From Asticcacaulis benevestitus DSM 16100 = ATCC BAA-896 (GTDB lineage Bacteria; Pseudomonadota; Alphaproteobacteria; Caulobacterales; Caulobacteraceae), in contig NZ_AQWM01000002.1 in the NCBI RefSeq assembly GCF_000376105.1, positions 372,001-436,000 of the forward strand: a stretch of DNA of 64,000 bases, given 5' to 3'. The notes beneath the pieces were generated by a model. That model worked only from the letters and a program-made list of their open reading frames with translations, did no database searches and was not told where the DNA came from. Each line of letters opens with the position of its first letter. Within the stretch, counting starts at the first letter, position 1. A program made the position numbers and the translations under genes. Below, one piece after another: positions 1-64,000 of the stretch.

Positions 1-611
1 GGTCCGCCCGACGCGGCATTGATCACGGCAACAGCGCCTTTGAAGGCAACATCGACATTTGACAGCTCGAACGCGGTGACGCCGGTCTTGAAGGCGAACA
101 CCAGTTCTTCGGCACGCGCCAGGGTGCGGTTGACGATGCGCACTTCTGGACAGCCGGCATCACGCAGGGCAGCGACGGCGGCGCGGGTGGCGCCCCCTGC
201 CCCCATAATCACCACCGGCCCGGCCGACAGATCGCAGGTTGGCGCCTGATGTTTGAAAGCACTGATCAGGCCATGACCATCGGTCGAATCGGCATGGACA
301 TAGCCGTCCTCATCGAAGGTCAGCAGATTGGCCGAGCCGCAATCGCGGGCAATATCCGAGGCGGTGTCTGCCAGACGCAGCGCATCCGCCTTGAAAGGCG
401 CGGTGATGTTCAAACCTTTGATACCATTGGAGCGGCAGGACATGATCAACCGCTCGAAACCGTGCTCATCCTTGGGCGAAAACGGCGCATAGACGCCATT
501 AAGGCCAAGATCGCGCAGCCAGGCCGTATGCAGGAACGGACTTAAGGAGTGATGGACCGGCTGGCCGACGATGCCGGCGACCATGGCCGCGCCTGTGGGG
601 AGGTTCTTCAT
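1..611 (-). CDS. aroE: Shikimate dehydrogenase, C-terminus beyond the window
   Basis: NADP-dependent reduction of 3-dehydroshikimate to shikimate in aromatic amino acid synthesis, in the cytoplasm. The first 203 codons are present. The translation shows the substrate-binding HSLSP motif near residue 22, NITAPFK near residue 72 with the catalytic lysine, the STDGHG segment, the nucleotide-binding loop MGAGGATRA near residue 135 and NRT, which contacts the NADP phosphate. The ATG at 611-609 overlaps the maf stop by 4 bp (ATGA), so maf and aroE are translationally coupled. The open frame runs off the left edge and is not broken inside the window. Confidence 0.93.
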   Translation of the reverse strand, partial: MKNLPTGAAMVAGIVGQPVHHSLSPFLHTAWLRDLGLNGVYAPFSPKDEHGFERLIMSCRSNGIKGLNITAPFKADALRLADTASDIARDCGSANLLTFDEDGYVHADSTDGHGLISAFKHQAPTCDLSAGPVVIMGAGGATRAAVAALRDAGCPEVRIVNRTLARAEELVFAFKTGVTAFELSNVDVAFKGAVAVINAASGG

Positions 612-1201
612 GCTGTGATCACCTTCATATTGCGCAACTGAGCCAAAAGCGGCAGCAAAGGCAGGCCCAGGACGGTAAAATAATCACCGCGAATGGCCTC
701 GAACAGGTGCACGCCGGTATTTTCAAGCTGATAGCAGCCGACGCTCGAGAGAATCTTGTCGCCGGATTCGGCCAGATAGGTATCGATAAAGTCGTCGCTC
801 AGGTGGCGGACGGTCATTTCAGCGGTTTCGACGTGTGACCATACCAGATGGCCATTTTCCGCCAGCGCCATACCCGCGTGGAGATAATGGGTCTGACCGC
901 TCATGCGTTTGAGCAATACCCTCGCCTCGTCCATATCGTGCGACTTGCTAATCAGGTCTTTTTCCAGTTGCAGCACCTGATCGCCGCCGAGCACCAGACC
1001 GGAGTTTGTGGCGGATACATGCAGGGCCTTTGACTCGGCCAGCCGCACGGCGACCGATTTCGGACTGTGCCCACGCAGCAGATATTCATCCTTGAGCGCG
1101 TCCTCATCGAGATGCGCGGGAATCTTACTGTGGGTGATGGCGGCACCGGTCAGGAGCGCGGAACGGGAGGCGGAGGCGGAAGCGAGGATAATCTGGGTCA
1201 T
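608..1201 (-). CDS. maf: Maf/YceF-type nucleotide pyrophosphatase
   Basis: House-cleaning nucleoside triphosphate pyrophosphatase of the Maf family, 197 residues, the usual length. The N-terminus has the family signature ASASASR (residues 7-13), GGDQVLQLE carries the conserved catalytic acid near residue 74, and the C-terminal part has SSVGCYQLENTGVHLF and GDYFTVLGLPLLPLL. The GCYQLE form resembles the YceF-like (m7GTP) group more than dTTP/UTP Maf, but the substrate is inferred. It lies between ppsR and aroE on the same strand and overlaps aroE by 4 bp. Confidence 0.92.
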   Translation of the reverse strand: MTQIILASASASRSALLTGAAITHSKIPAHLDEDALKDEYLLRGHSPKSVAVRLAESKALHVSATNSGLVLGGDQVLQLEKDLISKSHDMDEARVLLKRMSGQTHYLHAGMALAENGHLVWSHVETAEMTVRHLSDDFIDTYLAESGDKILSSVGCYQLENTGVHLFEAIRGDYFTVLGLPLLPLLAQLRNMKVITA

Positions 1202-1217
1202 GAGGGTCTTTGAAGTT

Positions 1218-1363
1218 GCAGGGGCTGGGGCCCCTGCACCCCATAACCGGACAGAGGTTACTTACATGAATAATCAAAAACCGGAACACAAAGTGTCCCG
1301 GTTTTTGATTATTTAGGCAATTATCCGCTCCCGTTATGGGGTGCAGGGGTCCGTGACCCCTGC
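1218..1363. repeat. Composite palindrome: two hairpin units flanking a long hairpin
   Basis: Three hairpins are nested in 146 bp. The outer ones are GCAGGGGC/GCCCCTGC (1218-1237) and GCAGGGGTC/GACCCCTGC (1343-1363). Between them ACCCCATAAC (1238-1247) is the exact complement of GTTATGGGGT (1333-1342), and the centre holds the 45 bp hairpin at 1269-1313. The right edge is 2 nt from the ppsR stop codon. The outer hairpins belong to the same stop-proximal family as those at 5265, 20195 and 39683. Confidence 0.85.
1269..1313. terminator. Long hairpin, likely ppsR terminator
   Basis: Two 21 nt arms (1269-1289 and 1293-1313) pair with one A-C mismatch around a 3 nt loop. The arms contain CCGG next to an A5/T5 run, which gives a T-rich flank on either strand. 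It lies about 50 bp downstream of the ppsR stop on the minus strand and upstream of maf. Confidence 0.75.
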
Positions 1364-1365
1364 CC

Positions 1366-2232
1366 TTAAATCCCCCCTAGCCTCCCCGTCCGCTTTTCAT
1401 TCAACAGACTGATGATCGTCGCCGACGTCTCCTCAATCGACCTTCGCGTGACATCGATCACCGGCCAGCCCTTTTTCTCGAACAGCCGGCGCGCGCGGAT
1501 AATCTCCTGTCGCACCGCTTCCTGATCGGTATAGCTCGATGGCCGGTCGTCATTCAGCGTCAGCAAGCGATTCTTGCGGATGGAGATCAACCGCTCCGGC
1601 GAGGCGATCAGCCCCACCACCAGCGGAATGTTCATATCGTCCAGTTCATCCGGCGGATCACGCCCCGGCACCAGCGGTATATTGGCCGCCTTGATGCCAC
1701 GGTGCGCCAGATAGATGCAGGTCGGCGTTTTCGATGTCCGGCTGACCCCGACAAGGACCACATCCGCATTCTTCACGCGATCGGCCGCAGCACCATCATC
1801 ATGAGCAATGGCGTAGTTCAGCGCCTCTATCCGCTCGAAATACTCATTATCGAGCTGGTGCTGCGCCCCTACCCGCTTCGAGACCGCCGCGCCAAGATGA
1901 CGGGAAAATGCCACCACCAGAGGATCGAGCACACCGATCGCCGGAATATCGAGTTCGCGACACCGCGCTTCCAGCGCATCGCGCAGTTCGGTATCGACCA
2001 TGGTGTGCAGCACGATGCCCGGGAAACTCTCGATTTCCACAAGCGCGCGCTCAAGCTGCTTTTCCGAACGGATCAGCACGTAGATATGCTCAATCGGCAA
2101 AATCCCTTCGAAACGCGCCGCGGCCGCCTTAGCCAGGGCGTTAAGGGTTTCACCGGTGGAATCCGACAAGAGGTGAACGTGGAAATAGCTGCCGATCTTG
2201 CTCGAAGAGCCGATTTGGGTAGGCGAGGACAT
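1366..2232 (-). CDS. ppsR: PEP synthase / PPDK regulatory protein (DUF299)
   Basis: Bifunctional serine/threonine kinase and pyrophosphorylase that controls pyruvate phosphate dikinase or PEP synthase by reversible phosphorylation. The 288-residue length is typical. HVHLLSDSTGETL near the N-terminus and the P-loop GVSRTSKTPT near residue 160 are the DUF299 signatures, with IPLVPGRDPPDEL following. Which of PEP synthase or PPDK it controls cannot be told from this window. It is the first gene left of the origin, transcribed away from it, as the DUF299 gene is in Caulobacter. Confidence 0.93.
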   Translation of the reverse strand: MSSPTQIGSSSKIGSYFHVHLLSDSTGETLNALAKAAAARFEGILPIEHIYVLIRSEKQLERALVEIESFPGIVLHTMVDTELRDALEARCRELDIPAIGVLDPLVVAFSRHLGAAVSKRVGAQHQLDNEYFERIEALNYAIAHDDGAAADRVKNADVVLVGVSRTSKTPTCIYLAHRGIKAANIPLVPGRDPPDELDDMNIPLVVGLIASPERLISIRKNRLLTLNDDRPSSYTDQEAVRQEIIRARRLFEKKGWPVIDVTRRSIEETSATIISLLNEKRTGRLGGI

Positions 2233-2427
2233 GAGGGACCAAATAAGTCTGTGCAGGAAACGGTGGATGATAACCCTGTATAAGTCGGGACGGTGTGGGG
2301 ATGATCATCGGCCAATTCGTCAAACGCCGCAAGGCCGGGGATAAGGCTGATAAAGGCGGTGTTTTATGCGTCAATTATTCGGCCGTCACAAATCTGTATG
2401 AAATCCTTATGGCTTGCTGTGGGTATG

Positions 2428-2442
2428 TTAAGACTTCATTAA
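2428..2442. promoter_or_regulatory. CtrA box 1
   Basis: TTAAGACTTCATTAA matches TTAA-N7-TTAA exactly and is followed by CC, as in many CtrA sites. It is the leftmost of the origin cluster. Confidence 0.85.
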
Positions 2443-2469
2443 CCATGCACATGCCAGCGCGCCCGGACA

Positions 2470-2484
2470 TTAACAAATTCTTAA
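2470..2484. promoter_or_regulatory. CtrA box 2
   Basis: TTAACAAATTCTTAA is an exact TTAA-N7-TTAA match, 42 bp (about four helical turns) from box 1. Confidence 0.85.
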
Positions 2485-2490
2485 GCAATC

Positions 2491-2505
2491 CTAATATTTG
2501 GTTAA
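2491..2505. promoter_or_regulatory. Degenerate CtrA box 3
   Basis: CTAATATTTGGTTAA keeps the 7 nt spacing with one mismatch in the first half-site. It lies 21 bp from box 2, close to two helical turns, so the two could be on the same DNA face. Confidence 0.55.
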
Positions 2506-2529
2506 TTATCCAAGTCATTCACAGGGGTG

Positions 2530-2544
2530 TTAAAAGTTCTTTAA
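2530..2544. promoter_or_regulatory. CtrA box 4
   Basis: TTAAAAGTTCTTTAA is an exact match followed by CC. It is nearest to hemE and could affect the hemE promoter as well as origin firing. Confidence 0.85.
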
Positions 2545-2682
2545 CCTTTCGGGCGTGCTTGTGAAAAACCGGTGAATCCGGGCAAATCTGCGACACTTTT
2601 CCGCATTATCCCGCCCTCTATAAACCTCTACATACCTTTCTTTTTAGATAGGTTTGGGTCATGAGAGTGCGGACAGGCCAGT

Positions 2683-2706
2683 GGCCAAACCCCAGGCCAA
2701 ACCCCA
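2683..2706. repeat. 12 bp tandem repeat before hemE
   Basis: GGCCAAACCCCA occurs twice head to tail, in the hemE leader 11 nt before the ATG. It contains no obvious ribosome site, so its effect on hemE translation is unclear. Confidence 0.85.
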
Positions 2707-2716
2707 GGATTGACTC

Positions 2717-3742
2717 ATGACAAAACAAGGCTCATCGGTATTATCGGTTCTCAGCGGTCAAACGCTTGCGGTTCCTCCGGTCTGGTTCATGCGTCAGGCC
2801 GGGCGCTACCTGCCGGAATACCGGGAATTGCGGGCATCGACCAAGGGGTTCGTTGATTTTTGCCTGACGCCCGAGAAGGCGGCCGAGGCCACCTTGCAGC
2901 CGATCAGGCGCTTTGGCTTCGACGCCGCTATTCTTTTCTCCGATATTCTGATGATCCCGCTGGCGCTGGGGCAAGACCTGACGTTTGCAGCCGGTGAGGG
3001 GCCTATCCTCGGTGAACTGCCCGATCTTCAGGTCATGCGGGAAAAAGCGGTCTCGGCAGGAGAGGCTTTGAAGAATGTCGGCGAAACCGTAGCGCGTGTG
3101 AAAGCCGAACTAGGACCGGAGACAACCCTGATCGGTTTTTGCGGCGGGCCCTGGACGGTGATGACCTATATGCTCAATGGGAAGAAGGCGCATGACCGCA
3201 GCCTGATCCGTGCTTTCGTCTATGATAATTATCAGCAGGTGCTGGATCTCATTGATATTGTGATCGAGGCCTCGGCGCATTATCTGAAAATGCAGGCCGA
3301 TAATGGGGCGCAGGTCCTGAAGATCTTCGAGAGCTGGGCGGAAGGTTTCCCTGATCCTTATTTCGACAGCCTGATCATTCAGCCGCACATCCGTCTGATC
3401 GCACGGGTGAGGGCGCTCGGTGTAACCCTGCCGATTATCGGTTTTCCGCGTGGCGCCGAAGCGCGTTGCCATGATTACATCGATCAGGTTGCGGTTCAGG
3501 GCTTAGGGCTCGGTACGGCCACGCCGATGAAACTGGGCCTCGAACTGCAAAAGAAGGCGCCGATTCAGGGCGCGCTTGATCCGGTGGTTTTGCGCTCCGG
3601 CGGCAAGGCGCTTGATCAGGCCATTGATCTGATAGTGGAAAACTGGGGGCAGGGGCCCTTGATCTTCAATCTCGGTCACGGCATCTTCCCCGATACGCCG
3701 ATTGCCCATGTCGAGCAGGCCTTGAAACGGATCAGGACATAA
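2717..3742 (+). CDS. hemE: Uroporphyrinogen decarboxylase
   Basis: Converts uroporphyrinogen III to coproporphyrinogen III in haem synthesis. The 341-residue length is typical. The signature PPVWFMRQAGRYLPEYRE spans residues 20-37 with substrate-binding Arg26 and Arg30, Asp76 in FSDILMIP corresponds to the catalytic aspartate, and GFCGGPWTVMTYM follows near residue 140. It begins directly after the origin and its stop codon abuts the hemH ATG, so hemE-hemH-hemJ form an operon. Its promoter must lie inside the CtrA-bound origin, which would tie haem gene transcription to origin state. Confidence 0.97.
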   Translation: MTKQGSSVLSVLSGQTLAVPPVWFMRQAGRYLPEYRELRASTKGFVDFCLTPEKAAEATLQPIRRFGFDAAILFSDILMIPLALGQDLTFAAGEGPILGELPDLQVMREKAVSAGEALKNVGETVARVKAELGPETTLIGFCGGPWTVMTYMLNGKKAHDRSLIRAFVYDNYQQVLDLIDIVIEASAHYLKMQADNGAQVLKIFESWAEGFPDPYFDSLIIQPHIRLIARVRALGVTLPIIGFPRGAEARCHDYIDQVAVQGLGLGTATPMKLGLELQKKAPIQGALDPVVLRSGGKALDQAIDLIVENWGQGPLIFNLGHGIFPDTPIAHVEQALKRIRT

Positions 3743-4801
3743 ATGAAGCGCTCAAACAGCGAAGCGGTAGCGCACATAAAAAGAGTAGCGGTACTTTTAT
3801 TCAATCTTGGCGGGCCCAAGAATCCGGAAGACGTTCAGGGTTTCCTCTACAATCTGTTCGCGGACAAGAACATCATCAACCTGCCGTTCGGTCTGCGTCA
3901 GGGCGTTGCCAGCCTGATTTCCAGCCGTCGCGCGGAGTCGGCGAAAAAGAACTATGCCTATATGGGCGGCGGTTCGCCGATCCTGAAGGAGACACAGGCG
4001 CAGGCTGATGCGCTGGAAGCCTATATCGCCGCCAACACCAAGGGTATTGAGGCCAAGGTATTTATCGGCATGCGGTATTGGCATCCGTTCGTCGAGGCCA
4101 CGGTGAAGGAGATCGAATCTTACGCGCCGGATGAGATTGTCTTGCTGCCGCTCTATCCGCAGTTTTCCTCGACCACCACCCTGTCGTCGTTTCAGGCGTT
4201 TCAGAAAGCCTATAAGGGCAGGGCTCCGATCAAGCAGATCTGTTGTTATTCGGACAACGACCATTTCATCAAGGCCCATGCCGACGCCATTGCCGCGAAG
4301 ATCAAGACGCTGAAAAACCCGCAAGACTGTCGTTTGCTGTTTTCGGCACATGGTCTGCCGGAGAGCATCATCGCGCGCGGCGATCCTTACAAGGAACAGG
4401 TCGAAAGCGGCGTGGCCCGTATCATGGCGTCGCTCCCGACGCCTGTCGAGCACACCATCTGCTATCAAAGCCGGGTCGGGCCGATGAAATGGATCGGGCC
4501 TTCGACGGACGCGACCATTGAAAAAGCCGGCAAGGAGGGCAAGTCGATCCTTCTGGTGCCGATCGCCTTTGTCTCCGAGCATATCGAAACCCTCGTTGAA
4601 CTCGATATCGAATATGCGCACCTGGCGGCGGGGGCAGGGGTGAAGGATTATGTTCGTCTGCCGGCCCTGGGTGTGAACCCGACCTTCATCAAGGCGCTGA
4701 ACGACGAGGTGCTGAAAGCGCTGGGCTCAACAGACACGGTGATCGGTGATCATGACTGTGCCAAATGTCATAAGTTCTGTCCCAAAAGGAAGATGGCGTG
4801 A
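3743..4801 (+). CDS. hemH: Ferrochelatase with a C-terminal cysteine cluster
   Basis: Inserts ferrous iron into protoporphyrin IX, the last haem step. The 352 residues include LLFNLGGP near residue 18 and the SAH motif with the catalytic histidine at 203. The C-terminus has Cys339, Cys342 and Cys346 (DCAKCHKFC), which suggests a [2Fe-2S] cluster as reported for the Caulobacter crescentus enzyme. The ATG follows the hemE TAA with no gap. Its TGA overlaps the hemJ GTG. Confidence 0.96.
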   Translation: MKRSNSEAVAHIKRVAVLLFNLGGPKNPEDVQGFLYNLFADKNIINLPFGLRQGVASLISSRRAESAKKNYAYMGGGSPILKETQAQADALEAYIAANTKGIEAKVFIGMRYWHPFVEATVKEIESYAPDEIVLLPLYPQFSSTTTLSSFQAFQKAYKGRAPIKQICCYSDNDHFIKAHADAIAAKIKTLKNPQDCRLLFSAHGLPESIIARGDPYKEQVESGVARIMASLPTPVEHTICYQSRVGPMKWIGPSTDATIEKAGKEGKSILLVPIAFVSEHIETLVELDIEYAHLAAGAGVKDYVRLPALGVNPTFIKALNDEVLKALGSTDTVIGDHDCAKCHKFCPKRKMA

Positions 4802-5265
4802 ATTGGTCAATAAACTGGTATGACCTGTTTAGAGGGCTGCATATTGTCGCGGTCATCGCCTGGATGGCGGGGTTGCTCTATCTGCCGCGCCTGTTCATCT
4901 ATCATATCAAGCACACTGACGTGACCGCTGTGACCGATGTGTTCAAGGTGATGGAGCGCAACCTGCTGCGCCTGATCATGAACCCGGCCATGATCGCGGT
5001 GTGGATCTTCGGCATAGCCCTTATCGTCATTCATGTGCGCGATCTCGAAGGCTGGAAGTTTTTTCAGGAGCCGTGGTTTATCGTGAAGGAACTGGGGATC
5101 GTCGGGATCACCGGCTATCACCATTTTCTGGCGGTGCGTTTCAAGAAACTGCAACGCGGAGAGCCGATCGGCACGGAAAGCTTCTGGCGCAAGATCAATG
5201 AAATTCCGTTTGTGCTGGCGATTATCATGGTGTTGGCCGTGACGCTGCAGTTTGGGCAGAACTAA
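4798..5265 (+). CDS. hemJ: Protoporphyrinogen IX oxidase, HemJ type
   Basis: Membrane protein of 155 residues that oxidises protoporphyrinogen IX, the step before ferrochelatase. Four hydrophobic segments are visible. His15 lies in the first (GLHIVAVIAWMAG), a conserved family position, and GYHHFLAVRFKK follows later. Translation starts at a GTG that overlaps the hemH stop by 4 bp (GTGA), so the gene is coupled to hemH. With hemE and hemH it completes a terminal haem operon except for the coproporphyrinogen oxidase step. Confidence 0.92.
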   Translation: MNWSINWYDLFRGLHIVAVIAWMAGLLYLPRLFIYHIKHTDVTAVTDVFKVMERNLLRLIMNPAMIAVWIFGIALIVIHVRDLEGWKFFQEPWFIVKELGIVGITGYHHFLAVRFKKLQRGEPIGTESFWRKINEIPFVLAIIMVLAVTLQFGQN

Positions 5266-5380
5266 TGGGGCGTGGGGTCGGTGACCCCACATCTGTCTTA
5301 TTCTTTCTTTTCCTTCGCCTTTTGGGCGGAGGAAAAGAAAGAATAGGGAAGGACTTGGGGTCACAGGCCCCAAACCCCAT
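5265..5380 (+). repeat. Three-arm intergenic element, copy 1
   Basis: It starts on the last base of the hemJ stop codon. Closing ends ATGGGG and CCCCAT pair. Inside are arm 1, GTGGGGTC/GACCCCAC (5272-5290); arm 2, a long hairpin with 15 bp perfect arms at 5299-5313 and 5331-5345; and arm 3, TTGGGGTC/GGCCCCAA (5354-5372). The same plan recurs at 20195-20312 and 39683-39802. With sequence to 5606 this fills the hemJ-rho gap, where I see no gene; the rho promoter and leader must lie in the rest. Confidence 0.85.
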
Positions 5381-5606
5381 AAATATCTTGACCAAAACGG
5401 GCATTCCTGTAGGTTCCCAACCTGAATTCTGCCGGTGCGGCAGATATCCGATGGCCCCACGTTCTGTGGAATACGCCACTTCAAATAAAATTTATCAGCC
5501 TTTTCAAGCGTTTAAGCTATAGGGGCAGGGGATGCGATCGCAAATTGCTCAGGGGCTCAAACCCCAGGCAATGTCGCGTGCGCATCTCACCATACGAGAG
5601 ATCACC

Positions 5607-7010
5607 ATGACTGACGAAACCGAATCCACACCCGTCGAAGCCACTGAGACCGAACTGGAAACCCAGTCCGAAAATAATAATCAGACCGACGAGGATATGG
5701 AAGGCGAAGAGGGCGATGAGGAGGTTGTCGAGGGTTCGATGACCGGCCAGAAGATGTCGCTGCAAACCCTTAAAGACAAAACTCCCACCGATCTGCTGAC
5801 CTTTGCGGAATCGCTCGGCGTCGAAAACGCCAGCAATATGCGCAAGCAGGATATGATGTTTGCCATCCTGAAAGCGCTCGCCGAAGAAGGCGTCGAGATC
5901 AGCGGTTCCGGCGTCATGGAAGTACTCCAGGACGGTTTCGGTTTCCTGCGTTCGCCCGAAGCCAACTATCTGCCGGGCCCGGACGACATCTATGTTAGCC
6001 CGCAACAGATCCGCCGCTATGGTCTGCGCACCGGTGACACGGTCGAAGGGCCGATCCGTTCGCCGCGCGAAGGTGAGCGCTATTTCGCCCTGTTGAAGAC
6101 CCAGGCCATCAATTTCGAAGACCCGGAAAACATCCGCCACAAGGTTCACTTCGATAACCTGACGCCGCTCTATCCCGATGAGCGTCTGTGGATGGAGATT
6201 GAAGACCCGACGCTCAAGGATCGCTCCGGCCGCATCATCGACATCGTGGCGCCGCTTGGCAAGGGCCAGCGCTGTTTGATCGTCGCCCCGCCGCGCGTCG
6301 GTAAAACGGTCATGTTGCAGAACATCGCCAAGTCGGTGGCGGCTAACCACCCGGATTGCTACCTGATCGTTCTGCTGATCGACGAACGTCCGGAAGAAGT
6401 GACCGATATGCAGCGCACCGTGCGCGGCGAAGTCATCTCCTCGACGTTTGACGAGCCGGCTACGCGCCACGTCCAGGTCGCTGAAATGGTCATCGAAAAA
6501 GCCAAGCGCCTCGTCGAACACAAGCGCGATGTCGTCATCCTGCTTGACTCGATCACCCGTCTTGGCCGCGCCTACAACACCGTCGTGCCATCCTCCGGCA
6601 AGGTGCTGACCGGCGGTGTCGACGCCAACGCCCTGCAACGTCCGAAGCGCTTCTTCGGTGCGGCGCGTAACATCGAAGAAGGCGGCTCGCTGACCATCAT
6701 CGCCACCGCCCTGATCGATACCGGCTCGCGCATGGACGAAGTCATCTTTGAAGAGTTCAAGGGCACGGGCAACTCGGAAATCGTGCTCGATCGCAAGGTC
6801 GCTGACAAGCGCGTCTTCCCGGCCATGGATGTGCTCAAGTCTGGCACCCGCAAGGAAGAACTGCTCACCGACAAGTCGAACCTGCAAAAGACCTATGTCC
6901 TGCGCCGTATCCTCAACCCGATGGGCGCCCAGGATGCCATCGAGTTCCTGTCGGACAAGCTGCGTCAGACCAAGAACAATGCCGAGTTCTTCCAGTCGAT
7001 GAACACATAA
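5607..7010 (+). CDS. rho: Transcription termination factor Rho
   Basis: Hexameric RNA-dependent ATPase that ends transcription, 467 residues from the chosen start. Residues 1-48 form an acidic extension rich in Glu, Asp and Asn, as in some alphaproteobacterial Rho proteins. The RNA-binding domain ([17 protein letters not shown], near 100) precedes Walker A (APPRVGKT, about 227-234), a Walker B region ([16 protein letters not shown]) and the Q/R-loop segment. An in-frame ATG at 5532 exists, but 5607 has the GAGAG-like ribosome site just upstream. The hemJ-rho gap holds a structured repeat. Confidence 0.95.
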
Positions 7011-7019
7011 CAGGCCCTG

Positions 7020-7095
7020 CCAAACGCTTTGCGTTTGGAGTTCAATTAGGACATGATACTTGCCAACCCGATGTGACAGGATCATATCGGGTTGG
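7020..7095 (+). terminator. Two hairpins after rho
   Basis: CCAAACGC/GCGTTTGG (7020-7038, 3 nt loop) starts 10 nt after the rho stop. CCAACCCGAT/ATCGGGTTGG (7063-7095) has a 10 bp perfect stem followed by TTCGTTTT, a plausible intrinsic terminator. The second also lies in the leader of the next small gene. Confidence 0.6.
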
Positions 7096-7128
7096 TTCGT
7101 TTTCACATTCCGGTTTTTGGAGAACATC

Positions 7129-7389
7129 ATGAAGGTCACGGTCAATGTCGAATGCACGCCGGAAGAGGCTCGCACCTTTCTCGGTCTGCCCGATGTTCAG
7201 CCGCTGAACGACTACATGATGAACGCCATGAAGGACCGGATGGCGCAGAATGTTCACTCCATGCAGCCCGAAGAAATGATGAAGAACTGGTCGAGCCTGG
7301 GCGTCACCGCGCAGGATCAGTTCTTCAAATTGATGCAATCGGCGGCACAAGCCAGCATGAGCTCCTTTGGTAAAACAGATAAAAAGTAA
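7129..7389 (+). CDS. Small DUF6489-type protein
   Basis: An 86-residue soluble protein with no signal peptide or membrane segment. It begins MKVTVNVECTPEEARTFLGL and resembles the small DUF6489 family, whose function is unknown; the assignment is from memory of the pattern. The start at 7129 is chosen because GGAGAA lies 4-5 nt upstream; in-frame codons from 7060 read through a hairpin and are unlikely. It is Met-rich in the middle (NDYMMNAMKDRMAQ). It sits between rho and mnmE, 3 nt before the mnmE GTG at 7393. Confidence 0.75.
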   Translation: MKVTVNVECTPEEARTFLGLPDVQPLNDYMMNAMKDRMAQNVHSMQPEEMMKNWSSLGVTAQDQFFKLMQSAAQASMSSFGKTDKK

Positions 7390-7392
7390 GGC

Positions 7393-8730
7393 GTGTTTCA
7401 CGTGAAACATACGATTTTCGCTCTTGCCAGCGCACAGGGCCGGGCAGGGGTGTCGATCATTCGCCTCTCAGGCCCGCAAGCCCTTTGGGCCGCGCAACAG
7501 CTCACCGACAAAAACCTGACGCCGCGCGTGGCGACCTATGCACCGCTGACCTATCAGAATGAACTGATCGATGAGGCGGTGATCATCTGGTTCAAGGCGC
7601 CGCACAGCTTCACCGGTGAAGATTGTGTCGAGCTACACGTCCACGGCTCAAAGGCCATTCTCGATCGCCTCTATATCATCCTTCTCGAACTCGGCCTGAA
7701 ACTGGCCATGCCGGGTGAGTTCTCACGCCGGGCGCTGGAGCACGGCAAGCTCGATCTCACCCAGGCTGAAGCTATCGCCGATCTCGTTGATGCCGAATCC
7801 GAAGCGCAAAGGCGGCAGGCCCTGACCCAACTGGGCGGGGGGCTCAAGGCACAATATACGTCGTGGCGATCGGACCTGATCGACCTCTTGGCGCGCCTCG
7901 AAGTCTATATCGATTTTCCTGACGAAGACCTGCCGACCGAACTGGCCGATAGCATTCTGGATCGCATCCGCTCGCTGGAACACGCGCTGGATGTTGCCAT
8001 TGCTGATTCCCACCGGGGGTGCCAAATCCGCGAGGGCTACCGGATCGTTATTCTGGGTGAACCCAATGCGGGCAAGTCGAGCCTGTTTAATGCGCTGCTA
8101 AAAGCTGAGGCGGCGATTGTTACGCCCATCGCCGGAACCACGCGCGATATCATTGAGGCGCAGTTGCGCATCGGGCCCTATTCGGTTTTGCTTTACGACA
8201 CAGCGGGTCTGCGCGAAACAGACGAAGCGATCGAGGCAGAGGGTATTCGCCGGGCTCGCGCTAAGGCCGAAGAGGCCGACCTGCGCATATGGGTGATCGA
8301 TTCCACCGGGCCTGCCCTGCCGGAAGATTTCCGCGACGGCGACCTGATGGTCTTTAACAAGATCGATGAGGCTCAGGATTCCGAGCGTCAGGCTGTGGCG
8401 GCCTTGCGTGTTTCACGTGAAACATCGGTCTTCGCTGTCAGCGTGTCGATGGCTACGGGTATGACCGACCTGGTCGCAACCATCGAACATATCATCAGCG
8501 AACAGCTTTCCGCCCAGACCTTCCCGGCCGCGACGCGCCAGCGTCACATCGAGCGCCTGACCGAAGCGCGCGATCAACTCGCCATTGCCCGCCGATCCGA
8601 TCTCGCCGTGCCCGAGTTAACGGCTGAAAACGTCCGCTCAGCGGTTAACAGTTTTGATCAGCTCTTTGGCCGTTATGATGTTGAAGGCGTGCTCGATGTC
8701 ATCTTTTCTAGCTTTTGCATCGGCAAATAA
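7393..8730 (+). CDS. mnmE: tRNA modification GTPase MnmE
   Basis: With MnmG makes the cmnm5U34 wobble modification of tRNA. It is 445 residues with an N-terminal folate-binding domain, a G domain (GEPNAGKSS P-loop near residue 220, IAGTTRD switch, DTAGLRET, NKID) and the C-terminal FCIGK with the catalytic cysteine. A perfect parS site covers 7394-7409, so the GTG at 7393 abuts it and the alternative GTG at 7402 is inside it. The 7402 start gives MKHTIFALAS, closer to the family, with AAGTAAGG 10 nt upstream; the start is uncertain. A second parS lies within the gene and encodes RVSRETS. Confidence 0.95.
   Translation: MFHVKHTIFALASAQGRAGVSIIRLSGPQALWAAQQLTDKNLTPRVATYAPLTYQNELIDEAVIIWFKAPHSFTGEDCVELHVHGSKAILDRLYIILLELGLKLAMPGEFSRRALEHGKLDLTQAEAIADLVDAESEAQRRQALTQLGGGLKAQYTSWRSDLIDLLARLEVYIDFPDEDLPTELADSILDRIRSLEHALDVAIADSHRGCQIREGYRIVILGEPNAGKSSLFNALLKAEAAIVTPIAGTTRDIIEAQLRIGPYSVLLYDTAGLRETDEAIEAEGIRRARAKAEEADLRIWVIDSTGPALPEDFRDGDLMVFNKIDEAQDSERQAVAALRVSRETSVFAVSVSMATGMTDLVATIEHIISEQLSAQTFPAATRQRHIERLTEARDQLAIARRSDLAVPELTAENVRSAVNSFDQLFGRYDVEGVLDVIFSSFCIGK
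7394..7409. promoter_or_regulatory. parS: parS site 1
   Basis: TGTTTCACGTGAAACA is an exact match to the consensus chromosomal parS palindrome bound by ParB. It lies at the mnmE translation start, about 4.9 kb from the origin. Confidence 0.95.
8409..8424. promoter_or_regulatory. parS: parS site 2
   Basis: Exact consensus TGTTTCACGTGAAACA inside the mnmE coding sequence, about 1 kb from site 1. The codons give R-V-S-R-E-T in the C-terminal part of the G domain. Confidence 0.95.
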
Positions 8731-8808
8731 GCGGGCTCAAAACCATTGGCGATTCGACCTTCGCGTCCTTATCTGTTATAGCCAGCGCCTTCCTTTAGAG
8801 AGTTGAAT

Positions 8809-10680
8809 ATGTCCGAACCCAGATCCTTGTGGGATGTCATTGTCGTTGGCGGTGGTCATGCCGGCTGTGAAGCCGCAACAGCCTCTGCGCGCATGGGCGC
8901 CAGAACGCTTTTGCTGACGCATAAGCGCGAGACGCTGGGCGAGATGTCTTGCAATCCGGCGATCGGTGGCCTGGGCAAAGGCCATCTGGTGCGTGAGATT
9001 GATGCGCTTGATGGCATTATGGGGCGCATGGCCGACATAGGCGGCATGCAGTTCAAGGTGCTCAACAAGTCCAAAGGCCCCGCCGTGCGTGGCCCGCGGG
9101 CCCAGATCGACCGCAAGCTTTATCGTGAAGCGGTGCAGGCCGAGCTGTTTCAGACTCCGAACCTGACCATTATTGCCGGCGCGGCCGAAGATCTGGTCGT
9201 TGATCATGGCCAGGTTACAGGCGTAATCGATGCTGAGGGCACAACCTATCTCGCCAAAGCGGTTGTTCTGACCACGGGCACGTTTCTGCGCGGCGTCATC
9301 CATATCGGTGAAACCCGTATCGCGGCTGGACGCTGGGGTGATGCGCCGGCCAATGGCCTGGGCCAGAGACTCTATGATCTCAAACTGAATATGGGTCGCC
9401 TCAAGACAGGCACACCGGCGCGCCTCGATGGCAAGACCATCCATTGGGATCGTCTGGAGCAACAGTTGGGTGACGATCCCATCCAGCCTTTTTCCATGCT
9501 GACGCCCGCCATCGCGCGCGAGCAGATTGCCTGTGGCATCACCTATACTAACGAAAAGACCCACGCCATCATCGCCGATCGCCTCAATGAGTCAGCGGTC
9601 TATGGCGGCTTTCTCGCCGGTCGCGGACCGCGCTATTGCCCGTCGATCGAAGACAAGGTGGTCAAGTTTGCCGACAAGACCTCGCACCAGATCTTTCTGG
9701 AGCCGGAAGGCTACGACGACGATACGGTCTATCCCAATGGTATCTCGACGAGTGTTTCCGAAGTGACGCAGGAAGCCTTTCTACGCACCATCGTTGGTCT
9801 GGAAGATGTGGTGGTCAAGCGTTTCGGCTATGCCATCGAATATGATTATGTCGATCCGCGCGAACTGCACCCCACACTTGAATTAAAGCCTTTGCCGGGT
9901 CTTTTCCTGGCCGGTCAGATCAATGGCACGACCGGCTATGAAGAAGCCGGCGCGCAAGGCCTGCTGGCCGGTATCAATGCGGCGGCGCGGGCAGGGGGTT
10001 ATGCCCCGACCATTCTTGGCCGCGACGAAGCCTATATCGGTGTCATGATCGATGATCTGGTGACGCGCGGCGTGACGGAACCCTACCGGATGTTCACCAG
10101 CCGCGCCGAGTTCCGCCTGTCTCTGCGCGCCGATAATGCCGATCAGCGCCTGACCGACAGGGGGCTGGCCATCGGCGTTGTTGGAGAAAAACGCAAGGCC
10201 GTGTGGCTGGAAAAGAAGACGGCGCTCGATGCTATTCGCCAGCGCTCGGCTGAGCTTGTGGCGACATCGAAAGAAGCGCTGTCGCACGGCATTCAGATCA
10301 ATGGCGATGGCCAGAAGCGCAACGTCACGCAACTCATGGCCTATGACAGCTGTTCGCGGGAACGTCTCGAAACCCTGTGGCCGGAAATCAAAACCTGGCC
10401 GGATGTGCTCTATGAGCAGGTCGAGATCGATGCGCTTTATGCCGGCTATATGCCGCGGCAAAAGGCCGAGATCGAGAATTTCCGCAAGGATGAGAATCTG
10501 GCTTTGCCGCAGGATATCGACTATCTCGGCATCGCCGGTCTTTCCAATGAATCGCGTGAGAAGCTCAACCGCATCCGTCCGCAGACCCTGGGGCAGGCGG
10601 GGCGCATCGAAGGCATGACGCAAGGCGCGTTGACCACCCTGTTGTTCTATGTGCGTAACCACAACAAGCGCAGCGCCTGA
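8809..10680 (+). CDS. mnmG: tRNA uridine-5-carboxymethylaminomethyl synthase MnmG
   Basis: FAD-dependent partner of MnmE, 623 residues. The N-terminal FAD-binding motif is [12 protein letters not shown] (about residue 12), followed by [20 protein letters not shown] with its conserved cysteine and a later GTFLRG segment. The C-terminal helical domain is complete. The ATG at 8809 has AGAGAG 6 nt upstream; the TTG two codons earlier is less likely. The stop overlaps the rsmG ATG by one base, and the neighbours mnmE-mnmG-rsmG-parAB match the common bacterial order. Confidence 0.96.
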
Positions 10681-11327
10681 TGAACCATATGACCCCTGAA
10701 GAGATGTCAGCGCGGCTGATGTTTCACGTGAAACACGAGGCGATCGCCGACCTGCAAAAGTTTTATCAGGTGCTGGCGGATGGCAATGAGGTGATGAACC
10801 TTGTCGGGCCAGCCACCTTACCGGACTACTGGTCACGCCATGTGCTTGATAGTGCGCAACTGCTCGACTGTCGGCCGGATGCCCGGACATGGGCTGATCT
10901 GGGGGCTGGCGCCGGCTTTCCCGGTATCGTGCTGAGCATACTTCTAAAACATTCTACAACTTTGGCCGACGGCCCTGCACCGCACGTCTATCTGGTTGAA
11001 TCCCTGACCAAGCGTTGCCGCTTTCTCCAGACTGTCGTTGATGATCTCAACCTCCCCGCAACGGTGATCAATGACCGCGCCGAGAACGTCTCGGTTAAGG
11101 TTGATGTGGTGACAGCGCGCGCCGTCGCGCCGATGATCAAGCTTTTGGGCTTTGCCGAGGGCTTTATTCGCAAAGGCGCCGACGCTTGGTTTTTAAAGGG
11201 GGAAAACGTTGAAAGTGAACTGGTGGACGCTGGAAAAGTGTGGAAATTTGACGTAGAACAGTCAGAGTCCATGAGCGATCCGCGCGGTCGCGTGATCCAT
11301 ATCCGGAGGCTGCGACGTGCCCGTTAA
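10680..11327 (+). CDS. rsmG: 16S rRNA (guanine527-N7)-methyltransferase RsmG
   Basis: SAM-dependent methyltransferase that makes m7G527 in 16S rRNA, 215 residues. ADLGAGAGFPGIVLS near residue 77 is the SAM-binding motif, and RAVAPMIKLLGFAE and WFLKGENVESEL match the family. The N-terminus includes FHVKH, encoded by parS site 3, so this variable part of the protein is shaped by the ParB site. It starts in the mnmG stop codon (TGATG) and runs 11 bp into parA, so translation of the three genes is probably coupled. Confidence 0.95.
   Translation: MNHMTPEEMSARLMFHVKHEAIADLQKFYQVLADGNEVMNLVGPATLPDYWSRHVLDSAQLLDCRPDARTWADLGAGAGFPGIVLSILLKHSTTLADGPAPHVYLVESLTKRCRFLQTVVDDLNLPATVINDRAENVSVKVDVVTARAVAPMIKLLGFAEGFIRKGADAWFLKGENVESELVDAGKVWKFDVEQSESMSDPRGRVIHIRRLRRAR
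10720..10735. promoter_or_regulatory. parS: parS site 3
   Basis: Exact consensus TGTTTCACGTGAAACA in the 5' part of rsmG, about 600 bp before parA. It could also allow ParB spreading over the parAB promoter region. Confidence 0.95.
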
Positions 11328-12135
11328 TACCGAAAAACGCACCCGAGTTCTGGCGATCGCAAACCAAAAAGGCGGGGTCGGCAAGACGACGACGGCGATT
11401 AACCTCGGCACGGCCCTGGCCGCTATCGGTGAGCGCGTCTTGCTGATCGATCTCGACCCACAGGGCAATGCCTCTACTGGTCTGGGTGTACCCAAGAAGC
11501 AGCGCGCCAGCTCGCTTTATGATGTGATTGTCGATCAGCGTCCGATTGGTGATACGGCTGTTAGTACGGCGGTGCCGGGCCTGTGGCTGCTGCCGTCCGA
11601 TCCGGATCTGTCGGGTGTCGAGATTGAGCTGGCTCAGGCCGAGCGCCGCTCCTATCGTTTACGCGATGCGCTTGACGGACTTGACCAGGATAACCCGCCT
11701 TATGACTACATTCTGATCGATTGTCCGCCGTCGCTGAACCTGCTGACGGTCAATTCGATGAGTGCGGCCGATGCCGTGCTGGTGCCGCTGCAATGTGAGT
11801 TCTTCGCGCTCGAAGGGCTCAGCCAGTTGATGCGCACGATTGATCTGGTGCGCGGCAGCCTGAATCCGAAACTGAGCCTTCAGGGCATCGTGCTCACCAT
11901 GTTCGACAAGCGCAATGCGCTCTCGGGGCATGTTGAGCGTGACGTACGTTCGCACTTTGGTCATCTGGTGTATGACACGGTCATACCGCGCAATGTGCGG
12001 GTGTCCGAAGCGCCGTCCTTCGGTAAGCCGGCTCTGATCTATGATATGAAATGTTCCGGCAGCCAGGCCTATATCAAGCTGGCCAAGGAGCTTGTGGCGC
12101 GTGAACGCGCGCGCAAAGCTCAGGTTGCCGCTTAA
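11317..12135 (+). CDS. parA: Chromosome partitioning ATPase ParA
   Basis: DNA-binding MinD/ParA-family ATPase that moves ParB-parS complexes. It is 272 residues with the deviant Walker A KGGVGKTTTAINL near residue 17, LLIDLDPQGNASTGLG, a Walker B-like YILIDCPPSLNLLT and the conserved RGNV-like site PRNVRVSEAPSFGKP. The GTG start at 11317 has CGGAGG 7 nt upstream and lies within the last codons of rsmG. It is followed by parB after 27 bp. Confidence 0.96.
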   Translation: MPVNTEKRTRVLAIANQKGGVGKTTTAINLGTALAAIGERVLLIDLDPQGNASTGLGVPKKQRASSLYDVIVDQRPIGDTAVSTAVPGLWLLPSDPDLSGVEIELAQAERRSYRLRDALDGLDQDNPPYDYILIDCPPSLNLLTVNSMSAADAVLVPLQCEFFALEGLSQLMRTIDLVRGSLNPKLSLQGIVLTMFDKRNALSGHVERDVRSHFGHLVYDTVIPRNVRVSEAPSFGKPALIYDMKCSGSQAYIKLAKELVARERARKAQVAA

Positions 12136-12162
12136 AAACGCCCACGATACGAAAGCCGATAC

Positions 12163-13071
12163 ATGTCTGAAAAAAATAGAGGTTTGGGCCGCGGGCTCTC
12201 CGCGCTTCTCGGCGATCAGGGTACGAACAGCCCGATGACGGATGCTGCCGCCGTCGCAGAACGCGCGGCCGAACGCAGTGCCGATCAGGCGCGCGGTCTT
12301 GAGCAACCCATCGAATTGCTGGTCCGCAATCCCGATCAGCCGCGCCGTTTGTTCGTCGAATCCGACATTGATGAGCTGTCGGCCTCGATCAAGGAGAAGG
12401 GTGTTTTGCAGCCTATTCTTGTCAGGCCCGCCCCCGGTCAGACCGGGCACTACCAGATTGTCGCCGGTGAACGTCGCTGGCGTGCGGCGCAAAAAGCCGG
12501 CCTGCACACCGTGCCGGTCATCATCCGTGAGATGGACGATCTCGATGTGCTCGAAATCGGCATCATCGAAAACGTGCAACGCGCCGATCTGAACCCGATG
12601 GAAGAAGCGCGTGCCTACAAGGTTTTGCAGGATCGCTTCGGGCGCACGCAGGATGCCCTGGCGCAGGTGGTGGGCAAGAGCCGTCCGCACATCGCCAATA
12701 TGCTGCGCCTGCTGGCCCTGCCGGAAGCCGTGCAGGATCACGTATTGCATGGTCGCCTGTCGGCGGGCCACGCGCGTGCGCTGATCACCTCCGAAAACGC
12801 TGCGGCGCTGGCGGAGGAAGTCATCGCCAAGGGGCTGTCCGTCCGTCAAACCGAAGCGCTGGTCCGTGAGGAATTGGCCGGTCCGAAAGCCGCGCCGGCG
12901 CCGAGGGCCAAGGCGCAGCCGAATGCCGACACCCTGTCGCTCGAACAGGATTTGCAGGAGGCTCTGGGCCTGACGGTGAAGCTGGACGACAAGGGTGGCA
13001 AGGGCGAACTGCGTTTGGGCTACGCGAGCCTCGAACAGCTCGACGAGCTGTGTCGTAAGCTAATGAAATAA
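12163..13071 (+). CDS. parB: Chromosome partitioning CTPase/DNA-binding protein ParB
   Basis: Binds parS and spreads as a CTP-dependent clamp; essential for segregation in Caulobacter. The 302 residues include the N-terminal ParA-interaction motif GLGRGLSALLGD, the CTP-binding motif GERRWRA near residue 107 with ENVQRADLNPMEEA, a helix-turn-helix (VVGKSRPHIANMLRLL) and a C-terminal dimerisation domain. Three perfect parS sites lie 2-5 kb upstream. It is the last gene of the run and converges on holA. Confidence 0.97.
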   Translation: MSEKNRGLGRGLSALLGDQGTNSPMTDAAAVAERAAERSADQARGLEQPIELLVRNPDQPRRLFVESDIDELSASIKEKGVLQPILVRPAPGQTGHYQIVAGERRWRAAQKAGLHTVPVIIREMDDLDVLEIGIIENVQRADLNPMEEARAYKVLQDRFGRTQDALAQVVGKSRPHIANMLRLLALPEAVQDHVLHGRLSAGHARALITSENAAALAEEVIAKGLSVRQTEALVREELAGPKAAPAPRAKAQPNADTLSLEQDLQEALGLTVKLDDKGGKGELRLGYASLEQLDELCRKLMK

Positions 13072-13098
13072 TTCACTATTTTTTACAAATAGGCTCTG

Positions 13099-13146
13099 TG
13101 GCGAATTTGGCTTTGATGGTCGTATCTCAGTCCGCCAGATTCGCCA
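13099..13146. terminator. Inverted repeat between convergent parB and holA
   Basis: TGGCGAATTTGGC (13099-13111) pairs with GCCAGATTCGCCA (13134-13146) with one mismatch and a 22 nt loop. Position between two stop codons suggests a bidirectional 3' structure; there is no strong T run. Confidence 0.5.
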
Positions 13147-13155
13147 TATAAAGCG

Positions 13156-14208
13156 TTATAGTCCCGCCCGATTGGCTCGCCCGGCGATTTGCAGATAGAG
13201 TCGCTCGGCGATCAGCAGGTCCGGCATGCCGGTCGACTTGCATTGTTTATCGGCATCGATCAGATCGCGGGCCAGAGCATCGAGCGTGCCGAAATTCCAC
13301 GCCCGCGCCTGACGCAGCATATCGTCCTCGTCCTTCCAGAAGACGCCGGCATTGCGCGCCGCCTCCTTGGTGCCCAGTCCTTTTTCCAGCATACTCTTGA
13401 GCAGCTTGAGCTTGTTGTATTGCAGGCTGATGGCGCGCATGGCGTCCGGGCCACTTTCACCCTCGGCAAAGGCGCGGCGCAAACCGGCCTGCGCCGCCTT
13501 CATGCGGCCACCGAAGGCATCGGAGGCTGCCTTGAACAGGGAGGCTTCCGGTTCGACGCCGAGAAACTCCTGCAGCTCGACCTCGTTCAGCGTCTTGTGC
13601 GAACCGGGCCCGATAAACAGGATCAGGCGTTCGATCTCTTGCCGGGCGATGCCGCGTTCCTTGGGCAGGCGCTGGGCGAAGATGTCCATGGCGGCGCTGC
13701 TTAAGGAGACTCCGTCGGCCGCCAGGGCCTCACGGGCCATTCGCACCACATCGCCCGTTTCATCTTCATAGCAAGCGATGCTGGCGAGGTTTTTATCGGC
13801 GTCGGCGAGACGGCGCAAAGCGGAATCGGAACCGAGGCCGCCGGCCTCAATGATAATGAAGGCATCCTTGTTGAAATCGCCGGCGGCATGGGCTTTCAGG
13901 CTGGCCGCCACGGCCTTATCGAGTACCGCTTTTTCCGAGAAGAATTTCAGCCGCACCAGACGCTTGCCGCCCATCAACGACAAGGATTGAAGTTCGCCTT
14001 CCAGTCGACCGGCGTCGCCTTCGATATCGGTATCGGTGATCAGGGATACATTGAAGGGGTCGGTGATGTCGGGCACGATCCGCTTGGCCAGCGCCGTGCA
14101 ACGCTCGATGACCTGGCTGCGGTCCTTGCCATAAACCAGTACGCCCACCATGTTGGCGGGCGGCTTGGCGAAAAAGGCATCAATCTCGGCGCGTTTGGCC
14201 AGCTTCAT
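13156..14208 (-). CDS. holA: DNA polymerase III delta subunit
   Basis: Clamp-loader subunit that opens the beta clamp, 350 residues, normal for the family. The N-terminal domain (VGVLVYGKDRSQVIERC, LMGGKRLVRLKFF) and the AAA+ lid and collar region (RQEIERLILFIG, LNEVELQEFLG) are recognisable. As in other delta subunits no working Walker A is seen. It follows lptE by 2 bp in the leuS-lptE-holA operon, an order common in alphaproteobacteria. Confidence 0.93.
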   Translation of the reverse strand: MKLAKRAEIDAFFAKPPANMVGVLVYGKDRSQVIERCTALAKRIVPDITDPFNVSLITDTDIEGDAGRLEGELQSLSLMGGKRLVRLKFFSEKAVLDKAVAASLKAHAAGDFNKDAFIIIEAGGLGSDSALRRLADADKNLASIACYEDETGDVVRMAREALAADGVSLSSAAMDIFAQRLPKERGIARQEIERLILFIGPGSHKTLNEVELQEFLGVEPEASLFKAASDAFGGRMKAAQAGLRRAFAEGESGPDAMRAISLQYNKLKLLKSMLEKGLGTKEAARNAGVFWKDEDDMLRQARAWNFGTLDALARDLIDADKQCKSTGMPDLLIAERLYLQIAGRANRAGL

Positions 14209-14210
14209 AT

Positions 14211-14720
14211 TTAACGCTTCGGCTTCTCATGAAAATACAGCGCCAGATTGGTCTGGATCTTCTGCGAAATACTGCTGGCGATGCGCTTTTGTGCGTCTTG
14301 CTGTGAAATCACGCCGGTGAAGGGTGAGACAGACGTATCGTAGGTTACTGTCTCCGAAAAAGCGTCTTGCAGGATGACGGCCTTGGTGCTGACATTGATC
14401 AGCTTATAGGCAATCTGGCTGGTGATTTCGGAACGGGTGGAGGTATCATCAACCCTGTAGCCAATCGCATAATGCTGTTCCTTCATGCTGATCACCAGCT
14501 TGTACAGCTTCTGCGTGGAGTCATCGCTGGCCAGGCGGTTGCGCAGTTCCTGTTCGACAAAATAGCCGGTGCGTGTCTGCGGCGCGTCGATATCGATCTG
14601 CGCCAGATTGACCGTCAGGCCTTGCTGGGCATAGAGCGGCACGAAACCGCAGCCGCTCAGGCTGAAGGCGGGCAGGGCGACAGCGGCGCAAAGGGCCAGC
14701 GTTCTGAAGACTTTAGCCAT
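14211..14720 (-). CDS. lptE: LPS-assembly lipoprotein LptE
   Basis: Outer-membrane lipoprotein that plugs the LptD barrel for lipopolysaccharide insertion. It is 169 residues with a signal peptide ending in the lipobox LSGC at about residues 21-24. The weak but recognisable body pattern plus the location between leuS and holA identifies it. It begins 1 nt after the leuS stop, so it is probably translated from the same message. Confidence 0.9.
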   Translation of the reverse strand: MAKVFRTLALCAAVALPAFSLSGCGFVPLYAQQGLTVNLAQIDIDAPQTRTGYFVEQELRNRLASDDSTQKLYKLVISMKEQHYAIGYRVDDTSTRSEITSQIAYKLINVSTKAVILQDAFSETVTYDTSVSPFTGVISQQDAQKRIASSISQKIQTNLALYFHEKPKR

Positions 14721-14721
14721 A

Positions 14722-17292
14722 TTAACCTACCACGAAATTGAGAATCCGGTTCGGCACGATGATGATCTTGCGAATGGAGACGCCCTGAAGATGCCGCTTA
14801 ACCCCTTCATCCGCAAGCGCCATCTCGCGGATCTGGTCCTCTGTGGCGCCGACCGGCAGGGAAATCTCACCGCGCTTCTTGCCATTGACCTGAACCGGCA
14901 TGACGTAAACATCGTCCTGCGCCAGAGCAGCGTCGAATTTCGGCCAGGCGGCTTGCGCGATCAGGCCATCGTGGCCCAGACGCGTCCAGCATTCTTCAGC
15001 CAGGTGCGGGGTGACGGGCGCGATCAGGCCGGCCAGCAGGGTCAGGGCCTCTCGGCGTGCCTGTGAGCCGGTTTTGCTGATATCTGAGGTGCGGATCACC
15101 GTGACGAATTCGTACAGCTTGGCGATGGCGGCGTTGAAGCGGAAGCCTTCAAAGCCTTCGGTGACGAACTTGACGGCCTTGTGAGCTGCCTTGAGCAGCT
15201 CAGCGGCAGCATTTTCGTCCGTACACGGTATGTTTTCATCGGGCAGGGTGTCGAACTGATCCCAGACTCGGTGGGTGAAGCGCCAGGAGCCTTCGACGCC
15301 GGAGGTCGACCACTGGACATCGCGTTCGGGCGGCGAGTCGGACAATACGAAAAGACGTGCCGAATCAACACCATAGGTGTCAAAAATATCTTCCGGCGCC
15401 ACGGTGTTCTTCTTCGACTTCGACATCTTTTCGATATCGCCGATCGCCAAGCCTTCACCGGTCGAGAGCTGCACAGCCTTGCGCGCACCGCCCTCGTTGG
15501 AGATCTCGACATCAGCAGGCTCGACCCAATGGCCGCTGGCGTCCTTGTAGGTCTCGTGTGTCAGCATACCTTGCGTGAACAAACCGGCGAACGGTTCCTT
15601 GACCTCCAGATAGCCGCAGTGATTGAGCGCGCGCGTGACGAAACGGGCGTAGAGCAGGTGGAGCACGGCGTGCTCGATACCGCCGATATACTGATCGACC
15701 GGCAGCCAGTAATCGGCAGCCTGCTTGTTGATCGGGTTCGGGGCCTTCGGATCGGTGAAGCGGGCGAAATACCACGATGAATCGACAAAGGTATCCAGGG
15801 TATCGGTCTCGCGGGCGGCGTCCTTGCCGCAGGTGGGGCACTTGACGTGCTTCCAGGTCGGGTGGCGCGCCAGGGGATTGCCGGGCACGTCAAAGGTAAC
15901 GTCTTCGGGCAGGACCACAGGTAACTGATCATCGGGCACGGGCACGACGCCGCAATCATCGCAGTGGATGACCGGGATCGGGCAACCCCAGTAGCGCTGG
16001 CGCGACACGCCCCAGTCGCGCAGGCGGAAGACAGTGGCGCCTTCGCCAAGGCCCATAGCTTCGATCTTTTCGATAGCGATGTTTTTCGCCGCTTCAATCT
16101 CCAGACCGTCAAGGAATTCGGAATGGAAGATCGTGCCGGGGCCGGTATAGGCCTCGTTAGCCACCTTGAACTCATCGGGGTTGGCGCCGTTCGGCAGCAC
16201 CACTTCGGTGACGGACAGGTCGTATTTGCGGGCGAAGTCGAGATCGCGCTGATCGTGCGCCGGGCAGCCGAAAATGGCGCCGGTGCCGTAATCCATCAGC
16301 ACGAAATTGGCCACCCAGACATCGAGCGTGGCGCCCGCTTTGAAGGGGTGCTTCACCTTGATGCCGGTGTTGAAACCAAGCTTTTCACCGGTGTCGATCT
16401 CGGCCTGGGTTGTGCCGCCCTTGCTTAAGCTCTTGGTGAAGGCAGCCAGTTCAGGATTGCTGGCAGCGGCTTCCACCGCCAGCGGGTGATCCGCAGCTAT
16501 GGCGACGAAGGACGCACCAAACAGGGTATCCGGGCGGGTCGTGTAGACTTCGACGCCACCGTCACGCTCAGCGAACGGGAAGATCATTTTCAGACCGCGC
16601 GACTTGCCGATCCAGTTGGCCTGCATGGTGCGGACCTTGTCCGGCCAGCGATCGAGGGTATCGAGGCCGGAGATCAGGTCGTCGGCGAAGCGCGTGATGC
16701 GCATGAACCACTGGGTCAGCTTCTTCTTTTCGACCACGGCCCCGGAGCGCCAGCCGCGACCTTCGATAACCTGTTCATTGGCCAGCACGGTGTTGTCGAC
16801 CGGGTCCCAGTTGACCAGGCTTTCGCGGCGGTAAACGAGATCATTCTTCAGCAGGGCGTTGAACCATTTTTGCTGCTGTCCGTAATACTCCGGATCGCAG
16901 GTGGCGAATTCGCGCGTCCAGTCGATCGAGAGGCCCAGGCGCTTCAGCTCGGCGCGCATCGAGGCGATGTTATCGTAGGTCCAGCCTTTCGGGTGAATCT
17001 TGCGTTCCATGGCGGCGTTTTCGGCCGGCATACCGAAGGCGTCCCAGCCCATGGGATGCAGCACATTGAAGCCGCGGGCGCGTTTGAAGCGCGCCACGAG
17101 GTCGCCCATGGCGTAGTTGCGCACGTGGCCCATGTGGATACGGCCCGACGGATAGGGGAACATCTCGAGCACATAATATTTCGGCTTATCAGCGCTTGGC
17201 TTATCGGTGTCTTGGGAGGTGAGGAACACGGCGCTGTCATCCCATCGTTTGAGCTGACGGGGTTCGGTCTCTTTGGGATTGTAACGGGCCAT
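14722..17292 (-). CDS. leuS: Leucyl-tRNA synthetase
   Basis: Class I synthetase, 856 residues. The HIGH-type motif is [15 protein letters not shown] (about residues 47-61) and the KMSKS motif is KMSKSKKN. The editing domain ([20 protein letters not shown]) and zinc-like cysteine pairs (CDDCG, CPTCG) are present. It is the first gene of the leuS-lptE-holA operon. Confidence 0.98.
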
Positions 17293-17382
17293 AAGTCTTT
17301 GTGCGTATAAAGGGAAATGATGCCCGCTTATAAGGCGGCTTACGCAGGGATTCCAGTTGTTTCTCGGGTGTTCGCACCATAG

Positions 17383-17416
17383 ATAAAGCCGCCGGAGCGA
17401 TCCCCGGCGGCTTTAT
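17383..17416 (-). terminator. Terminator after the DUF3576 gene
   Basis: A 13 bp perfect stem (17383-17395 with 17404-17416) with an 8 nt loop, ending in AAA/TTT. It lies 22 bp beyond the DUF3576 stop and before leuS, so leuS probably has its own promoter in 17293-17382. Confidence 0.75.
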
Positions 17417-17437
17417 GATGTCTCAGGTGTCGAAAGC

Positions 17438-17968
17438 CTAGTTCTTGACGTCGGAAAGACGCAGTTCGCGGGCGCGCGACAGGATGGCGTTTTCAATGTC
17501 GAGCTGGGTTTGCTGCGACACATCGGCTGTGACCCAGCGATCGCCCGAACGGACTTCCTTCTGGACCGCAACGTTGAGCGCATCGGCACGCAGGCGCGAA
17601 TCGAGGATGAAGATGGTGACCTTGAAGTGCTCGTCCGGGGTTTGCGGATTGGCGTACCAGTCGGTGATGATCACGCCGCCCCAGGGATCGGCCGAGGTCA
17701 GGGGCATAAAGGAAATGGTGTCGAGCGAGGCGCGCCACAGATAGGCGTTGACGCCGATGCCGGCTTGCTCGGCGTTGCTGCTCTTGGAGGCCTTTTTACC
17801 ACCGAAGAGATTGCCGAAGTCGATTTTAGATTCTTCCTCGGGCACGGTTGCATTGGCGGAAGTCGTGGCGCCGTCCTTGCCCTTGCTGCCAAGGCTGGCG
17901 CAGGCGCTAAAGGACAGGCATACACCGAGAGCCGCCAGCACCAGGGCCGATTTCCGCATGGTCGTCAT
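17438..17968 (-). CDS. DUF3576-type lipoprotein
   Basis: A 176-residue predicted lipoprotein. The signal peptide MRKSALVLAALGVCLSFSAC ends in a lipobox cysteine. The body has GVNAYLWRASLDTISFMPL and GGVIITDWY, the DUF3576 pattern, found upstream of leuS in many alphaproteobacteria; function unknown. The ATG at 17968 (MTTMRKS) is chosen because GGAG lies about 10 nt upstream; 17986 and 17959 are alternatives. It ends in a strong terminator. Confidence 0.85.
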   Translation of the reverse strand: MTTMRKSALVLAALGVCLSFSACASLGSKGKDGATTSANATVPEEESKIDFGNLFGGKKASKSSNAEQAGIGVNAYLWRASLDTISFMPLTSADPWGGVIITDWYANPQTPDEHFKVTIFILDSRLRADALNVAVQKEVRSGDRWVTADVSQQTQLDIENAILSRARELRLSDVKN

Positions 17969-18455
17969 AGAATGATCACTCCGCATTTTTCAAGTTCGGT
18001 GATTGCCCTCGGCAAAATCCCGGAATTGCTTAAATTATTTTGCCCGTGTCGGCACCCCGGCCTTGTCGACCATGACCTCTATAGCATGGAGGCCGTGGGG
18101 TATGACAAGAGGCCCTTCACAAGTTTGTTAACACACCAGCAAATAAGGGCGGATGTGGGGCGGAGCTCAATACCTTATCTGCCCTTTGCATCAGGGCTGA
18201 CACATCGCGGGCACCTCTCTTATGGTTCGTTAACTATCCGTGGCGGATTCAACACAACAGGGAAGGGAATGTTACAGAAGGGGTGTTTTTACCGCTTGCT
18301 GAATTGACGGACTTATCGACAAGCCTTAATTCAGAATTGACATATCTGTGTCTAAATAGATGTGTAGAACGCGTTCGTGGTCCGATAGATCTGAATTTGC
18401 CTAGTGTGGTGAAATTTCAGGGGAAATCGGGGTTCGGATTACAAAGATCGAGAAG
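17969..18455. other. Non-coding 487 bp between DUF3576 gene and ntrZ
   Basis: Divergent promoters must lie here. No frame is convincing as a gene on either strand. A TTGACA hexamer at 18337-18342 is a candidate -35 for ntrZ and overlaps an imperfect dyad (ACATATCT ... AGATGTGT, about 18340-18366) that could be an operator. A small palindrome AATTCAGAATT precedes it. Nothing else is recognised. Confidence 0.5.
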
Positions 18456-18896
18456 ATGAAACCTGTCGTGTCTATGGCTGTCTCTATGTTGATTCTGGCA
18501 ATCGCCGGAAGCAGCACCTATGCCATGGCGCAAACCAAGCTGGTCAAGCCGCAATCGGCAAGTGAGATCACCAGCCTGACCCCGCTGATCACACCGGTCG
18601 GCGACAGCTACATCAGCGAAGAGAATACCGGCTTCACCAAGCCGCAATCGAAGGTCTATCAGTTCAATCTCGATGGCAAGTGGGGCGTCAAGTTCGATGT
18701 CAACCAGCCTGAGACCGCCCAATCGGGCCTCAACGATATAGATGCCGGCGCTTTCTATAAGCTGACCCCGTCGGTTCGCGTTGGCGGCACGGTCGGTTTC
18801 GGTGAAAAATCCGATCCGCTGAAGCCGGAATCGCGCCGTCTGTCGCAGGACAAGAAGCAACCGCGCGTCCGTCTGGAAACCACCTTCAAGTTCTAA
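18456..18896 (+). CDS. ntrZ: NtrZ-like periplasmic regulator
   Basis: A 146-residue exported protein. The signal peptide ends near AMAQ (residue 25). The body is built around GKWGVKFDVNQPE, DIDAGAFYKLTPSVRVGGTVGFGEK and the C-terminal RVRLETTFKF, which resembles Caulobacter NtrZ, a small periplasmic protein reported to restrain the NtrY kinase. The location a few genes from parB also fits Caulobacter. The pattern of alternating beta-strand segments is also like a truncated porin hairpin. The end overlaps the convergent ThiE-like gene by 11 bp. Confidence 0.75.
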   Translation: MKPVVSMAVSMLILAIAGSSTYAMAQTKLVKPQSASEITSLTPLITPVGDSYISEENTGFTKPQSKVYQFNLDGKWGVKFDVNQPETAQSGLNDIDAGAFYKLTPSVRVGGTVGFGEKSDPLKPESRRLSQDKKQPRVRLETTFKF

Positions 18897-19524
18897 GCGA
18901 AAACGCCTCGACGGCGCCTATGCCGGACAGGCCAGTGTCGCGCAGCGACAGAATATTGTCGCAACTGATTCCCCCCAATCCATAGACCGGCACATTGGCC
19001 ACATCGGTCAGATCACGGACGCCTTTTGCGCCAAGCGCTTCGATGCCTTGCGCCGACGGGCTGCGGCTGGTGAACACCGGCGAGACGAAAACCGCGGACA
19101 GGCCTTCATCGCCCGTCAGTGTACGCAGGGTCTCAATGTCATGACAGGCGGCGGTCAGTGTCAGATGCGGATATCGTGCGTGCAGATCGCCGGCCCGGAT
19201 AAGGCTTTGCTGGCGCAGGTGCACGCCATCGGCGCCGACCTCAAGCGCCAGGGAATCATCCTCCCCAATCAGCAGTGTCAGGCCGTTATCGTTCGCGATC
19301 CTGCGCAACAGGCGGGCGCGTTGCGGGGCATGGCTTTCACCGAAATGACGATAGATGACGCCGCAGCCTTCCGGCATATGGATGGCGATATCCTCTGGAT
19401 GGGGGGTACGTTTCGGATCGGTAAAGAAAAACAGCGCCGGCAATTGGCGCTTCAACGGTGACGGCGCTTGCGCTATATCCCGTGCCTTATCGAGCAGATA
19501 CTGAAAGCGGGTCTTGTATGTCAT
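18886..19524 (-). CDS. Thiamine phosphate synthase-like protein
   Basis: A TIM-barrel protein of 212 residues with the ThiE-type segments EVGADGVHLRQQSL (about residue 92), VFVSPVFTSRSPSAQG and VYGLGGIS. Two conserved ThiE positions look changed: the usual N-D-R before the GADGVH block is G-E-D-D, and the STHS motif is AACHD. It may be a divergent or non-canonical member, so a thiamine role is not certain. It overlaps ntrZ at its 3' end and the yggS-like start at its 5' end. Confidence 0.75.
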   Translation of the reverse strand: MTYKTRFQYLLDKARDIAQAPSPLKRQLPALFFFTDPKRTPHPEDIAIHMPEGCGVIYRHFGESHAPQRARLLRRIANDNGLTLLIGEDDSLALEVGADGVHLRQQSLIRAGDLHARYPHLTLTAACHDIETLRTLTGDEGLSAVFVSPVFTSRSPSAQGIEALGAKGVRDLTDVANVPVYGLGGISCDNILSLRDTGLSGIGAVEAFSLRT

Positions 19525-20189
19525 TGCCAGATACTCAGCCGAATATGGCCTATTCTAAGCTCCTGGCGAAGATGCACAAGGCTTTAAAAGCGGCCGGTCG
19601 TGCGCCGGATGCGGCGTATTTGACGGCGGTTTCCAAAAATCAGCCATGGGAGGTCATCGCGCCGGTTCTGGCTGCCGGTCAGCGGCGCTTTGGCGAAAAC
19701 CGCGTTCAGGAAGCGATGATGCGCTGGAGCGATGTGCGCGAAAGCTACAGCGATCTCGAACTGCGCCTGATCGGGCCTTTGCAAAGCAACAAGGCGGCGG
19801 AAGCGGTGGCTTTCTTCGATGTGATCGAGAGCATCGACCGTGACAAGATCGCGCGTGTGGTTGCGGAAGAGATCCAGAAGCAGGGTCGGCACCCGACGCT
19901 TTATGTGCAGGTCAATATCGGTGAGGAAGAACAAAAAGCCGGGGTTTTACCACTGGAAGCCGATGGGTTTTTAAGGGCCTGTGCGGATTACGGTCTGAAA
20001 ATCGACGGCCTGATGTGTATTCCGCCGGTTGAGGGGCCGCGCGGGCCTTATTTCGCTTTGCTGAAAAAGATCGCTGATCGTAACGGTATTGTTCACCTCA
20101 GCATGGGGATGAGCGACGATTTCGAGACGGCGCTGGCTTTTGGTTCGACGGAAATACGGGTCGGGTCGGCGATTTTCGGTTCGCGCTGA
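19518..20189 (+). CDS. YggS-family PLP homeostasis protein
   Basis: PLP-binding protein of the YggS/PROSC family, thought to maintain B6 vitamer balance. It is 223 residues with the PLP lysine in AVSKNQPWE, FGENRVQEAM, LIGPLQSNKAAE, VNIGEEEQKAGV, LMCIPP and the C-terminal LSMGMSDDFETALAFGSTEIRVGSAIFG. From ATG 19518 it overlaps the divergent ThiE-like start by 7 bp; ATG 19545 is also possible and would leave a small gap. Neither has a clear ribosome site. Confidence 0.9.
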   Translation: MSLPDTQPNMAYSKLLAKMHKALKAAGRAPDAAYLTAVSKNQPWEVIAPVLAAGQRRFGENRVQEAMMRWSDVRESYSDLELRLIGPLQSNKAAEAVAFFDVIESIDRDKIARVVAEEIQKQGRHPTLYVQVNIGEEEQKAGVLPLEADGFLRACADYGLKIDGLMCIPPVEGPRGPYFALLKKIADRNGIVHLSMGMSDDFETALAFGSTEIRVGSAIFGSR

Positions 20190-20194
20190 TAGGT

Positions 20195-20312
20195 GTGGGG
20201 TTTGGGGCCTGTGGCCCCATGCCTTCCCCTTTCTTCTTTTACTCTCGCCCTCCGGGCGAAAGGGAAAAGAAGAACGAAGAACAGATGTGGGGTCGCGGAC
20301 CCCACGCCCCAT
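20195..20312 (-). repeat. Three-arm intergenic element, copy 2
   Basis: Read on the minus strand it has the same plan as copy 1: ATGGGGCG, then arm GTGGGGTC/GACCCCAC, then a long pyrimidine/purine hairpin closed by a CGCCC/GGGCG core, then TTGGGGCC/GGCCCCAT-type arm and CCCCAC. It fills the gap between two convergent genes, 5-6 nt from each stop codon, so it may terminate transcription from both sides. Confidence 0.85.
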
Positions 20313-20317
20313 AACTG

Positions 20318-20827
20318 TTAAACGTGAATTTCGATGGCGTCGCCTGGCTGAGCGACACGCAGGAAGGCCTGCATATCCTCAAGCTTCATGGCCACGCAGC
20401 CTTCGGTGCCGCTGTAATCCGGCCGTGCCAGGTGGGCGAAAATGGCCGATCCCATGCCAGATACAGGCGGGTCATCATTATGACCCAATACCACGATCAG
20501 ATCATAGACATGGTCATCCCGCCACAGCTTTTCGTGGCTCGGCGCAAAAGGGAGCTTCACATGCTGATTGTAAAACGGGGATGACGGATCGTCGCACCAG
20601 CCGTCATCGGGCGACAAAGCGACGACATTCAATGCCGTTTGCGGTGGTGAAAGGCGGTCTGAACGGTAGAAAACATAACGAATCGGCCAGATTCCCAGTG
20701 GAGATGCGCCGTCACCCTCTCTTTTCTCACCTGCGGGACGCACGCCCCCTTTCCCTAGTGAGCAACGCACACTATGTTCATAGATATTGAACATGCCATC
20801 GGCGGTGGCCTTAAACTTATTGATCAT
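20318..20827 (-). CDS. L,D-transpeptidase (YkuD) family protein
   Basis: Cell-wall enzyme family that makes 3-3 peptidoglycan crosslinks or attaches proteins. It is 169 residues, without an obvious signal peptide. The YkuD signature is present: LGHNDDPPVSGMGSAIF with the conserved histidine near residue 115 and SGTEGCVAM with the catalytic cysteine near residue 143. KREGDGASPLGIWPIRYVFYR precedes it. It is divergent from the response regulator gene with 54 bp between starts. Confidence 0.9.
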   Translation of the reverse strand: MINKFKATADGMFNIYEHSVRCSLGKGGVRPAGEKREGDGASPLGIWPIRYVFYRSDRLSPPQTALNVVALSPDDGWCDDPSSPFYNQHVKLPFAPSHEKLWRDDHVYDLIVVLGHNDDPPVSGMGSAIFAHLARPDYSGTEGCVAMKLEDMQAFLRVAQPGDAIEIHV

Positions 20828-20881
20828 TTATTTGCTACCGCTGCTTAATCTCATAACGATAAGACTTAAAGATACAGGATC

Positions 20882-21568
20882 ATGGTGCAACAAAAAACCC
20901 TGCTCATAGTCGATGATGATGATGAACTGCGCGAAGCCCTGGCCGAGCAGCTCGAACTTCATGAAGAATTCAAGGTCATTCAGGCCCCCAATGGCGCCGA
21001 AGGCCTGAAACTGGGCAAGAGCGTCAATGCCGACCTGATCCTGCTCGATGTCGATCTGCCCGATATGGACGGCCGCGAAGCCTGCCGCCTGCTGCGTAAA
21101 GGGGGGCTGACCACGCCGGTCATCATGCTTACCGGTCAGACCTCGGATTCCGATACGATCCTCGGTCTCGATGCCGGCGCCAATGATTATGTCACCAAGC
21201 CGTTTCGTTTCGCCGTCCTGCTGGCGCGCATCCGCGCTCAGGTGCGTTCGCACGAGACCAGCGAAGACGCCACCTTCCGCATCGGGCCCTATGAATTCAA
21301 ACCGGCGCTGAAAGTGCTTGTTGATCAGGCGCAGAAGAAAACGCGCCTGACGGAAAAAGAAACCAATATCCTCAAATATCTCTATCGCGCCGGCGGCAAG
21401 CCGATCACCCGCGAAGAATTGCTGACCGAGGTCTGGGGCTATAATGCCGGCGTCACCACGCACACGCTGGAAACCCACGTCTATCGTCTGCGCCAGAAGA
21501 TCGAACCCGATCCCGCCAATGCCCGTCTGCTGATGACGGATGCCGGTGGCTACCGGTTACAATTTTAG
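20882..21568 (+). CDS. cenR: OmpR-family response regulator, CenR-like
   Basis: A 228-residue two-component regulator. The receiver domain has acidic DDDD near residue 12, the phosphoacceptor Asp in LLDVDLPDMDG near residue 58 and Lys in VTKPF. The C-terminal winged-helix domain has RLTEKETNILKYLYRAGG and ETHVYRLRQKIEP. The sequence and the location resemble Caulobacter CenR, an essential regulator of envelope integrity; the name is inferred. The neighbouring L,D-transpeptidase fits an envelope role. A stop-flush hairpin and a strong terminator follow. Confidence 0.88.
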   Translation: MVQQKTLLIVDDDDELREALAEQLELHEEFKVIQAPNGAEGLKLGKSVNADLILLDVDLPDMDGREACRLLRKGGLTTPVIMLTGQTSDSDTILGLDAGANDYVTKPFRFAVLLARIRAQVRSHETSEDATFRIGPYEFKPALKVLVDQAQKKTRLTEKETNILKYLYRAGGKPITREELLTEVWGYNAGVTTHTLETHVYRLRQKIEPDPANARLLMTDAGGYRLQF

Positions 21569-21630
21569 CAGGGGCCGCAGCCCTTGACCCATAAGTTAAT
21601 CAGTTGAACCGGCGTTGCGAAACGCCGGTT
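21569..21630 (+). terminator. Stop-flush hairpin remnant plus terminator after cenR
   Basis: GCAGGGGCCGCAGCCCTTGAC begins right after the TAG and looks like a decayed member of the stop-proximal hairpin family. At 21607-21616 and 21621-21630 AACCGGCGTT pairs with AACGCCGGTT around a 4 nt loop and runs into TTTCTTT, a good intrinsic terminator. Confidence 0.8.
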
Positions 21631-21703
21631 TTTCTTTGCGCGTCTATGATCTCACCTTGCCCTTTGTTCGTATGGTTATACGGGGCAACAAAGGAGGGTC
21701 ATT

Positions 21704-22237
21704 ATGCCGCTCAGAAAATCTCTTGCCGCCTGCGCCGTTGCGGCTATCGCGCTTTCCGCCTGTGCCACCCTGCCGACGGGCGAGGCCGCGCCCAAAACGG
21801 CTCAGGTTTCGATGGAACATTACTCCGGCACCTGGCTGGAGATTGCCCGCCGGCCAATGTGGCTGACCGATGGCTGCGTCGCCGGCTACACCACCTATGC
21901 GCCGGGTCAAAAACCGGGTGAAATCGCGGTCGAGGACGGCTGCCACAAGGATACGCCCACGGGTAAGCTGAAGACGATCAAGGGACTCGGCGTGCTGACC
22001 GACGCCAATGGCGCCAAGGCGAAGCTCGAAGTACACTACCCTTTCTTCATTACCTGGAACTACTGGGTGCTGTATGAGGCGCCGGACCATAGCTGGTTTA
22101 TCAGCGCCGATCCGGCCATGAAGAACCTGTGGATCTATAGCCGCTCGGTGCCTTCCGCAGATGCGCGCGCCGTCATGGTCGCCAAGGCAAAAGAGCTGGG
22201 TTACGACACCAGCAAGCTGGAATTCCCGGCTTTTTAG
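21704..22237 (+). CDS. Lipocalin family lipoprotein
   Basis: A 177-residue bacterial lipocalin, similar in plan to Blc. The signal peptide ends in ALSACA, a lipobox. MEHYSGTWLEIARRP near residue 36 holds the lipocalin GxW motif, and FFITWNYWVLYEAPDHSWFISADP and LWIYSRS are the later strands. Blc-type proteins bind lysophospholipids or fatty acids at the outer membrane; the ligand here is unknown. It converges on the next gene with a 4 bp stop-to-stop overlap. Confidence 0.88.
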   Translation: MPLRKSLAACAVAAIALSACATLPTGEAAPKTAQVSMEHYSGTWLEIARRPMWLTDGCVAGYTTYAPGQKPGEIAVEDGCHKDTPTGKLKTIKGLGVLTDANGAKAKLEVHYPFFITWNYWVLYEAPDHSWFISADPAMKNLWIYSRSVPSADARAVMVAKAKELGYDTSKLEFPAF

Positions 22238-22647
22238 GCGTCGGCTTCCGTGTCGGCGTACCAGACGAACCAGATGGCGTCTTCGATCTTGCCGCCGGCG
22301 GCCAGAAGGCGCTCGACGGGTTCCGGAAAAGCTTCCTTGATCTCGCGGGCGAAATTGAACTCCGCCTTGAGCAGTTGCAGATCCTGCAAGGCCACATTGG
22401 CGGCCATTTCCACCTGTGCCTCCCACGGTAGCATGGGAGGGATCAACTGGCAGGCATCGATCTGCACCCAGTCGCATTCGCCGATGGCATCTTCCGTGCG
22501 GATCTGAAGCTGACCGCCGATATTGCGCAGGCCCTGCGCGCGGGCGGCTTCGATCACTTCGGGCAGATCGCCGATGCGCCAGGCGTATTCGTCATGACGG
22601 ACATCAGCCTTGGCCAATATTTCGGGAGGTAAAAGCGCTTCAGACAT
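22234..22647 (-). CDS. Hypothetical protein
   Basis: A 137-residue soluble protein that I do not recognise. It contains EYAWRIGDLPEVIEAARAQGLRN and IGECDWVQIDACQLIP, with no signal peptide or membrane segment. The start at ATG 22647 (MSEALLPPEI) is chosen over the upstream in-frame ATG because the extra residues run through a hairpin region and look non-coding. It follows xthA on the same strand after 46 bp containing a degenerate hairpin of the stop-proximal family. Confidence 0.65.
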   Translation of the reverse strand: MSEALLPPEILAKADVRHDEYAWRIGDLPEVIEAARAQGLRNIGGQLQIRTEDAIGECDWVQIDACQLIPPMLPWEAQVEMAANVALQDLQLLKAEFNFAREIKEAFPEPVERLLAAGGKIEDAIWFVWYADTEADA

Positions 22648-22693
22648 AGATTTTCTCAGATGACTTGTGGGTGCAGAGACTTGTCCCTGCGTC

Positions 22694-23509
22694 TTATATC
22701 TCAAACCTTACCTGTATCGGCGCGTGATCGGAAGGGCGTTCCCACTCGCGCACCCTGTCATGGATTTCGGCGACAATATCGCCTTGCACCATTTCCATCA
22801 GGCCGGGATTGAGCAGGATATGATCGAGGCGCAGGCCGCGGTTGCTCTTGCGGAAATCGGCCGCGCGATAGCTCCACCAGGTGAAGACCTTCTCCGGATC
22901 GGGATAGCTGACGCGGAACGGATCGTGCAGTTCGCCGGCGGCGATGAAATTGCCGAAGGTTTCGATCTCGATCGGGGTATGGCTGACCACTTTCAGCATC
23001 TGGCGATGGCTCCAGACGTCGAATTCACCCGGTGCGATGTTGAGATCACCGCAGATCAGCAGCGGCTTGTCCTTGCCGCGCTGGATCAGAGTTTCGGTCA
23101 GGCGTTCATAGAAGGTCAGCTTGTGATCGAACTTGTCATTGCCTTCGCGGTCGGGGAAATCGCCGCCGGCCGGGATGTAGAAATTCCAGATTTCTGCACT
23201 TTCTCCGTTTTCTGTGGCTATCTTGATGGCCTGAGCGCGGGCTTCGCCGCGACGACAGAATGACGGGGTGCCGAGCGCTTCAAACGGGATTCGGGAGACC
23301 AGAGCGACGCCATGCCAGCCTTTTTGGCCGGCGATCTGGATATGTGTGTAACCAAGCGCCTCAAAGGCTTCGCGCGGAAACTCATGCTCCTGGCATTTGA
23401 TTTCCTGCATGCACATAATGTCGACGTCATTGTCTTTCAGGAACTGTTCGATCTGGGGCAGGCGCAGGCGAACGGAATTGACGTTCCACGAGACAAGACT
23501 AAGGCGCAT
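22694..23509 (-). CDS. xthA: Exodeoxyribonuclease III
   Basis: AP endonuclease and 3'-5' exonuclease in base-excision repair, 271 residues. MRLSLVSWNVNSVR at the N-terminus, MCMQEIKCQEHEFP with the metal-binding Glu near residue 34, CGDLNIAP, RGLRLDHIL and the catalytic SDHAP at the C-terminus are all present. ATG 23509 is preferred over the TTG six codons upstream. In related genomes it follows lolA, as here. Confidence 0.95.
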   Translation of the reverse strand: MRLSLVSWNVNSVRLRLPQIEQFLKDNDVDIMCMQEIKCQEHEFPREAFEALGYTHIQIAGQKGWHGVALVSRIPFEALGTPSFCRRGEARAQAIKIATENGESAEIWNFYIPAGGDFPDREGNDKFDHKLTFYERLTETLIQRGKDKPLLICGDLNIAPGEFDVWSHRQMLKVVSHTPIEIETFGNFIAAGELHDPFRVSYPDPEKVFTWWSYRAADFRKSNRGLRLDHILLNPGLMEMVQGDIVAEIHDRVREWERPSDHAPIQVRFEI

Positions 23510-23533
23510 ATAGGGGTATACTCTCAAGTGACT

Positions 23534-23620
23534 CCAATGCTGTAAGGCATTGGCAAGTGCGACTGCACGCCCGAGCCGATGCGAGGAGGCCCCCGCCGCT
23601 TGAGCGAAACAAAATCAAAA
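23534..23620 (+). repeat. CCAA-hairpin element, copy C (degenerate)
   Basis: CCAATGC/GCATTGG (23534-23553) is followed by CAA and the second stem GTGC-GACT-GCAC, then a degraded third arm and a TTGAGCGAAA tail. The order matches copies at 32061, 41113 and 43580. The surrounding 307 bp gap between xthA and lolA (23510-23816) has no gene. Confidence 0.7.
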
Positions 23621-23621
23621 A

Positions 23622-23649
23622 AAACCGATCCGCGCTGACGGACCGGTTT
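23622..23649 (-). terminator. Terminator after lolA
   Basis: On the minus strand AAACCG-GTCCG... pairs back as CGGA-CGGTTT, interrupted by one bulge, and is followed by eight T residues. It lies about 170 bp past the lolA stop, in the strong A-rich tract of the plus strand. Confidence 0.75.
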
Positions 23650-23816
23650 AAAGATTTGGCACATAACACGAAGAGAAAAAAGGGAAAACGCACGCCCGAA
23701 AAGGATCGGGCCCAAGGTGTAAACCCTGTGTACAGAGATTATTCCGCCGTCTCATCTCCATGTGTGAAAAATAACACGATCACAAAAAAACGACAAGAGA
23801 AAAAGTTAAACCTGCG

Positions 23817-24491
23817 TTATTTTTTTACCTGAGGCTTATTCAGCACAAATAAATCGGGTTTTAGCGCCGAATCACGAGCAAATGTGGCCAACCTGACGGT
23901 GGTGGCACGATTTTGCATGTCGGTAATCGTCCATTCGCGCAGGATGACATCGCCATTCGGTGCCTGATCGAAGCCAAGCGTGACCGAGCCTTCTGCCGAT
24001 TTGCGGCGATCGCGCGCTTTCAGCGTGAAGCCGGTGGCGTTGGAACTGACGGCGGTGACGACCACGCCCTGATCGAAGCGGATATGTTGTGCCAGGAAAA
24101 GCGAAAGTGGGGTTTCGTTCAAAGGATAGCGATCGAAGCTTTGCAGACGCGGGTCCCACATATTGACGTTTCTGCCATCGGAGACGAGCAGTAGCGATGA
24201 CGGGGCGTCATATTCAAAGCGCATCTTGCCAGGGCGGGCGATATACCAGTTGCCCTGCGTCTTGCGACCCTTGAAATCAGTCTGCTCGAAACGGCCCTTG
24301 CCGGTGCGCAGACCTTCGAGAAAATCGGTGGCCTTCTTGATGCGCGCCTTATCGGCCGGATTAAAGCTGGGCGGCGTGATCAGGCCGCTGAACTGGTTCT
24401 TGCCGCTTTCGGCGAAGCCGGAGGTGGCGGAAAGGGCGAGGCCGGTCGTGGCCAAACCCAGCAGGAAGGTGCGTTTGTTGAGATCGTTCAT
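23817..24491 (-). CDS. lolA: Outer-membrane lipoprotein carrier protein LolA
   Basis: Periplasmic chaperone that carries lipoproteins from LolCDE to the outer membrane. It is 224 residues from ATG 24491. The N-terminus NKRTFLLGLATTGLALSA is an export signal with a Tat-like flavour. GKGRFEQTDFKGRKTQGNWYIARPGKMRFEYD (read in two parts) and LLLVSDGRNVNMWDP are LolA-family. The ATG at 24503 (MGKAMND) is an alternative start. xthA follows on the same strand. Confidence 0.88.
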   Translation of the reverse strand: MNDLNKRTFLLGLATTGLALSATSGFAESGKNQFSGLITPPSFNPADKARIKKATDFLEGLRTGKGRFEQTDFKGRKTQGNWYIARPGKMRFEYDAPSSLLLVSDGRNVNMWDPRLQSFDRYPLNETPLSLFLAQHIRFDQGVVVTAVSSNATGFTLKARDRRKSAEGSVTLGFDQAPNGDVILREWTITDMQNRATTVRLATFARDSALKPDLFVLNKPQVKK

Positions 24492-24715
24492 AGCCTTACC
24501 CATAAATCCAATAATCATAAAAAGCCAATGTCTTGAAACATCACAGGCTGACGACATTTTTACGGCCTGCATAAGCAAAAGCCCTGCAAGCTGTATTACG
24601 ACCTTGCGACTGAACCCGGTGTGAATGCGGCTGTTAGACCCAAATCGTATACTTTATGCTTGTGTAGCGTGCGAAACCGGCTTTTACTATCGACATAACA
24701 TTTAAGGAGAGCATC

Positions 24716-27169
24716 TTGGCCCAGTTAAATCGTCGTCATCTGTTGCAGGGCACTGCGGTTCTGGGAGCGGGGCTGGCGCTTCGTCCCGATATGTCGGCGG
24801 CCATGCGTGTCGCTGACGATCTGGCGCCTCGCCAGCGCATCCTGTTCGATCATGACTGGAAATTCGCCTTTGGCCATGCCTTCGATATCGCGCGCGATTT
24901 CGGTTTTGGTGGCTTTCAATCGACCTTCGCCAAGCAGGGCCTGTCCGGCGTCACCGCCGCGGAAGCCGATTACGACGACAGCACCTGGCGCGCGGTCGAT
25001 CTGCCACATGACTGGGCGGTCGAGCTGCCCTTCGTCAATAACGACACCTATAGCCTGCCGGCGCCGGATAAGCGCCGTGAGTATGAAGAGGACGAGGCCG
25101 CCGCCCATGGCTACAAGCCGGTGGGTCGCAAGTTTCCCGAAACCAGTGTCGGCTGGTATCGGAAGGTGCTCAAGCTGGAAAAAGGCGATGAGCTGAAGCG
25201 CCTGACCCTGGAATTCGGCGGCGTGTTCCGCAATTCGACCGTCTTTCTCAACGGCTATATCCTGAACCAGCATGAGAGCGGCTATACGCCCTTCGAGGTC
25301 GATATCAGCAACTTCATCAATACCGACGACAAGCCTAATATCCTGCTGGTGCGGGTTGATGCATCCTTGGGTGAGGGCTGGTTCTATGAAGGCGCCGGCA
25401 TCTATCGCCATGTCTGGCTGGTCAAGACCGCCCGCACCTACGTGCCGCAGTGGGGCACCTATATCAAATCGGATATATCCGGCGCGGTCGATATAGAAAC
25501 GCGCATCGTCAACGCGACCGACGCCGACAAGACGGTCACCCTGCTCTCCACGATCAGCGATGGCGACGGCAAGGCTGTAGGGCGGCTGGAAATGCCGGTA
25601 GTGCTGGCGGCGCAAGCCGAGGCCACGGTCAACCAGACGACCAAACTCACCGAACCGCGTCTGTGGGGGCTGAAAGACCCGCACCTCTACAGCGTCCGCA
25701 GCGAGATTATCGAGGCCGGGGCGGTGGTGGATGTCTTCGCCAGCACCTTTGGCGTGCGCGAGGTGGTGTTCAAGGTTGATGGCTTCTTCCTCAATGGCGA
25801 GGCGATGAAGATCAAGGGCACCAACAATCACCAGGATCATGCCGGCGTTGGCTCGGCCATACCCGATGGTTTGCAGATCTGGCGGCTGCAGCAACTGAAA
25901 GAGATGGGCTCGAACGCCTATCGCGCCTCGCACAATCCGGCGACCAGCGAACTGCTCGAAGCCTGCGATCGGTTGGGCATACTGGTGCTGGACGAGACGC
26001 GCCTGATGACCTCGACCCCGGAAGGGCTGGGGCAACTGGAAACCCTGATCCGCCGCGGCCGCAATCACCCCTCCATCATCCTGTGGTCGATCGGCAATGA
26101 AGAACCGCAGCAGGGTACGCCGCGCGGCGCCAAGATCGCGCGCGACATGGTACGGCTGGTCAAGCGCCTCGACCCGACGCGCAAGGTGACGGCCGCCATG
26201 AACAATGGTCAGGGCTACGGCATCACCGCCTCGCTCGATGTGCTGGGCGTCAATTATTATGTGACACGTTTGGGGCCGGTGCGCGAAAAATACCCGAACC
26301 TGCCGGTGGTGGGCACGGAAACCGCTTCGACGCTGACGACGCGTGGCGAATATGAACGCTCGGAAAGCAAGCTCTATGTGCCGGCCTATGATGTGACCGC
26401 GCCGAAATGGGGCCATACCGCCGAAAACTGGTGGCCGCTCTATAATGCCACGCCCAACCTGCTGGGTGGCTTTGTCTGGACCGGGTTTGATTATCGCGGG
26501 GAACCGACACCGTTCAACTGGTGGCCGTCGGTGACCTCGCATTTCGGCATCATGGACCTGTGCGGCTTCCCGAAAGACAATTTCTGGTACTATCAGGCCT
26601 GGTGGTCGGATAAGCCGGTGCTGCACCTCTTCCCGCACTGGAACTGGGAGTCGGGTAAGGATGTCGCGGTCTGGGTCCACTCGAATTGCGAGGCGGTCGA
26701 GCTGTTCGTCAATGGCAAGTCGGTCGGCCGCAAGGATGTGGTGAAGGATCTGCACCTGGAATGGACGGTGCCGTATCAGCCCGGCAAGATCACGGCCTAT
26801 GGCTATAAGGGCGGTAAGGTGGTCATGAAGGCCGAACGCAAGACGGCTGGCGCGCCGGCGCGTGTGGTCCTGACCTCTGAGCGTGTGCAGGATATCGTCA
26901 TGCTGAAGGCGGAGGTGTTCGACAAGGACGGCGTGGCCGTGCCGAAGGCCGATAACCTGATCTTCTTCGATGTTGAAGGCCCGGCTGAGGTCATTGGGGT
27001 TGGCAACGGTAACCCGACCAGCCACGAACCGGACAAGGCGCTTTACCGCAAGACCTTCAATGGCTTAGCGCAGGCGATCGTGCAGATGAAGCGCGGTGGC
27101 TCGGGCACGGTGACCATCACCGCGCGTTCGGAAGGCCTAGCGTCTAGCAAGGTGACGCTTAAAGTTTAG
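24716..27169 (+). CDS. Glycoside hydrolase family 2 protein, beta-galactosidase-like
   Basis: An 817-residue exported glycosidase. The twin-arginine signal NRRHLLQGTAVLGAGLAL leads into a sugar-binding beta-sandwich (LPHDWAVELPF, VGWYRKVLKLEKG), the immunoglobulin-like domain and the TIM barrel. The acid/base Glu is in ILWSIGNEEP and the nucleophile is likely Glu in VVGTETAST. A C-terminal Ig-like domain (VELFVNGKSVGRKDV) ends it. The TTG start has AAGGAGAG upstream. It is transcribed against its neighbours between lolA and ftsK, which suggests insertion. The exact sugar is unknown. Confidence 0.9.
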   Translation: MAQLNRRHLLQGTAVLGAGLALRPDMSAAMRVADDLAPRQRILFDHDWKFAFGHAFDIARDFGFGGFQSTFAKQGLSGVTAAEADYDDSTWRAVDLPHDWAVELPFVNNDTYSLPAPDKRREYEEDEAAAHGYKPVGRKFPETSVGWYRKVLKLEKGDELKRLTLEFGGVFRNSTVFLNGYILNQHESGYTPFEVDISNFINTDDKPNILLVRVDASLGEGWFYEGAGIYRHVWLVKTARTYVPQWGTYIKSDISGAVDIETRIVNATDADKTVTLLSTISDGDGKAVGRLEMPVVLAAQAEATVNQTTKLTEPRLWGLKDPHLYSVRSEIIEAGAVVDVFASTFGVREVVFKVDGFFLNGEAMKIKGTNNHQDHAGVGSAIPDGLQIWRLQQLKEMGSNAYRASHNPATSELLEACDRLGILVLDETRLMTSTPEGLGQLETLIRRGRNHPSIILWSIGNEEPQQGTPRGAKIARDMVRLVKRLDPTRKVTAAMNNGQGYGITASLDVLGVNYYVTRLGPVREKYPNLPVVGTETASTLTTRGEYERSESKLYVPAYDVTAPKWGHTAENWWPLYNATPNLLGGFVWTGFDYRGEPTPFNWWPSVTSHFGIMDLCGFPKDNFWYYQAWWSDKPVLHLFPHWNWESGKDVAVWVHSNCEAVELFVNGKSVGRKDVVKDLHLEWTVPYQPGKITAYGYKGGKVVMKAERKTAGAPARVVLTSERVQDIVMLKAEVFDKDGVAVPKADNLIFFDVEGPAEVIGVGNGNPTSHEPDKALYRKTFNGLAQAIVQMKRGGSGTVTITARSEGLASSKVTLKV

Positions 27170-27527
27170 CGATACACTCGATTTCGACGGTGGCCTCCAG
27201 CGCCAGAGCGGCCGCGCCGAAGGTGGTGCAGGCCGGCAGGGGGCTGCCGTCGAAATAGGTGGCGAACAGGGTGTCGAAACGCTCACGCATATTCATGTCG
27301 GTCAGAATGACCTTGACCGAAACGAGCGCGCTTAACGGACGGTCGAAACGCGCCAGTGACGCCGTGACGTTGGTCATCATCTGATGGACCTCGGCATCGA
27401 ACCCTTGCGCCAGATGGCCATCGTCATCGTCGCCGATATGACCGGACAGATAGATCAGGCCATCCAGAATGACCGCCTCGGAAAAGGCGGCATCGAAGGG
27501 ATAGGGGTGATAAGTCGGTGGGGTCAT
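27159..27527 (-). CDS. RidA/YjgF family protein lacking the key arginine
   Basis: A 122-residue member of the Rid family, which in RidA itself deaminates reactive enamines. AVILDGLIYLSGHIG, NVTASLARF and ATVEIECIAKL fit the family. The position that is the catalytic Arg in RidA (PARST) reads PACTT, so true RidA activity is unlikely and it belongs to another Rid subgroup. The start ATG 27527 (MTPPTYHPY) fits the family length. It overlaps the end of the GH2 gene by 11 bp on the opposite strand. Confidence 0.85.
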   Translation of the reverse strand: MTPPTYHPYPFDAAFSEAVILDGLIYLSGHIGDDDDGHLAQGFDAEVHQMMTNVTASLARFDRPLSALVSVKVILTDMNMRERFDTLFATYFDGSPLPACTTFGAAALALEATVEIECIAKL

Positions 27528-27544
27528 GGGTCTGCACTGCTTTG

Positions 27545-27628
27545 AAATGGTTTTGCCCCCTCCGTCAGCGACACCAGCCCTTCGGGCTTCGCGCTGCCAC
27601 CTCCCCCGCTTTGCAGGGGAGGAACAGA
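27545..27628. repeat. REP-like palindromic sequence
   Basis: CCCCCTCCGTCAGC... with inner palindromes CAGCCCTTCGGGCTT and CCTCCCCCGCTTTGCAGGGGAGG (the latter about 27590-27613). Sequences of this form are common intergenic repeats in alphaproteobacteria. Only one copy is in this window. Confidence 0.6.
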
Positions 27629-27659
27629 TGCGCCAACGCACGCTGTAACGATTCCGGGT

Positions 27660-27678
27660 GCAGGGTCCGCGACCCTGC
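27660..27678. terminator. Stop-flush hairpin after ftsK
   Basis: GCAGGGTC-CGC-GACCCTGC abuts the ftsK stop codon (27680-27678 on the minus strand, sharing one base) and has the same form as the hairpins after hemJ, trpS and ppsR. Confidence 0.7.
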
Positions 27679-30149
27679 TAGTGGCCGGGGGGCGGGCCGA
27701 CGAGGATATCGCGCTTGCCGACATGGTTGGCGGGGCCGACCACGCCTTCCATTTCCATCTTTTCCATCAGCGAGGCGGCGCGGTTATAGCCGATCTGCAG
27801 CTTGCGCTGAATGTAGGAGGTGGAGGCCTTGCGATCGAAGGTGACGAAATAGACGGCCTTGTCGTAGAGGTCGTCGCCGGAGCCGCCGCCTTCCCCTGCG
27901 CCGCCTTCGGAGCCGCTCTCTTCATCGCCACCATAGGTGACGTCTTCGAGATATTGCGGACTGCCCTGATCGCGCAGATATTGTGCCACGGCTTCGACCT
28001 CTTCGTCCGAGACGAACGGACCGTGCAGCCGGGTGATGCGGCCACCGCCGGCCATATAGAGCATATCGCCCTGACCGAGGAGTTGTTCGGCACCCTGCTC
28101 ACCCAGGATGGTGCGCGAGTCGATCTTTGAGGTGACCTGGAAGGAAATACGGGTCGGGAAGTTGGCCTTGATCGTGCCGGTGATGACATCCACCGAAGGA
28201 CGCTGAGTGGCCATGATCAGGTGGATGCCGGCGGCGCGGGCCATCTGGGCCAGACGCTGCACGGCGCCTTCGATATCCTTGCCGGCCACCATCATCAGAT
28301 CGGCCACTTCGTCGATGATGACGACGATATAGGGCATGGGCTCGGGCACCATTTCGTCGAACTCGTAGATCGGCTGGCCGGTTTCATCGAAGCCGGTTTG
28401 GACCTTGCGGACGAAATTCTTGCCCTCGGCGGCGGTGGCGCGGGCGCGTTCGTTGAAATTGCTGATGTTACGCACGCCGACCTTGGACATGCGGCGATAG
28501 CGGTCTTCCATCTCCTTGACGGTCCACTTGAGCGCCACCACGGCCTTTTTCGGATCGGTGACGACCGGCGCCAGCAGGTGCGGAATGCCGTCATAAACGG
28601 AAAGTTCCAGCATCTTCGGGTCGATCATGATGAACTTGCACTGTTCCGGATCGAGGCGATACAGGATCGACAGGATCATGGCGTTGACGCCGACCGACTT
28701 ACCCGAACCGGTGGTGCCGGCGATGAGCAGGTGTGGCATCTTGGCCAGATCGGTAACGTAAGGATCGCCGCCGATGGTTTCGCCCAGTACCATGGGCAGG
28801 GAGTGACCAGCCTTTTCAAATTCGGCCGAGGCCAGCATGTCGCGCAGATAAACGGTTTCGCGCACCTGGTTGGGCAGTTCGATACCGATGGCGTTGCGGC
28901 CCTGCACGATCGAGACGCGGCAGGAGCGGGCGGACATGTTACGGGCGATGTCGTCGGCCAGGGCGACGACCCGCGCGCCCTTGACGCCGGCGGCCGGGGC
29001 CAGTTCGTAGAGGGTGACGACGGGGCCGGGGCGGATCTGGTCGATCACGCCGCGCACGCCGAATTCGGCCAGTACGCTTTCCAGCATACGGGCGTTTTGG
29101 CGCAAGCTATCTTCATCGAAGCTGTGGTTGCGCGGCTTGGGCTTGGCCAGGATCGACAGTTCGGGCAGGCGGAAATTGCTCGGACGCAGGAATTCGAACA
29201 CCGGCTGTCTTTCGGCTTCGGCGCGGGCGGAAGGCTTTATAGGTTTTATATCGGAAACCGGGGTTTCGATCATATCGGCGAAATCGGGGTCTTCGTAGGG
29301 GCCCATCTCGTCTTCGAGCGGGGGCAGGGCGCCGGTGCGGGCGGTATTGGGCGAAATGCGCGGACCCGAACCGATGGCGGGCGTCATCGGTTCCGGCTGT
29401 TCGTCGAAGGCATCTTCATCGACAAAGGTTTTCAGCTTCGGGGCGCGCTTTTCCTTGACCTTGCTGACCACGACTTCGCTGACGCCGGTGGCGACGCGGC
29501 TGGCGCCGACGGAGGCCACGGCCTTGTGGGTGAGGTGACCTAGCAGGCTGGAGAGGTGCAGATAGTGGCCCATATTGAGGCTGAGCGCCTTGTTGAAGCC
29601 GAGCAGGGCGAGGCCGGCAAAGATCAGGCTGGAAATGATGTCAGAGCCGGGCAGGCGCATGAAATCGAACACGGATTTCAGCATGTTGTGGACGCCGGAA
29701 CCCCAGAAACCGCCAAAGCTCTGCGCCAGAACCTTGTCTTCCGAGGTCATGATCGGCGCGATGGCGGCGCTCAGGGACAGCACAAACAGTATGGCCCACA
29801 GGGCATGGAGGCGCAACTTGACGCGCGTCTGGTCGGGATCGGGATGGAAGGTGCGCAACAGGCCGAAATAGATCATCAAGGCCGCCGCGGGCCAGGCGGC
29901 GAGGCCCAGAGACTGACTGCCGATATCGGCCATGACCGCGCCGAAGGAGCCCAGCGCATTATGGATTTCGCCATGGCTGACCGTATTGAAGCTAGGGTCT
30001 TCTGGATGATAGGTCGCCAGCGCTATGAAGCCGGCAAAGCCGGTCAGCGTCACAAATGCGCCGCGCAGCCGGGCCATCAGCGGCGACTGCCAGATGGCGC
30101 GCATGTGGCTGTCGAAGGCGGTCCAAAGGGTCATGGTCAGGCTGGACAT
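27678..30149 (-). CDS. ftsK: DNA translocase FtsK
   Basis: Septal DNA pump that clears chromosome ends at division, 823 residues. About four hydrophobic segments occupy residues 25-200, then a short linker. The motor has Walker [15 protein letters not shown] near residue 480, [32 protein letters not shown] and [13 protein letters not shown]. The C-terminal gamma domain ([22 protein letters not shown]) recognises KOPS. Its stop is covered by a stop-proximal hairpin. Confidence 0.96.
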
Positions 30150-30486
30150 GGGTACTTAGATCAGGTCTCGTAAGGTTTCGCGTAGCCCTGCTAAATGCCA
30201 TGAAAAGGGTTAAGAGCTGTTTACGATGTTTTGGCGGGGTGCGAAAAAAGCAAGAAACCCCACCACCATTTTCTCCGCGAACTTCGTTTCGCTGCGCTCA
30301 TCGTCCCGATCCCAAAAATCAAAGATTTTCAGGGAGGTATAAGAAAGTGCTTTTTGTACCTCCCCGACTTGTCGGGGAGGGGGACCGACGCGCCCTTGCG
30401 CGTTGGTGGTGGGGTTTCTTGCTTTCTTGCCCAACCGCGTCACCTGACCGCATTGCGCTTTAAGCGCGCCCCGCTATGATGGCGGC
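30150..30486. other. Intergenic region between ftsK and ubiH-like gene
   Basis: 337 bp between divergent genes, with no credible coding frame. More than half is the MITE-like element at 30247-30425. Promoters for both genes would lie in the flanks. Confidence 0.6.
30247..30425. mobile_element. MITE-like element with 22 bp terminal inverted repeats, copy 1
   Basis: The ends (30247-30268 and 30404-30425) are perfect 22 bp inverted repeats beginning AAAGCAAGAAACCCC. Inside are an AAAATC/GATTTT hairpin followed by AGGGAGGTA and a CTCCCCGAC/GTCGGGGAG hairpin. No transposase frame is present. A shorter relative with the same core is at 54807-54924. No clear target duplication was found. Confidence 0.75.
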
Positions 30487-31731
30487 ATGAAAACCTATGA
30501 TGTGATAATCGTTGGCGCTGGCATGGCCGGCATGACCCTGGCCCTGGCCCTGACATCGGGCGGTCTTGAGGTCGCGCTGGTGGAAAAACAGCCGTTCAAC
30601 GACATGCTCGATGTGTCGTTCGATGGCCGCGCCTCGGCGATTGCCTATGCCTGTTTCCGCCAGTGGAAAGCGCTTGGCGTTGGCGATGTGCTGGAGCCGT
30701 TATCGTGCCGCATGGACGAGATTTTCGTCACCGACGGCCATCTGCCGGGCGCAGCCGCACCAACGCCCCTGCCGTTTTTCCTGCATTTCGCCGCCGGTGA
30801 AATCTCCGACCGTTCGGACGATGAACCGCTGGGCTACATGGTGGAGAACCGTCAGATGCGCAAAGCGCTCTACGAGGCGATTCAGGCCCGTGGTATTCGC
30901 CTGATCACGCCCGTCTCCCTGGTGGATCATCGGGAAGATGGTGTCTTCGCCGAGATCGACCTGAGCACGGGCGAAACTCTGAAAGCTTCGCTGATCGTTT
31001 CCGCCGAGGGTCGTAAATCGTCTTTGCGCGAAAAGGCCGGCATCAAATACATCAACTGGGATTACGAGCAGAGCGCCGTCGTCTGCACGGTGCAGATGGA
31101 TCGCCCGCACAACCACGTCGCCTACGAGCATTTCCTGCCGACCGGGCCATTCGCCATCCTGCCGCTGAATGATAACAGGGCCTGCATCGTGTGGTCGGAA
31201 ACCCATGCCAAAGCCAAGGCGCTGATGCAGGTCGATGACGCCCTGTTCTTCGATCATCTGCTGGCGCGTTTTGGCGAATTCCTCGGTGATATCAGTCTGG
31301 TCGGCGGCAAATTCATCTATCCGCTGGGCCTTGGTCTGGCCGAAGAGATGCACAAGGGGCGCCTGGCTCTGCTGGGCGATTCCGCTCATGGCATCCACCC
31401 GATCGCCGGACAGGGGCTTAATCTCGGCCTCAAGGATGTGGCGGCGCTGGCCGAAGTTCTGATCGAGGCGGCGCGTCTGGGTGAGGATATCGGCACCGAT
31501 CTGGTGCTGGAGCGTTATGCCAAGTGGCGACGCTTCGATAATGTCAGCACATCGGTGGTGATGGATGGTTTCGTGCGGCTGTTTTCCAACGGCAATCCGT
31601 TGCTGCGCGCGGTGCGTGGCGTCGGCATCGGCCTGTTCAACCGCGTGCCGGCTCTGCGCAAGTTCGTGATGGAAGACGCTGGTGCGGCGACCGGTGATTT
31701 GCCGAAGTTGCTGCGGGGCGAGTTGGTTTAA
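30487..31731 (+). CDS. ubiH: UbiH/UbiF-family FAD-dependent hydroxylase
   Basis: Flavoprotein monooxygenase that likely hydroxylates the ubiquinone ring. It is 414 residues with the N-terminal FAD motif DVIIVGAGMAGMTLALAL, a middle DG motif region (LIVSAEGRKSSLREKAGI) and the C-terminal GDSAHGIHPIAGQGLNLGLKDV. Which ring carbon it modifies cannot be told by eye, so the symbol is provisional. A palindrome AAAGGGCC/GGCCCTTT follows its stop by 3 nt. Confidence 0.85.
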   Translation: MKTYDVIIVGAGMAGMTLALALTSGGLEVALVEKQPFNDMLDVSFDGRASAIAYACFRQWKALGVGDVLEPLSCRMDEIFVTDGHLPGAAAPTPLPFFLHFAAGEISDRSDDEPLGYMVENRQMRKALYEAIQARGIRLITPVSLVDHREDGVFAEIDLSTGETLKASLIVSAEGRKSSLREKAGIKYINWDYEQSAVVCTVQMDRPHNHVAYEHFLPTGPFAILPLNDNRACIVWSETHAKAKALMQVDDALFFDHLLARFGEFLGDISLVGGKFIYPLGLGLAEEMHKGRLALLGDSAHGIHPIAGQGLNLGLKDVAALAEVLIEAARLGEDIGTDLVLERYAKWRRFDNVSTSVVMDGFVRLFSNGNPLLRAVRGVGIGLFNRVPALRKFVMEDAGAATGDLPKLLRGELV

Positions 31732-31734
31732 GAC

Positions 31735-31816
31735 AAAGGGCCACAGGCCCTTTGATCCCGTAACATGTCTTTTATTTTCAAAGAATAGGTTTGGGGGTCA
31801 AGGGTCACTGACCCCT
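31735..31816. terminator. Stop-proximal hairpins between ubiH-like and Trm112-like genes
   Basis: AAAGGGCC/GGCCCTTT (31735-31753) lies 3 nt from the ubiH-like TAA. A second arm, AGGGTCA-ctg-ACCCCT (about 31800-31816), faces the convergent trm112-like stop, 15 nt away. The pair resembles the split form of the stop-proximal family. Confidence 0.6.
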
Positions 31817-31830
31817 TGTCTTACGCCGCT

Positions 31831-32046
31831 TTACCCCTTCGTCGGCTCGAACTTGCGCGCCTGATCGACCAGCATGATCGGTACGCCGGAGCGAACCGGA
31901 TAGGCAAGACCGGCGGTGGGGCTGATCAGTTCCTGCGCGGCCTTGTCATAGGTCAGGGGGCGGCGTGTCACCGGACAGACCAGCGCTTCCAGCAGGCGCG
32001 GATCAACCTCAAGCTCATTTTTCGCGTAGGTTTCGATATCGGTCAT
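31831..32046 (-). CDS. Trm112-family (YcaR-like) small protein
   Basis: A 71-residue protein with [18 protein letters not shown] and [18 protein letters not shown], the UPF0434/Trm112 pattern. Only one cysteine (ALVCPVT) is present, so a zinc knuckle cannot form. In eukaryotes Trm112 supports methyltransferases; bacterial members are poorly characterised. It has AGGAG close to the start and follows cnoX-like gene after about 100 bp that carry a CCAA-hairpin element. Confidence 0.85.
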
Positions 32047-32060
32047 TTTTAACTCCTATT

Positions 32061-32156
32061 CCAAAGTCTCATGATTTTCATGAGACTTGGCAAGGGCGAC
32101 TGCCCGCCGTGCACGTTTGCGCGTAAGCCATGCGGCGTTTGAGCTCAAGAAAAAAG
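32061..32156 (+). repeat. CCAA-hairpin element, copy B
   Basis: Stem 1 pairs GTCTCATGA with TCATGAGAC inside CCAA...TTGG (32061-32090). Stem 2 is GGGC-GACT-GCCC. Stem 3 is CGTGCA/TGCGCG around CGTT, with one G-T pair. The tail AGCCATGCGGCGTTTGAGCT matches copy D. It lies antisense to both neighbours, and its end covers the stop codon of the cnoX-like gene. Confidence 0.75.
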
Positions 32157-33020
32157 CAAAGAGGACAGGCGGCGGCGGCCGGCCTTGGTTAGTTCGGAGG
32201 CCGATCCCAGCGCCGTGAAGATCTTGAAAAGATAGGTGCGGGCGGCCTGCTCGTTCCACTCCGGCTCGTACTTGACGATTTCGAGCAGGGTGTTGATGGC
32301 TTCGGCGGTTTCGCCCTGCGCGGCCAGCGCACGGCCGAGATCATAGAGCGCGTCGAAATCACGGCCATTGGCGGCGACCCTGGCGCGCAGGCCGGCAAGG
32401 TCGGTGGGGGCGCCTTCGGTCAGTTCGAGGGCGGCGCGTAAGGACAGGATATCGGCGTCTTTGGTATCAGCATAGGCCTGATCGAGGATGGCCTTGGCAT
32501 GATCGGGCTGTTGCAGTTTCAGGTAGATCCGCGCCATACCGGCAATGGCTTTTACGCTTTCCGGGTCTTGCTCAAGGATGAAGGCGTAGGCCTCCATGGC
32601 GCTCGGCATATCGCCATCGGCCACGGATTGCGCGGCCAGCGCCAGAGTCTCGTCGATGGTCGGCGCACCGGCCTCACCGCCGCCCAGCTTGTCGATAAAG
32701 GCGCGCAGGTCGGTTTCCGACTTGGCGCCCATGAAGGCATCGACCGGACGGCCGCCGACAAAGGCATAGACGGTGGGGATGGACTGGATGCGCAGTTGCG
32801 CGGCGATGGCCTGGTTCTGGTCGACATCGATCTTGACCAGTTTCACCGCGCCCTTTTTCTCGCCGATCACCTTCTCCAGCGCCGGTGTGAGCTGACGGCA
32901 GGGGCCGCACCACGGTGCCCAGAAATCGACGATGACCGGATGGGTCATCGAGGCTTCGATAACGTCGGCCATGAAGGTCGCTTCGGAACCGTCGGTGATA
33001 TTGGGGTCGGTGCTGGGCAT
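32145..33020 (-). CDS. cnoX: CnoX-like thioredoxin/TPR chaperone
   Basis: A 291-residue protein joining an N-terminal thioredoxin domain to a C-terminal TPR-like helical region, as in Escherichia coli CnoX (YbbN), a chaperedoxin that protects proteins from oxidative aggregation and passes them to GroEL. The thioredoxin part has DFWAPWCGPCRQLTPALE near residue 32, with both active-site cysteines, and IQSIPTVYAFVGG. The E. coli protein has lost this CGPC, so redox activity may differ here. The 3' end overlaps the structured element at 32061-32156. Confidence 0.88.
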   Translation of the reverse strand: MPSTDPNITDGSEATFMADVIEASMTHPVIVDFWAPWCGPCRQLTPALEKVIGEKKGAVKLVKIDVDQNQAIAAQLRIQSIPTVYAFVGGRPVDAFMGAKSETDLRAFIDKLGGGEAGAPTIDETLALAAQSVADGDMPSAMEAYAFILEQDPESVKAIAGMARIYLKLQQPDHAKAILDQAYADTKDADILSLRAALELTEGAPTDLAGLRARVAANGRDFDALYDLGRALAAQGETAEAINTLLEIVKYEPEWNEQAARTYLFKIFTALGSASELTKAGRRRLSSLLFS

Positions 33021-33164
33021 GGGTGTACCTGTCTTTTTCGTGCGTCTGGCTTAACCCAGATGGGGCGCTGGTTCAATCGAGTCAAGGAAAGGTTGACCCA
33101 TAGATTTCGTGTCTTTTCGTGTTTTTCGTGCTTACTTGAGGCGAATACGTCGTTGGGGGCCGTC

Positions 33165-33728
33165 ATGAAGCAATGGATGCGATGGATTGTTAGCATAGTA
33201 GTCGGTGTAATTGTGCTGTGCGCGAGCTTGATCGTCGCAGATGGTCTGACCGATGATATTCACCGTAGCGACGTTGCGGTGGTACTGGGATCGAAGGTCA
33301 ACCCGAACGGAACGCCTTCGCCTCGCCTCCAGGCTCGGCTTGGCCGGGCGTTGGAACTCTATAAAAACGGCTGGACGCCCCGTATCCTGGTCAGCGGCGG
33401 CACGGGCGTGGAAGGCGTGCCTGAGGGCACGGCGATGAAGCGCTGGCTGGTCTCTCAAGGCGTCCCGGAAACCGCCATCATTGTGGATGACCAGGGCGTC
33501 GACACCCGGGCCACAGCCCGCAATACAGCCGTCTTGATGCGCGCTCATAATCTGCACAGCGCCATCGTGGTCAGTCAGTATTTTCATATCTCGCGGACGA
33601 AACTGGCCTTCGCGCAGGAAGGTCTGACAGGCGTTGGCTCTGCCCATCCCGACTATTTCGAAGCCCGCGATCTTTACTCTATCGCCCGCGAGGTTCCGGG
33701 ATATGTAGGTTACCTGGCGCAGAGATAA
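33165..33728 (+). CDS. YdcF/SanA-family (DUF218) membrane protein
   Basis: A 187-residue protein with one N-terminal membrane segment (IVSIVVGVIVLCASLIVA) and a DUF218 domain: DVAVVLGSKVNPNGTPSPRLQARL, RILVSGGTG, EGTAMKRWLVSQGVP and AIVVSQYFHISRT. Relatives (SanA, YdcF, ElyC) affect envelope integrity, but their reaction is not clear. The ATG at 33165 follows GGGGGCC. The longer open frame upstream is antisense to the CnoX-like gene and not credible. Confidence 0.85.
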   Translation: MKQWMRWIVSIVVGVIVLCASLIVADGLTDDIHRSDVAVVLGSKVNPNGTPSPRLQARLGRALELYKNGWTPRILVSGGTGVEGVPEGTAMKRWLVSQGVPETAIIVDDQGVDTRATARNTAVLMRAHNLHSAIVVSQYFHISRTKLAFAQEGLTGVGSAHPDYFEARDLYSIAREVPGYVGYLAQR

Positions 33729-33751
33729 CGGCGATTCGTGTGTGAACCTTC

Positions 33752-34261
33752 TTACTTCAATACTGCAAAATCCACGATCACCAGATCACGGTCCAGCGAG
33801 GCGATAAACCTGCGGAAATCCGTTTGGCTAAGCGAAGTCGTCGCCGTATTGGTCAGGGGGTGGAAGTTGACGATATCGGCATCGGCCAGGGCCTTATCGA
33901 GGATAAAGCGCACGTCTTTCTCGGGATCATTGATCAGGCCAAGCGCCGTCACCGAGCCCGGCCGGACGCCCAGCGCGTTATAAAGGCGCTCTTCCGAACC
34001 GAAGCTCAAGCGGCCCGATCCGATCACCTTTGGCAGGGTTTTCAGGTTGATCGTCGTCGATTGTTCAGCCGAGATCAGCCAGAGCTGGCCCTTGTCGTCC
34101 TTGAGGAATAGATTCTTGGTGTGTGCGCCGGGTAAGCCTGCCTTGATGTCATCGCCCTCGCCAACGCGAAAGACGGCCTCATGATGCAGGGTGCTTGTTT
34201 TCAGGCCCAAATCATTTAAGGCTTCGAGCAGTTTTTCAGGTGTGCAGAGGCTTTCGGTCAT
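33752..34261 (-). CDS. YbaK/ProX-type aminoacyl-tRNA deacylase
   Basis: Trans-editing protein family that clears Ala- or Cys-tRNAPro. It is 169 residues, with [34 protein letters not shown] (conserved Lys), [31 protein letters not shown] and [15 protein letters not shown]. These are ProX/PrdX-like. ATG 34261 ([10 protein letters not shown]) is chosen because earlier codons run into the divergent neighbour. The specific substrate is not determined. Confidence 0.88.
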
Positions 34262-34304
34262 AGGAAAGGCTTTAGCGCAAACTTTTTTACGATGGAACTG
34301 CCAG

Positions 34305-35078
34305 ATGGAACTTGAGTGCTTTGTCATGACCACCTATCCGCCGGAAATCGTGCCAGGCAGGCCCGATCGCGACTGGATGGACGCGTTTCAGGCGCGCTTC
34401 CCCTATCGCTGCCTGCCGCTGACCATGGCCAACACCACCGGCTGGGAAATCCTGTGCCCGACCGATTTCACCGTCATCTGGAACGGCGGCGTCGGCAAGA
34501 ACGATCTGGTTATCAGTTGCGATGCCGATCCGGACTATAATCTCGAACATCTGGTGTCGTCACACTTTACCCACGGTGTGCTGACCTTCCACACCGGTTA
34601 TATGTTCCGCACACCGCCGGGCTTCGCGGTGCTGGCGTCGGGCGCGCCTAATCACGTCAAGGATGGCATCGCGCCCCTGACAGGGCTGGTCGAGACCGAC
34701 TGGCTTCCGTTCCCGTTCACGATGAACTGGCTTATGACCCGTCCCGGCATGATCAGCTTCAAAAAGGGGGAGCCCTTCTGTTTCATTCAGGTGGTTGAGC
34801 ACAAGAAGCAGGACAACATCCAGCCAGTGATCAAGTCGCTGGAAAGCGATCCCGATTTCAAGAACCAGTTCGATGCCTGGGCCAAGCAGCGCAATGAGTT
34901 CAACGAAAGCCTCGTGCGCCGTGATCCGGATGCGGTGAAAGAAGCCTGGCAGAAGTTTTACTTCAAGGGCGAGAAGCCGGACCCGACCGGCCAGGTGGTC
35001 GAGAAGGTCGAGGACCATATCAATCGCCGCCGGCTGAAGGCGCCGAAGCTTATGAAATCAAAAATGACCAGCAGGTAA
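34305..35078 (+). CDS. DUF6065-type protein
   Basis: A 257-residue soluble protein. [26 protein letters not shown] and VIWNGG near the N-terminus, and [15 protein letters not shown], look like the DUF6065 family, of unknown function; I am recalling the pattern. ATG 34305 has GGA 8 nt upstream; ATG 34326 is possible. It is divergent from the ProX-like gene with 43 bp between starts and ends in a bidirectional terminator. No neighbour suggests a role. Confidence 0.75.
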
Positions 35079-35080
35079 CA

Positions 35081-35113
35081 AAAAGCCCTCCCCGACAATC
35101 AGGGAGGGCTTTT
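35081..35113. terminator. Bidirectional terminator
   Basis: AAAAGCCCTCCC (35081-35092) pairs perfectly with GGGAGGGCTTTT (35102-35113), with A and T runs on both sides. It lies just past the DUF6065-type stop and 21 bp past the lipoprotein stop on the other strand. Confidence 0.9.
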
Positions 35114-35133
35114 TTATAGTCAAAGCGTGCCGG

Positions 35134-35676
35134 TTACTGGCGCGCTGCCGGGCGGACAATGCGCGGGCCCAGGCTGGACTGGATGGAACGCGCGTCATAG
35201 GCCTTTGGATTGCCTTCGGGCTTCGGACCCTTGTGCAGCAGGATTTCGGCGGTGGCCTCGTAACGGTTATATTCAACCGTATCCGTGCCCCAGTCAGCGC
35301 CCCAGGCACCCCAGCGACTCCAGCGGTTGCGGCTGTAATAACGCCAGGAGAAGCTATCCATGAAGGGATCGCCATAGGTGGCGGTGCGTGTCTTTTCGTC
35401 GGTGCTGCGGTTGACGATCTCGAACCAGTCGTAGCCGGCGTCAAGCGTCAGTTCGGAGGCGCGGAACAGCAGATAATCCTCCACCGTCTCGCGGCGCGTC
35501 ATATCGTTGCCGGCGAAGCTCAGGCGGTAACGATCCTGCTCAAGGCGGGTCTCGGAATAGCCGCGCTGGGCGCTGGGCGCTGCTGTGGCCAGCGCGGGTT
35601 GATAGGGGGTTGGCGTCGAGCAGGCCGACAGGGCCGTCAGCGCGACCGCGGCCACCAAGGCAAGTTTCAGGTTCAT
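35134..35676 (-). CDS. Predicted lipoprotein, CC0125/CC1285-like
   Basis: A 180-residue lipoprotein with signal MNLKLALVAAVALTALSAC. RYRLSFAGNDMTRRETVEDYLLFRASELTLDAGYDWFEIVNR (read in parts) matches the plan of a Caulobacter lipoprotein family named after CC0125 and CC1285; function unknown. A Trp-, Tyr- and Arg-rich stretch follows (SWRYYSRNRWSRWGAWG). Start ATG 35676 has GGGAG 9 nt upstream. Confidence 0.8.
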   Translation of the reverse strand: MNLKLALVAAVALTALSACSTPTPYQPALATAAPSAQRGYSETRLEQDRYRLSFAGNDMTRRETVEDYLLFRASELTLDAGYDWFEIVNRSTDEKTRTATYGDPFMDSFSWRYYSRNRWSRWGAWGADWGTDTVEYNRYEATAEILLHKGPKPEGNPKAYDARSIQSSLGPRIVRPAARQ

Positions 35677-35759
35677 GATCGGGACTCCCCACATATGTCA
35701 GACTTTGCAAACAGTATTAACCCGCAAGAGTGAGCCGTCAATGTGGCATATCAAGGGCA

Positions 35760-36431
35760 TTACATATGCAGCAGATCGCTTACCGAATGCCAGACGATGA
35801 CCGTGGCGATTCCCAGCAGGACAAGGCTTACAGCGATATCGAAACGCTGCTTGTTTTTCGGCTCGCTCAAAAGGTGCGACAGGGTGACGGCGCCCAGGCC
35901 GTAGCTGATCATGGCGATGACATCCATGCTGATCGCTGTGGCTGCGAGGACCATCATCTGCGGCGGCATCGGCCGGTCCATATCGATGAACGGCGGCAGC
36001 ACGGCGCTGAAAAACAGGGTGACTTTCGGGTTGAGCAGTTGCACCATGAAGCCGTCGCGAAACGCATGCCAGATGGGGCTGTTGGCATCGGCTGGCTTGC
36101 TGAGGGAGAAGTTGACCGTTTCGTTGCGGATATCGAGGGCCGAGATCAGCGATTTCACGCTGATCCAGCCCAGGTACAGCCCGCCGGCGCTGGCGATGAG
36201 GCGGAAGAGTAGGGGGGCGGCCAGCATCACCACCTGCAATCCGAAGGCCGCAGCGATAAACCAGATCAGTGTGGCCAGGTTCAGACCGAGGACACCGAGC
36301 AGAACGCGGCGATGTGATTTCGTCAGCCCGACGCGCACACAGAACATGATGGCTGGCCCCGGCGACAGCGCCATCAGGAACATGGCCACCAGGAAGGCAT
36401 AGTATTTGTTGAGGTCGACAAGGGCTGACAT
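35760..36431 (-). CDS. LysE/RhtB-family amino acid exporter
   Basis: A 223-residue inner-membrane protein with about six hydrophobic segments. The N-terminal MALSPGPAIMFCVRVGL and later DGFMVQLLNPKVTLFF are the LysE/RhtB signatures. Members export amino acids or homoserine lactones; the substrate is not predictable. It follows the phosphoesterase gene on the same strand after 18 bp and may belong to that operon. Confidence 0.9.
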   Translation of the reverse strand: MSALVDLNKYYAFLVAMFLMALSPGPAIMFCVRVGLTKSHRRVLLGVLGLNLATLIWFIAAAFGLQVVMLAAPLLFRLIASAGGLYLGWISVKSLISALDIRNETVNFSLSKPADANSPIWHAFRDGFMVQLLNPKVTLFFSAVLPPFIDMDRPMPPQMMVLAATAISMDVIAMISYGLGAVTLSHLLSEPKNKQRFDIAVSLVLLGIATVIVWHSVSDLLHM

Positions 36432-36449
36432 GCGCCGGCCATATCATAA

Positions 36450-37247
36450 TTATGCCGGATCGACAGCCTTGGTGTGCGTCAGGGCTTCAAAAATCATGAA
36501 GGCGCCGTTGTCGTAGCGCAGCATGTCGATCCGCACGCTGGTTTCGGTGAAATGCAGCATGTTGAAACCCTGCGGCTGGCGGCGGATGCGCGTTGACATG
36601 GCGGTGGAGGCGCTGACGAACAGGGTCATGTGGTCCTCCTCCATGACACATTCCTGGCGGGTCTCGATATAGGCGTGATGCTGGTGGCCGGCCAGCACGA
36701 TATCGATCTGCGTCTCGGCGATCGTTTTCAGCAGTTCGGCCGAGTTGAACACGGTGATATCGAGCGGGAATTCTTTCGGACTCATCAGCGGGTGGTGCAG
36801 CACGAACAGACGCCAGGGCGCCGACGAAACTGCGAAGCTTTCCTCGACCTGGCGGCACTGACGGGCGCTGACCGAGCCATTGGCCCAGTTCCAGTGCGGC
36901 AGGATGCGGCGCGCCGTATTGATGCCCTTGATATGGACCAGCGGAGTGGCCAGTTCCGGATTGAGGTCTTCGGTCAGGAAACGTTTGTAACGGCCGAACG
37001 GATTGATGAAGCGCGTCAGGTCCATGCCGGGCAGGTCATGGTTGCCGGGCACCATGAAGACCGGCATGGGGAAGCGCGCAAAGAAGGCCTGCGCCTGGGC
37101 GAATTCGGCATCGGTCGAGGACTGGGTGATGTCACCGCTGGCGATGACCAGATCGACCTCGGCGTCGAGGATGTGGGCCAACAGGATATCGCAGACCGTC
37201 TGATCGTGTGCGCCAAAATGCAGGTCGGAAATATGGGCGATTTTCAT
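36450..37247 (-). CDS. Metallophosphoesterase
   Basis: A 265-residue calcineurin-like phosphoesterase. The metal-ligand motifs are in order: HISDLHFG (residues 5-12), IASGDITQ, MVPGNHDLPG, LHHPLM and VLAGHQHHAY. It resembles cyclic-nucleotide or UDP-sugar phosphodiesterase groups, but the substrate is unknown. The ATG overlaps the PAP2 stop by 4 bp, so the lipid kinase, PAP2 phosphatase and this gene are translationally linked. Confidence 0.9.
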   Translation of the reverse strand: MKIAHISDLHFGAHDQTVCDILLAHILDAEVDLVIASGDITQSSTDAEFAQAQAFFARFPMPVFMVPGNHDLPGMDLTRFINPFGRYKRFLTEDLNPELATPLVHIKGINTARRILPHWNWANGSVSARQCRQVEESFAVSSAPWRLFVLHHPLMSPKEFPLDITVFNSAELLKTIAETQIDIVLAGHQHHAYIETRQECVMEEDHMTLFVSASTAMSTRIRRQPQGFNMLHFTETSVRIDMLRYDNGAFMIFEALTHTKAVDPA

Positions 37248-38056
37248 GAGGCGCCTCCCGGGGCATAGCGCAGGACATCGGCGCCATGGTGAAGGAGAAT
37301 ATTCAGTCCGCCAACCACGAGCAGGGTTATGCCTGCGACGGCGAGAAGTTTATAGGGTTCGATCGGTTCGGCCGGCCGCCACATGTAGAAAAGGCCGAGC
37401 AGGGCCAGCCACGCCGAGCCGAAGGCCAGTCCTCCGGCGACATCGGACAACCAGTGGGCGCCGACATAGAGACGCGAAAAGGCGATCAGCCCGACGAAGA
37501 GAATGGCACCGGCGAAGATCGGCAGGCGGGTCTTGAGCGGCAGGCTGCGGGCGATGATCATGATGAGAAAGCCATAGAGCACGGCATTGGTGGTCGAATG
37601 ACCGCTGGGGAAGGAGAAAACGCTGACGCCATCATAGTGCAGATCGCCGGGGCGGGCGCGTCTCATCGCCAGCTTGATCGCCGAATTGATCGCCGAGCCG
37701 CCGCCTATCGCCATCACCCAGTAGAGCAGGGTATGCCAGGCGCGCTCACGCACCAGCCAAAGCCCAACGGTCACGGCCACGCCGATCACCACCGGCGTAT
37801 CACCAAGTTCGGTAATCCCGATCATGAGGTGATCGAGCCAGGGTGTGCGCAGGGCTTGCAGGGTGGCGTAGGTGGCGGTATCGGCCCATACCAGAGGGTC
37901 GCCCCACACCATGTCCTCGATCACCTCGAAAAACAGCCAGGCGGCAAAAATCAGAATGAAGCCGAATACCAGCAGGGCGCGCCATTCCTGCAAGAAGGGT
38001 TCCGGTAAGCGGCGCAGGCGCGCGTCGATCCATGGGTGTAGCCTGCGTGTCGGCAT
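37244..38056 (-). CDS. PAP2-family membrane phosphatase
   Basis: A 270-residue inner-membrane protein with about six hydrophobic segments. The three phosphatase motifs are present: KLAMRRARP, FSFPSGHST with the histidine, and SRLYVGAHWLSDVAGG with the nucleophilic histidine. It may dephosphorylate phosphatidic acid, phosphatidylglycerol phosphate or undecaprenyl pyrophosphate. It sits 2 bp after the lipid kinase gene and overlaps the phosphoesterase gene by 4 bp. Confidence 0.9.
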   Translation of the reverse strand: MPTRRLHPWIDARLRRLPEPFLQEWRALLVFGFILIFAAWLFFEVIEDMVWGDPLVWADTATYATLQALRTPWLDHLMIGITELGDTPVVIGVAVTVGLWLVRERAWHTLLYWVMAIGGGSAINSAIKLAMRRARPGDLHYDGVSVFSFPSGHSTTNAVLYGFLIMIIARSLPLKTRLPIFAGAILFVGLIAFSRLYVGAHWLSDVAGGLAFGSAWLALLGLFYMWRPAEPIEPYKLLAVAGITLLVVGGLNILLHHGADVLRYAPGGAS

Positions 38057-38058
38057 GA

Positions 38059-38973
38059 TCAGCTCTGCGCCGGGGTTGCCGGAAGCAGGAGCTTGACGAA
38101 CTTCTGTTTCAGGCTGAAGCGCAGCGGTTCGGTCAGTTCCATCACCTCGCCATCGATCGAGACGACGTCGTGGCGTTGTTTGGTTTTTACCGTAACGCGC
38201 TTTCCGGTCATCTCGTTGAGGTCGGGGTCTTTCAGCCAGTTGCCGACCAGAAGGCGGGTGAGGAAGCGCAGGCGCGACATGTGGGTGAGGGTTTCCGGCG
38301 CATAGACCGCTAGCTCGCCGCCGGTCAGGTTGGCGCGCTTAAAATTGCTCTGGGTCCAGATCGAGCTTTCGGCAAAGCGGTTGATCGAAACGACCAGGGC
38401 CGGTGAGCGCAGGTGCATCTTCTGGCCGTCGATTTTCAGCGACAGGCGCTTGTTTTGGTTCTTTTCAAGGTTCTGCACCACAAACAGGAACATGCGCGGA
38501 ATGAGCAGGAGATCGTTTTGCTGGCGGTTTTCCTCACGATAGACCGAGGCTTCGGGCATGGTGCCGATGCTGGCGCAGCACAGGAAGATTTCGCCATTGA
38601 CGAAGCCGGCATCCATCACACTGGGCTGCGCACCCGCGGCATAGGCCGAAAGCGCCTGTTGCAGGGTGGTGAGACCGAGATCGTGAGCCAGCAGGTTCAT
38701 GGTGCCAAACGGCAGTATGCCGAAGGGCTTGCCGTGGCTGGACATATATTTCGCGGTTTCCCGAATGGTGCCATCGCCGCCGCCGATCAACAGGGGGGTG
38801 TTCTGTTTCGACAGGCGCGCCAGATTGTCCTGCATGTCCTCGGGCGCGGAGAAGCACAGTTCCGCGACACCGATACCGCTGTGGGTGATGGCGCTTTCAA
38901 TGGCCGGCTGCCCCATATTGAGCACCGTGCCAGACTTGCCGTTGATAAGAATATTGAACACTTGATCTGTCAT
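38059..38973 (-). CDS. Diacylglycerol kinase-family lipid kinase
   Basis: A 304-residue soluble lipid kinase of the DgkB/YegS type. NILINGKSGT at the start, LLIGGGDGTIRETAKYM near residue 62 with the GGDGT nucleotide motif, and PFGILPFGTMNLLAHDLGL are clear. It would phosphorylate a lipid such as diacylglycerol. It is first in a tight operon with a PAP2 phosphatase, an opposing activity, and a metallophosphoesterase. Confidence 0.9.
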   Translation of the reverse strand: MTDQVFNILINGKSGTVLNMGQPAIESAITHSGIGVAELCFSAPEDMQDNLARLSKQNTPLLIGGGDGTIRETAKYMSSHGKPFGILPFGTMNLLAHDLGLTTLQQALSAYAAGAQPSVMDAGFVNGEIFLCCASIGTMPEASVYREENRQQNDLLLIPRMFLFVVQNLEKNQNKRLSLKIDGQKMHLRSPALVVSINRFAESSIWTQSNFKRANLTGGELAVYAPETLTHMSRLRFLTRLLVGNWLKDPDLNEMTGKRVTVKTKQRHDVVSIDGEVMELTEPLRFSLKQKFVKLLLPATPAQS

Positions 38974-39098
38974 GCCGCCGCATTCCTTGTATCTGAGCCG
39001 TTATAGAGCAAAGCGCGGTGCAAAGATTCAATATGGCTAAGATCAACACATGGCATTTTTTGCCATTTTATGCCATAAGGTTTCAAATGGAGCCTGAC

Positions 39099-39359
39099 AT
39101 GCAGACGATGAATATTTCTCTTCCTGATCCTTTGAAACAATTCGTTGACGGCCAGGTGGCGGAAGGCCGCTACAGCAGCGTCAGTGAATATATGCGCGAA
39201 TTGATCCGGGCGGATGAAAAGCGCAAGGCAGAAACCCGGCTTGAAACGCTTTTGCTTGAAGGCCTGCAATCGGAAGAGAGTGAGCTTACGGCCTCTGATT
39301 GGTCATCGATCAGAAAAGAGGCCATGTCCTTGCTGGCGGCGAAACAAGCAAAAAGCTGA
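39099..39359 (+). CDS. parD: ParD-type antitoxin
   Basis: An 86-residue ribbon-helix-helix antitoxin. TMNISLPDPLKQFVDGQVAEG and YSSVSEYMRELIRADEKRK are typical of ParD, with the DNA-binding strand first and the toxin-binding tail after. ATG 39099 has GGAG 6 nt upstream; in-frame codons before it are in the promoter. Its stop overlaps the toxin start by one base. The AT-rich upstream stretch (39030-39085, with ATGGCATTTTTTGCCAT near 39050) is probably the autoregulated promoter. Confidence 0.9.
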   Translation: MQTMNISLPDPLKQFVDGQVAEGRYSSVSEYMRELIRADEKRKAETRLETLLLEGLQSEESELTASDWSSIRKEAMSLLAAKQAKS

Positions 39360-39679
39360 TGGGCGTGGTGCGCAAACGCGAAGCCGCGCGCCGCGATCTG
39401 GTGGCGCATTTCGTTTATCTGGCGGAAGAAGCCGGCTTGGATACCGCCGACGGCTTTCTTAAAAGCGCAGAGTCGACATTTACCGATCTTTCGCTTCAGC
39501 CTTATTCCGGGACGTTGGTTGTTTCATCACTTCCGGAACTACAAGGCATTCGGCGATGGCGTGTCCGCGATTTTGAAAACTGGCTGATCTTTTATTTGCC
39601 AACGCAGAATGGTGTTTCCATTATACGCGTCCTTCATGCGACGCAGGATTGGTGGTCGCTTTTGTCAGTCACCGATTAA
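39359..39679 (+). CDS. parE: ParE/RelE-type toxin
   Basis: A 106-residue toxin paired with ParD. RREAARRDLVAHFVYLAEEAGLD is approximated by KREAARRDLVAHFVYLAEE, and GIRRWRVRDFENWLIFYLP, IRVLHATQDWWSLL complete the fold. ParE toxins poison DNA gyrase, RelE toxins cleave mRNA; the ParD partner favours ParE. The start lies in the parD stop (TGATG). An element of the three-arm family begins 4 nt after its stop. Confidence 0.88.
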   Translation: MGVVRKREAARRDLVAHFVYLAEEAGLDTADGFLKSAESTFTDLSLQPYSGTLVVSSLPELQGIRRWRVRDFENWLIFYLPTQNGVSIIRVLHATQDWWSLLSVTD

Positions 39680-39682
39680 CGT

Positions 39683-39802
39683 ATGGGGCGTGGGGTCTGT
39701 GACCCCACAAACCTTACCTTATTCCAAAGAAAAACCCGGTCCAGAAGACCGGGCTTTCTTTGGAAAGAGAGAAGACTTGGGGCCGCAGGCCCCAAACCCC
39801 AT
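39683..39802. repeat. Three-arm intergenic element, copy 3
   Basis: ATGGGG and CCCCAT ends pair. Arms are GTGGGGTC/GACCCCAC; a hairpin CCAAAGAAA...CCCGGTC/GACCGGG...TTTCTTTGG (about 39724-39762); and TTGGGGCC/GGCCCCAA. It fills the gap between convergent parE and argG; the right edge shares the first base of the argG stop codon. The central arm alone could terminate transcription both ways. Confidence 0.88.
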
Positions 39803-41040
39803 TACTTGCTGCGCTGATCGCGCTTCGCCGCCACGCGCAGGCGCAGGGCGTTGAGCTTGATAAAGCCCGCCGCATCGCGGTGATCGTAAGCCACCTTGCC
39901 TTCTTCGAACGTGACAAGATCCTGATCGTACAGCGAATAGGGGCTTTCGCGGCCGGTGATCGTGACATTGCCCTTGTAGAGCTTGATGGTGACGCGGCCG
40001 GTGACCTTGTCCTGGCTGTAGTCGATTGCGGCCTGCAGCATGTTGCGCTCCGGCGAGAACCAGAAGCCGTTATAGACCAGCGAGGCATATTTCGGCATCA
40101 GCTCGTCCTTCAGGTGCATGGCGCCGCGATCGAGCGTGATCGACTCGATGCCGCGGTGCGCCGCCAGCAGGATGGTGCCGCCGGGGGTCTCGTAGACGCC
40201 GCGCGACTTCATGCCGACGAAGCGGTTCTCGACCAGATCGAGACGACCGACGCCATTATCATGGCCCAGTTCGTTCAGCTTGGTCAGGATGGTGGCCGGC
40301 GACATGGCCACGCCATTGATCGCCACCGGATCGCCACGCTCGAAATCCATGGTGAAGACGGTCGGGGTGTCGGGCGCAGCTTCGGGCGAAATCGTGCGCT
40401 GATAAACGAATTCCGGCGCTTCGACGGCCGGATCTTCCAGCACCTTGCCCTCGGACGACGAGTGCAGCAGGTTGGCGTCGACCGAGAAGGGCGCATCGCC
40501 GCGCTTGTCCTTGGCGATCTGGATCTGGTGCTTTTCAGCGAAATCGAGCAGGGCTTCGCGGCTCTTGAAATCCCATTCGCGCCACGGGGCGATGACATTG
40601 ATGTCGGGCTCAAGGCCATAGTAGCCCAGTTCGAAACGGACCTGATCATTGCCCTTGCCGGTGGCGCCGTGGCTGACGGCATCGGCGCCGACCTGACGGG
40701 CGATTTCGATCTGGCGCTTGGCGATCAGCGGACGGGCGATCGAGGTGCCAAGCAGGTACTGACCTTCATAGACCGTGTTGGCGCGGAACATCGGGAAGAC
40801 GTAGTCTTTCACGAACTCTTCGCGCACGTCTTCGATGAAGATGTTCTCAGGCTTGACGCCGGCGGCCAGCGCCTTGGCGCGCGCCGGTTCGATCTCGCCG
40901 CCTTGGCCCAGGTCGGCGGTGAAGGTGACCACTTCCGCATTGTACTCGGTCTGGAGCCACTTGAGGATAATCGAGGTGTCGAGACCGCCGGAATAGGCGA
41001 GGACGACTTTCTTGACGGGCTTTTCAGACGAAGCGGACAT
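39802..41040 (-). CDS. argG: Argininosuccinate synthase
   Basis: Joins citrulline and aspartate using ATP in arginine synthesis. It is 412 residues, type I form. [18 protein letters not shown] near residue 12 is the ATP-pyrophosphatase motif; [17 protein letters not shown] and GRGAMHL-like [13 protein letters not shown] follow. It ends flush with the three-arm element and is followed by pyrF upstream on the same strand. Confidence 0.97.
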
Positions 41041-41112
41041 GGTGAGCTGACCTTAAGTTAGAATTTACGGGCGCTTTAGGGTTTACGCCAGAACTATGCA
41101 AGTCTTATGTAA

Positions 41113-41197
41113 GTCATTTTTTAGCTCAGTTGCCGCATGGCTCGCCGCAAAAGCGGCGGCGGGCGGTCGCCCTTGCCAAAATGACCTGCCATTTTGG
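41113..41197 (-). repeat. CCAA-hairpin element, copy D
   Basis: Read on the minus strand: CCAAAAT/ATTTTGG (stem 1), GGGC-GACC-GCCC (stem 2), CGCCGC-TTTT-GCGGCG (stem 3), then AGCCATGCGGC and a TGAGCT tail. It begins 3 nt after the pyrF stop and lies between pyrF and argG. Of the four copies it has the cleanest stems. Confidence 0.8.
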
Positions 41198-41199
41198 GA

Positions 41200-41892
41200 C
41201 TAAATATTCTGAATGGCGGCCAGAATAGCCTGCGTGGCGGCGACCGGATCGGCGACGCGGGTGATCGGACGGCCCACCACCACATGCGAGGCGCCGTTGC
41301 GGAAAGCGTCTTCCGGCGTGGCGATGCGCTGCTGGTCATCGACCGAAGCCCCGACCGGACGTACGCCCGGCGTCACGATCAGGAAATCAGCCGGCACACG
41401 GGCGCGGATCATGGCCGCTTCGTGCGGCGAGGCGACCACGCCATCCATGCCACAGGCCACGGCCTGATCGACCCGCCGCAGCACCAGATCGGCCAGCGGC
41501 ACGCCATAGCCCATCTCGTCGAGATCGTCCTGCGTCAGGCTGGTCATGACGGTGACGCCGATGATTTTCGTGTTGGGATTGGAGCGGCCCTTGATCGCGG
41601 CCTTCATGACCTGCGGTTCGGCATGCACCGTCAGCAGATCGCAGGCGCCGGAAGAGGCTGCCTTGGCCGCACCTTCGACCTGGGCGCCGATATCGTGCAG
41701 TTTCCAGTCCTGAAAGACCTGCTTGCCTTGCGCTGCCAGCTCTTCACACAGACGCAAACCACCCTGAGCCAAAAGGGTCAGGCCGATCTTGTAGTAGCTG
41801 ACGCTGTCGCCAAGGGTTGTCACCAGGGCGCGCGCTGAGGCGAGGTCGGGTTCATCAAGGGCGACGATCAGGCGGGGATCGGCTTTCAGCAT
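41200..41892 (-). CDS. pyrF: Orotidine 5'-phosphate decarboxylase
   Basis: Last step of UMP synthesis, 230 residues. LIVALDEPDL at the start, FQDWKLHDIGAQVEGAAKA with the catalytic Lys-Asp near residue 60, and LIVTPGVRPVGASVDDQQR matching the phosphate-binding loop are all present. ATG 41892 (MLKADPR) has AGAG 9 nt upstream; ATG 41901 is an alternative. A CCAA-hairpin element abuts the stop. Confidence 0.95.
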   Translation of the reverse strand: MLKADPRLIVALDEPDLASARALVTTLGDSVSYYKIGLTLLAQGGLRLCEELAAQGKQVFQDWKLHDIGAQVEGAAKAASSGACDLLTVHAEPQVMKAAIKGRSNPNTKIIGVTVMTSLTQDDLDEMGYGVPLADLVLRRVDQAVACGMDGVVASPHEAAMIRARVPADFLIVTPGVRPVGASVDDQQRIATPEDAFRNGASHVVVGRPITRVADPVAATQAILAAIQNI

Positions 41893-41977
41893 GCTACACA
41901 TCTCTGCAAGGGGTTGCGATTAAGGGCGAATTGCTGTGTGGTGGCTTTCATTCGCTTGATACGTTCTGGGCCAGCCA

Positions 41978-42709
41978 ATGACTCTCATTGAGTTCTACGT
42001 CAACTTTTTCATTACGCTTTTTGCCCTGATCGATCCGATCGGCAATGTGCCCATTTTTGCGGCCGCCACCCAGAGCCAGAGCGTGCGCTCGCGCCGGTTG
42101 CTCAGTATCTATATCGCCATCTTCACGGCGATCATCCTGACCCTGTTCTTCTTCGCCGGCCTCAGCATCCTGAAATTTTTCGGCATTTCGATGGATTCCT
42201 TCCGTATCGCCGGCGGGCTAATCCTGTTCCTGATGGGGCTCGATATGGCGCGCGGCGATTTTCTGGAGACCTTCAGCCATGCCGAGGAGGTCAAGAGCGG
42301 GGGGGATGCGGCCACTGGCGTCCAGCCGCTCGGTCACCGCGAGAGCGCCAAGAAATCGTTTGAAAAGCTGGTGGTGCCGTTCGCCTTTCCGCTGATGGTT
42401 GGCCCCGGCACGATCTCCACCGCCGTCATTCAGGCCGATGTGGCGGCCAAGATGGGCATCTGGGGCACGGTCGCCGGTGTAGCAGCGATCTTCACCACGA
42501 GCGCCGCGGTTCTGGTCACCCTGTTGTTTTCCAACACGATTTCACGGGTTTTCGGCCGTGTCGGCATGGTGGTGGTGGTGCGGGTGCTGGGCCTGATCCT
42601 GTGTGCCCTGTCGGTGCAGATCATCATTTCGTCGGTGAGCGAGATCACGCACAATCTGATCCTGCCGAGCGCCGCCCATCCGTATGAGAGCACCACGCAT
42701 CATCGCTAG
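41978..42709 (+). CDS. MarC-family membrane protein
   Basis: A 243-residue inner-membrane protein with about six hydrophobic segments. FFITLFALIDPIGNVPIF, GGLILFLMGLDMARG and VPFAFPLMVGPGTISTAVI are MarC/UPF0056 signatures. MarC was once linked to antibiotic resistance, a claim later withdrawn, and its role is unknown. A loop between segments carries many Glu and Lys. It converges on the SDR gene with 6 bp between stops. Confidence 0.9.
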   Translation: MTLIEFYVNFFITLFALIDPIGNVPIFAAATQSQSVRSRRLLSIYIAIFTAIILTLFFFAGLSILKFFGISMDSFRIAGGLILFLMGLDMARGDFLETFSHAEEVKSGGDAATGVQPLGHRESAKKSFEKLVVPFAFPLMVGPGTISTAVIQADVAAKMGIWGTVAGVAAIFTTSAAVLVTLLFSNTISRVFGRVGMVVVVRVLGLILCALSVQIIISSVSEITHNLILPSAAHPYESTTHHR

Positions 42710-42715
42710 ATCAGA

Positions 42716-43513
42716 TTACCGATGGATCTTGCGCAACTGACCTGACGCCAGTTCCATCGTCCAGTCGCCGGGCACGATATTAAGCAGGGCGGCCACGGCT
42801 TTATTTGGTGCGCCGGGCACGCAGCACGGGCGGTTGGCCTCGGCGGCGACATAGCCCTCACGCGCCACCTCGTCGGCGCCCATCCACCACCATTCGGGAA
42901 TGGCCTTAGAGAGCTTGGAACGCGTGCCGACCACGTCGTGAAATTCCGAATAGGTCCAGCCGGGGCAAAGCGCGCTGACGTGGACGCCGTGATCGCGCAC
43001 CTCCAGATGCAGGCTCTGCGAGAAGCGCGTCAGGAACGTCTTGATCGGGCCATAAAGCGTGTCGCCCGGCGAGGCCGGCAGGAAGCCCGCAAGCGAGGCG
43101 ACATTGATGATGCGGCCAAATTTCTGCTCGATCATGCCGGGCAGGAAGCGGTGCGTCAGCTCCATCGGCGCCATCATCATGACCTGCATGAAGGCCTTGT
43201 GCTGTTCCAGGCTGTTAGCGACGAAGCCACCCGGCTGGCCGTAGCCGGCATTGTTGACCAGTCCATCGACATTGCGGCCAAGCGCCAGAAGGCTCTTTTG
43301 CAAGTCTTCCGGCGCATTGGCTTCGGCCAGATCGGCGGGCAGGGCATGGGCTTCGACGCCGAAACGCAGGCGAATTTCCTCGGCCAGTTTTTCCAGACGA
43401 TCGGCGCGGCGGGCGGTCAGGGCCACGTCCCACCCGTGTGAGGCATAGGCGCGGGCGAAGGCCAGGCCAATGCCCGAGGAAGCTCCGGTGATCAGGACAA
43501 GACGGCGGGACAA
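42716..43513 (-). CDS. Short-chain dehydrogenase/reductase
   Basis: A 265-residue classical SDR. LITGASSGIGLAFARAYA near the N-terminus binds the cofactor, VDGLVNNAGYG holds the NNAG motif, and YGPIK is the YxxxK catalytic pair near residue 157. ALTARR after the second strand suggests NADP. Substrate unknown. It resembles the YqjQ/DltE-like group rather than fatty-acid FabG. Confidence 0.88.
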   Translation of the reverse strand: MSRRLVLITGASSGIGLAFARAYASHGWDVALTARRADRLEKLAEEIRLRFGVEAHALPADLAEANAPEDLQKSLLALGRNVDGLVNNAGYGQPGGFVANSLEQHKAFMQVMMMAPMELTHRFLPGMIEQKFGRIINVASLAGFLPASPGDTLYGPIKTFLTRFSQSLHLEVRDHGVHVSALCPGWTYSEFHDVVGTRSKLSKAIPEWWWMGADEVAREGYVAAEANRPCCVPGAPNKAVAALLNIVPGDWTMELASGQLRKIHR

Positions 43514-43579
43514 GTCGTTACCTCAGTTAGATAAACAAGCGGAAGCGAACACGAGAGCCGCTGAAAATGCAAGTAAATT

Positions 43580-43640
43580 CCAAGTCTTCAGACTTGGCAA
43601 GCGCGACCACGCGCCGCGCCCGTTAGCGCGAGCCTTAACC
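43580..43640 (+). repeat. CCAA-hairpin element, copy A
   Basis: CCAAGTCT/AGACTTGG (43580-43597), then CAAG and stem 2 GCGC-GACCAC-GCGC, then stem 3 GCGC/GCGC around CCGTTA, then AGCC. It lies between the Rrf2 stop and the SDR start and is antisense to both. It lacks the ATGCGGC tail of copies B and D. Confidence 0.75.
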
Positions 43641-43655
43641 GGCAGACGATTCTTT

Positions 43656-44102
43656 CTAAACCGCGTATTCAACCGGCAGATCAGCCGTATGCTTGAGCAG
43701 ATCGGCCACGGTATAGGTGGAAAGGCTCTTGGCTGCAGCGATATTGGCCGCCATCATCGCCTCATTGACCGCCTTGGGAATGGCCTGGCTGATCGGACAG
43801 CCTTCGGCGCCCAGTGGCGCGGAGCCGAGGTGCGCGCAGCCATTGACGGCCTTCAAGATTTCATCGAGCTTGATGTGTTCGGGCTTTTTCAGCAGCCATG
43901 CCCCGCCGGAAACGCCCGAGCAGGTGGCCAGCAGACCGGCCTTGGCCAGTTGCGTGGTCATGCGGCGGATAACGACCGGATTGGTGGGGATGGAGGCGGC
44001 GAGCACAGACGAAGATACCGCCTGTTCACGAGAATAGGCGTTGCGGTGGGCGAGGTAGGCCAGCGTGTGGGCGGCCACGGGAAATCTTTGACTATCTGAC
44101 AT
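43656..44102 (-). CDS. Rrf2-family transcription regulator
   Basis: A 148-residue winged-helix regulator. RFPVAAHTLAYLAH, VSSSVLAASIPTNPVVIRRMTTQLAKAGLLAT and GVSGGAWLLKKPEHIKLDEIL fit the Rrf2/BadM family, closer to YwnA. Three cysteines (ATCSG, NGCAH, EGCPIS) are present; whether they bind an Fe-S cluster as in IscR is not clear. ATG 44102 (MSDSQRF) is chosen; a much longer frame upstream is unlikely. It is divergent from kup with 182 bp between. Confidence 0.85.
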   Translation of the reverse strand: MSDSQRFPVAAHTLAYLAHRNAYSREQAVSSSVLAASIPTNPVVIRRMTTQLAKAGLLATCSGVSGGAWLLKKPEHIKLDEILKAVNGCAHLGSAPLGAEGCPISQAIPKAVNEAMMAANIAAAKSLSTYTVADLLKHTADLPVEYAV

Positions 44103-44284
44103 TTGCGCTACTTTGATACGACAATTCCGGCCATCTTCATAGGGGGTTTCGCCCATACCCCGACGAGGCCGCAAGAATCCTGATTGAATATGGCTATAAA
44201 TGGGCGTAAGAGCGCCGAGTTCAAGCGAGGGCCTCCCAAAGTGACTTTGTGTCATCTGCCATTGGCGCCTTCAGGAGAGTATGC

Positions 44285-46312
44285 ATGATCGGGGATACCC
44301 CTTCTGAGACGCCGGCCTCCCCGCCGGGCTCGGACACGACCAGCGCGCCCCAAAGTGGCGCGGCTCAAGACACCTCCACATCGTCACCTAACGTTAACCC
44401 TGCGGACCCGCATGCGTCCGAAGCCGAAGCTGTGTCGAGCCATGGCCACGGCAAGGAAGGCTTCGTGGCGCTGGCCGTAGGTTCCGTCGGCGTGGTGTTC
44501 GGCGACATCGGCACAAGCCCGCTTTACGCCATGCGCGAAGCCCTGTTCCACACCCGCGAAGGCACCAATGCCGAACTGGCGATCAAGGGCGTGATCTCGC
44601 TGGTCTTCTGGGCCCTGGTCATGATCGTGACCGTCAAATACGTGCTGTTCCTGATGCGCGCCGATAATAAGGGCGAAGGCGGTACCCTGGCCCTGATGGC
44701 GCTGGCGCAAAAAGCGCTTGGCAAATATTCCCCGACCGTCTTCTTTCTCGGCATCTGTGGCGCGGCGCTCTTTTATGGCGATGGCATCATCACCCCGGCC
44801 GTTTCGGTGCTGGGCGCCGTCGAAGGCCTGAAGGACGCGCCGGGAATCGGCAGCAATGTCCATCACCTGATCGTGCCGATTTCCGCCGTCATCCTGATTG
44901 CCCTGTTTATGGTGCAATCCAAAGGCACGGCCAAGGTGGCGAAATTCTTCGGCCCTATCACGGTGCTATGGTTCCTGACCTTGGGCGGGCTTGGCCTTTA
45001 TCATATCTTCGATCAGCCAGGCATTATGGTGGCCCTGATGCCGCAATACGGCATCGAGTTCCTGATCGCCAACGGCTTTACCGGCTTCGTCATCCTGGGC
45101 TCGGTCTTTCTCGCCGTCACCGGCGCCGAGGCGCTCTATGCCGATATGGGCCATTTCGGCAAGAAGCCGATCCAGTATGCGTGGCTGTTCTTCGTCCTGC
45201 CCTGTCTGACGCTCAACTATCTCGGTCAGGGCGCGCTCACCCTGGCCGATCCGTCGGCGCGCGAAAATCCGTTCTGGCGGATGGTGCCCGATATCGCCTA
45301 CTGGCCGATTTTCCTGCTGGCGACCTGCGCCACGGTCATCGCCAGCCAGGCCGTCATCACCGGCGCGTTTTCAATGACGCAGCAGGCGGTTCAGCTTGGC
45401 CTTCTGCCGCGCATCGATATCAAGCGTACCTCGGAAACGCAGGCCGGCCAGATCTTCGTGCCCCAGATCAACACCATGCTGATGGTCGGCGTGCTGGTCC
45501 TGCTGTTCGTCTTCCGCTCGACCGACCGCCTGACCTCGATGTATGGCATCGCCGTCACCGGCGCCATGCTGGTCGATACGCTGCTGGCCTATGTCTTCCT
45601 GCGCCATGTCTGGAAGTGGAAGCGCTGGCAGGCCTGGGCCATGCTGGTGCCGCTCGGCGCGCTCGATCTGATCTTCTTCGGCTCCAACCTGCTCAAGATT
45701 CCGCAGGGCGCCTGGCTGCCGCTCACCCTTGGCGCCATGCTCGTCCTGATCATGCTGACCTGGGCCACCGGCACTCGCACCCTGACCGAAAAATCGCGCC
45801 GTGACAGCGTCGCTCTGCTCGATCTGGTCGATATGCTGAAAAAGCGCCCGCCGCACCGCGTCGCCGGCACCGCCATCTTCCTGACCTCCGACGCTGAGTC
45901 CGCGCCCGTCGCCCTGATGCACAATCTCAAGCACAACAAGGTTTTGCATGAGAAGAACATCATCCTGACTGTGAGGACGATCGGCGTGCCGCGCGTGCCG
46001 GAAGACAAGCGCGTCACCATCGAGCTGATCAACGAGGACTTCAAGAAGGTGACGCTGCACTATGGCTTCATGGAAAGCCCGAACCTGCCGCGCGCTCTGG
46101 GCCTGTGCCGCAAGCTCGGCCTCAAGTTCGACATCATGGCCACCAGCTTCTTCCTCGGCAAACGCAATGTCGTTCCGTCGGCCAATTCGGGTATGCCGCT
46201 GTGGCAGGACAAGCTGTTCATTTTCCTGATGAAAAACGCCGCCAACCCGACCGAATTCTTCCATATCCCGCCGGGACGTGTGGTCGAACTGGGGACTCAG
46301 GTGACGGTGTAA
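44285..46312 (+). CDS. kup: Kup-type low-affinity potassium transporter, first copy
   Basis: A 675-residue proton-coupled K+ uptake protein. After a Pro-, Ser- and Ala-rich leader of about 55 residues, GSVGVVFGDIGTSPLYAMREAL is the Kup signature, followed by about 12 membrane segments (FLGICGAALFYGDGIITPAVSVLGAVEG). The cytoplasmic tail is about 140 residues. ATG 44285 has AGGAG 8 nt upstream. A second kup lies 103 bp downstream. Confidence 0.93.
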   Translation: MIGDTPSETPASPPGSDTTSAPQSGAAQDTSTSSPNVNPADPHASEAEAVSSHGHGKEGFVALAVGSVGVVFGDIGTSPLYAMREALFHTREGTNAELAIKGVISLVFWALVMIVTVKYVLFLMRADNKGEGGTLALMALAQKALGKYSPTVFFLGICGAALFYGDGIITPAVSVLGAVEGLKDAPGIGSNVHHLIVPISAVILIALFMVQSKGTAKVAKFFGPITVLWFLTLGGLGLYHIFDQPGIMVALMPQYGIEFLIANGFTGFVILGSVFLAVTGAEALYADMGHFGKKPIQYAWLFFVLPCLTLNYLGQGALTLADPSARENPFWRMVPDIAYWPIFLLATCATVIASQAVITGAFSMTQQAVQLGLLPRIDIKRTSETQAGQIFVPQINTMLMVGVLVLLFVFRSTDRLTSMYGIAVTGAMLVDTLLAYVFLRHVWKWKRWQAWAMLVPLGALDLIFFGSNLLKIPQGAWLPLTLGAMLVLIMLTWATGTRTLTEKSRRDSVALLDLVDMLKKRPPHRVAGTAIFLTSDAESAPVALMHNLKHNKVLHEKNIILTVRTIGVPRVPEDKRVTIELINEDFKKVTLHYGFMESPNLPRALGLCRKLGLKFDIMATSFFLGKRNVVPSANSGMPLWQDKLFIFLMKNAANPTEFFHIPPGRVVELGTQVTV

Positions 46313-46415
46313 GGGGCTATGGCTTAAATCTATACAAAATCTATACACGCGGGCGCGTCTTCGATACGCTATATGTGCACGCTTTCATGAAGCGTATAAG
46401 GGCCGGAAAGACTTT

Positions 46416-48317
46416 ATGGCGAACGACATTACCGGCCAGACCGAGCCGGGTCACGGCAAGTCTGGTCAAACGGCGCTGATGATCGGCGCGGTTGGCGTGG
46501 TGTTCGGCGATATCGGCACCAGTCCGCTCTATGCCATGAAGGAAGCGCTGCATCATGCGCGTGCCGGCACGGATCCGCATCTGGCGACCTACGGTGTCAT
46601 CTCGCTCGTCTTCTGGGCGCTGGTTCTGCTGGTGACAATCAAATACGTCATCTTCCTGATGCGGGCGGATAATGCCGGCGAGGGCGGCACCCTGGCCCTG
46701 ATGGCGCTGGCGCAAAAGGCGCTCGGCCGCTATTCCCCGACCGTGTTCTTTCTCGGCGTCTGTGGTGCGGCGCTTTTTTATGGCGACAGCATCATCACCC
46801 CCGCCCTGTCGGTTTTGAGTGCGGTCGAAGGCGTCAAGGATGCGCCGGGCATCGGCCACAGTCTCGATCAGTATATCCTGCCCATCGCCTTCGTCATTCT
46901 GATCACCCTGTTTCTGGCTCAGTCGCGCGGCACGGAAAAGGTGGCGCGGCTGTTCGGCCCGATCATGCTGTTGTGGTTTGTCGTCATCGCCGGCATGGGC
47001 GTCTATTATATCATTCAAAAGCCGGCGATCCTGGCGGCGCTCAGCCCGCACTACGGCCTGAGCTTTCTGTTGGCCAACGGTGTCACCGGCTTTATCATTC
47101 TTGGCAGCGTATTTCTGGTCGTGACCGGCGCCGAGGCGCTCTATGCCGATATGGGCCATTTCGGTAAAAACCCGATCAGCCGGGGCTGGATCTGGATTGT
47201 TTTCCCGGCGCTGATGCTCAACTATCTGGGCCAGGGCGCCCTGACCCTGATTGACCCGACTGCGCAAAGCAACCCGTTCTGGCGCATGGTGCCGGAAGCC
47301 TTTTACTGGCCGGTTCTGATTCTGGCCGGACTGGCCACGGTCATCGCCTCGCAGGCCGTCATCACCGGCGCTTTTTCCATGACACAGCAGGCAGTGCAGC
47401 TTGGGCTTCTGCCGCGCATGGATATCCGCCGCACCTCCGAGACTCAGGCCGGACAGATCTTCGTGCCGCAGATCAACACGCTGCTGATGATTGGGGTCGT
47501 CTTCCTGGTGGCTGTTTTCAAAAGCTCCGAAGCCCTGACCTCGGCCTATGGCATCGCCGTCACCGGCACCATGTTCATCAGCACCATCATGGCCTATATC
47601 GTCATTCGCAAGATCTGGCTGTGGTCGCGCTTGCGCACCCTGGCCCTGCTGGTGCCGCTTGGCATCATCGAGGCGATTTTCATGGCCTCCAACCTGACCA
47701 AGCTTTTGTCGGGCGCGTGGATGCCTCTGGCGTTTGGCGGAATCCTGATCTTCATCATGGCTACCTGGATCAAGGGCTCGCACATTCTGGCGGCCAAAGC
47801 CACGCGCGACAGCCTGCCCCTGAGCGATCTGGTGGAGATGATGAAAAGGCGCCCGCCGCACCGCGTGGCCGGCACCGCCATCTTTCTGACCTCGGACGCT
47901 GACGCCGCGCCCGTGGCCCTGATGCACAACCTCAAGCACAACAAGATGCTGCATGAAAAGAACGTCGTGCTGACGGTCAAAACCGCCAATACCCCGCGCG
48001 TCGATCTCGATCAGCGGGTCACCATCACGCCGCTCAACGACGATTTCACCGTCGTCACCCTGACCTTCGGCTTTATGGAAACGCCTAATATTCCGCAGGC
48101 CCTGGGTATTTGCCGCAAGCGTGGCCTGAAGTTCGACATCCTCTCCACCAGCTTCTTTGTCGGCAAACGTTCCGTTGTGCCGTCTGCCAATTCGGGTATG
48201 CCGCTATGGCAGGACAAGCTGTTCATCTTCCTGATGAAAAACGCCGCCAACCCGACCGAGTTCTTCCATATCCCGCCGGGACGTGTGGTCGAACTGGGAA
48301 CGCAGGTGACGGTATAA
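46416..48317 (+). CDS. kup: Kup-type potassium transporter, second copy
   Basis: A 633-residue paralogue of the preceding gene without its long N-terminal leader. GAVGVVFGDIGTSPLYAMKEAL and the same membrane plan are present. The last 48 residues are identical to copy one and the DNA there is nearly so, while most of the two proteins differ more, which suggests recent gene conversion. ATG 46416 has GGAAAG 6 nt upstream. Tandem kup pairs are known in alphaproteobacteria. Confidence 0.93.
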   Translation: MANDITGQTEPGHGKSGQTALMIGAVGVVFGDIGTSPLYAMKEALHHARAGTDPHLATYGVISLVFWALVLLVTIKYVIFLMRADNAGEGGTLALMALAQKALGRYSPTVFFLGVCGAALFYGDSIITPALSVLSAVEGVKDAPGIGHSLDQYILPIAFVILITLFLAQSRGTEKVARLFGPIMLLWFVVIAGMGVYYIIQKPAILAALSPHYGLSFLLANGVTGFIILGSVFLVVTGAEALYADMGHFGKNPISRGWIWIVFPALMLNYLGQGALTLIDPTAQSNPFWRMVPEAFYWPVLILAGLATVIASQAVITGAFSMTQQAVQLGLLPRMDIRRTSETQAGQIFVPQINTLLMIGVVFLVAVFKSSEALTSAYGIAVTGTMFISTIMAYIVIRKIWLWSRLRTLALLVPLGIIEAIFMASNLTKLLSGAWMPLAFGGILIFIMATWIKGSHILAAKATRDSLPLSDLVEMMKRRPPHRVAGTAIFLTSDADAAPVALMHNLKHNKMLHEKNVVLTVKTANTPRVDLDQRVTITPLNDDFTVVTLTFGFMETPNIPQALGICRKRGLKFDILSTSFFVGKRSVVPSANSGMPLWQDKLFIFLMKNAANPTEFFHIPPGRVVELGTQVTV

Positions 48318-48410
48318 AAAGCCGCTGGTGAGAACCTGTGGCCGCTTGCCGTTAACGCAAAACCGCTTGTATGAAATTCGCGGCAGGCCTAAAGCGGAAG
48401 CGCACCCTAA

Positions 48411-50039
48411 TTGAGTATGTCCGTGGCTGAAATCGAAACTCCCGAAGCGCCAGAAAGCAAGCCAGAAAAAAAGTCCTCCGGCCTGGTCAAGAACTCCCTG
48501 ATCAACAGCTTCTTCACCCTGATCAGCCGTTTCATGGGGTTGGCGCGCGATCTGGTCATTTCGGCGGTGCTCGGCGCGTCGGGTAATATCGCCGCCGACG
48601 CCTATTACACCGCGCTCAGCTTCCCCAACCTGTTCCGTCGCATCTTTGCCGAGGGCGCCTTCACCGCCGCCTTTGTGCCGTCCTATTCGGCGGTTCTGGT
48701 GCAGGAAGGCCCGGAAGCCGCCGACAAGCTGGCGCGCGACGCCATGGCCACCCTGACCTTCGCCACCTTGGTGCTGACGCTTGCCTCGCAACTGACCATG
48801 CCGTGGCTGATGCACGCTATCAATCCCGGCTATTTCAGCGACCCGGCCAAGTTCAAGCTGGCCATCATCCTGACCCAGATCACCATGCCTTACCTGCCGT
48901 GCATGGCCATGGTGGCGCTGATGTCCGGCGTGCTCAATGCGCGCGGCCGCTTTATCGTCTCGGCCGCCGTGCCGACCGTGCTCAATGCCGTCATGCTGAT
49001 CGCCGTCATTCCGCAGCACGATCCGATTCAGGCGGCCTATGCGGCCTCATGGGGCGTGCTGGCCGCCGGTATCCTGCAAGCGGGCCTGCTGTTCTGGGGT
49101 ATCCGCCGCGTCGGCGCGAAGATCGGTGTACTCGTCCTGCCGCGCCTGACGCCCGATATTAAAAAGCTGATGTGGCTGGCCATTCCCGGCGCTCTGGCCG
49201 CCGCCGCCACTCAGATCAACGTCTTTATCTCGCAGGCCTTTTCCTCGGCCGTGCCCGGCGCGCGTTCGTGGCTGAACTATGCCGACCGCCTTTATCAACT
49301 GCCGCTCGGGCTTGTCGGTGTCGCCATTGGGGTGGCTCTTCTGCCGGCGCTGTCGCGTGCGGTGCAGGCGCAGGATCATGACGGCGCGCAGAACACGATG
49401 GACGACGCCCTCATCTTCTCTATGGCCCTGACCCTGCCGGCTGCCGCCGCGCTGATCGCCATTCCGTTCTTCCTGATCGACGGCCTGTTCACGCGCGGCG
49501 AGTTCCACGTCTATGACGCTCATCAGACCGCCAGCGCCCTGCTGCATTATGGCTGGGGCGTGCCGGCCTTCGTGCTGACACGCATCCTCAGCCCCGCCTT
49601 CTATGCCCGCAAGAACACCTTTGGCCCGATGAAGTTCGCCATGGTCAATGTGGCGGTCAATCTGGTCGTTGGACTGACCCTGTTCCATTATATCGGCGTG
49701 GCCGGTCTCGCCATCGGCACCTCGGCCGGTGCCTGGGCCAATGTCATCCTGATGCTGATCAGCCTGATCCGTCGCAAGATGTGGCACCTCTCAACCCGCA
49801 GCGCCTCGGGCCTGACCAAGGTGCTGATCGCCGGCGTCGGCATGGCGGCGTTTCTTTTGGTTTGCGATCAGTTCCGCAGCCTGATCGAGGGCCAGATTAC
49901 CGCCGTCTTCCCGCACGGCGTCAAGGAAATCGCCATTCTGGGGGTTTGTTTCGCCGGCCTCTTCCTTTATATCGGACTGCTCTTTGTAACGGGCGCGATC
50001 AAGCCGCGCGAACTGAAGGCGATGCTTAAGCGTCGCTAG
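48411..50039 (+). CDS. murJ: Lipid II flippase MurJ
   Basis: Moves lipid II across the inner membrane for peptidoglycan synthesis. It is 542 residues with about 14 hydrophobic segments. [47 protein letters not shown] and the central [23 protein letters not shown] are MurJ/MviN signatures. The TTG at 48411 has GGAAG 10 nt upstream; ATG 48417 is equally possible. trpS follows after 8 bp. Confidence 0.95.
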
Positions 50040-50047
50040 GAACTGAC

Positions 50048-51064
50048 ATGACCACGACGACCTCTGGGAAACGCATCCTCTCCGGCATCCAGGCCTCCGG
50101 TTCGCTGCACCTCGGCAACTATCTGGGCGCGCTGAAGAAGTTCGCCGATATGCAAGGTGATGACGCCGAGCGCTTCTACATGATCGCCGATCTGCACGCG
50201 ATCACCGTCTGGCAGGAACCGGCCAAGCTGCTTCAGCAAACGCGCGAGATCGCGGCCTGCTATCTGGCCGCCGGCGTCGATATCGACAGGTCGACTATCT
50301 TCCCGCAATCGGCCGTGCGCGCCCATAGCGAAATGGCCTGGCTTTTGAACTGCGTTGCGCGTCTCGGCTGGCTCGACCGCATGACCCAGTTCAAGGACAA
50401 GGCCGGCAAGGACAAGGAGCGTGCTTCGGTGGGCCTCTATACCTATCCGGTGCTGCAGGCCGCTGACATTCTCGTTTACAAGGCGACCCATGTGCCGGTC
50501 GGCGAGGACCAGCGCCAGCACCTGGAACTGACCCGCGACGTCGCCAAGAAGTTCAACCACGACTTCGACACCGATTATTTCCCGATCCCCGAAACCCTCT
50601 ATCAGGGCCCCGGCGCGCGCATCATGTCCTTGCGTGATGGCACGGCCAAGATGTCCAAATCCGAGCCATCGGATAATTCGCGCATCAACCTGACCGACGA
50701 CGCAGACACGATTGCCTCCAAGATCAAGAAGGCCAAGTCGGACGCCGACGTGCTGCCGGAAGACGCCGAAGGTCTGGAAAGCCGCCCCGAAGCCAAGAAC
50801 CTTGTCGGCATCTATGCGGCGCTGGCCGGCGTAACGGTTGCCGACGTGCTGAGAGATTTCGGCGGGAAGGGCTTTGGCGCCTTCAAACCGGCCTTGGCCG
50901 AGGTCGTGGTCGAAAAAATGTCACCGATTTCGGTCAAGTTGCGTCAGTTGATCGCTGATCCGGCGGAAATCGACCGCGTTCTGGCCAAGGGCGCCGAGCG
51001 CGCCAGTGCCGTGGCCGATCCGGTTGTGAAGGACGTGAAGAAGATTATCGGATTATGGGGGTAG
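50048..51064 (+). CDS. trpS: Tryptophanyl-tRNA synthetase
   Basis: Class I synthetase, 338 residues. [18 protein letters not shown] near residue 12 contains the HIGH-type motif, [24 protein letters not shown] the tryptophan and ATP site, and [16 protein letters not shown] the KMSKS loop. AGGAA lies before the ATG. The murJ-trpS order is common in alphaproteobacteria. A stop-flush hairpin lies at 51069-51084. Confidence 0.97.
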
Positions 51065-51068
51065 TTGC

Positions 51069-51084
51069 AGGGGTCAAGACCCCT
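51069..51084 (+). terminator. Stop-flush hairpin after trpS
   Basis: AGGGGTC-AA-GACCCCT starts 5 nt after the trpS stop and is followed by CCACCCCGTTACATAA, as in the other family members. It also sits in the leader of the copper chaperone gene, so it could regulate read-through. Confidence 0.65.
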
Positions 51085-51111
51085 CCACCCCGTTACATAA
51101 AGGGAACGGAC

Positions 51112-51648
51112 ATGAAGAAACTGGCATTGGTTTTCGTGGGCGCGGCCCTCGCACTCACCGCTTGCGACAAAGCTAAGGAGACCACCACGGTCTCGTCTAC
51201 CAGCGATGCCAGCGGCGAGGTGGTCAAGGCCAGCCTCAACATGACCGACTACGCCATGCGCGCGGCCCTGGGCAACAATCCGAACACCGCCGCCTACGTC
51301 ACCATCGCCAACAAGGGCAGCACCGCCGATCGCCTGCTCTCCGCCTCCTGCACCTGCGCCACCACCAGCACCCTGCACACCATGAAAATGAATGGCACAG
51401 TGATGGAAATGGCCGAGGCCAAGGACGGCTTCGAGATTCTTTCCGGCGACACCCTGACCTTGGCCCCCGGCGGCAATCACATCATGCTGGAAGGCCTGAC
51501 GGAACGCCCCAAGGCAGGCGATAAGGTCGATGTCACGCTGGTATTTGAAAAGGCCGGCCCGATTACCCTGTCCATGCCCGTCTCCAACACGCCTCTGGCC
51601 AAGACCGGCACGTCCGGTAACATGGATCACGGCGACATGAAGATGTAA
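51112..51648 (+). CDS. PCu(A)C copper chaperone lipoprotein
   Basis: A 178-residue periplasmic copper carrier with lipobox signal MKKLALVFVGAALALTAC. The PCu(A)C domain has AAYVTIANKGSTADRLL, STLHTMKMNG with His-Met ligands and PGGNHIMLEGL with a second His-Met pair. These deliver copper to cytochrome oxidase CuA in other bacteria. The C-terminus ends MDHGDMKM, a further metal-binding cluster. It converges on the hydrolase cluster with 1 bp between stops. Confidence 0.92.
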   Translation: MKKLALVFVGAALALTACDKAKETTTVSSTSDASGEVVKASLNMTDYAMRAALGNNPNTAAYVTIANKGSTADRLLSASCTCATTSTLHTMKMNGTVMEMAEAKDGFEILSGDTLTLAPGGNHIMLEGLTERPKAGDKVDVTLVFEKAGPITLSMPVSNTPLAKTGTSGNMDHGDMKM

Positions 51649-51649
51649 G

Positions 51650-52411
51650 TCAGCTTTTCAGGGTTTCTGCCATGAAGTCCTGAAACGCTTCCAGGGTTGA
51701 GGCCAGCGCCGCCTGGTCATAGGCCATGATCCGTGTCTTATCGATGCCCTCTTCGTCAAAGGCATGGGTGGCGTTGAAGGTCAGGGTCTCGACCGCTACG
51801 CCCTGTTTGCGCAAACTCCGCACCAGTTTCAGCGAATGACGATAGCTGGCGAGGTGATCCTTCAGCGTCAGCACCGCCATCGTCTTCGGCTTGTGCGCCC
51901 ACGGCCGCGTCACCGAGCGCGCCATGATATTGATATAGGGGTAGACGAGGAACAGCCCCGTCACGCCATCCAGCCATGACGCCGCCGGATCGCTGAGGCG
52001 GGCATCACCGGGCTTGTCGAGCTTTTGGGTCATCAGGTCCATAATGGCCCAGGCGCCGTGGCTCCAGCCGGCCAGCATAAGGCGCGACCTATCGACATCT
52101 GGCCGTTGCGACACACCATAAAGCGCCGCCAGCACATCGCCGGAACGTTCATAGCCGCGCAGTTTCAGCCCCTTGCACACCCAGTTCGAGGCGTGTTTGC
52201 GCGACCACCCGCGGGGTGCGAAACTATCGATGATATAGGCGCGGATGCCGGCTCGCGCCGCCATCTGGCAATAGATCAGCAGGTTTTCGGCAATGCCGCC
52301 ACAGCCATGAAACAGGAGAATCGCCGGGCGCGGCAGATCATCGCCCGGGCCATAGGTCAGAATATGGGGCGCCAGTCTCTCAAAGCGCTGGTGCAGCGTA
52401 TCAAGCGCCAT
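51650..52411 (-). CDS. Alpha/beta hydrolase, tandem copy 3
   Basis: A 253-residue dienelactone-hydrolase-like protein. ILLFHGCGGIAENL is the oxyanion loop, AGWSHGAWAIMDLM holds the nucleophilic Ser, LTLKDHL the acid and NATHAFDEEG the His. No signal peptide. It is last of three co-directional paralogues, 5 bp after copy 2. The substrate is unknown. Confidence 0.85.
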   Translation of the reverse strand: MALDTLHQRFERLAPHILTYGPGDDLPRPAILLFHGCGGIAENLLIYCQMAARAGIRAYIIDSFAPRGWSRKHASNWVCKGLKLRGYERSGDVLAALYGVSQRPDVDRSRLMLAGWSHGAWAIMDLMTQKLDKPGDARLSDPAASWLDGVTGLFLVYPYINIMARSVTRPWAHKPKTMAVLTLKDHLASYRHSLKLVRSLRKQGVAVETLTFNATHAFDEEGIDKTRIMAYDQAALASTLEAFQDFMAETLKS

Positions 52412-52416
52412 GGTCT

Positions 52417-53196
52417 TTAACCGGCGGCGCGTTCGGAAGCTTGCGGCAGGTCGAAAAGCCCGGTGGTGAAACTCAGAAGGGCTTCGAGCGAGGCCTGCAT
52501 GATATCGGCGTCATACCTCATCACCATGCCCTTATTGTCTTCCTCATCGAAGGCATGCGTGGCGTCGAGTTGCAGCGTGGTGACATCGACGCCTTGCGCC
52601 TGCAATTTCAGGAGGGTTTTTTCGGCATGCTTGATCGGTGTCAGATGATCTTTCTTCGCCAGCACGGCAAAGGTTCTGGGTTTGAACTGCCAGGGCACCG
52701 AATTGGTGCGGGCGGGAAAATTGATATAGGCATAGATGAGGAAAAGGCCCTTCACGCGCGCGACCAGAGCCGGATCGGGATCGGCGATCTTGACGTTGCC
52801 AGACGTGCTGAGCGGTGAGGTCATCAGGTCCATGATCGACCAGCCGCCATGGCTGAAACCGGTGAGGATCACCTTATCCATATCGACGCGGCCGCTTTGC
52901 TTAAGCCCCCACAGCACCGACAGCACATCACCGGCACGCTCATAGCCCTGCAACACCGCGCCGGTGCAGATTAATGAGACGGCAAAGTTGCGATCCCAGC
53001 CACGCGGTGTGAAACTATCGACGACATAGGCGCGCGCACCGGTCAGGGCCACGGCCTGCGCATAAAGGTGAATGTGGGGCCGCATGCCGCCGCAACCATG
53101 AAACAGAACGACCGCCGGTCGGACCACCTCATCCTGCGGCCCGTACACCGTGATATGCGGTTCCAGCAGAGCATAGCGCTGCGCCATCGTATCCAT
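52417..53196 (-). CDS. Alpha/beta hydrolase, tandem copy 2
   Basis: A 259-residue paralogue. VVLFHGCGGMRPHI, LTGFSHGGWSIMDLM, LAKKDHL and LDATHAFDEED give the same catalytic plan. It differs most from the others at its C-terminal tail (DLPQASERAAG). It is 46 bp after copy 1 and 5 bp before copy 3. Confidence 0.85.
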   Translation of the reverse strand: MDTMAQRYALLEPHITVYGPQDEVVRPAVVLFHGCGGMRPHIHLYAQAVALTGARAYVVDSFTPRGWDRNFAVSLICTGAVLQGYERAGDVLSVLWGLKQSGRVDMDKVILTGFSHGGWSIMDLMTSPLSTSGNVKIADPDPALVARVKGLFLIYAYINFPARTNSVPWQFKPRTFAVLAKKDHLTPIKHAEKTLLKLQAQGVDVTTLQLDATHAFDEEDNKGMVMRYDADIMQASLEALLSFTTGLFDLPQASERAAG

Positions 53197-53242
53197 GTAA
53201 GTCCCCCATTCTTGTAGCTCAACCCCCTTGAGCGCTGAAATC

Positions 53243-54001
53243 CTAGATAAAGGTATCCTTCAGGAAACCCTCGAACGCCGCCACTGTTTTTTCATGGCTG
53301 CGCTGATCATAGGCCATTAGCGGACCAAAATGAAGACTGCTGTCTTCATCGAAGCAATGGGTGCAATCAAGATCGAGCCGTTCGATCGGCACGCCCTCGC
53401 TTTTCAAATGATTGAAGATATGATCGGCATGGCTGTGCGCGGTCAGAAAATCCTGTTTGGCCAGAACGGCCAGTGTCTTGGGATTATATTCCCAGCCATG
53501 CGTATTGGAACGCGCCGGAAAATTGACATACGGATAGACGAGGAACACGCCCTTGACGCCCGCCATCGGCTCTGGCGTCGGGTTTTTCAGGCGCGCTTCG
53601 CCGTCACGGGTCAGCTTTTCGGTCATCAGGTCCATAATGGCCCAGCCGCCGTGGCTCCAGCCGGCCAGCATGATCTGGTCGGCATCGACCTCCGGACGCT
53701 GGCCAAGGCCCCAGATCGCCGCCAGCACATCGCCTGAACGTTCGTAGCCATGCAGGGCGAGGCCGGTGCAGACCAGACTCATCGCGGCATGGTGATCCCA
53801 GCCGCGCGGCAGGAAGGAATCGATGACATAGGCGCGATAGCCGAGCGCCTCGGCCTGACGGGCATAGGCGTGGATATGGTCGCGCACGCCATTACAGGCG
53901 TGAAAAAGCAGAACGGTCGGGCGCGGCGTCTTGTCGCTGGGGCCGTAGGCGGTGATGTAGGGTTCAAGGATGGAAAATCGGTGCTGAATTGTATCGAGCA
54001 A
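53243..54001 (-). CDS. Alpha/beta hydrolase, tandem copy 1
   Basis: A 252-residue paralogue, first in the row. VLLFHACNGVRDHI replaces the HGCGG loop with HACNG, a change at the oxyanion hole. AGWSHGGWAIMDLM and LDCTHCFDEDS keep Ser and His; the acid region reads AKQDFL. The TTG start at 54001 has GGGA 8 nt upstream and lines up with the paralogues. It is divergent from the nitroreductase. Confidence 0.85.
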   Translation of the reverse strand: MLDTIQHRFSILEPYITAYGPSDKTPRPTVLLFHACNGVRDHIHAYARQAEALGYRAYVIDSFLPRGWDHHAAMSLVCTGLALHGYERSGDVLAAIWGLGQRPEVDADQIMLAGWSHGGWAIMDLMTEKLTRDGEARLKNPTPEPMAGVKGVFLVYPYVNFPARSNTHGWEYNPKTLAVLAKQDFLTAHSHADHIFNHLKSEGVPIERLDLDCTHCFDEDSSLHFGPLMAYDQRSHEKTVAAFEGFLKDTFI

Positions 54002-54142
54002 TCACTTTATCCCTTGCAAAACGCCTGAACTGTCACACATATAGTTACGGATTGATGGTGCGCCGCAGGATCAGCCTCTGGTGAATCAGAAATCGGCCCT
54101 AAAAGCCAGTGTTTAATATATTTAGCCAGCGAGTTCTTCCCC

Positions 54143-54739
54143 ATGACGACCCCTTCGCGCGCCCCGAACTACCCTATCCTGCCGCAGTTTACCGAGCGCT
54201 GGTCACCCCGCGCCTTCGCCGACAAGCCGGTGACCGAAGAGCAGGTTTTGACCGTTCTCGAAGCCGCGCGCTGGGCGCCGTCGGCCTCCAATCTCCAGCC
54301 GTGGCGTTTCTTTTATGGCGTGAAGGGTCAGCCGGAATTCGACACCTTGCTATCGCTGCTGATCCCCTTCAACGAAGGCTGGGCGAAGAATGCCGGCGCG
54401 CTGATCTTCGTCACCTCGGTAAAAACCTTTGATGGCGAGCGCCAGAACATCACCAACAGCTTTGACGCCGGTTCGGCCTTTATGTCGCTGAGCCTGCAAG
54501 CCCATGCGCTCGGCCTCGTGGCGCACGGCATGGCGGGCATCGAGTATGACAAGGCGCCGATCGTGCTCGAACTGCCGGAAAACCTCAAGGTCGAGGCCGC
54601 TGTCGCCATTGGCTATCAGGGCGATGTCAGCACCCTGGCCGATTTCCTTCAGCCGCGTGAGGCGCCTTCGCAGCGTCAGGCCCTGTCGGATATGGCCTTC
54701 AAGGGCAAGTTCACCGGTGACCTCAAAGCGCCGGTTTAA
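54143..54739 (+). CDS. Nitroreductase-family FMN protein
   Basis: A 198-residue FMN-dependent oxidoreductase. RWSPRAFADKPVTEEQVLTVLEAARWAPSASNLQPWRF (read in parts) is the FMN-binding signature with the RSxR-like SPRAF, and LGLVAHGMAGIE and AVAIGYQGD follow. The physiological substrate is not predicted. A terminator with 14 bp perfect arms follows the stop at 54762-54794. Confidence 0.9.
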   Translation: MTTPSRAPNYPILPQFTERWSPRAFADKPVTEEQVLTVLEAARWAPSASNLQPWRFFYGVKGQPEFDTLLSLLIPFNEGWAKNAGALIFVTSVKTFDGERQNITNSFDAGSAFMSLSLQAHALGLVAHGMAGIEYDKAPIVLELPENLKVEAAVAIGYQGDVSTLADFLQPREAPSQRQALSDMAFKGKFTGDLKAPV

Positions 54740-54761
54740 GCTTTAAGGTACGCCCCATAAG

Positions 54762-54794
54762 AAAGCCCCCTGAAGTTTAACTTCAGGGGGCTTT
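54762..54794 (+). terminator. Strong intrinsic terminator after nitroreductase
   Basis: AAAGCCCCCTGAAG pairs perfectly with CTTCAGGGGGCTTT around a TTTAA loop, with T residues following. It works on either strand in principle. Confidence 0.92.
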
Positions 54795-54806
54795 TTGTTG
54801 AGCTTG

Positions 54807-54924
54807 AAGTAAGAAACCCACCACCATTTCGCTACGCTCATGGTCCTCCTCCCCAAAAATCAAAGATTTTCAGGGAGGTACAAGAAGCGCCTCACTTGAG
54901 GCGTGGCGGTGGGGTATCTTACTT
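54807..54924. mobile_element. MITE-like element, copy 2
   Basis: Imperfect inverted ends AAGTAAGAAACCCACC and its partner at 54905-54924, with the same core (CCCCAAAAATCAAAGATTTT then CAGGGAGGTA) as 30247-30425 but without the CTCCCCGAC hairpin. It lies between convergent nitroreductase and purH, 3 nt from the purH stop. No coding frame. Confidence 0.7.
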
Positions 54925-54927
54925 GAA

Positions 54928-56541
54928 TTAGTGTCTGAAAACTCTAACGCCGGTGAAGACCATCGCCAGTCCTGCGGCGTCGGCGGCGTCGATCACCGCC
55001 TGATCGCCCATCGAACCGCCCGGCTGGATGATGGCGGTGGCGCCGGCAGCAGCGGCTTCCAGCAGGCCATCGGGGAACGGGAAGAAGGCTTCCGAGGCGC
55101 AGGCCGAACCCTTGGCCAGCGACTCGGTCAGGCCCAGACCTTCCGCGGCTTCCTGAGCGCGCAGGCGGGCGATGCGGGCGGAATCGCGGCGGTTCATCTG
55201 ACCGGCGCCGATACCCGCCGTGCGGCCATCCTTGGCGTAGACGATGGCGTTCGACTTGACGTGCTTGGCGATGGTGAAGGCGAACAGCATGTCCTCAATC
55301 TCGGCCGGGGTCGGCTGGCGCTTGGTGACCACTTTCAGATCTGCCGCGGTAATGCGGGCGGTGTCGCGCGACTGGACCAGCATGCCGCCGGCCACCGAAC
55401 GGAACACCTGACCGCCGGCCAGCGGATCGGGCAGGGAGCCGGTGATCAAGAGGCGCAGGTTCTTCTTGGCGGCGAACACGGCGATGGCGTCTTCATCGAC
55501 GTCCGGCGCTACCACCACCTCGGTGAAGACCTCGACGATCTTTTCGGCGGTCGCCTTGTCGAGCTTGCGGTTGAGCGCCACGATGCCGCCAAACGCCGAC
55601 ACCGGATCGCATTCGAGCGCGCGCTTATAGGCGGTTAAAAGATCGGGGCCGGTGGCGACGCCGCACGGATTGGCGTGCTTGACGATGACGCAGGCGGCCG
55701 AGGCGGCGGGATCGAATTCCGACGCCAGTTCGATGGCGGCATCGGTATCGGCGACATTGTTGTAGCTCAGTTCCTTGCCCTGCAATTGCTTGGCAGTGGC
55801 GACGCCGGGGCGATCTTCGCCGGTCTTGTAGAAGGCGGCGGACTGGTGCGGGTTTTCACCATAGCGCATGGTTTGCAGGCGGGTGGCGCCGATGGTTTTG
55901 CGCTCCGGATAGGCGTCGCCCAACTGACCGGCGAACCAGGTCGAGACGGCGGCATCGTAAGAGGCGGTGCGGGCGAAGGCGCGGGCAGCCAGGGATTTGC
56001 GCAAGGCCAGCGACGTGGTGCCGGTGTCCTTGAGGGCGGCCAGCACATCATCCATGCCGGCCTTGTCGACGCACACGCTGACATAGGGGTGGTTCTTAGC
56101 CGATGAGCGGATCATGGCCGGACCGCCGATGTCGACGTTTTCGATAGCGGCTTCAAACGTACCGCCGGCGGCGATGGTGGCCTCGAACGGATAGAGGTCG
56201 ATCCAGACGATATCGATCGGCTGGATGTCGTGGTCTTTCAGCGCCTGCGCGTGTTCGGGGGCATCACGATAGGCGAGTAGCGCGCCGTGCACTTTAGGAT
56301 GAAGCGTCTTGACGCGACCATCCATCATTTCCGGAAAGCCGGTAACGTCGGCCACGTCCTTGACGGCGATATTGGCCTTTTGCAGGGCTGCCTTGGTGCC
56401 GCCGGTCGAGAGCAGTTCAACGCCGGCCGCGACGAGCGCTTGGGCGGCTTCGATCAGGCCGGTCTTGTCGGAGAGCGAGATCAGGGCGCGTTTCGGGGTG
56501 ACGAGATCGGCGGCGGGTGGAAAATGAGGAGCGGCGGGCAT
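54928..56541 (-). CDS. purH: Bifunctional AICAR transformylase / IMP cyclohydrolase
   Basis: Last two steps of purine synthesis, 537 residues. The N-terminal MGS-like cyclohydrolase has [18 protein letters not shown] and [10 protein letters not shown]; the transformylase has [28 protein letters not shown] with the Lys-His catalytic pair and the C-terminal [27 protein letters not shown]. It sits with heparinase, rpe and rsmB in the same order as in Caulobacter. Confidence 0.97.
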
Positions 56542-56687
56542 GGGCTATCCGTATGTGGGGGGAGGAAATTTGCCCCGCATGTACACGAACCCGTCACATT
56601 TGCCTAGGCCAGCGGGATAACAAGCTGCGAACACATATGACAAAACCCCCGCCGTGGGTGAGCGCGGCCCAAAGACTCATAACAAAA

Positions 56688-56715
56688 CCTCCGCCGTGGG
56701 TGAGCACGGCGGAGG
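56688..56715 (-). terminator. Terminator, with a partial direct repeat before it
   Basis: CCTCCGCCGTG pairs with CACGGCGGAGG around GGTGAG; on the minus strand it leads into TTTTGTT and serves the glycine-zipper gene ending at 56754. A shortened copy of the left arm and flank (ACAAAACCCCCGCCGTGGGTG) occurs at about 56640-56660. Confidence 0.85.
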
Positions 56716-56753
56716 CCTCGCTGGTCATCGCGATCTCAAACTACCGGGGGTAT

Positions 56754-57185
56754 TTAGTAGCGAGACCCGTAGCGATCACCATTGCTGTAGTGCTTGTAGC
56801 TGTTGTAGCGAACCGGCTGGCTGCGGTAACCGTAGTTGCGGTCCTCATAACGCTGGCGTTCCATGGCGGCTTCGGCCTTGTTACAGGTGTCCTTGCCCTG
56901 GTCCTTGCCGAGCTTGTTGCCCAGCAGGCCACCGACAACAGCACCGCCGACTGCGCCCAGACCCTTTTCATTCTTGGCCACCTGGCTGCCCAGCAAACCG
57001 CCGGCCAGAGCGCCGAGGATGGCGCCGGTCTTGGCGCTGTTCGACTTGGTGACCTCGCACTGATAGGTGGTGCGGGCCGAAGCCGAGGTCGGGGCCATGA
57101 CAGCCGCGGTGGAACCGATGATCAGGCCGGTCGAAACGATGGCGGCCCCAAAAGTTTTCATAGTCGATGTGATGATCTTGCTCAT
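56754..57185 (-). CDS. Glycine-zipper 2TM protein, copy 2
   Basis: A 143-residue exported protein. A signal peptide (TFGAAIVSTGLIIGSTAAVMA) leads to a Gly-rich hairpin GAILGALAGGLLGSQVAKNEKGLGAVGGAVVGGLLGNKLG (read in parts), the Rickettsia 17 kDa antigen-like glycine zipper. The C-terminus is rich in Tyr, Arg and Asn. Such proteins associate with the outer membrane; function unknown. It is a paralogue of the next gene. Confidence 0.85.
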   Translation of the reverse strand: MSKIITSTMKTFGAAIVSTGLIIGSTAAVMAPTSASARTTYQCEVTKSNSAKTGAILGALAGGLLGSQVAKNEKGLGAVGGAVVGGLLGNKLGKDQGKDTCNKAEAAMERQRYEDRNYGYRSQPVRYNSYKHYSNGDRYGSRY

Positions 57186-57346
57186 AACTTTAGTCCTTCG
57201 TGTCTGTGGCGACCGGTTGATCCGATGTGCCGTTCATGAGGACAGTTATAGCCCCCTGAACCTGAACGGGATTTGACGGCTTCGTTCATGCCTGTTCAGG
57301 AAAGCATTTATTTTTGAAGCGCTTAGACAGGGCTGTCATCCTTACG

Positions 57347-57382
57347 GAAAAAGGCCCCACTGAGATCAGCGAGGCCTTTTTC
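57347..57382 (-). terminator. Terminator after glycine-zipper copy 1
   Basis: GAAAAAGGCC (57347-57356) pairs with GGCCTTTTTC (57373-57382), 16 nt loop, about 20 bp past the stop at 57405. Confidence 0.8.
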
Positions 57383-57404
57383 TATAGGGTCGTCTAAAAT
57401 TATT

Positions 57405-57776
57405 TTAGCGAACGTAGCGATAAACGACCTTGTGGCGGCGACCATGCTTGTCGGTCTCGTAGACCGTGCGCGTGCGATAAGCCTCTTCATCGACGCAACG
57501 CTTCTTGGCGCTGTTCTTGCCGACCTTGTTGCCAATCAGGCCGCCGGCCACCGCGCCGCCGACCGTGCCGAGGCCGCGCTCATTCTTGGAGATCTGGCTG
57601 CCGATCAGGCCGCCTGCGATGGCGCCGACGACCGCGCCCTTCTGGCCGGACTGCTTTTGCTCATACTTGCAGCGATATTGCGGATAGGCCTGCGAGACCG
57701 AAGGGATCGCGGCGGTGCCGGCGACAAGGCCCAGAGTAACCAGGGCGGCGGCGGTAGTTTTCAGAAAGCGTGACAT
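57405..57776 (-). CDS. Glycine-zipper 2TM protein, copy 1
   Basis: A 123-residue paralogue of the protein at 56754-57185. Signal LVTLGLVAGTAAIPSVSQA, then GAVVGAIAGGLIGSQISKNERGLGTVGGAVAGGLIGNKVGK (read in parts), with two cysteines (YRCKYEQ, KRCVDEE) flanking the zipper that could form a disulfide. The C-terminus is basic and beta-like (RTRTVYETDKHGRRHKVVY). The pair arose by tandem duplication. Confidence 0.85.
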   Translation of the reverse strand: MSRFLKTTAAALVTLGLVAGTAAIPSVSQAYPQYRCKYEQKQSGQKGAVVGAIAGGLIGSQISKNERGLGTVGGAVAGGLIGNKVGKNSAKKRCVDEEAYRTRTVYETDKHGRRHKVVYRYVR

Positions 57777-57888
57777 GACAATACTCCTTAGGTACGCACC
57801 TAGCAGCGTGCGGATTTAGACGCGAGTATCCGTTTTGCGATATAAGGATGCAGTCAGGAGAATAGTGTCATCCCGTAAAGACGTGGCG

Positions 57889-59613
57889 TCACGCCTCGGC
57901 CGGAGACAGCTTCCAGCGCAGGCGCGTCACCGTATCTAAGCGGGCGGCGCCATGCAGGGTGATCAGGGTGGTCTTGCGCGCCGTGCCCTTTTCAAACACC
58001 ATGCCCTCATCGAGCGTCACATCACGGGCGTCATGGCGCAGCCACCAACCACGGCCACCGGGACCGCGCAGCAGGATGCTTTTCTTGTCGCGCGCCATTG
58101 AGGCCTGAACCTCCGGATGGAGCAGGAAGCGCACCGTGTAGTTGGCGTTGAGCGGCAGGTTCTTGTTCTTGCTGGCGATCGGCGTAAGGCGTTCTTCGCC
58201 GCGCAGTTCGTCACGCAGGGCATCGACATAGAGGCGGCGCTCGTGCTTGACGCCAAACTTCGGCCGCCAGCCCTCGTGCTCCATCTCCAGCAGGGTGCCG
58301 GATTCCTCGGCCTCGACGCGGCGGCTGCGCACCTTGTAACGCAGACCCTCCAGCGTGAAGTGCAGCAGTTCGCCGAACTTGCCCGACAGCGGCTTGAGGA
58401 TGACTTCATCGCCGATGCTTAAGGTATTGGCCCCGCCAATCACACGAAAGGCCTCACGATCGGACTGCGCCGGTGACCAGCCGGGCAACACGATCAGCTT
58501 GTCACGCCCGCCAGAGACCTCGAAGCTCATCGGATAGTCACAGGCGGCAAAGCCGAAATCGCCGGCCTTGGCCTCGCCGGTATCGACATAGACGCTTAAA
58601 GACCGGCCGAGCATACAGTGATAGCGGCCCTGTTCGAGCACAGTCGGCAAATTGGAGGCGCTGGCTTCGGTCTGGATCATGGCCGGCGCGATCTGGTCTT
58701 CCAGCAGCGATTCCGAACCCTGGAAAGCGACCAGACTGCCATCCGGGTGGCTAAGCGTGCGGACAAAACGCGAAAGGCGGTCGATATGCTGCTCGATGTA
58801 ATCGGGCACCGCCTGGCTGCGCTGGCTCAGGCCATCGATCAGCAGCAGCAGGTCGTACAGCAGTTCCAGCCCCTGCTGCGGACTGCGTGAGGCATGGCTG
58901 CCATCGCTCAGCATGGCCTTGCGCAAGGCGCGCGGCAGGCGTTTCAGACCCTTCTTGCGGAAGGCATCGCCGACCCCGCCCGACAATACGCAGCCGACTG
59001 CCACCAGCGCCACGGCGCGGCTGGCCTGATGGGCGGCGTTCTGGTGCAGGCGCAGCAGGTGGCGACCCTGTTCGGCCAGAGATTGCGACAGGAGATGCAC
59101 CTCTTCCGGGCGCGACACGGCGGCCATGCGGCGGGTATGGATGGCGAGGTTGATCAGGCGGCGCGGCAGGACTTCCTCGCCCCAGGTAAAGGGCGTCCAG
59201 CTCCGGAAGGTGCTCTGCCACAACAGGAACAGGCGCATGGCCTCGCGTGCGCCGTCATCGCCCTGCGTCATCAGGTCGGAGAGCCACGAGAAGCGGTGCA
59301 GTTCGAGGGCGAAGGCGCGGGTCGGTGACGGACGGTTCCACGGATCGCCGGAGCCCTGCACGCTCATGCGCGCATTGGCCAGCGCAAAACGGCCGGAGAG
59401 AATGGCCTTGCCGGCCAGGGCGTTGGCGGGTCGGCCATCGTGCGGCGCGGCCAGAAAACCATCGGGCACGCGGCCTTTCAGCGTCAGGCGATAGCCCGGC
59501 ATCCCGAAAAGTTCGGCCCCGGCCTGCTTGCGCAACCACGCCCCAACGACCTTTTGCCAGGGCGTCGCGGCTTTGATCACATCGGCAAGCGGGGTCGACT
59601 CATAGGCCTGCAT
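57889..59613 (-). CDS. Heparinase II/III family protein
   Basis: A 574-residue polysaccharide lyase-like protein, with an N-terminal alpha-toroid and a C-terminal beta-sandwich. RLINLAIHTRRMA, LRLHQNAAHQASRAVALVAVGCVL, SDGSHASRSPQQGLELLYDLLLL and the beta part YHCMLGRSLSVYVDTGEAKAG fit this family. No signal peptide is seen. In related genomes it lies between rpe and purH; the substrate is unknown. Confidence 0.88.
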   Translation of the reverse strand: MQAYESTPLADVIKAATPWQKVVGAWLRKQAGAELFGMPGYRLTLKGRVPDGFLAAPHDGRPANALAGKAILSGRFALANARMSVQGSGDPWNRPSPTRAFALELHRFSWLSDLMTQGDDGAREAMRLFLLWQSTFRSWTPFTWGEEVLPRRLINLAIHTRRMAAVSRPEEVHLLSQSLAEQGRHLLRLHQNAAHQASRAVALVAVGCVLSGGVGDAFRKKGLKRLPRALRKAMLSDGSHASRSPQQGLELLYDLLLLIDGLSQRSQAVPDYIEQHIDRLSRFVRTLSHPDGSLVAFQGSESLLEDQIAPAMIQTEASASNLPTVLEQGRYHCMLGRSLSVYVDTGEAKAGDFGFAACDYPMSFEVSGGRDKLIVLPGWSPAQSDREAFRVIGGANTLSIGDEVILKPLSGKFGELLHFTLEGLRYKVRSRRVEAEESGTLLEMEHEGWRPKFGVKHERRLYVDALRDELRGEERLTPIASKNKNLPLNANYTVRFLLHPEVQASMARDKKSILLRGPGGRGWWLRHDARDVTLDEGMVFEKGTARKTTLITLHGAARLDTVTRLRWKLSPAEA

Positions 59614-59619
59614 CTGAGC

Positions 59620-60279
59620 TCAAAGTCCTTTAAGCTGCTTGATGTTAGCCGCGTAAGCCGAAGGCCCGCCCTTGAAGACCGCGGTTCCGGCGACCATGGC
59701 CGTGGCGCCGGCCTCGACGCAGAGGTGAGCATTGGCCGCATTGACGCCGCCATCGACCTGCAGAATAGCGTGGTGCCCGACGGCATCGAGCTTCTTGCGG
59801 ATGACCTCGATCTTCTTCAACTGGCCATCGATAAAGCTCTGGCCACCGAAACCCGGATTGACGCTCATCACCAGCACCAGATCGATATCGTCCATCACCC
59901 AGTCAAGGATCTCAACCGGCGTGGCCGGATTGAGCACAACGCCGGCCTTGGCGCCCAACTGGCGGATATATTTCAAGGAGCGATGCAGGTGCGGGCCGGC
60001 TTCCGGATGCAGGCTGATATAGTCAGCACCGGCATTGCGGAAGGCCTCAAGGAAACTATCGACCGGCGAGATCATCAGGTGGCAATCGAACGGCAGGTTC
60101 GAGTGTGGCCGCAGGGCCTTCACCACGTCCGGCCCGATGGTGATATTGGGCACGAAATGGCCGTCCATGACATCGATATGGACCCAGTCGGCGCCCGCTT
60201 CGGTGATGGCCCGCACTTCTTCGCCAAGCTTGGAGAAGTCGGAGGCCAGGATGGACGGGCAAATCAGGGGCGTGGTCAT
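59620..60279 (-). CDS. rpe: Ribulose-phosphate 3-epimerase
   Basis: Pentose-phosphate and Calvin pathway epimerase, 219 residues. CPSILASDFSKLGEEVRAI at the start, DWVHIDVMDGHFVPNITIGP with catalytic Asp, DCHLMI, MSVNPGFGGQSFI and QVDGGVNAANA with the second Asp are all present. It follows rsmB after 76 bp and precedes the heparinase gene by 6 bp. Confidence 0.97.
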   Translation of the reverse strand: MTTPLICPSILASDFSKLGEEVRAITEAGADWVHIDVMDGHFVPNITIGPDVVKALRPHSNLPFDCHLMISPVDSFLEAFRNAGADYISLHPEAGPHLHRSLKYIRQLGAKAGVVLNPATPVEILDWVMDDIDLVLVMSVNPGFGGQSFIDGQLKKIEVIRKKLDAVGHHAILQVDGGVNAANAHLCVEAGATAMVAGTAVFKGGPSAYAANIKQLKGL

Positions 60280-60355
60280 GATCGGGATACTCGCGGATTT
60301 TGAGCCAAAAAGCGCTCTTCAGTGCTTAAAGCGCTTGTGTGGAGGTGGTCAACTC

Positions 60356-61792
60356 TTATTGGCCGGGTTGGCGGCTGAGGCGGGCGATAAAGAAACCGTC
60401 CTGACCACCGGGGCGCTGGTGCGGTAACAGGCGCAGCCAGCCTTCTTCACGTACCGAGTCCGCCGGAATGCCGAGTTCAGCAGCACTTTCCGGCGAAACC
60501 ATGTTCAGCACGAAATCTTTATTGCGGCGCAGGAAGGCCAGGACCTGGGTCTCGCCCTCTTCGCGTTCCAGCGAACAGGTGCAATAGACCAGATCGCCGC
60601 CGGTCTTGACGCGCTTCGCGGCGGAATCGAGCAGGCGATGCTGCACATCGGCCAGCTTGGCGATATCGGCCGGCTTGGTGCCCCACAGCACATCCGGCTG
60701 GCGGCGCAGGGTGCCGGTGGCCGAACACGGCGCATCGAGCAGCACGATGTCAAACTTGCGATTGTCCTCGAAGCTTTCGGCGTCGGCCATCTGGATTTCG
60801 GCGGAAAGCTTCGTGCGTTCGAGATTTTCCTCGACGCGCTTGAGGCGGTTCTTCGAGCGATCGAGCGCCACCACGGACGCGCCGCGGCTCAGCATCTGCA
60901 TGGTCTTGCCGCCGGGCGCGGCGCACAGATCAATGGCCGTCCTGCCCTTGATGTCGCCGAGAATATTGACGGCGGCCACCGCGGCGGCATCCTGCACCCA
61001 CCAGACGCCATCGTCATAGCCGGACCATTCGCGCACATCGCCGCGCAGGGCGCTGCGCAGGGTGAGGCCGCCGAGATCGGTGCCTTCGAGCGCGTCCTTG
61101 TGGGCGGCCATATCCTCTGAGGTCTTGAAGCTGAGATCGGTGGCGGGTTCCTCGGTCAGCATGTAGGCGATGCCGTTGGCGTTGTCCTCGCCGTAAGCCG
61201 CCTTCCAGCGGGCATAGAGCCAGTCGGGCGCCAGACGCGACGCGATCACCGGCGGCAGGCCGCCTTCGCGGATAACGCCGCGCAGAATGGCATTGATCAG
61301 GCCCTTGAACGGGCGGGTGTTGGAGGCGCGCTCGGCCAGTTTGACCGTGGTGGAGACGGCGGCAAAATCGGGCACGTTCATAAAGCCGATCTGCACCAGA
61401 CCAACGCGCAACAGATCGCAGACGGCGGCGGACGGCAGTTTCTTGGTCTTCTTCTCGATGATGTGATCGAGCTGACCCAGACGGCGCAGCACCAGCAGGG
61501 CCATGGCGCGGGCAAAGGCGCGTTCGCCTTCGCTCAAGGAAAGAAATTCGGCGCGCGTCACGGCCTCGTCGAAACCGGAGCGCTTGGTCAGGGCCGCATC
61601 GATCAGGCTCATGGCGGCGATGCGGGCGTTCATGCCGATATCGCCGTCGTCGTCGGTATTCACGGTCGGTTCGGGATGCTGGATCGGCGCTTGCTTGGCG
61701 GCGATCTTGGCGGCCATGCCTTTCGACGGCGGGCGTTTGACGAGCTTGCGCTGGAAGGTGGGTTTGCCGGCGGGAGGTCTGTTCGGGGCCAT
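60356..61792 (-). CDS. rsmB: 16S rRNA (cytosine-C5)-methyltransferase, RsmB/NOP family
   Basis: A 478-residue RNA m5C methyltransferase with an N-terminal NusB-like domain. AIDLCAAPGGKTMQML is the SAM motif, VLLDAPCSATGTLRRQPDV holds one catalytic Cys in PCSATG and LVYCTCSLEREEGE the other. The first 45 residues are Lys-rich and family-variable. It is in the rsmB-rpe-heparinase-purH run, and a foreign-looking gene separates it from htpX. Confidence 0.94.
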   Translation of the reverse strand: MAPNRPPAGKPTFQRKLVKRPPSKGMAAKIAAKQAPIQHPEPTVNTDDDGDIGMNARIAAMSLIDAALTKRSGFDEAVTRAEFLSLSEGERAFARAMALLVLRRLGQLDHIIEKKTKKLPSAAVCDLLRVGLVQIGFMNVPDFAAVSTTVKLAERASNTRPFKGLINAILRGVIREGGLPPVIASRLAPDWLYARWKAAYGEDNANGIAYMLTEEPATDLSFKTSEDMAAHKDALEGTDLGGLTLRSALRGDVREWSGYDDGVWWVQDAAAVAAVNILGDIKGRTAIDLCAAPGGKTMQMLSRGASVVALDRSKNRLKRVEENLERTKLSAEIQMADAESFEDNRKFDIVLLDAPCSATGTLRRQPDVLWGTKPADIAKLADVQHRLLDSAAKRVKTGGDLVYCTCSLEREEGETQVLAFLRRNKDFVLNMVSPESAAELGIPADSVREEGWLRLLPHQRPGGQDGFFIARLSRQPGQ

Positions 61793-61958
61793 AAGGGGCG
61801 CGCTTTCTAAGATGCTTGGGAAGGTTGCGTCCTATATGGCTCCGAAGGGGTGTGCGTCAACCTTTGAAAGGTTAAGGGGTATCCACAGATGGCCACCTAC
61901 ATTTTTCGCGCTTGTAGTTCTGCCTTGAATTTATGCTGCAGGATGTTGGGACGCAGAG
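61793..61958. other. Intergenic 166 bp between rsmB and the DUF2971-like gene
   Basis: No gene seen. The base composition becomes more AT-rich from about 61880 towards the DUF2971-like gene, marking the left edge of the atypical stretch. Confidence 0.4.
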
Positions 61959-62741
61959 CTAGTAAACGGCCTTCTTCGTTCCTCGTGACAACTCTGGTTC
62001 CGGCAACCCTTTCGTTGAGCAGATATCACGTACTTCCGCCGCAAAAGCATCTGGCACCTTGGGATGCAAAACGATACCTTGGATTAGCTTGCAAATATCA
62101 ATTCGCGGAGCATAAACGCGAAAACTCTCTTCCTCAGTCCGACGGAAGTGGTCGACTAAAAATTCATTTAAGCCCAGTTCCGTAGTGGGCGGAGGAACAA
62201 CTATTGCTCGCGCTTCCGCTTCATATCGATAATAGGCGTCCTTATGCATGATGTGTTCAAACATATTACCGTAAGGGAGTCGGTCAGACGCATAGTCAAT
62301 GTATCGAATGATCCCCATCAATGCCAGACTTGGAAGCACCTCTCTCAAAGCAGCATACGTTGTTTTGATTGCTACAGCTTCATTCACCTTTGTATAACAC
62401 TGCCACATTGAATAGTTCTCATGCGCATTCATATGCCAACAAGATACATAGTAGTGGCTACGCAATTTCTCAGAAAAATGCGCGAAAAATGCCCGATTAT
62501 GCGCGACGGTTGCACGTGCTTCTTCGCTCGTTGCGTTTTCTGCTTCACGTTGCCACCAATCAATTTCTCCGGGCGGTGTTGAGCCTTCAAGGGGGTCGCC
62601 CAAGGTGTCCGCTGTGGGCATGAATAAGCGCTCGTGCTCCAACAACCAACGGAATTTTTCCGCGTCCATATATCGCCAGATGATTTGTGATGAATCTTCA
62701 GGCTGCGGAAAAGAGGGATGTATATATGGCTGGCTTGTCAT
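61959..62741 (-). CDS. DUF2971-like protein in an AT-richer insert
   Basis: A 260-residue soluble protein. IIWRYMDAEKFRWLLEHERLFMP, HYYVSCWHMNAHENYSMWQCYT and VAIKTT look like DUF2971, a family of unknown function sometimes found in defence islands. Compared with neighbours it is visibly lower in GC and its codons end more often in A or T. It interrupts the rsmB-htpX neighbourhood that is close in relatives. No partner gene is here, so a defence role is only a guess. Confidence 0.75.
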   Translation of the reverse strand: MTSQPYIHPSFPQPEDSSQIIWRYMDAEKFRWLLEHERLFMPTADTLGDPLEGSTPPGEIDWWQREAENATSEEARATVAHNRAFFAHFSEKLRSHYYVSCWHMNAHENYSMWQCYTKVNEAVAIKTTYAALREVLPSLALMGIIRYIDYASDRLPYGNMFEHIMHKDAYYRYEAEARAIVVPPPTTELGLNEFLVDHFRRTEEESFRVYAPRIDICKLIQGIVLHPKVPDAFAAEVRDICSTKGLPEPELSRGTKKAVY

Positions 62742-62850
62742 TTCGCCATTATCTGCATTGATCAGGCTATTCGCAAGACGGCCATAGCTTTATCGTCATA
62801 GCGGTACTTCCTTTTCGGGATAAGCAATTCAGACTATCTTTAAAAACCCT

Positions 62851-63759
62851 TTACCGAACTGTCGGCACACTCGTCTGGCCGTAAGACGTACTCCGGCGCT
62901 TCATATCCATACCCAGGGCGATCAGCGCCTTGACGCGGTTGTCCGTCGCCGGGTGGGTCGAGAACAGATTGTCCATGCCGCGACCGCTTAACGGGTTGAT
63001 GATGAACATATGGGCCGAGGCCGGATTGCGTTCGGCACCGTGATTGACCGTGCCGCGCGCATAGGATTCGATCTTTTTCAACGCCCGCGCCAAAGCTTCC
63101 GGGTCTCCGGAAATTTCACCACCCATGCGATCGGCGGCATATTCACGGGTGCGCGAAATCGCCATCTGCACCACCATGGCGGCGAAGGGCGCCAGCACCG
63201 CCATCAGGATCACGACGATGATGTTGTTGTGGCCATCCTCGTCATCGCGCGAACCACCGAAGAACATGGCGAAATTGGCCAGTGACGAGATGGCGCCGGC
63301 CAGCGTGGCGGTGATCGTCATGGTCAGGGTGTCGCGGTTTTTGACGTGTGCCAGTTCGTGCGCCATGACGCCGCGAATCTCATCGTGCTCCAGCATCTGC
63401 AACAGGCCGGTGGTGGCGGCGACGGCGGCGTGCTCCGGATCGCGGCCGGTGGCAAAGGCGTTCGGCTGGTCGCTCTGCATGATATAGACCGCCGGCGTGG
63501 GCAGGCCAGCGCGACGGCTTAAGTCCGCCACGTCATCGTAATAGGCGCGCAGCAGGCCATTGGTGGTGCGGGGATCAACGGCTTGCGCGCCATACATGCG
63601 CAGCACGGCCTTGTCGGAATTCCAGTAGGCGAACAGGTTCATCGCCACGGCGAGCGCAAGCGCGATCAGCATGCCGGTGGGGCCGCCGAGCATCAGGCCG
63701 ATCACGCCGAACAGCGCTGTCAGCGCGGCCAGCAGAAGATAGGTCTTGAACGGGTTCAT
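62851..63759 (-). CDS. htpX: Membrane metalloprotease HtpX
   Basis: Heat-shock zinc protease that degrades misfolded inner-membrane proteins, 302 residues. Two hydrophobic segments occupy residues 7-50, then the zinc motif [14 protein letters not shown] (HExxH) near residue 137, two further segments, and a C-terminal Glu ligand region ([13 protein letters not shown]). [25 protein letters not shown] is a family hallmark. It is divergent from the DUF1674 gene. Confidence 0.96.
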
Positions 63760-63802
63760 TTACGTGTGGCTCCTTGAGAATAAGCGAATTGGAGCTTAAG
63801 AT

Positions 63803-64000
63803 ATGGAAATCCGCGCCCTTACACGCAAGACGGTTACGAAAATGTCATCTGAAACGCCCCCGACCCCACTAACGCCCCCGACCCCACTAACGCCCCCGGT
63901 CGAGAAACTGAACGATCTCAGCGCGCTCGAAACGAAGAAGGTGCTGACGCCCGCCGCCAAGCGCGCCCTGGCTGAGGCCGCAGAGCGTCGCGCGCAGGAA
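63803..64000 (+). CDS. DUF1674 protein (SdhAF4-like), N-terminal part
   Basis: The frame runs off the right edge after 66 codons. VLTPAAKRALAEAAERRAQE is the DUF1674 pattern, related to the succinate dehydrogenase assembly factor SDHAF4; the diagnostic C-terminal motif is beyond the window. ATG 63803 has GGAG 8 nt upstream; ATG 63842 is an alternative. An 18 bp tandem repeat at 63854-63889 encodes TPPTPL twice. Confidence 0.7.
   Translation, partial: MEIRALTRKTVTKMSSETPPTPLTPPTPLTPPVEKLNDLSALETKKVLTPAAKRALAEAAERRAQE
63854..63889. repeat. 18 bp tandem repeat, two units
   Basis: ACGCCCCCGACCCCACTA is repeated exactly and followed by a 9-10 nt partial third unit. It lies in frame in the N-terminus of the DUF1674 gene. 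Confidence 0.9.

Follow-up and report, generated by a model that had tools for sequence, protein, structure and literature searches.

The 484-bp gap between ppsR and hemE in Asticcacaulis benevestitus (positions 2233-2716 of the window, the 64-kb stretch of DNA analyzed here) is very probably the chromosome replication origin of Asticcacaulis, because of its hemE/ppsR flanks, the neighboring parS sites and parAB genes, a change of sign in GC skew at hemE in a congener assembled as one contig, and the presence of CtrA in the genome. Our main reading, to which we assign a probability of roughly 0.8, is that this origin is built on a composite core of CtrA and DnaA sites, and that the five-site, G-box layout of Caulobacter may be an elaboration of the same shared core. 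The locus and its regulatory logic correspond to those of Caulobacter crescentus, but the layout does not.

The gap coincides exactly with the space between two divergent genes identified by domain match: ppsR on the minus strand (1366-2232; Kinase-PPPase, DUF299/COG1806) and hemE on the plus strand (2717-3742; URO-D). It contains the only three perfect TTAA-N7-TTAA CtrA boxes of the whole window, at 2428-2442, 2470-2484, and 2530-2544, and a fourth box at 2491-2505 (CTAATATTTGGTTAA; one mismatch) with a degenerate left half and a right half that directly adjoins a pair of DnaA-like sites. The cluster spans 117 bp (2428-2544), with start spacings of 42, 21, and 39 bp. Shuffled versions of the window held a mean of 0.10 perfect boxes and at most 1 (100 shuffles), versus the 3 observed; for the gap itself, the mean was 0.021, with none of 5000 dinucleotide shuffles reaching 3, and four boxes at one mismatch or fewer were matched by only 1 of 2000 shuffles. 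Several CtrA boxes beyond chance in the hemE-ppsR gap are a mark of Cori in the broad sense. These motif counts and shuffles bear out a preliminary description of the DNA, which had reported three perfect boxes and one degenerate box within 117 bp between ppsR and hemE, 42 bp from 2428 to 2470 and 21 bp from 2470 to 2491. The same description had placed GANTC methylation sites with the boxes; two such sites do occur in the gap (2574 and 2712), but both lie outside the box cluster.

Several further features of the window and its surroundings can be recorded here. GANTC is depleted approximately 2.8-fold across positions 1-64000 (101 observed versus 288 expected), as selection on CcrM methylation might lead one to expect. 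Between maf and ppsR (1221-1359) lie two nested inverted repeats, of 37 nt (81%) and 31 nt (84%), terminator-like or mobile-element-like. A tandem 12-nt repeat, GGCCAAACCCCA, is found between the origin and hemE (2683-2706) in two copies, with three in the nearest congener (L010; G022:C1:177619-178642), where hemE is split over two matches with internal TGA stops, a frameshift that is either real or assembly-derived. A group of CtrA boxes at C3:154-159 kb was considered as a second origin and rejected: of its four boxes, two sit immediately upstream of an mraZ/mraW/ftsL/ftsI-like run, with genes named by eye and two perfect boxes at G000:C3:154073 and 154299 (L174), and the group looks like ordinary CtrA regulon.

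The proposal that a replication origin lies beside hemE, already made in the preliminary description, gains support from several sources. Three perfect parS motifs, at 7394-7409, 8409-8424, and 10720-10735, are present in the window, versus 0.01 expected at two mismatches, and all three lie, together with parA-parB (11317-13071, plus strand; ParB above the cut-off of its domain model, ParA by similarity and below the cut-offs of the matched models), within 11 kb of the gap. CtrA is encoded in the genome (equivalog model NF045991, 413.7 bits versus a cut-off of 350), as are DnaA and GcrA. The ppsR/hemE flanks, with at least three CtrA boxes at one mismatch or fewer, were recovered in 25 of 25 Asticcacaulis genomes searched. 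GC skew had been proposed as a check on the origin, and a sign switch was found at hemE in the single-contig congener (G014), where skew is -0.029 to the left and +0.052 to the right within 20 kb. In a profile of 20 samples of 20 kb from this genome, each of the ten samples between 0.6 and 2.4 Mb has negative skew; past hemE, at 2.51 Mb, skew is positive through 3.6 Mb and from 0 to 0.4 Mb, except at 2.8 Mb (-0.007), with a value near zero at 3.0 Mb (+0.006), and a second switch lies roughly opposite hemE. The window's own contig is less exact: its cumulative skew minimum falls at 328 kb rather than 374 kb, 46 kb to the left of the gap, but the curve is flat from 328 to ~375 kb (-7.36 at 374.5 kb versus -7.58 at the minimum), a profile that is compatible with an origin at the gap without pinpointing it.

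DnaA sites in the gap had been described as weak and non-consensus, and this holds: none lies within one mismatch of TTATCCACA anywhere in the 484 bp. Nine matches at two mismatches are present, however, against ~0.9 expected from their density in the window (123 in 64 kb), an approximately tenfold enrichment. This clustering, together with a conserved doublet, is again what a Cori in the broad sense would hold, here at the level of sequence only. The doublet consists of two directly abutting, head-to-tail 9-mers, TTATCCAAG and TCATTCACA (2506-2523, plus strand), each weak, followed by GG (to 2525) and set inside the best-conserved block of the gap, TTTGGTTAATTATCC...CACAGG; its TTATCC and CACAGG are invariant, or nearly so, in the genus. 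Two further weak DnaA-like 9-mers lie on the minus strand: ATACCCACA (2418-2426), beside the leftmost CtrA box and with a conserved CACA core, and TTTTTCACA (2560-2568; motif scan and alignment), which on the plus strand reads as the conserved TGTGAAAA. According to PMC4285127, the Helicobacter pylori DnaA box equals TCATTCACA, and TCCCCA, which we find in the gaps of many relatives, is the C. crescentus W-box. The doublet and two of the CtrA boxes overlap the least stable 60-mer of the 64-kb window (2465-2524), a candidate site of DNA opening. A second AT-rich element (2616-2655) is a competing candidate for unwinding, or may belong to the hemE leader. Within Asticcacaulis, 20 of 24 gaps have their least stable 40-mer at the core, and in 3 of 24 it begins 65-130 bp upstream of hemE.

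The arrangement of these elements is conserved across the genus to a degree that the surrounding sequence is not. With the DnaA doublet as zero, located by a position model built without any CtrA box, the boxes at 2428, 2470, 2491, and 2530 occupy slots -78, -36, -15, and +24. At one mismatch or fewer, boxes fill slot -78/-77 in 15 of 15 non-redundant Asticcacaulis loci, -36 in 14, -15 in 13, and +24/+30 in 9 (+24 being clade-specific and +30 found in other Asticcacaulis); all three core slots are occupied in 12 of the 15. The window's gap (L005) is approximately 50% identical to those of distant congeners, and linkers and N7 spacers have diverged, while distances are constant to 1 bp in the genus. 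Invariant columns number 63 of 484 across 13 divergent representatives, mostly within ~2400-2600. Mean majority values in these 13 gaps are 1.00 (invariant) for the half-sites of the 2428 box versus 0.56 for its spacer, 0.94 versus 0.69 for the 2470 box, and 0.62 versus 0.47 for the 2530 box, whose half-sites are poorly conserved.

For comparison beyond the genus, gaps were grouped by lineage. Group g31 was taken as Caulobacter on the basis of a GcrA (from G110) that shows no difference across 173 aa from the solved GcrA 7ye1, which we take to be the C. crescentus protein, together with the published G-box and IHF site; g12 was taken as Brevundimonas from the close alignment of one of its gaps with that of B. 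halotolerans; and g16 is Phenylobacterium. Of 94 loci entered in the layout count, 89 have a divergent ppsR (none was found for L060, L063, L161, L105, and L128, which were dropped); L010 (G022, hemE with stops), L050 (a short copy of L164), and L077 (same contig as L029) had been excluded before this count, L175 did not enter the analysis, and L055 was extended with L148. The set of 71 non-redundant gaps contains one member of each duplicate pair (L071 = L059, L074 = L234), and the 9 gaps counted for g16 represent 8 distinct loci. The sample covers 57 of 174 non-Asticcacaulis genomes of the family, and 13 of 80 named loci are in the layout count. The register test left out L030-L034 and most of L078-L147, from other families or orders; L086 and L113 were included and gave no register match. 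In 21 of 21 Caulobacter, 15 of 15 Brevundimonas, and 7 of 9 Phenylobacterium gaps (6 of 8 distinct), the 40-mer of lowest stability begins 65-130 bp upstream of hemE, and in the first two groups this is the same place as the 2616-2655 element.

Work by Shaheen and colleagues from 2009 is said to have found CtrA sites usually paired with DnaA boxes. In our sample, the doublet scores above the 99th percentile of dinucleotide shuffles in 62 of the 71 gaps, the remaining 9 being without a scorable doublet, and a CtrA box stands in register with it in 39 of 47 anchored non-Asticcacaulis gaps (8 have none), versus 0.1 expected from shuffles, with slot limits that were set after viewing the output of the initial, position-unrestricted doublet search. 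Between -130 and +60, 50 of 75 boxes in non-Asticcacaulis gaps fall in 15 of 190 positions. In Brevundimonas (11 anchored gaps of 14), seven boxes lie between -79 and -83 and another seven at -18; Phenylobacterium (7 of 8) has boxes at -35 to -38 (five), -54 (three), and -18 (two); and Caulobacter (15 of 15) has thirteen at -36/-37, five at +12, and outer boxes near -245, +134, and +155. Slot -36 is thus the main core slot of the last two groups. A stricter test, with the anchor and slots (±3 bp) drawn from Asticcacaulis only, still places 38 of 56 gaps in register (Caulobacter 12/15, Brevundimonas 8/14, Phenylobacterium 6/8), with no register box in the single gaps of g11, g24, g26, g30, L072, Oceanicaulis, and Terricaulis. 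The Asticcacaulis-trained doublet model picked the same anchor as the other model in 51 of these 56 gaps; an unrestricted search had put the anchor nearer hemE in several Caulobacter and Brevundimonas gaps, and the search was then limited to -275 to -170 from hemE. Sliding the register, sampled at every fourth shift, is a weak control: the count is 38 at zero, 22 at -4, and 10 at +4, but 27/56 at -20 and 26/56 at +40, as 21-bp steps would produce. The preliminary description had seen the spacing as near multiples of the helical repeat, and the 42- and 21-bp steps do recur genus-wide and are present as a register in sister genera. From one genus to another, slot positions shift by up to 5 bp. 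Slot -36 spans both clades of the family, and -78/-80 and -15/-18 are found mainly in the clade of Asticcacaulis and Brevundimonas, which group together in a published tree (PMC12700997), as Caulobacter does with Phenylobacterium.

Four other explanations bear on this material. The origin could lie elsewhere, for example near dnaA, which is on the same contig 173 kb away (G000:C2:201385), with the gap surviving as a relic. The displaced skew minimum of the contig would fit this, but there is no skew break at dnaA (-1.8 versus -7.4 at the Cori locus), and the sharp switch at hemE in G014, the adjacent parS cluster, and the retention of the gap in every Asticcacaulis genome searched make it highly improbable. 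A second explanation accepts the CtrA boxes and reads them mainly as a CtrA-controlled promoter region for hemE and/or ppsR, with replication control secondary. Promoter-like hexamers do overlap the 2470 and 2530 boxes, and a sigma-70 scan found 5 promoter-like sites in 2200-2760 versus 0.8 expected. The boxes, however, are separated from hemE by ~170-290 bp and from ppsR by 195 bp or more, the 24 Asticcacaulis gaps hold no perfect box within 130 bp of hemE, and promoter function does not predict a constant spacing to the DnaA doublet across genera; we consider it quite unlikely that this accounts for the cluster. The absence of boxes near hemE in Asticcacaulis suggests instead that any CtrA control of hemE differs from that in Caulobacter.

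The other two explanations concern the register itself. All of the loci are homologous and slots drift across genera, and the constant distances could be plain common descent of one AT-rich sequence, with no selection on phase. We find this unlikely, as distances within the genus vary by no more than 1 bp despite diverged linkers and N7 spacers, and slots are occupied or lost by genus. More room must be given to the possibility, doubtful as it is, that the 2491 element is an extended site for DnaA or another factor, and that CtrA binds only at 2428, 2470, and 2530. Its spacer is as conserved as its half-sites (0.86 versus 0.88), so something other than CtrA may constrain the element; the block ATTTGGTTAATTATCC is kept largely as a unit, spacer included; and the left half, variously CTAA, TTAG, TAAA, or TTGA, is never TTAA in Asticcacaulis where a box of one mismatch or fewer is found. 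Yet the corresponding slot (-18) is perfect in five Brevundimonas loci, the element and the 2470 box are 21 bp apart, and the C. crescentus-like locus L150 likewise has a one-mismatch CtrA site 21 bp from a perfect one.

Under our main reading, a composite CtrA/DnaA origin, the core would comprise two weak DnaA-like 9-mers head to tail, CtrA boxes at -78, -36, and -15, and a fourth at +24. The 42- and 21-bp spacings correspond to approximately four and two helical turns and would bring the CtrA boxes to the same face of the helix. CtrA~P may bind this array cooperatively in swarmer cells, covering the doublet together with the region's least stable DNA and blocking orisome assembly; with CtrA dimers ending flush against the doublet, repression would proceed by direct occlusion of DnaA and of opening. 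Removal of CtrA would then allow DnaA to load, beginning at low-affinity sites. The elements, their spacing, and their conservation are observed here; we infer CtrA binding, cooperativity, unwinding, and replication at this origin from C. crescentus.

The use of one register with different slots in sister genera is best read as indicating that the Caulobacter layout is derived on the Caulobacter side, and a simple reading would be a single ancestral core in which slots were gained and lost. We lean slightly toward a broader version, in which the origins of Caulobacteraceae share an ancestral switch (the register and the weak doublet), outer boxes and G-boxes are derived on the Caulobacter side, and CtrA control of replication arose once in the family. 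Arguments about the way replication initiation came under the control of a transcription factor draw largely on Caulobacter; a register of CtrA and DnaA sites that stays fixed from genus to genus suggests how the general switch within Cori may be told apart from its additional elements. Asticcacaulis would then offer a compact version of that switch, with a phase rule that becomes testable by small insertions.

Regulation of Cori by CtrA and weak DnaA sites there are already known; the Asticcacaulis layout and the register are apparently new, on the weak evidence of a literature search that found no account of an Asticcacaulis origin or of the register and had subscription papers mostly outside its coverage. 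According to PMC4468827, CtrA binds Cori in C. crescentus and is believed to keep DnaA away from it, the DnaA sites of Cori being tuned to a low affinity; the paper also cites Shaheen et al. (2009) for the conservation of four of the five CtrA sites among freshwater Caulobacter and for a probably separate origin of marine use. Leicht et al. (PMC7200025) place CtrA binding adjoining the origin of Hyphomonas neptunium.

The known system closest to hand is C. crescentus itself, and its likeness to the window is one of locus more than of layout. The C. crescentus-like L150 (G110) shares the hemE/ppsR locus, CtrA boxes, weak DnaA sites, and AT-rich DNA; the C. crescentus Cori has a central CtrA box at -36 from the doublet, as do its g31 relatives; and it has parS within ~8 kb (PMC4468827), as does the window. 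L150 carries boxes at -483, -273, -225, -103, and -82 (one mismatch) from hemE, positions that agree with the five CtrA sites published for C. crescentus (PMC4468827, PMC1914354), as well as the G-box TGATCCACA and an IHF site, TAACGCTCTGTT, inside a CtrA box. The window's gap lacks the outer boxes, the G-box, and this IHF sequence, of which L005 has no match at two mismatches or fewer (against a degenerate IHF consensus, it has one-mismatch matches only). Among the 24 Asticcacaulis gaps, the IHF sequence has a single two-mismatch match; the exact published site is present in two g31 gaps.

The earlier view that the arrangement matches that of C. crescentus therefore fails for the features that distinguish the latter. 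The exact G-box is found in 0 of 24 Asticcacaulis and 17 of 21 g31 gaps, a perfect box within 60 bp of ppsR in 0/24 and 18/21, and one within 130 bp of hemE in 0/24 and 14/21; none of the three occurs in g12 (15 gaps) or g16 (9, 8 distinct). Where a gap has at least two perfect boxes, these span 42-108 bp in Asticcacaulis (22 gaps) versus 257-387 bp in g31 (17 gaps; three of the 21 g31 gaps have no perfect box), so that CtrA sites do not extend across the whole origin in Asticcacaulis as in a C. crescentus-type layout. Perfect boxes near both genes also occur in g24 (L065), g28 (L066), and the MAG L072, none with an exact G-box, and almost in g15 (L067), which has a perfect box 61 bp from ppsR, just beyond the 60-bp limit, and no exact G-box; this occurrence outside g31 lowers the odds of an ancestral switch with outer boxes derived on the Caulobacter side. 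L072, labeled Brevundimonas vancanneytii, resembles Caulobacter in the spread of its boxes (-427 and -68), and its hemE is only 55% identical to the query; its label or lineage may be off. The Brevundimonas gap is like that of the window in that its CtrA boxes stand -79 to -83 and -18 relative to the same doublet, and in having neither a G-box nor gene-proximal perfect boxes; it differs in having no -36 box in 11 anchored loci and no perfect box at all in 6 of 15. Farther afield, the Rickettsia and Wolbachia origins, as described in PMC1914354, are likewise hemE-linked and carry CtrA, DnaA, and IHF motifs, a likeness drawn here by description.
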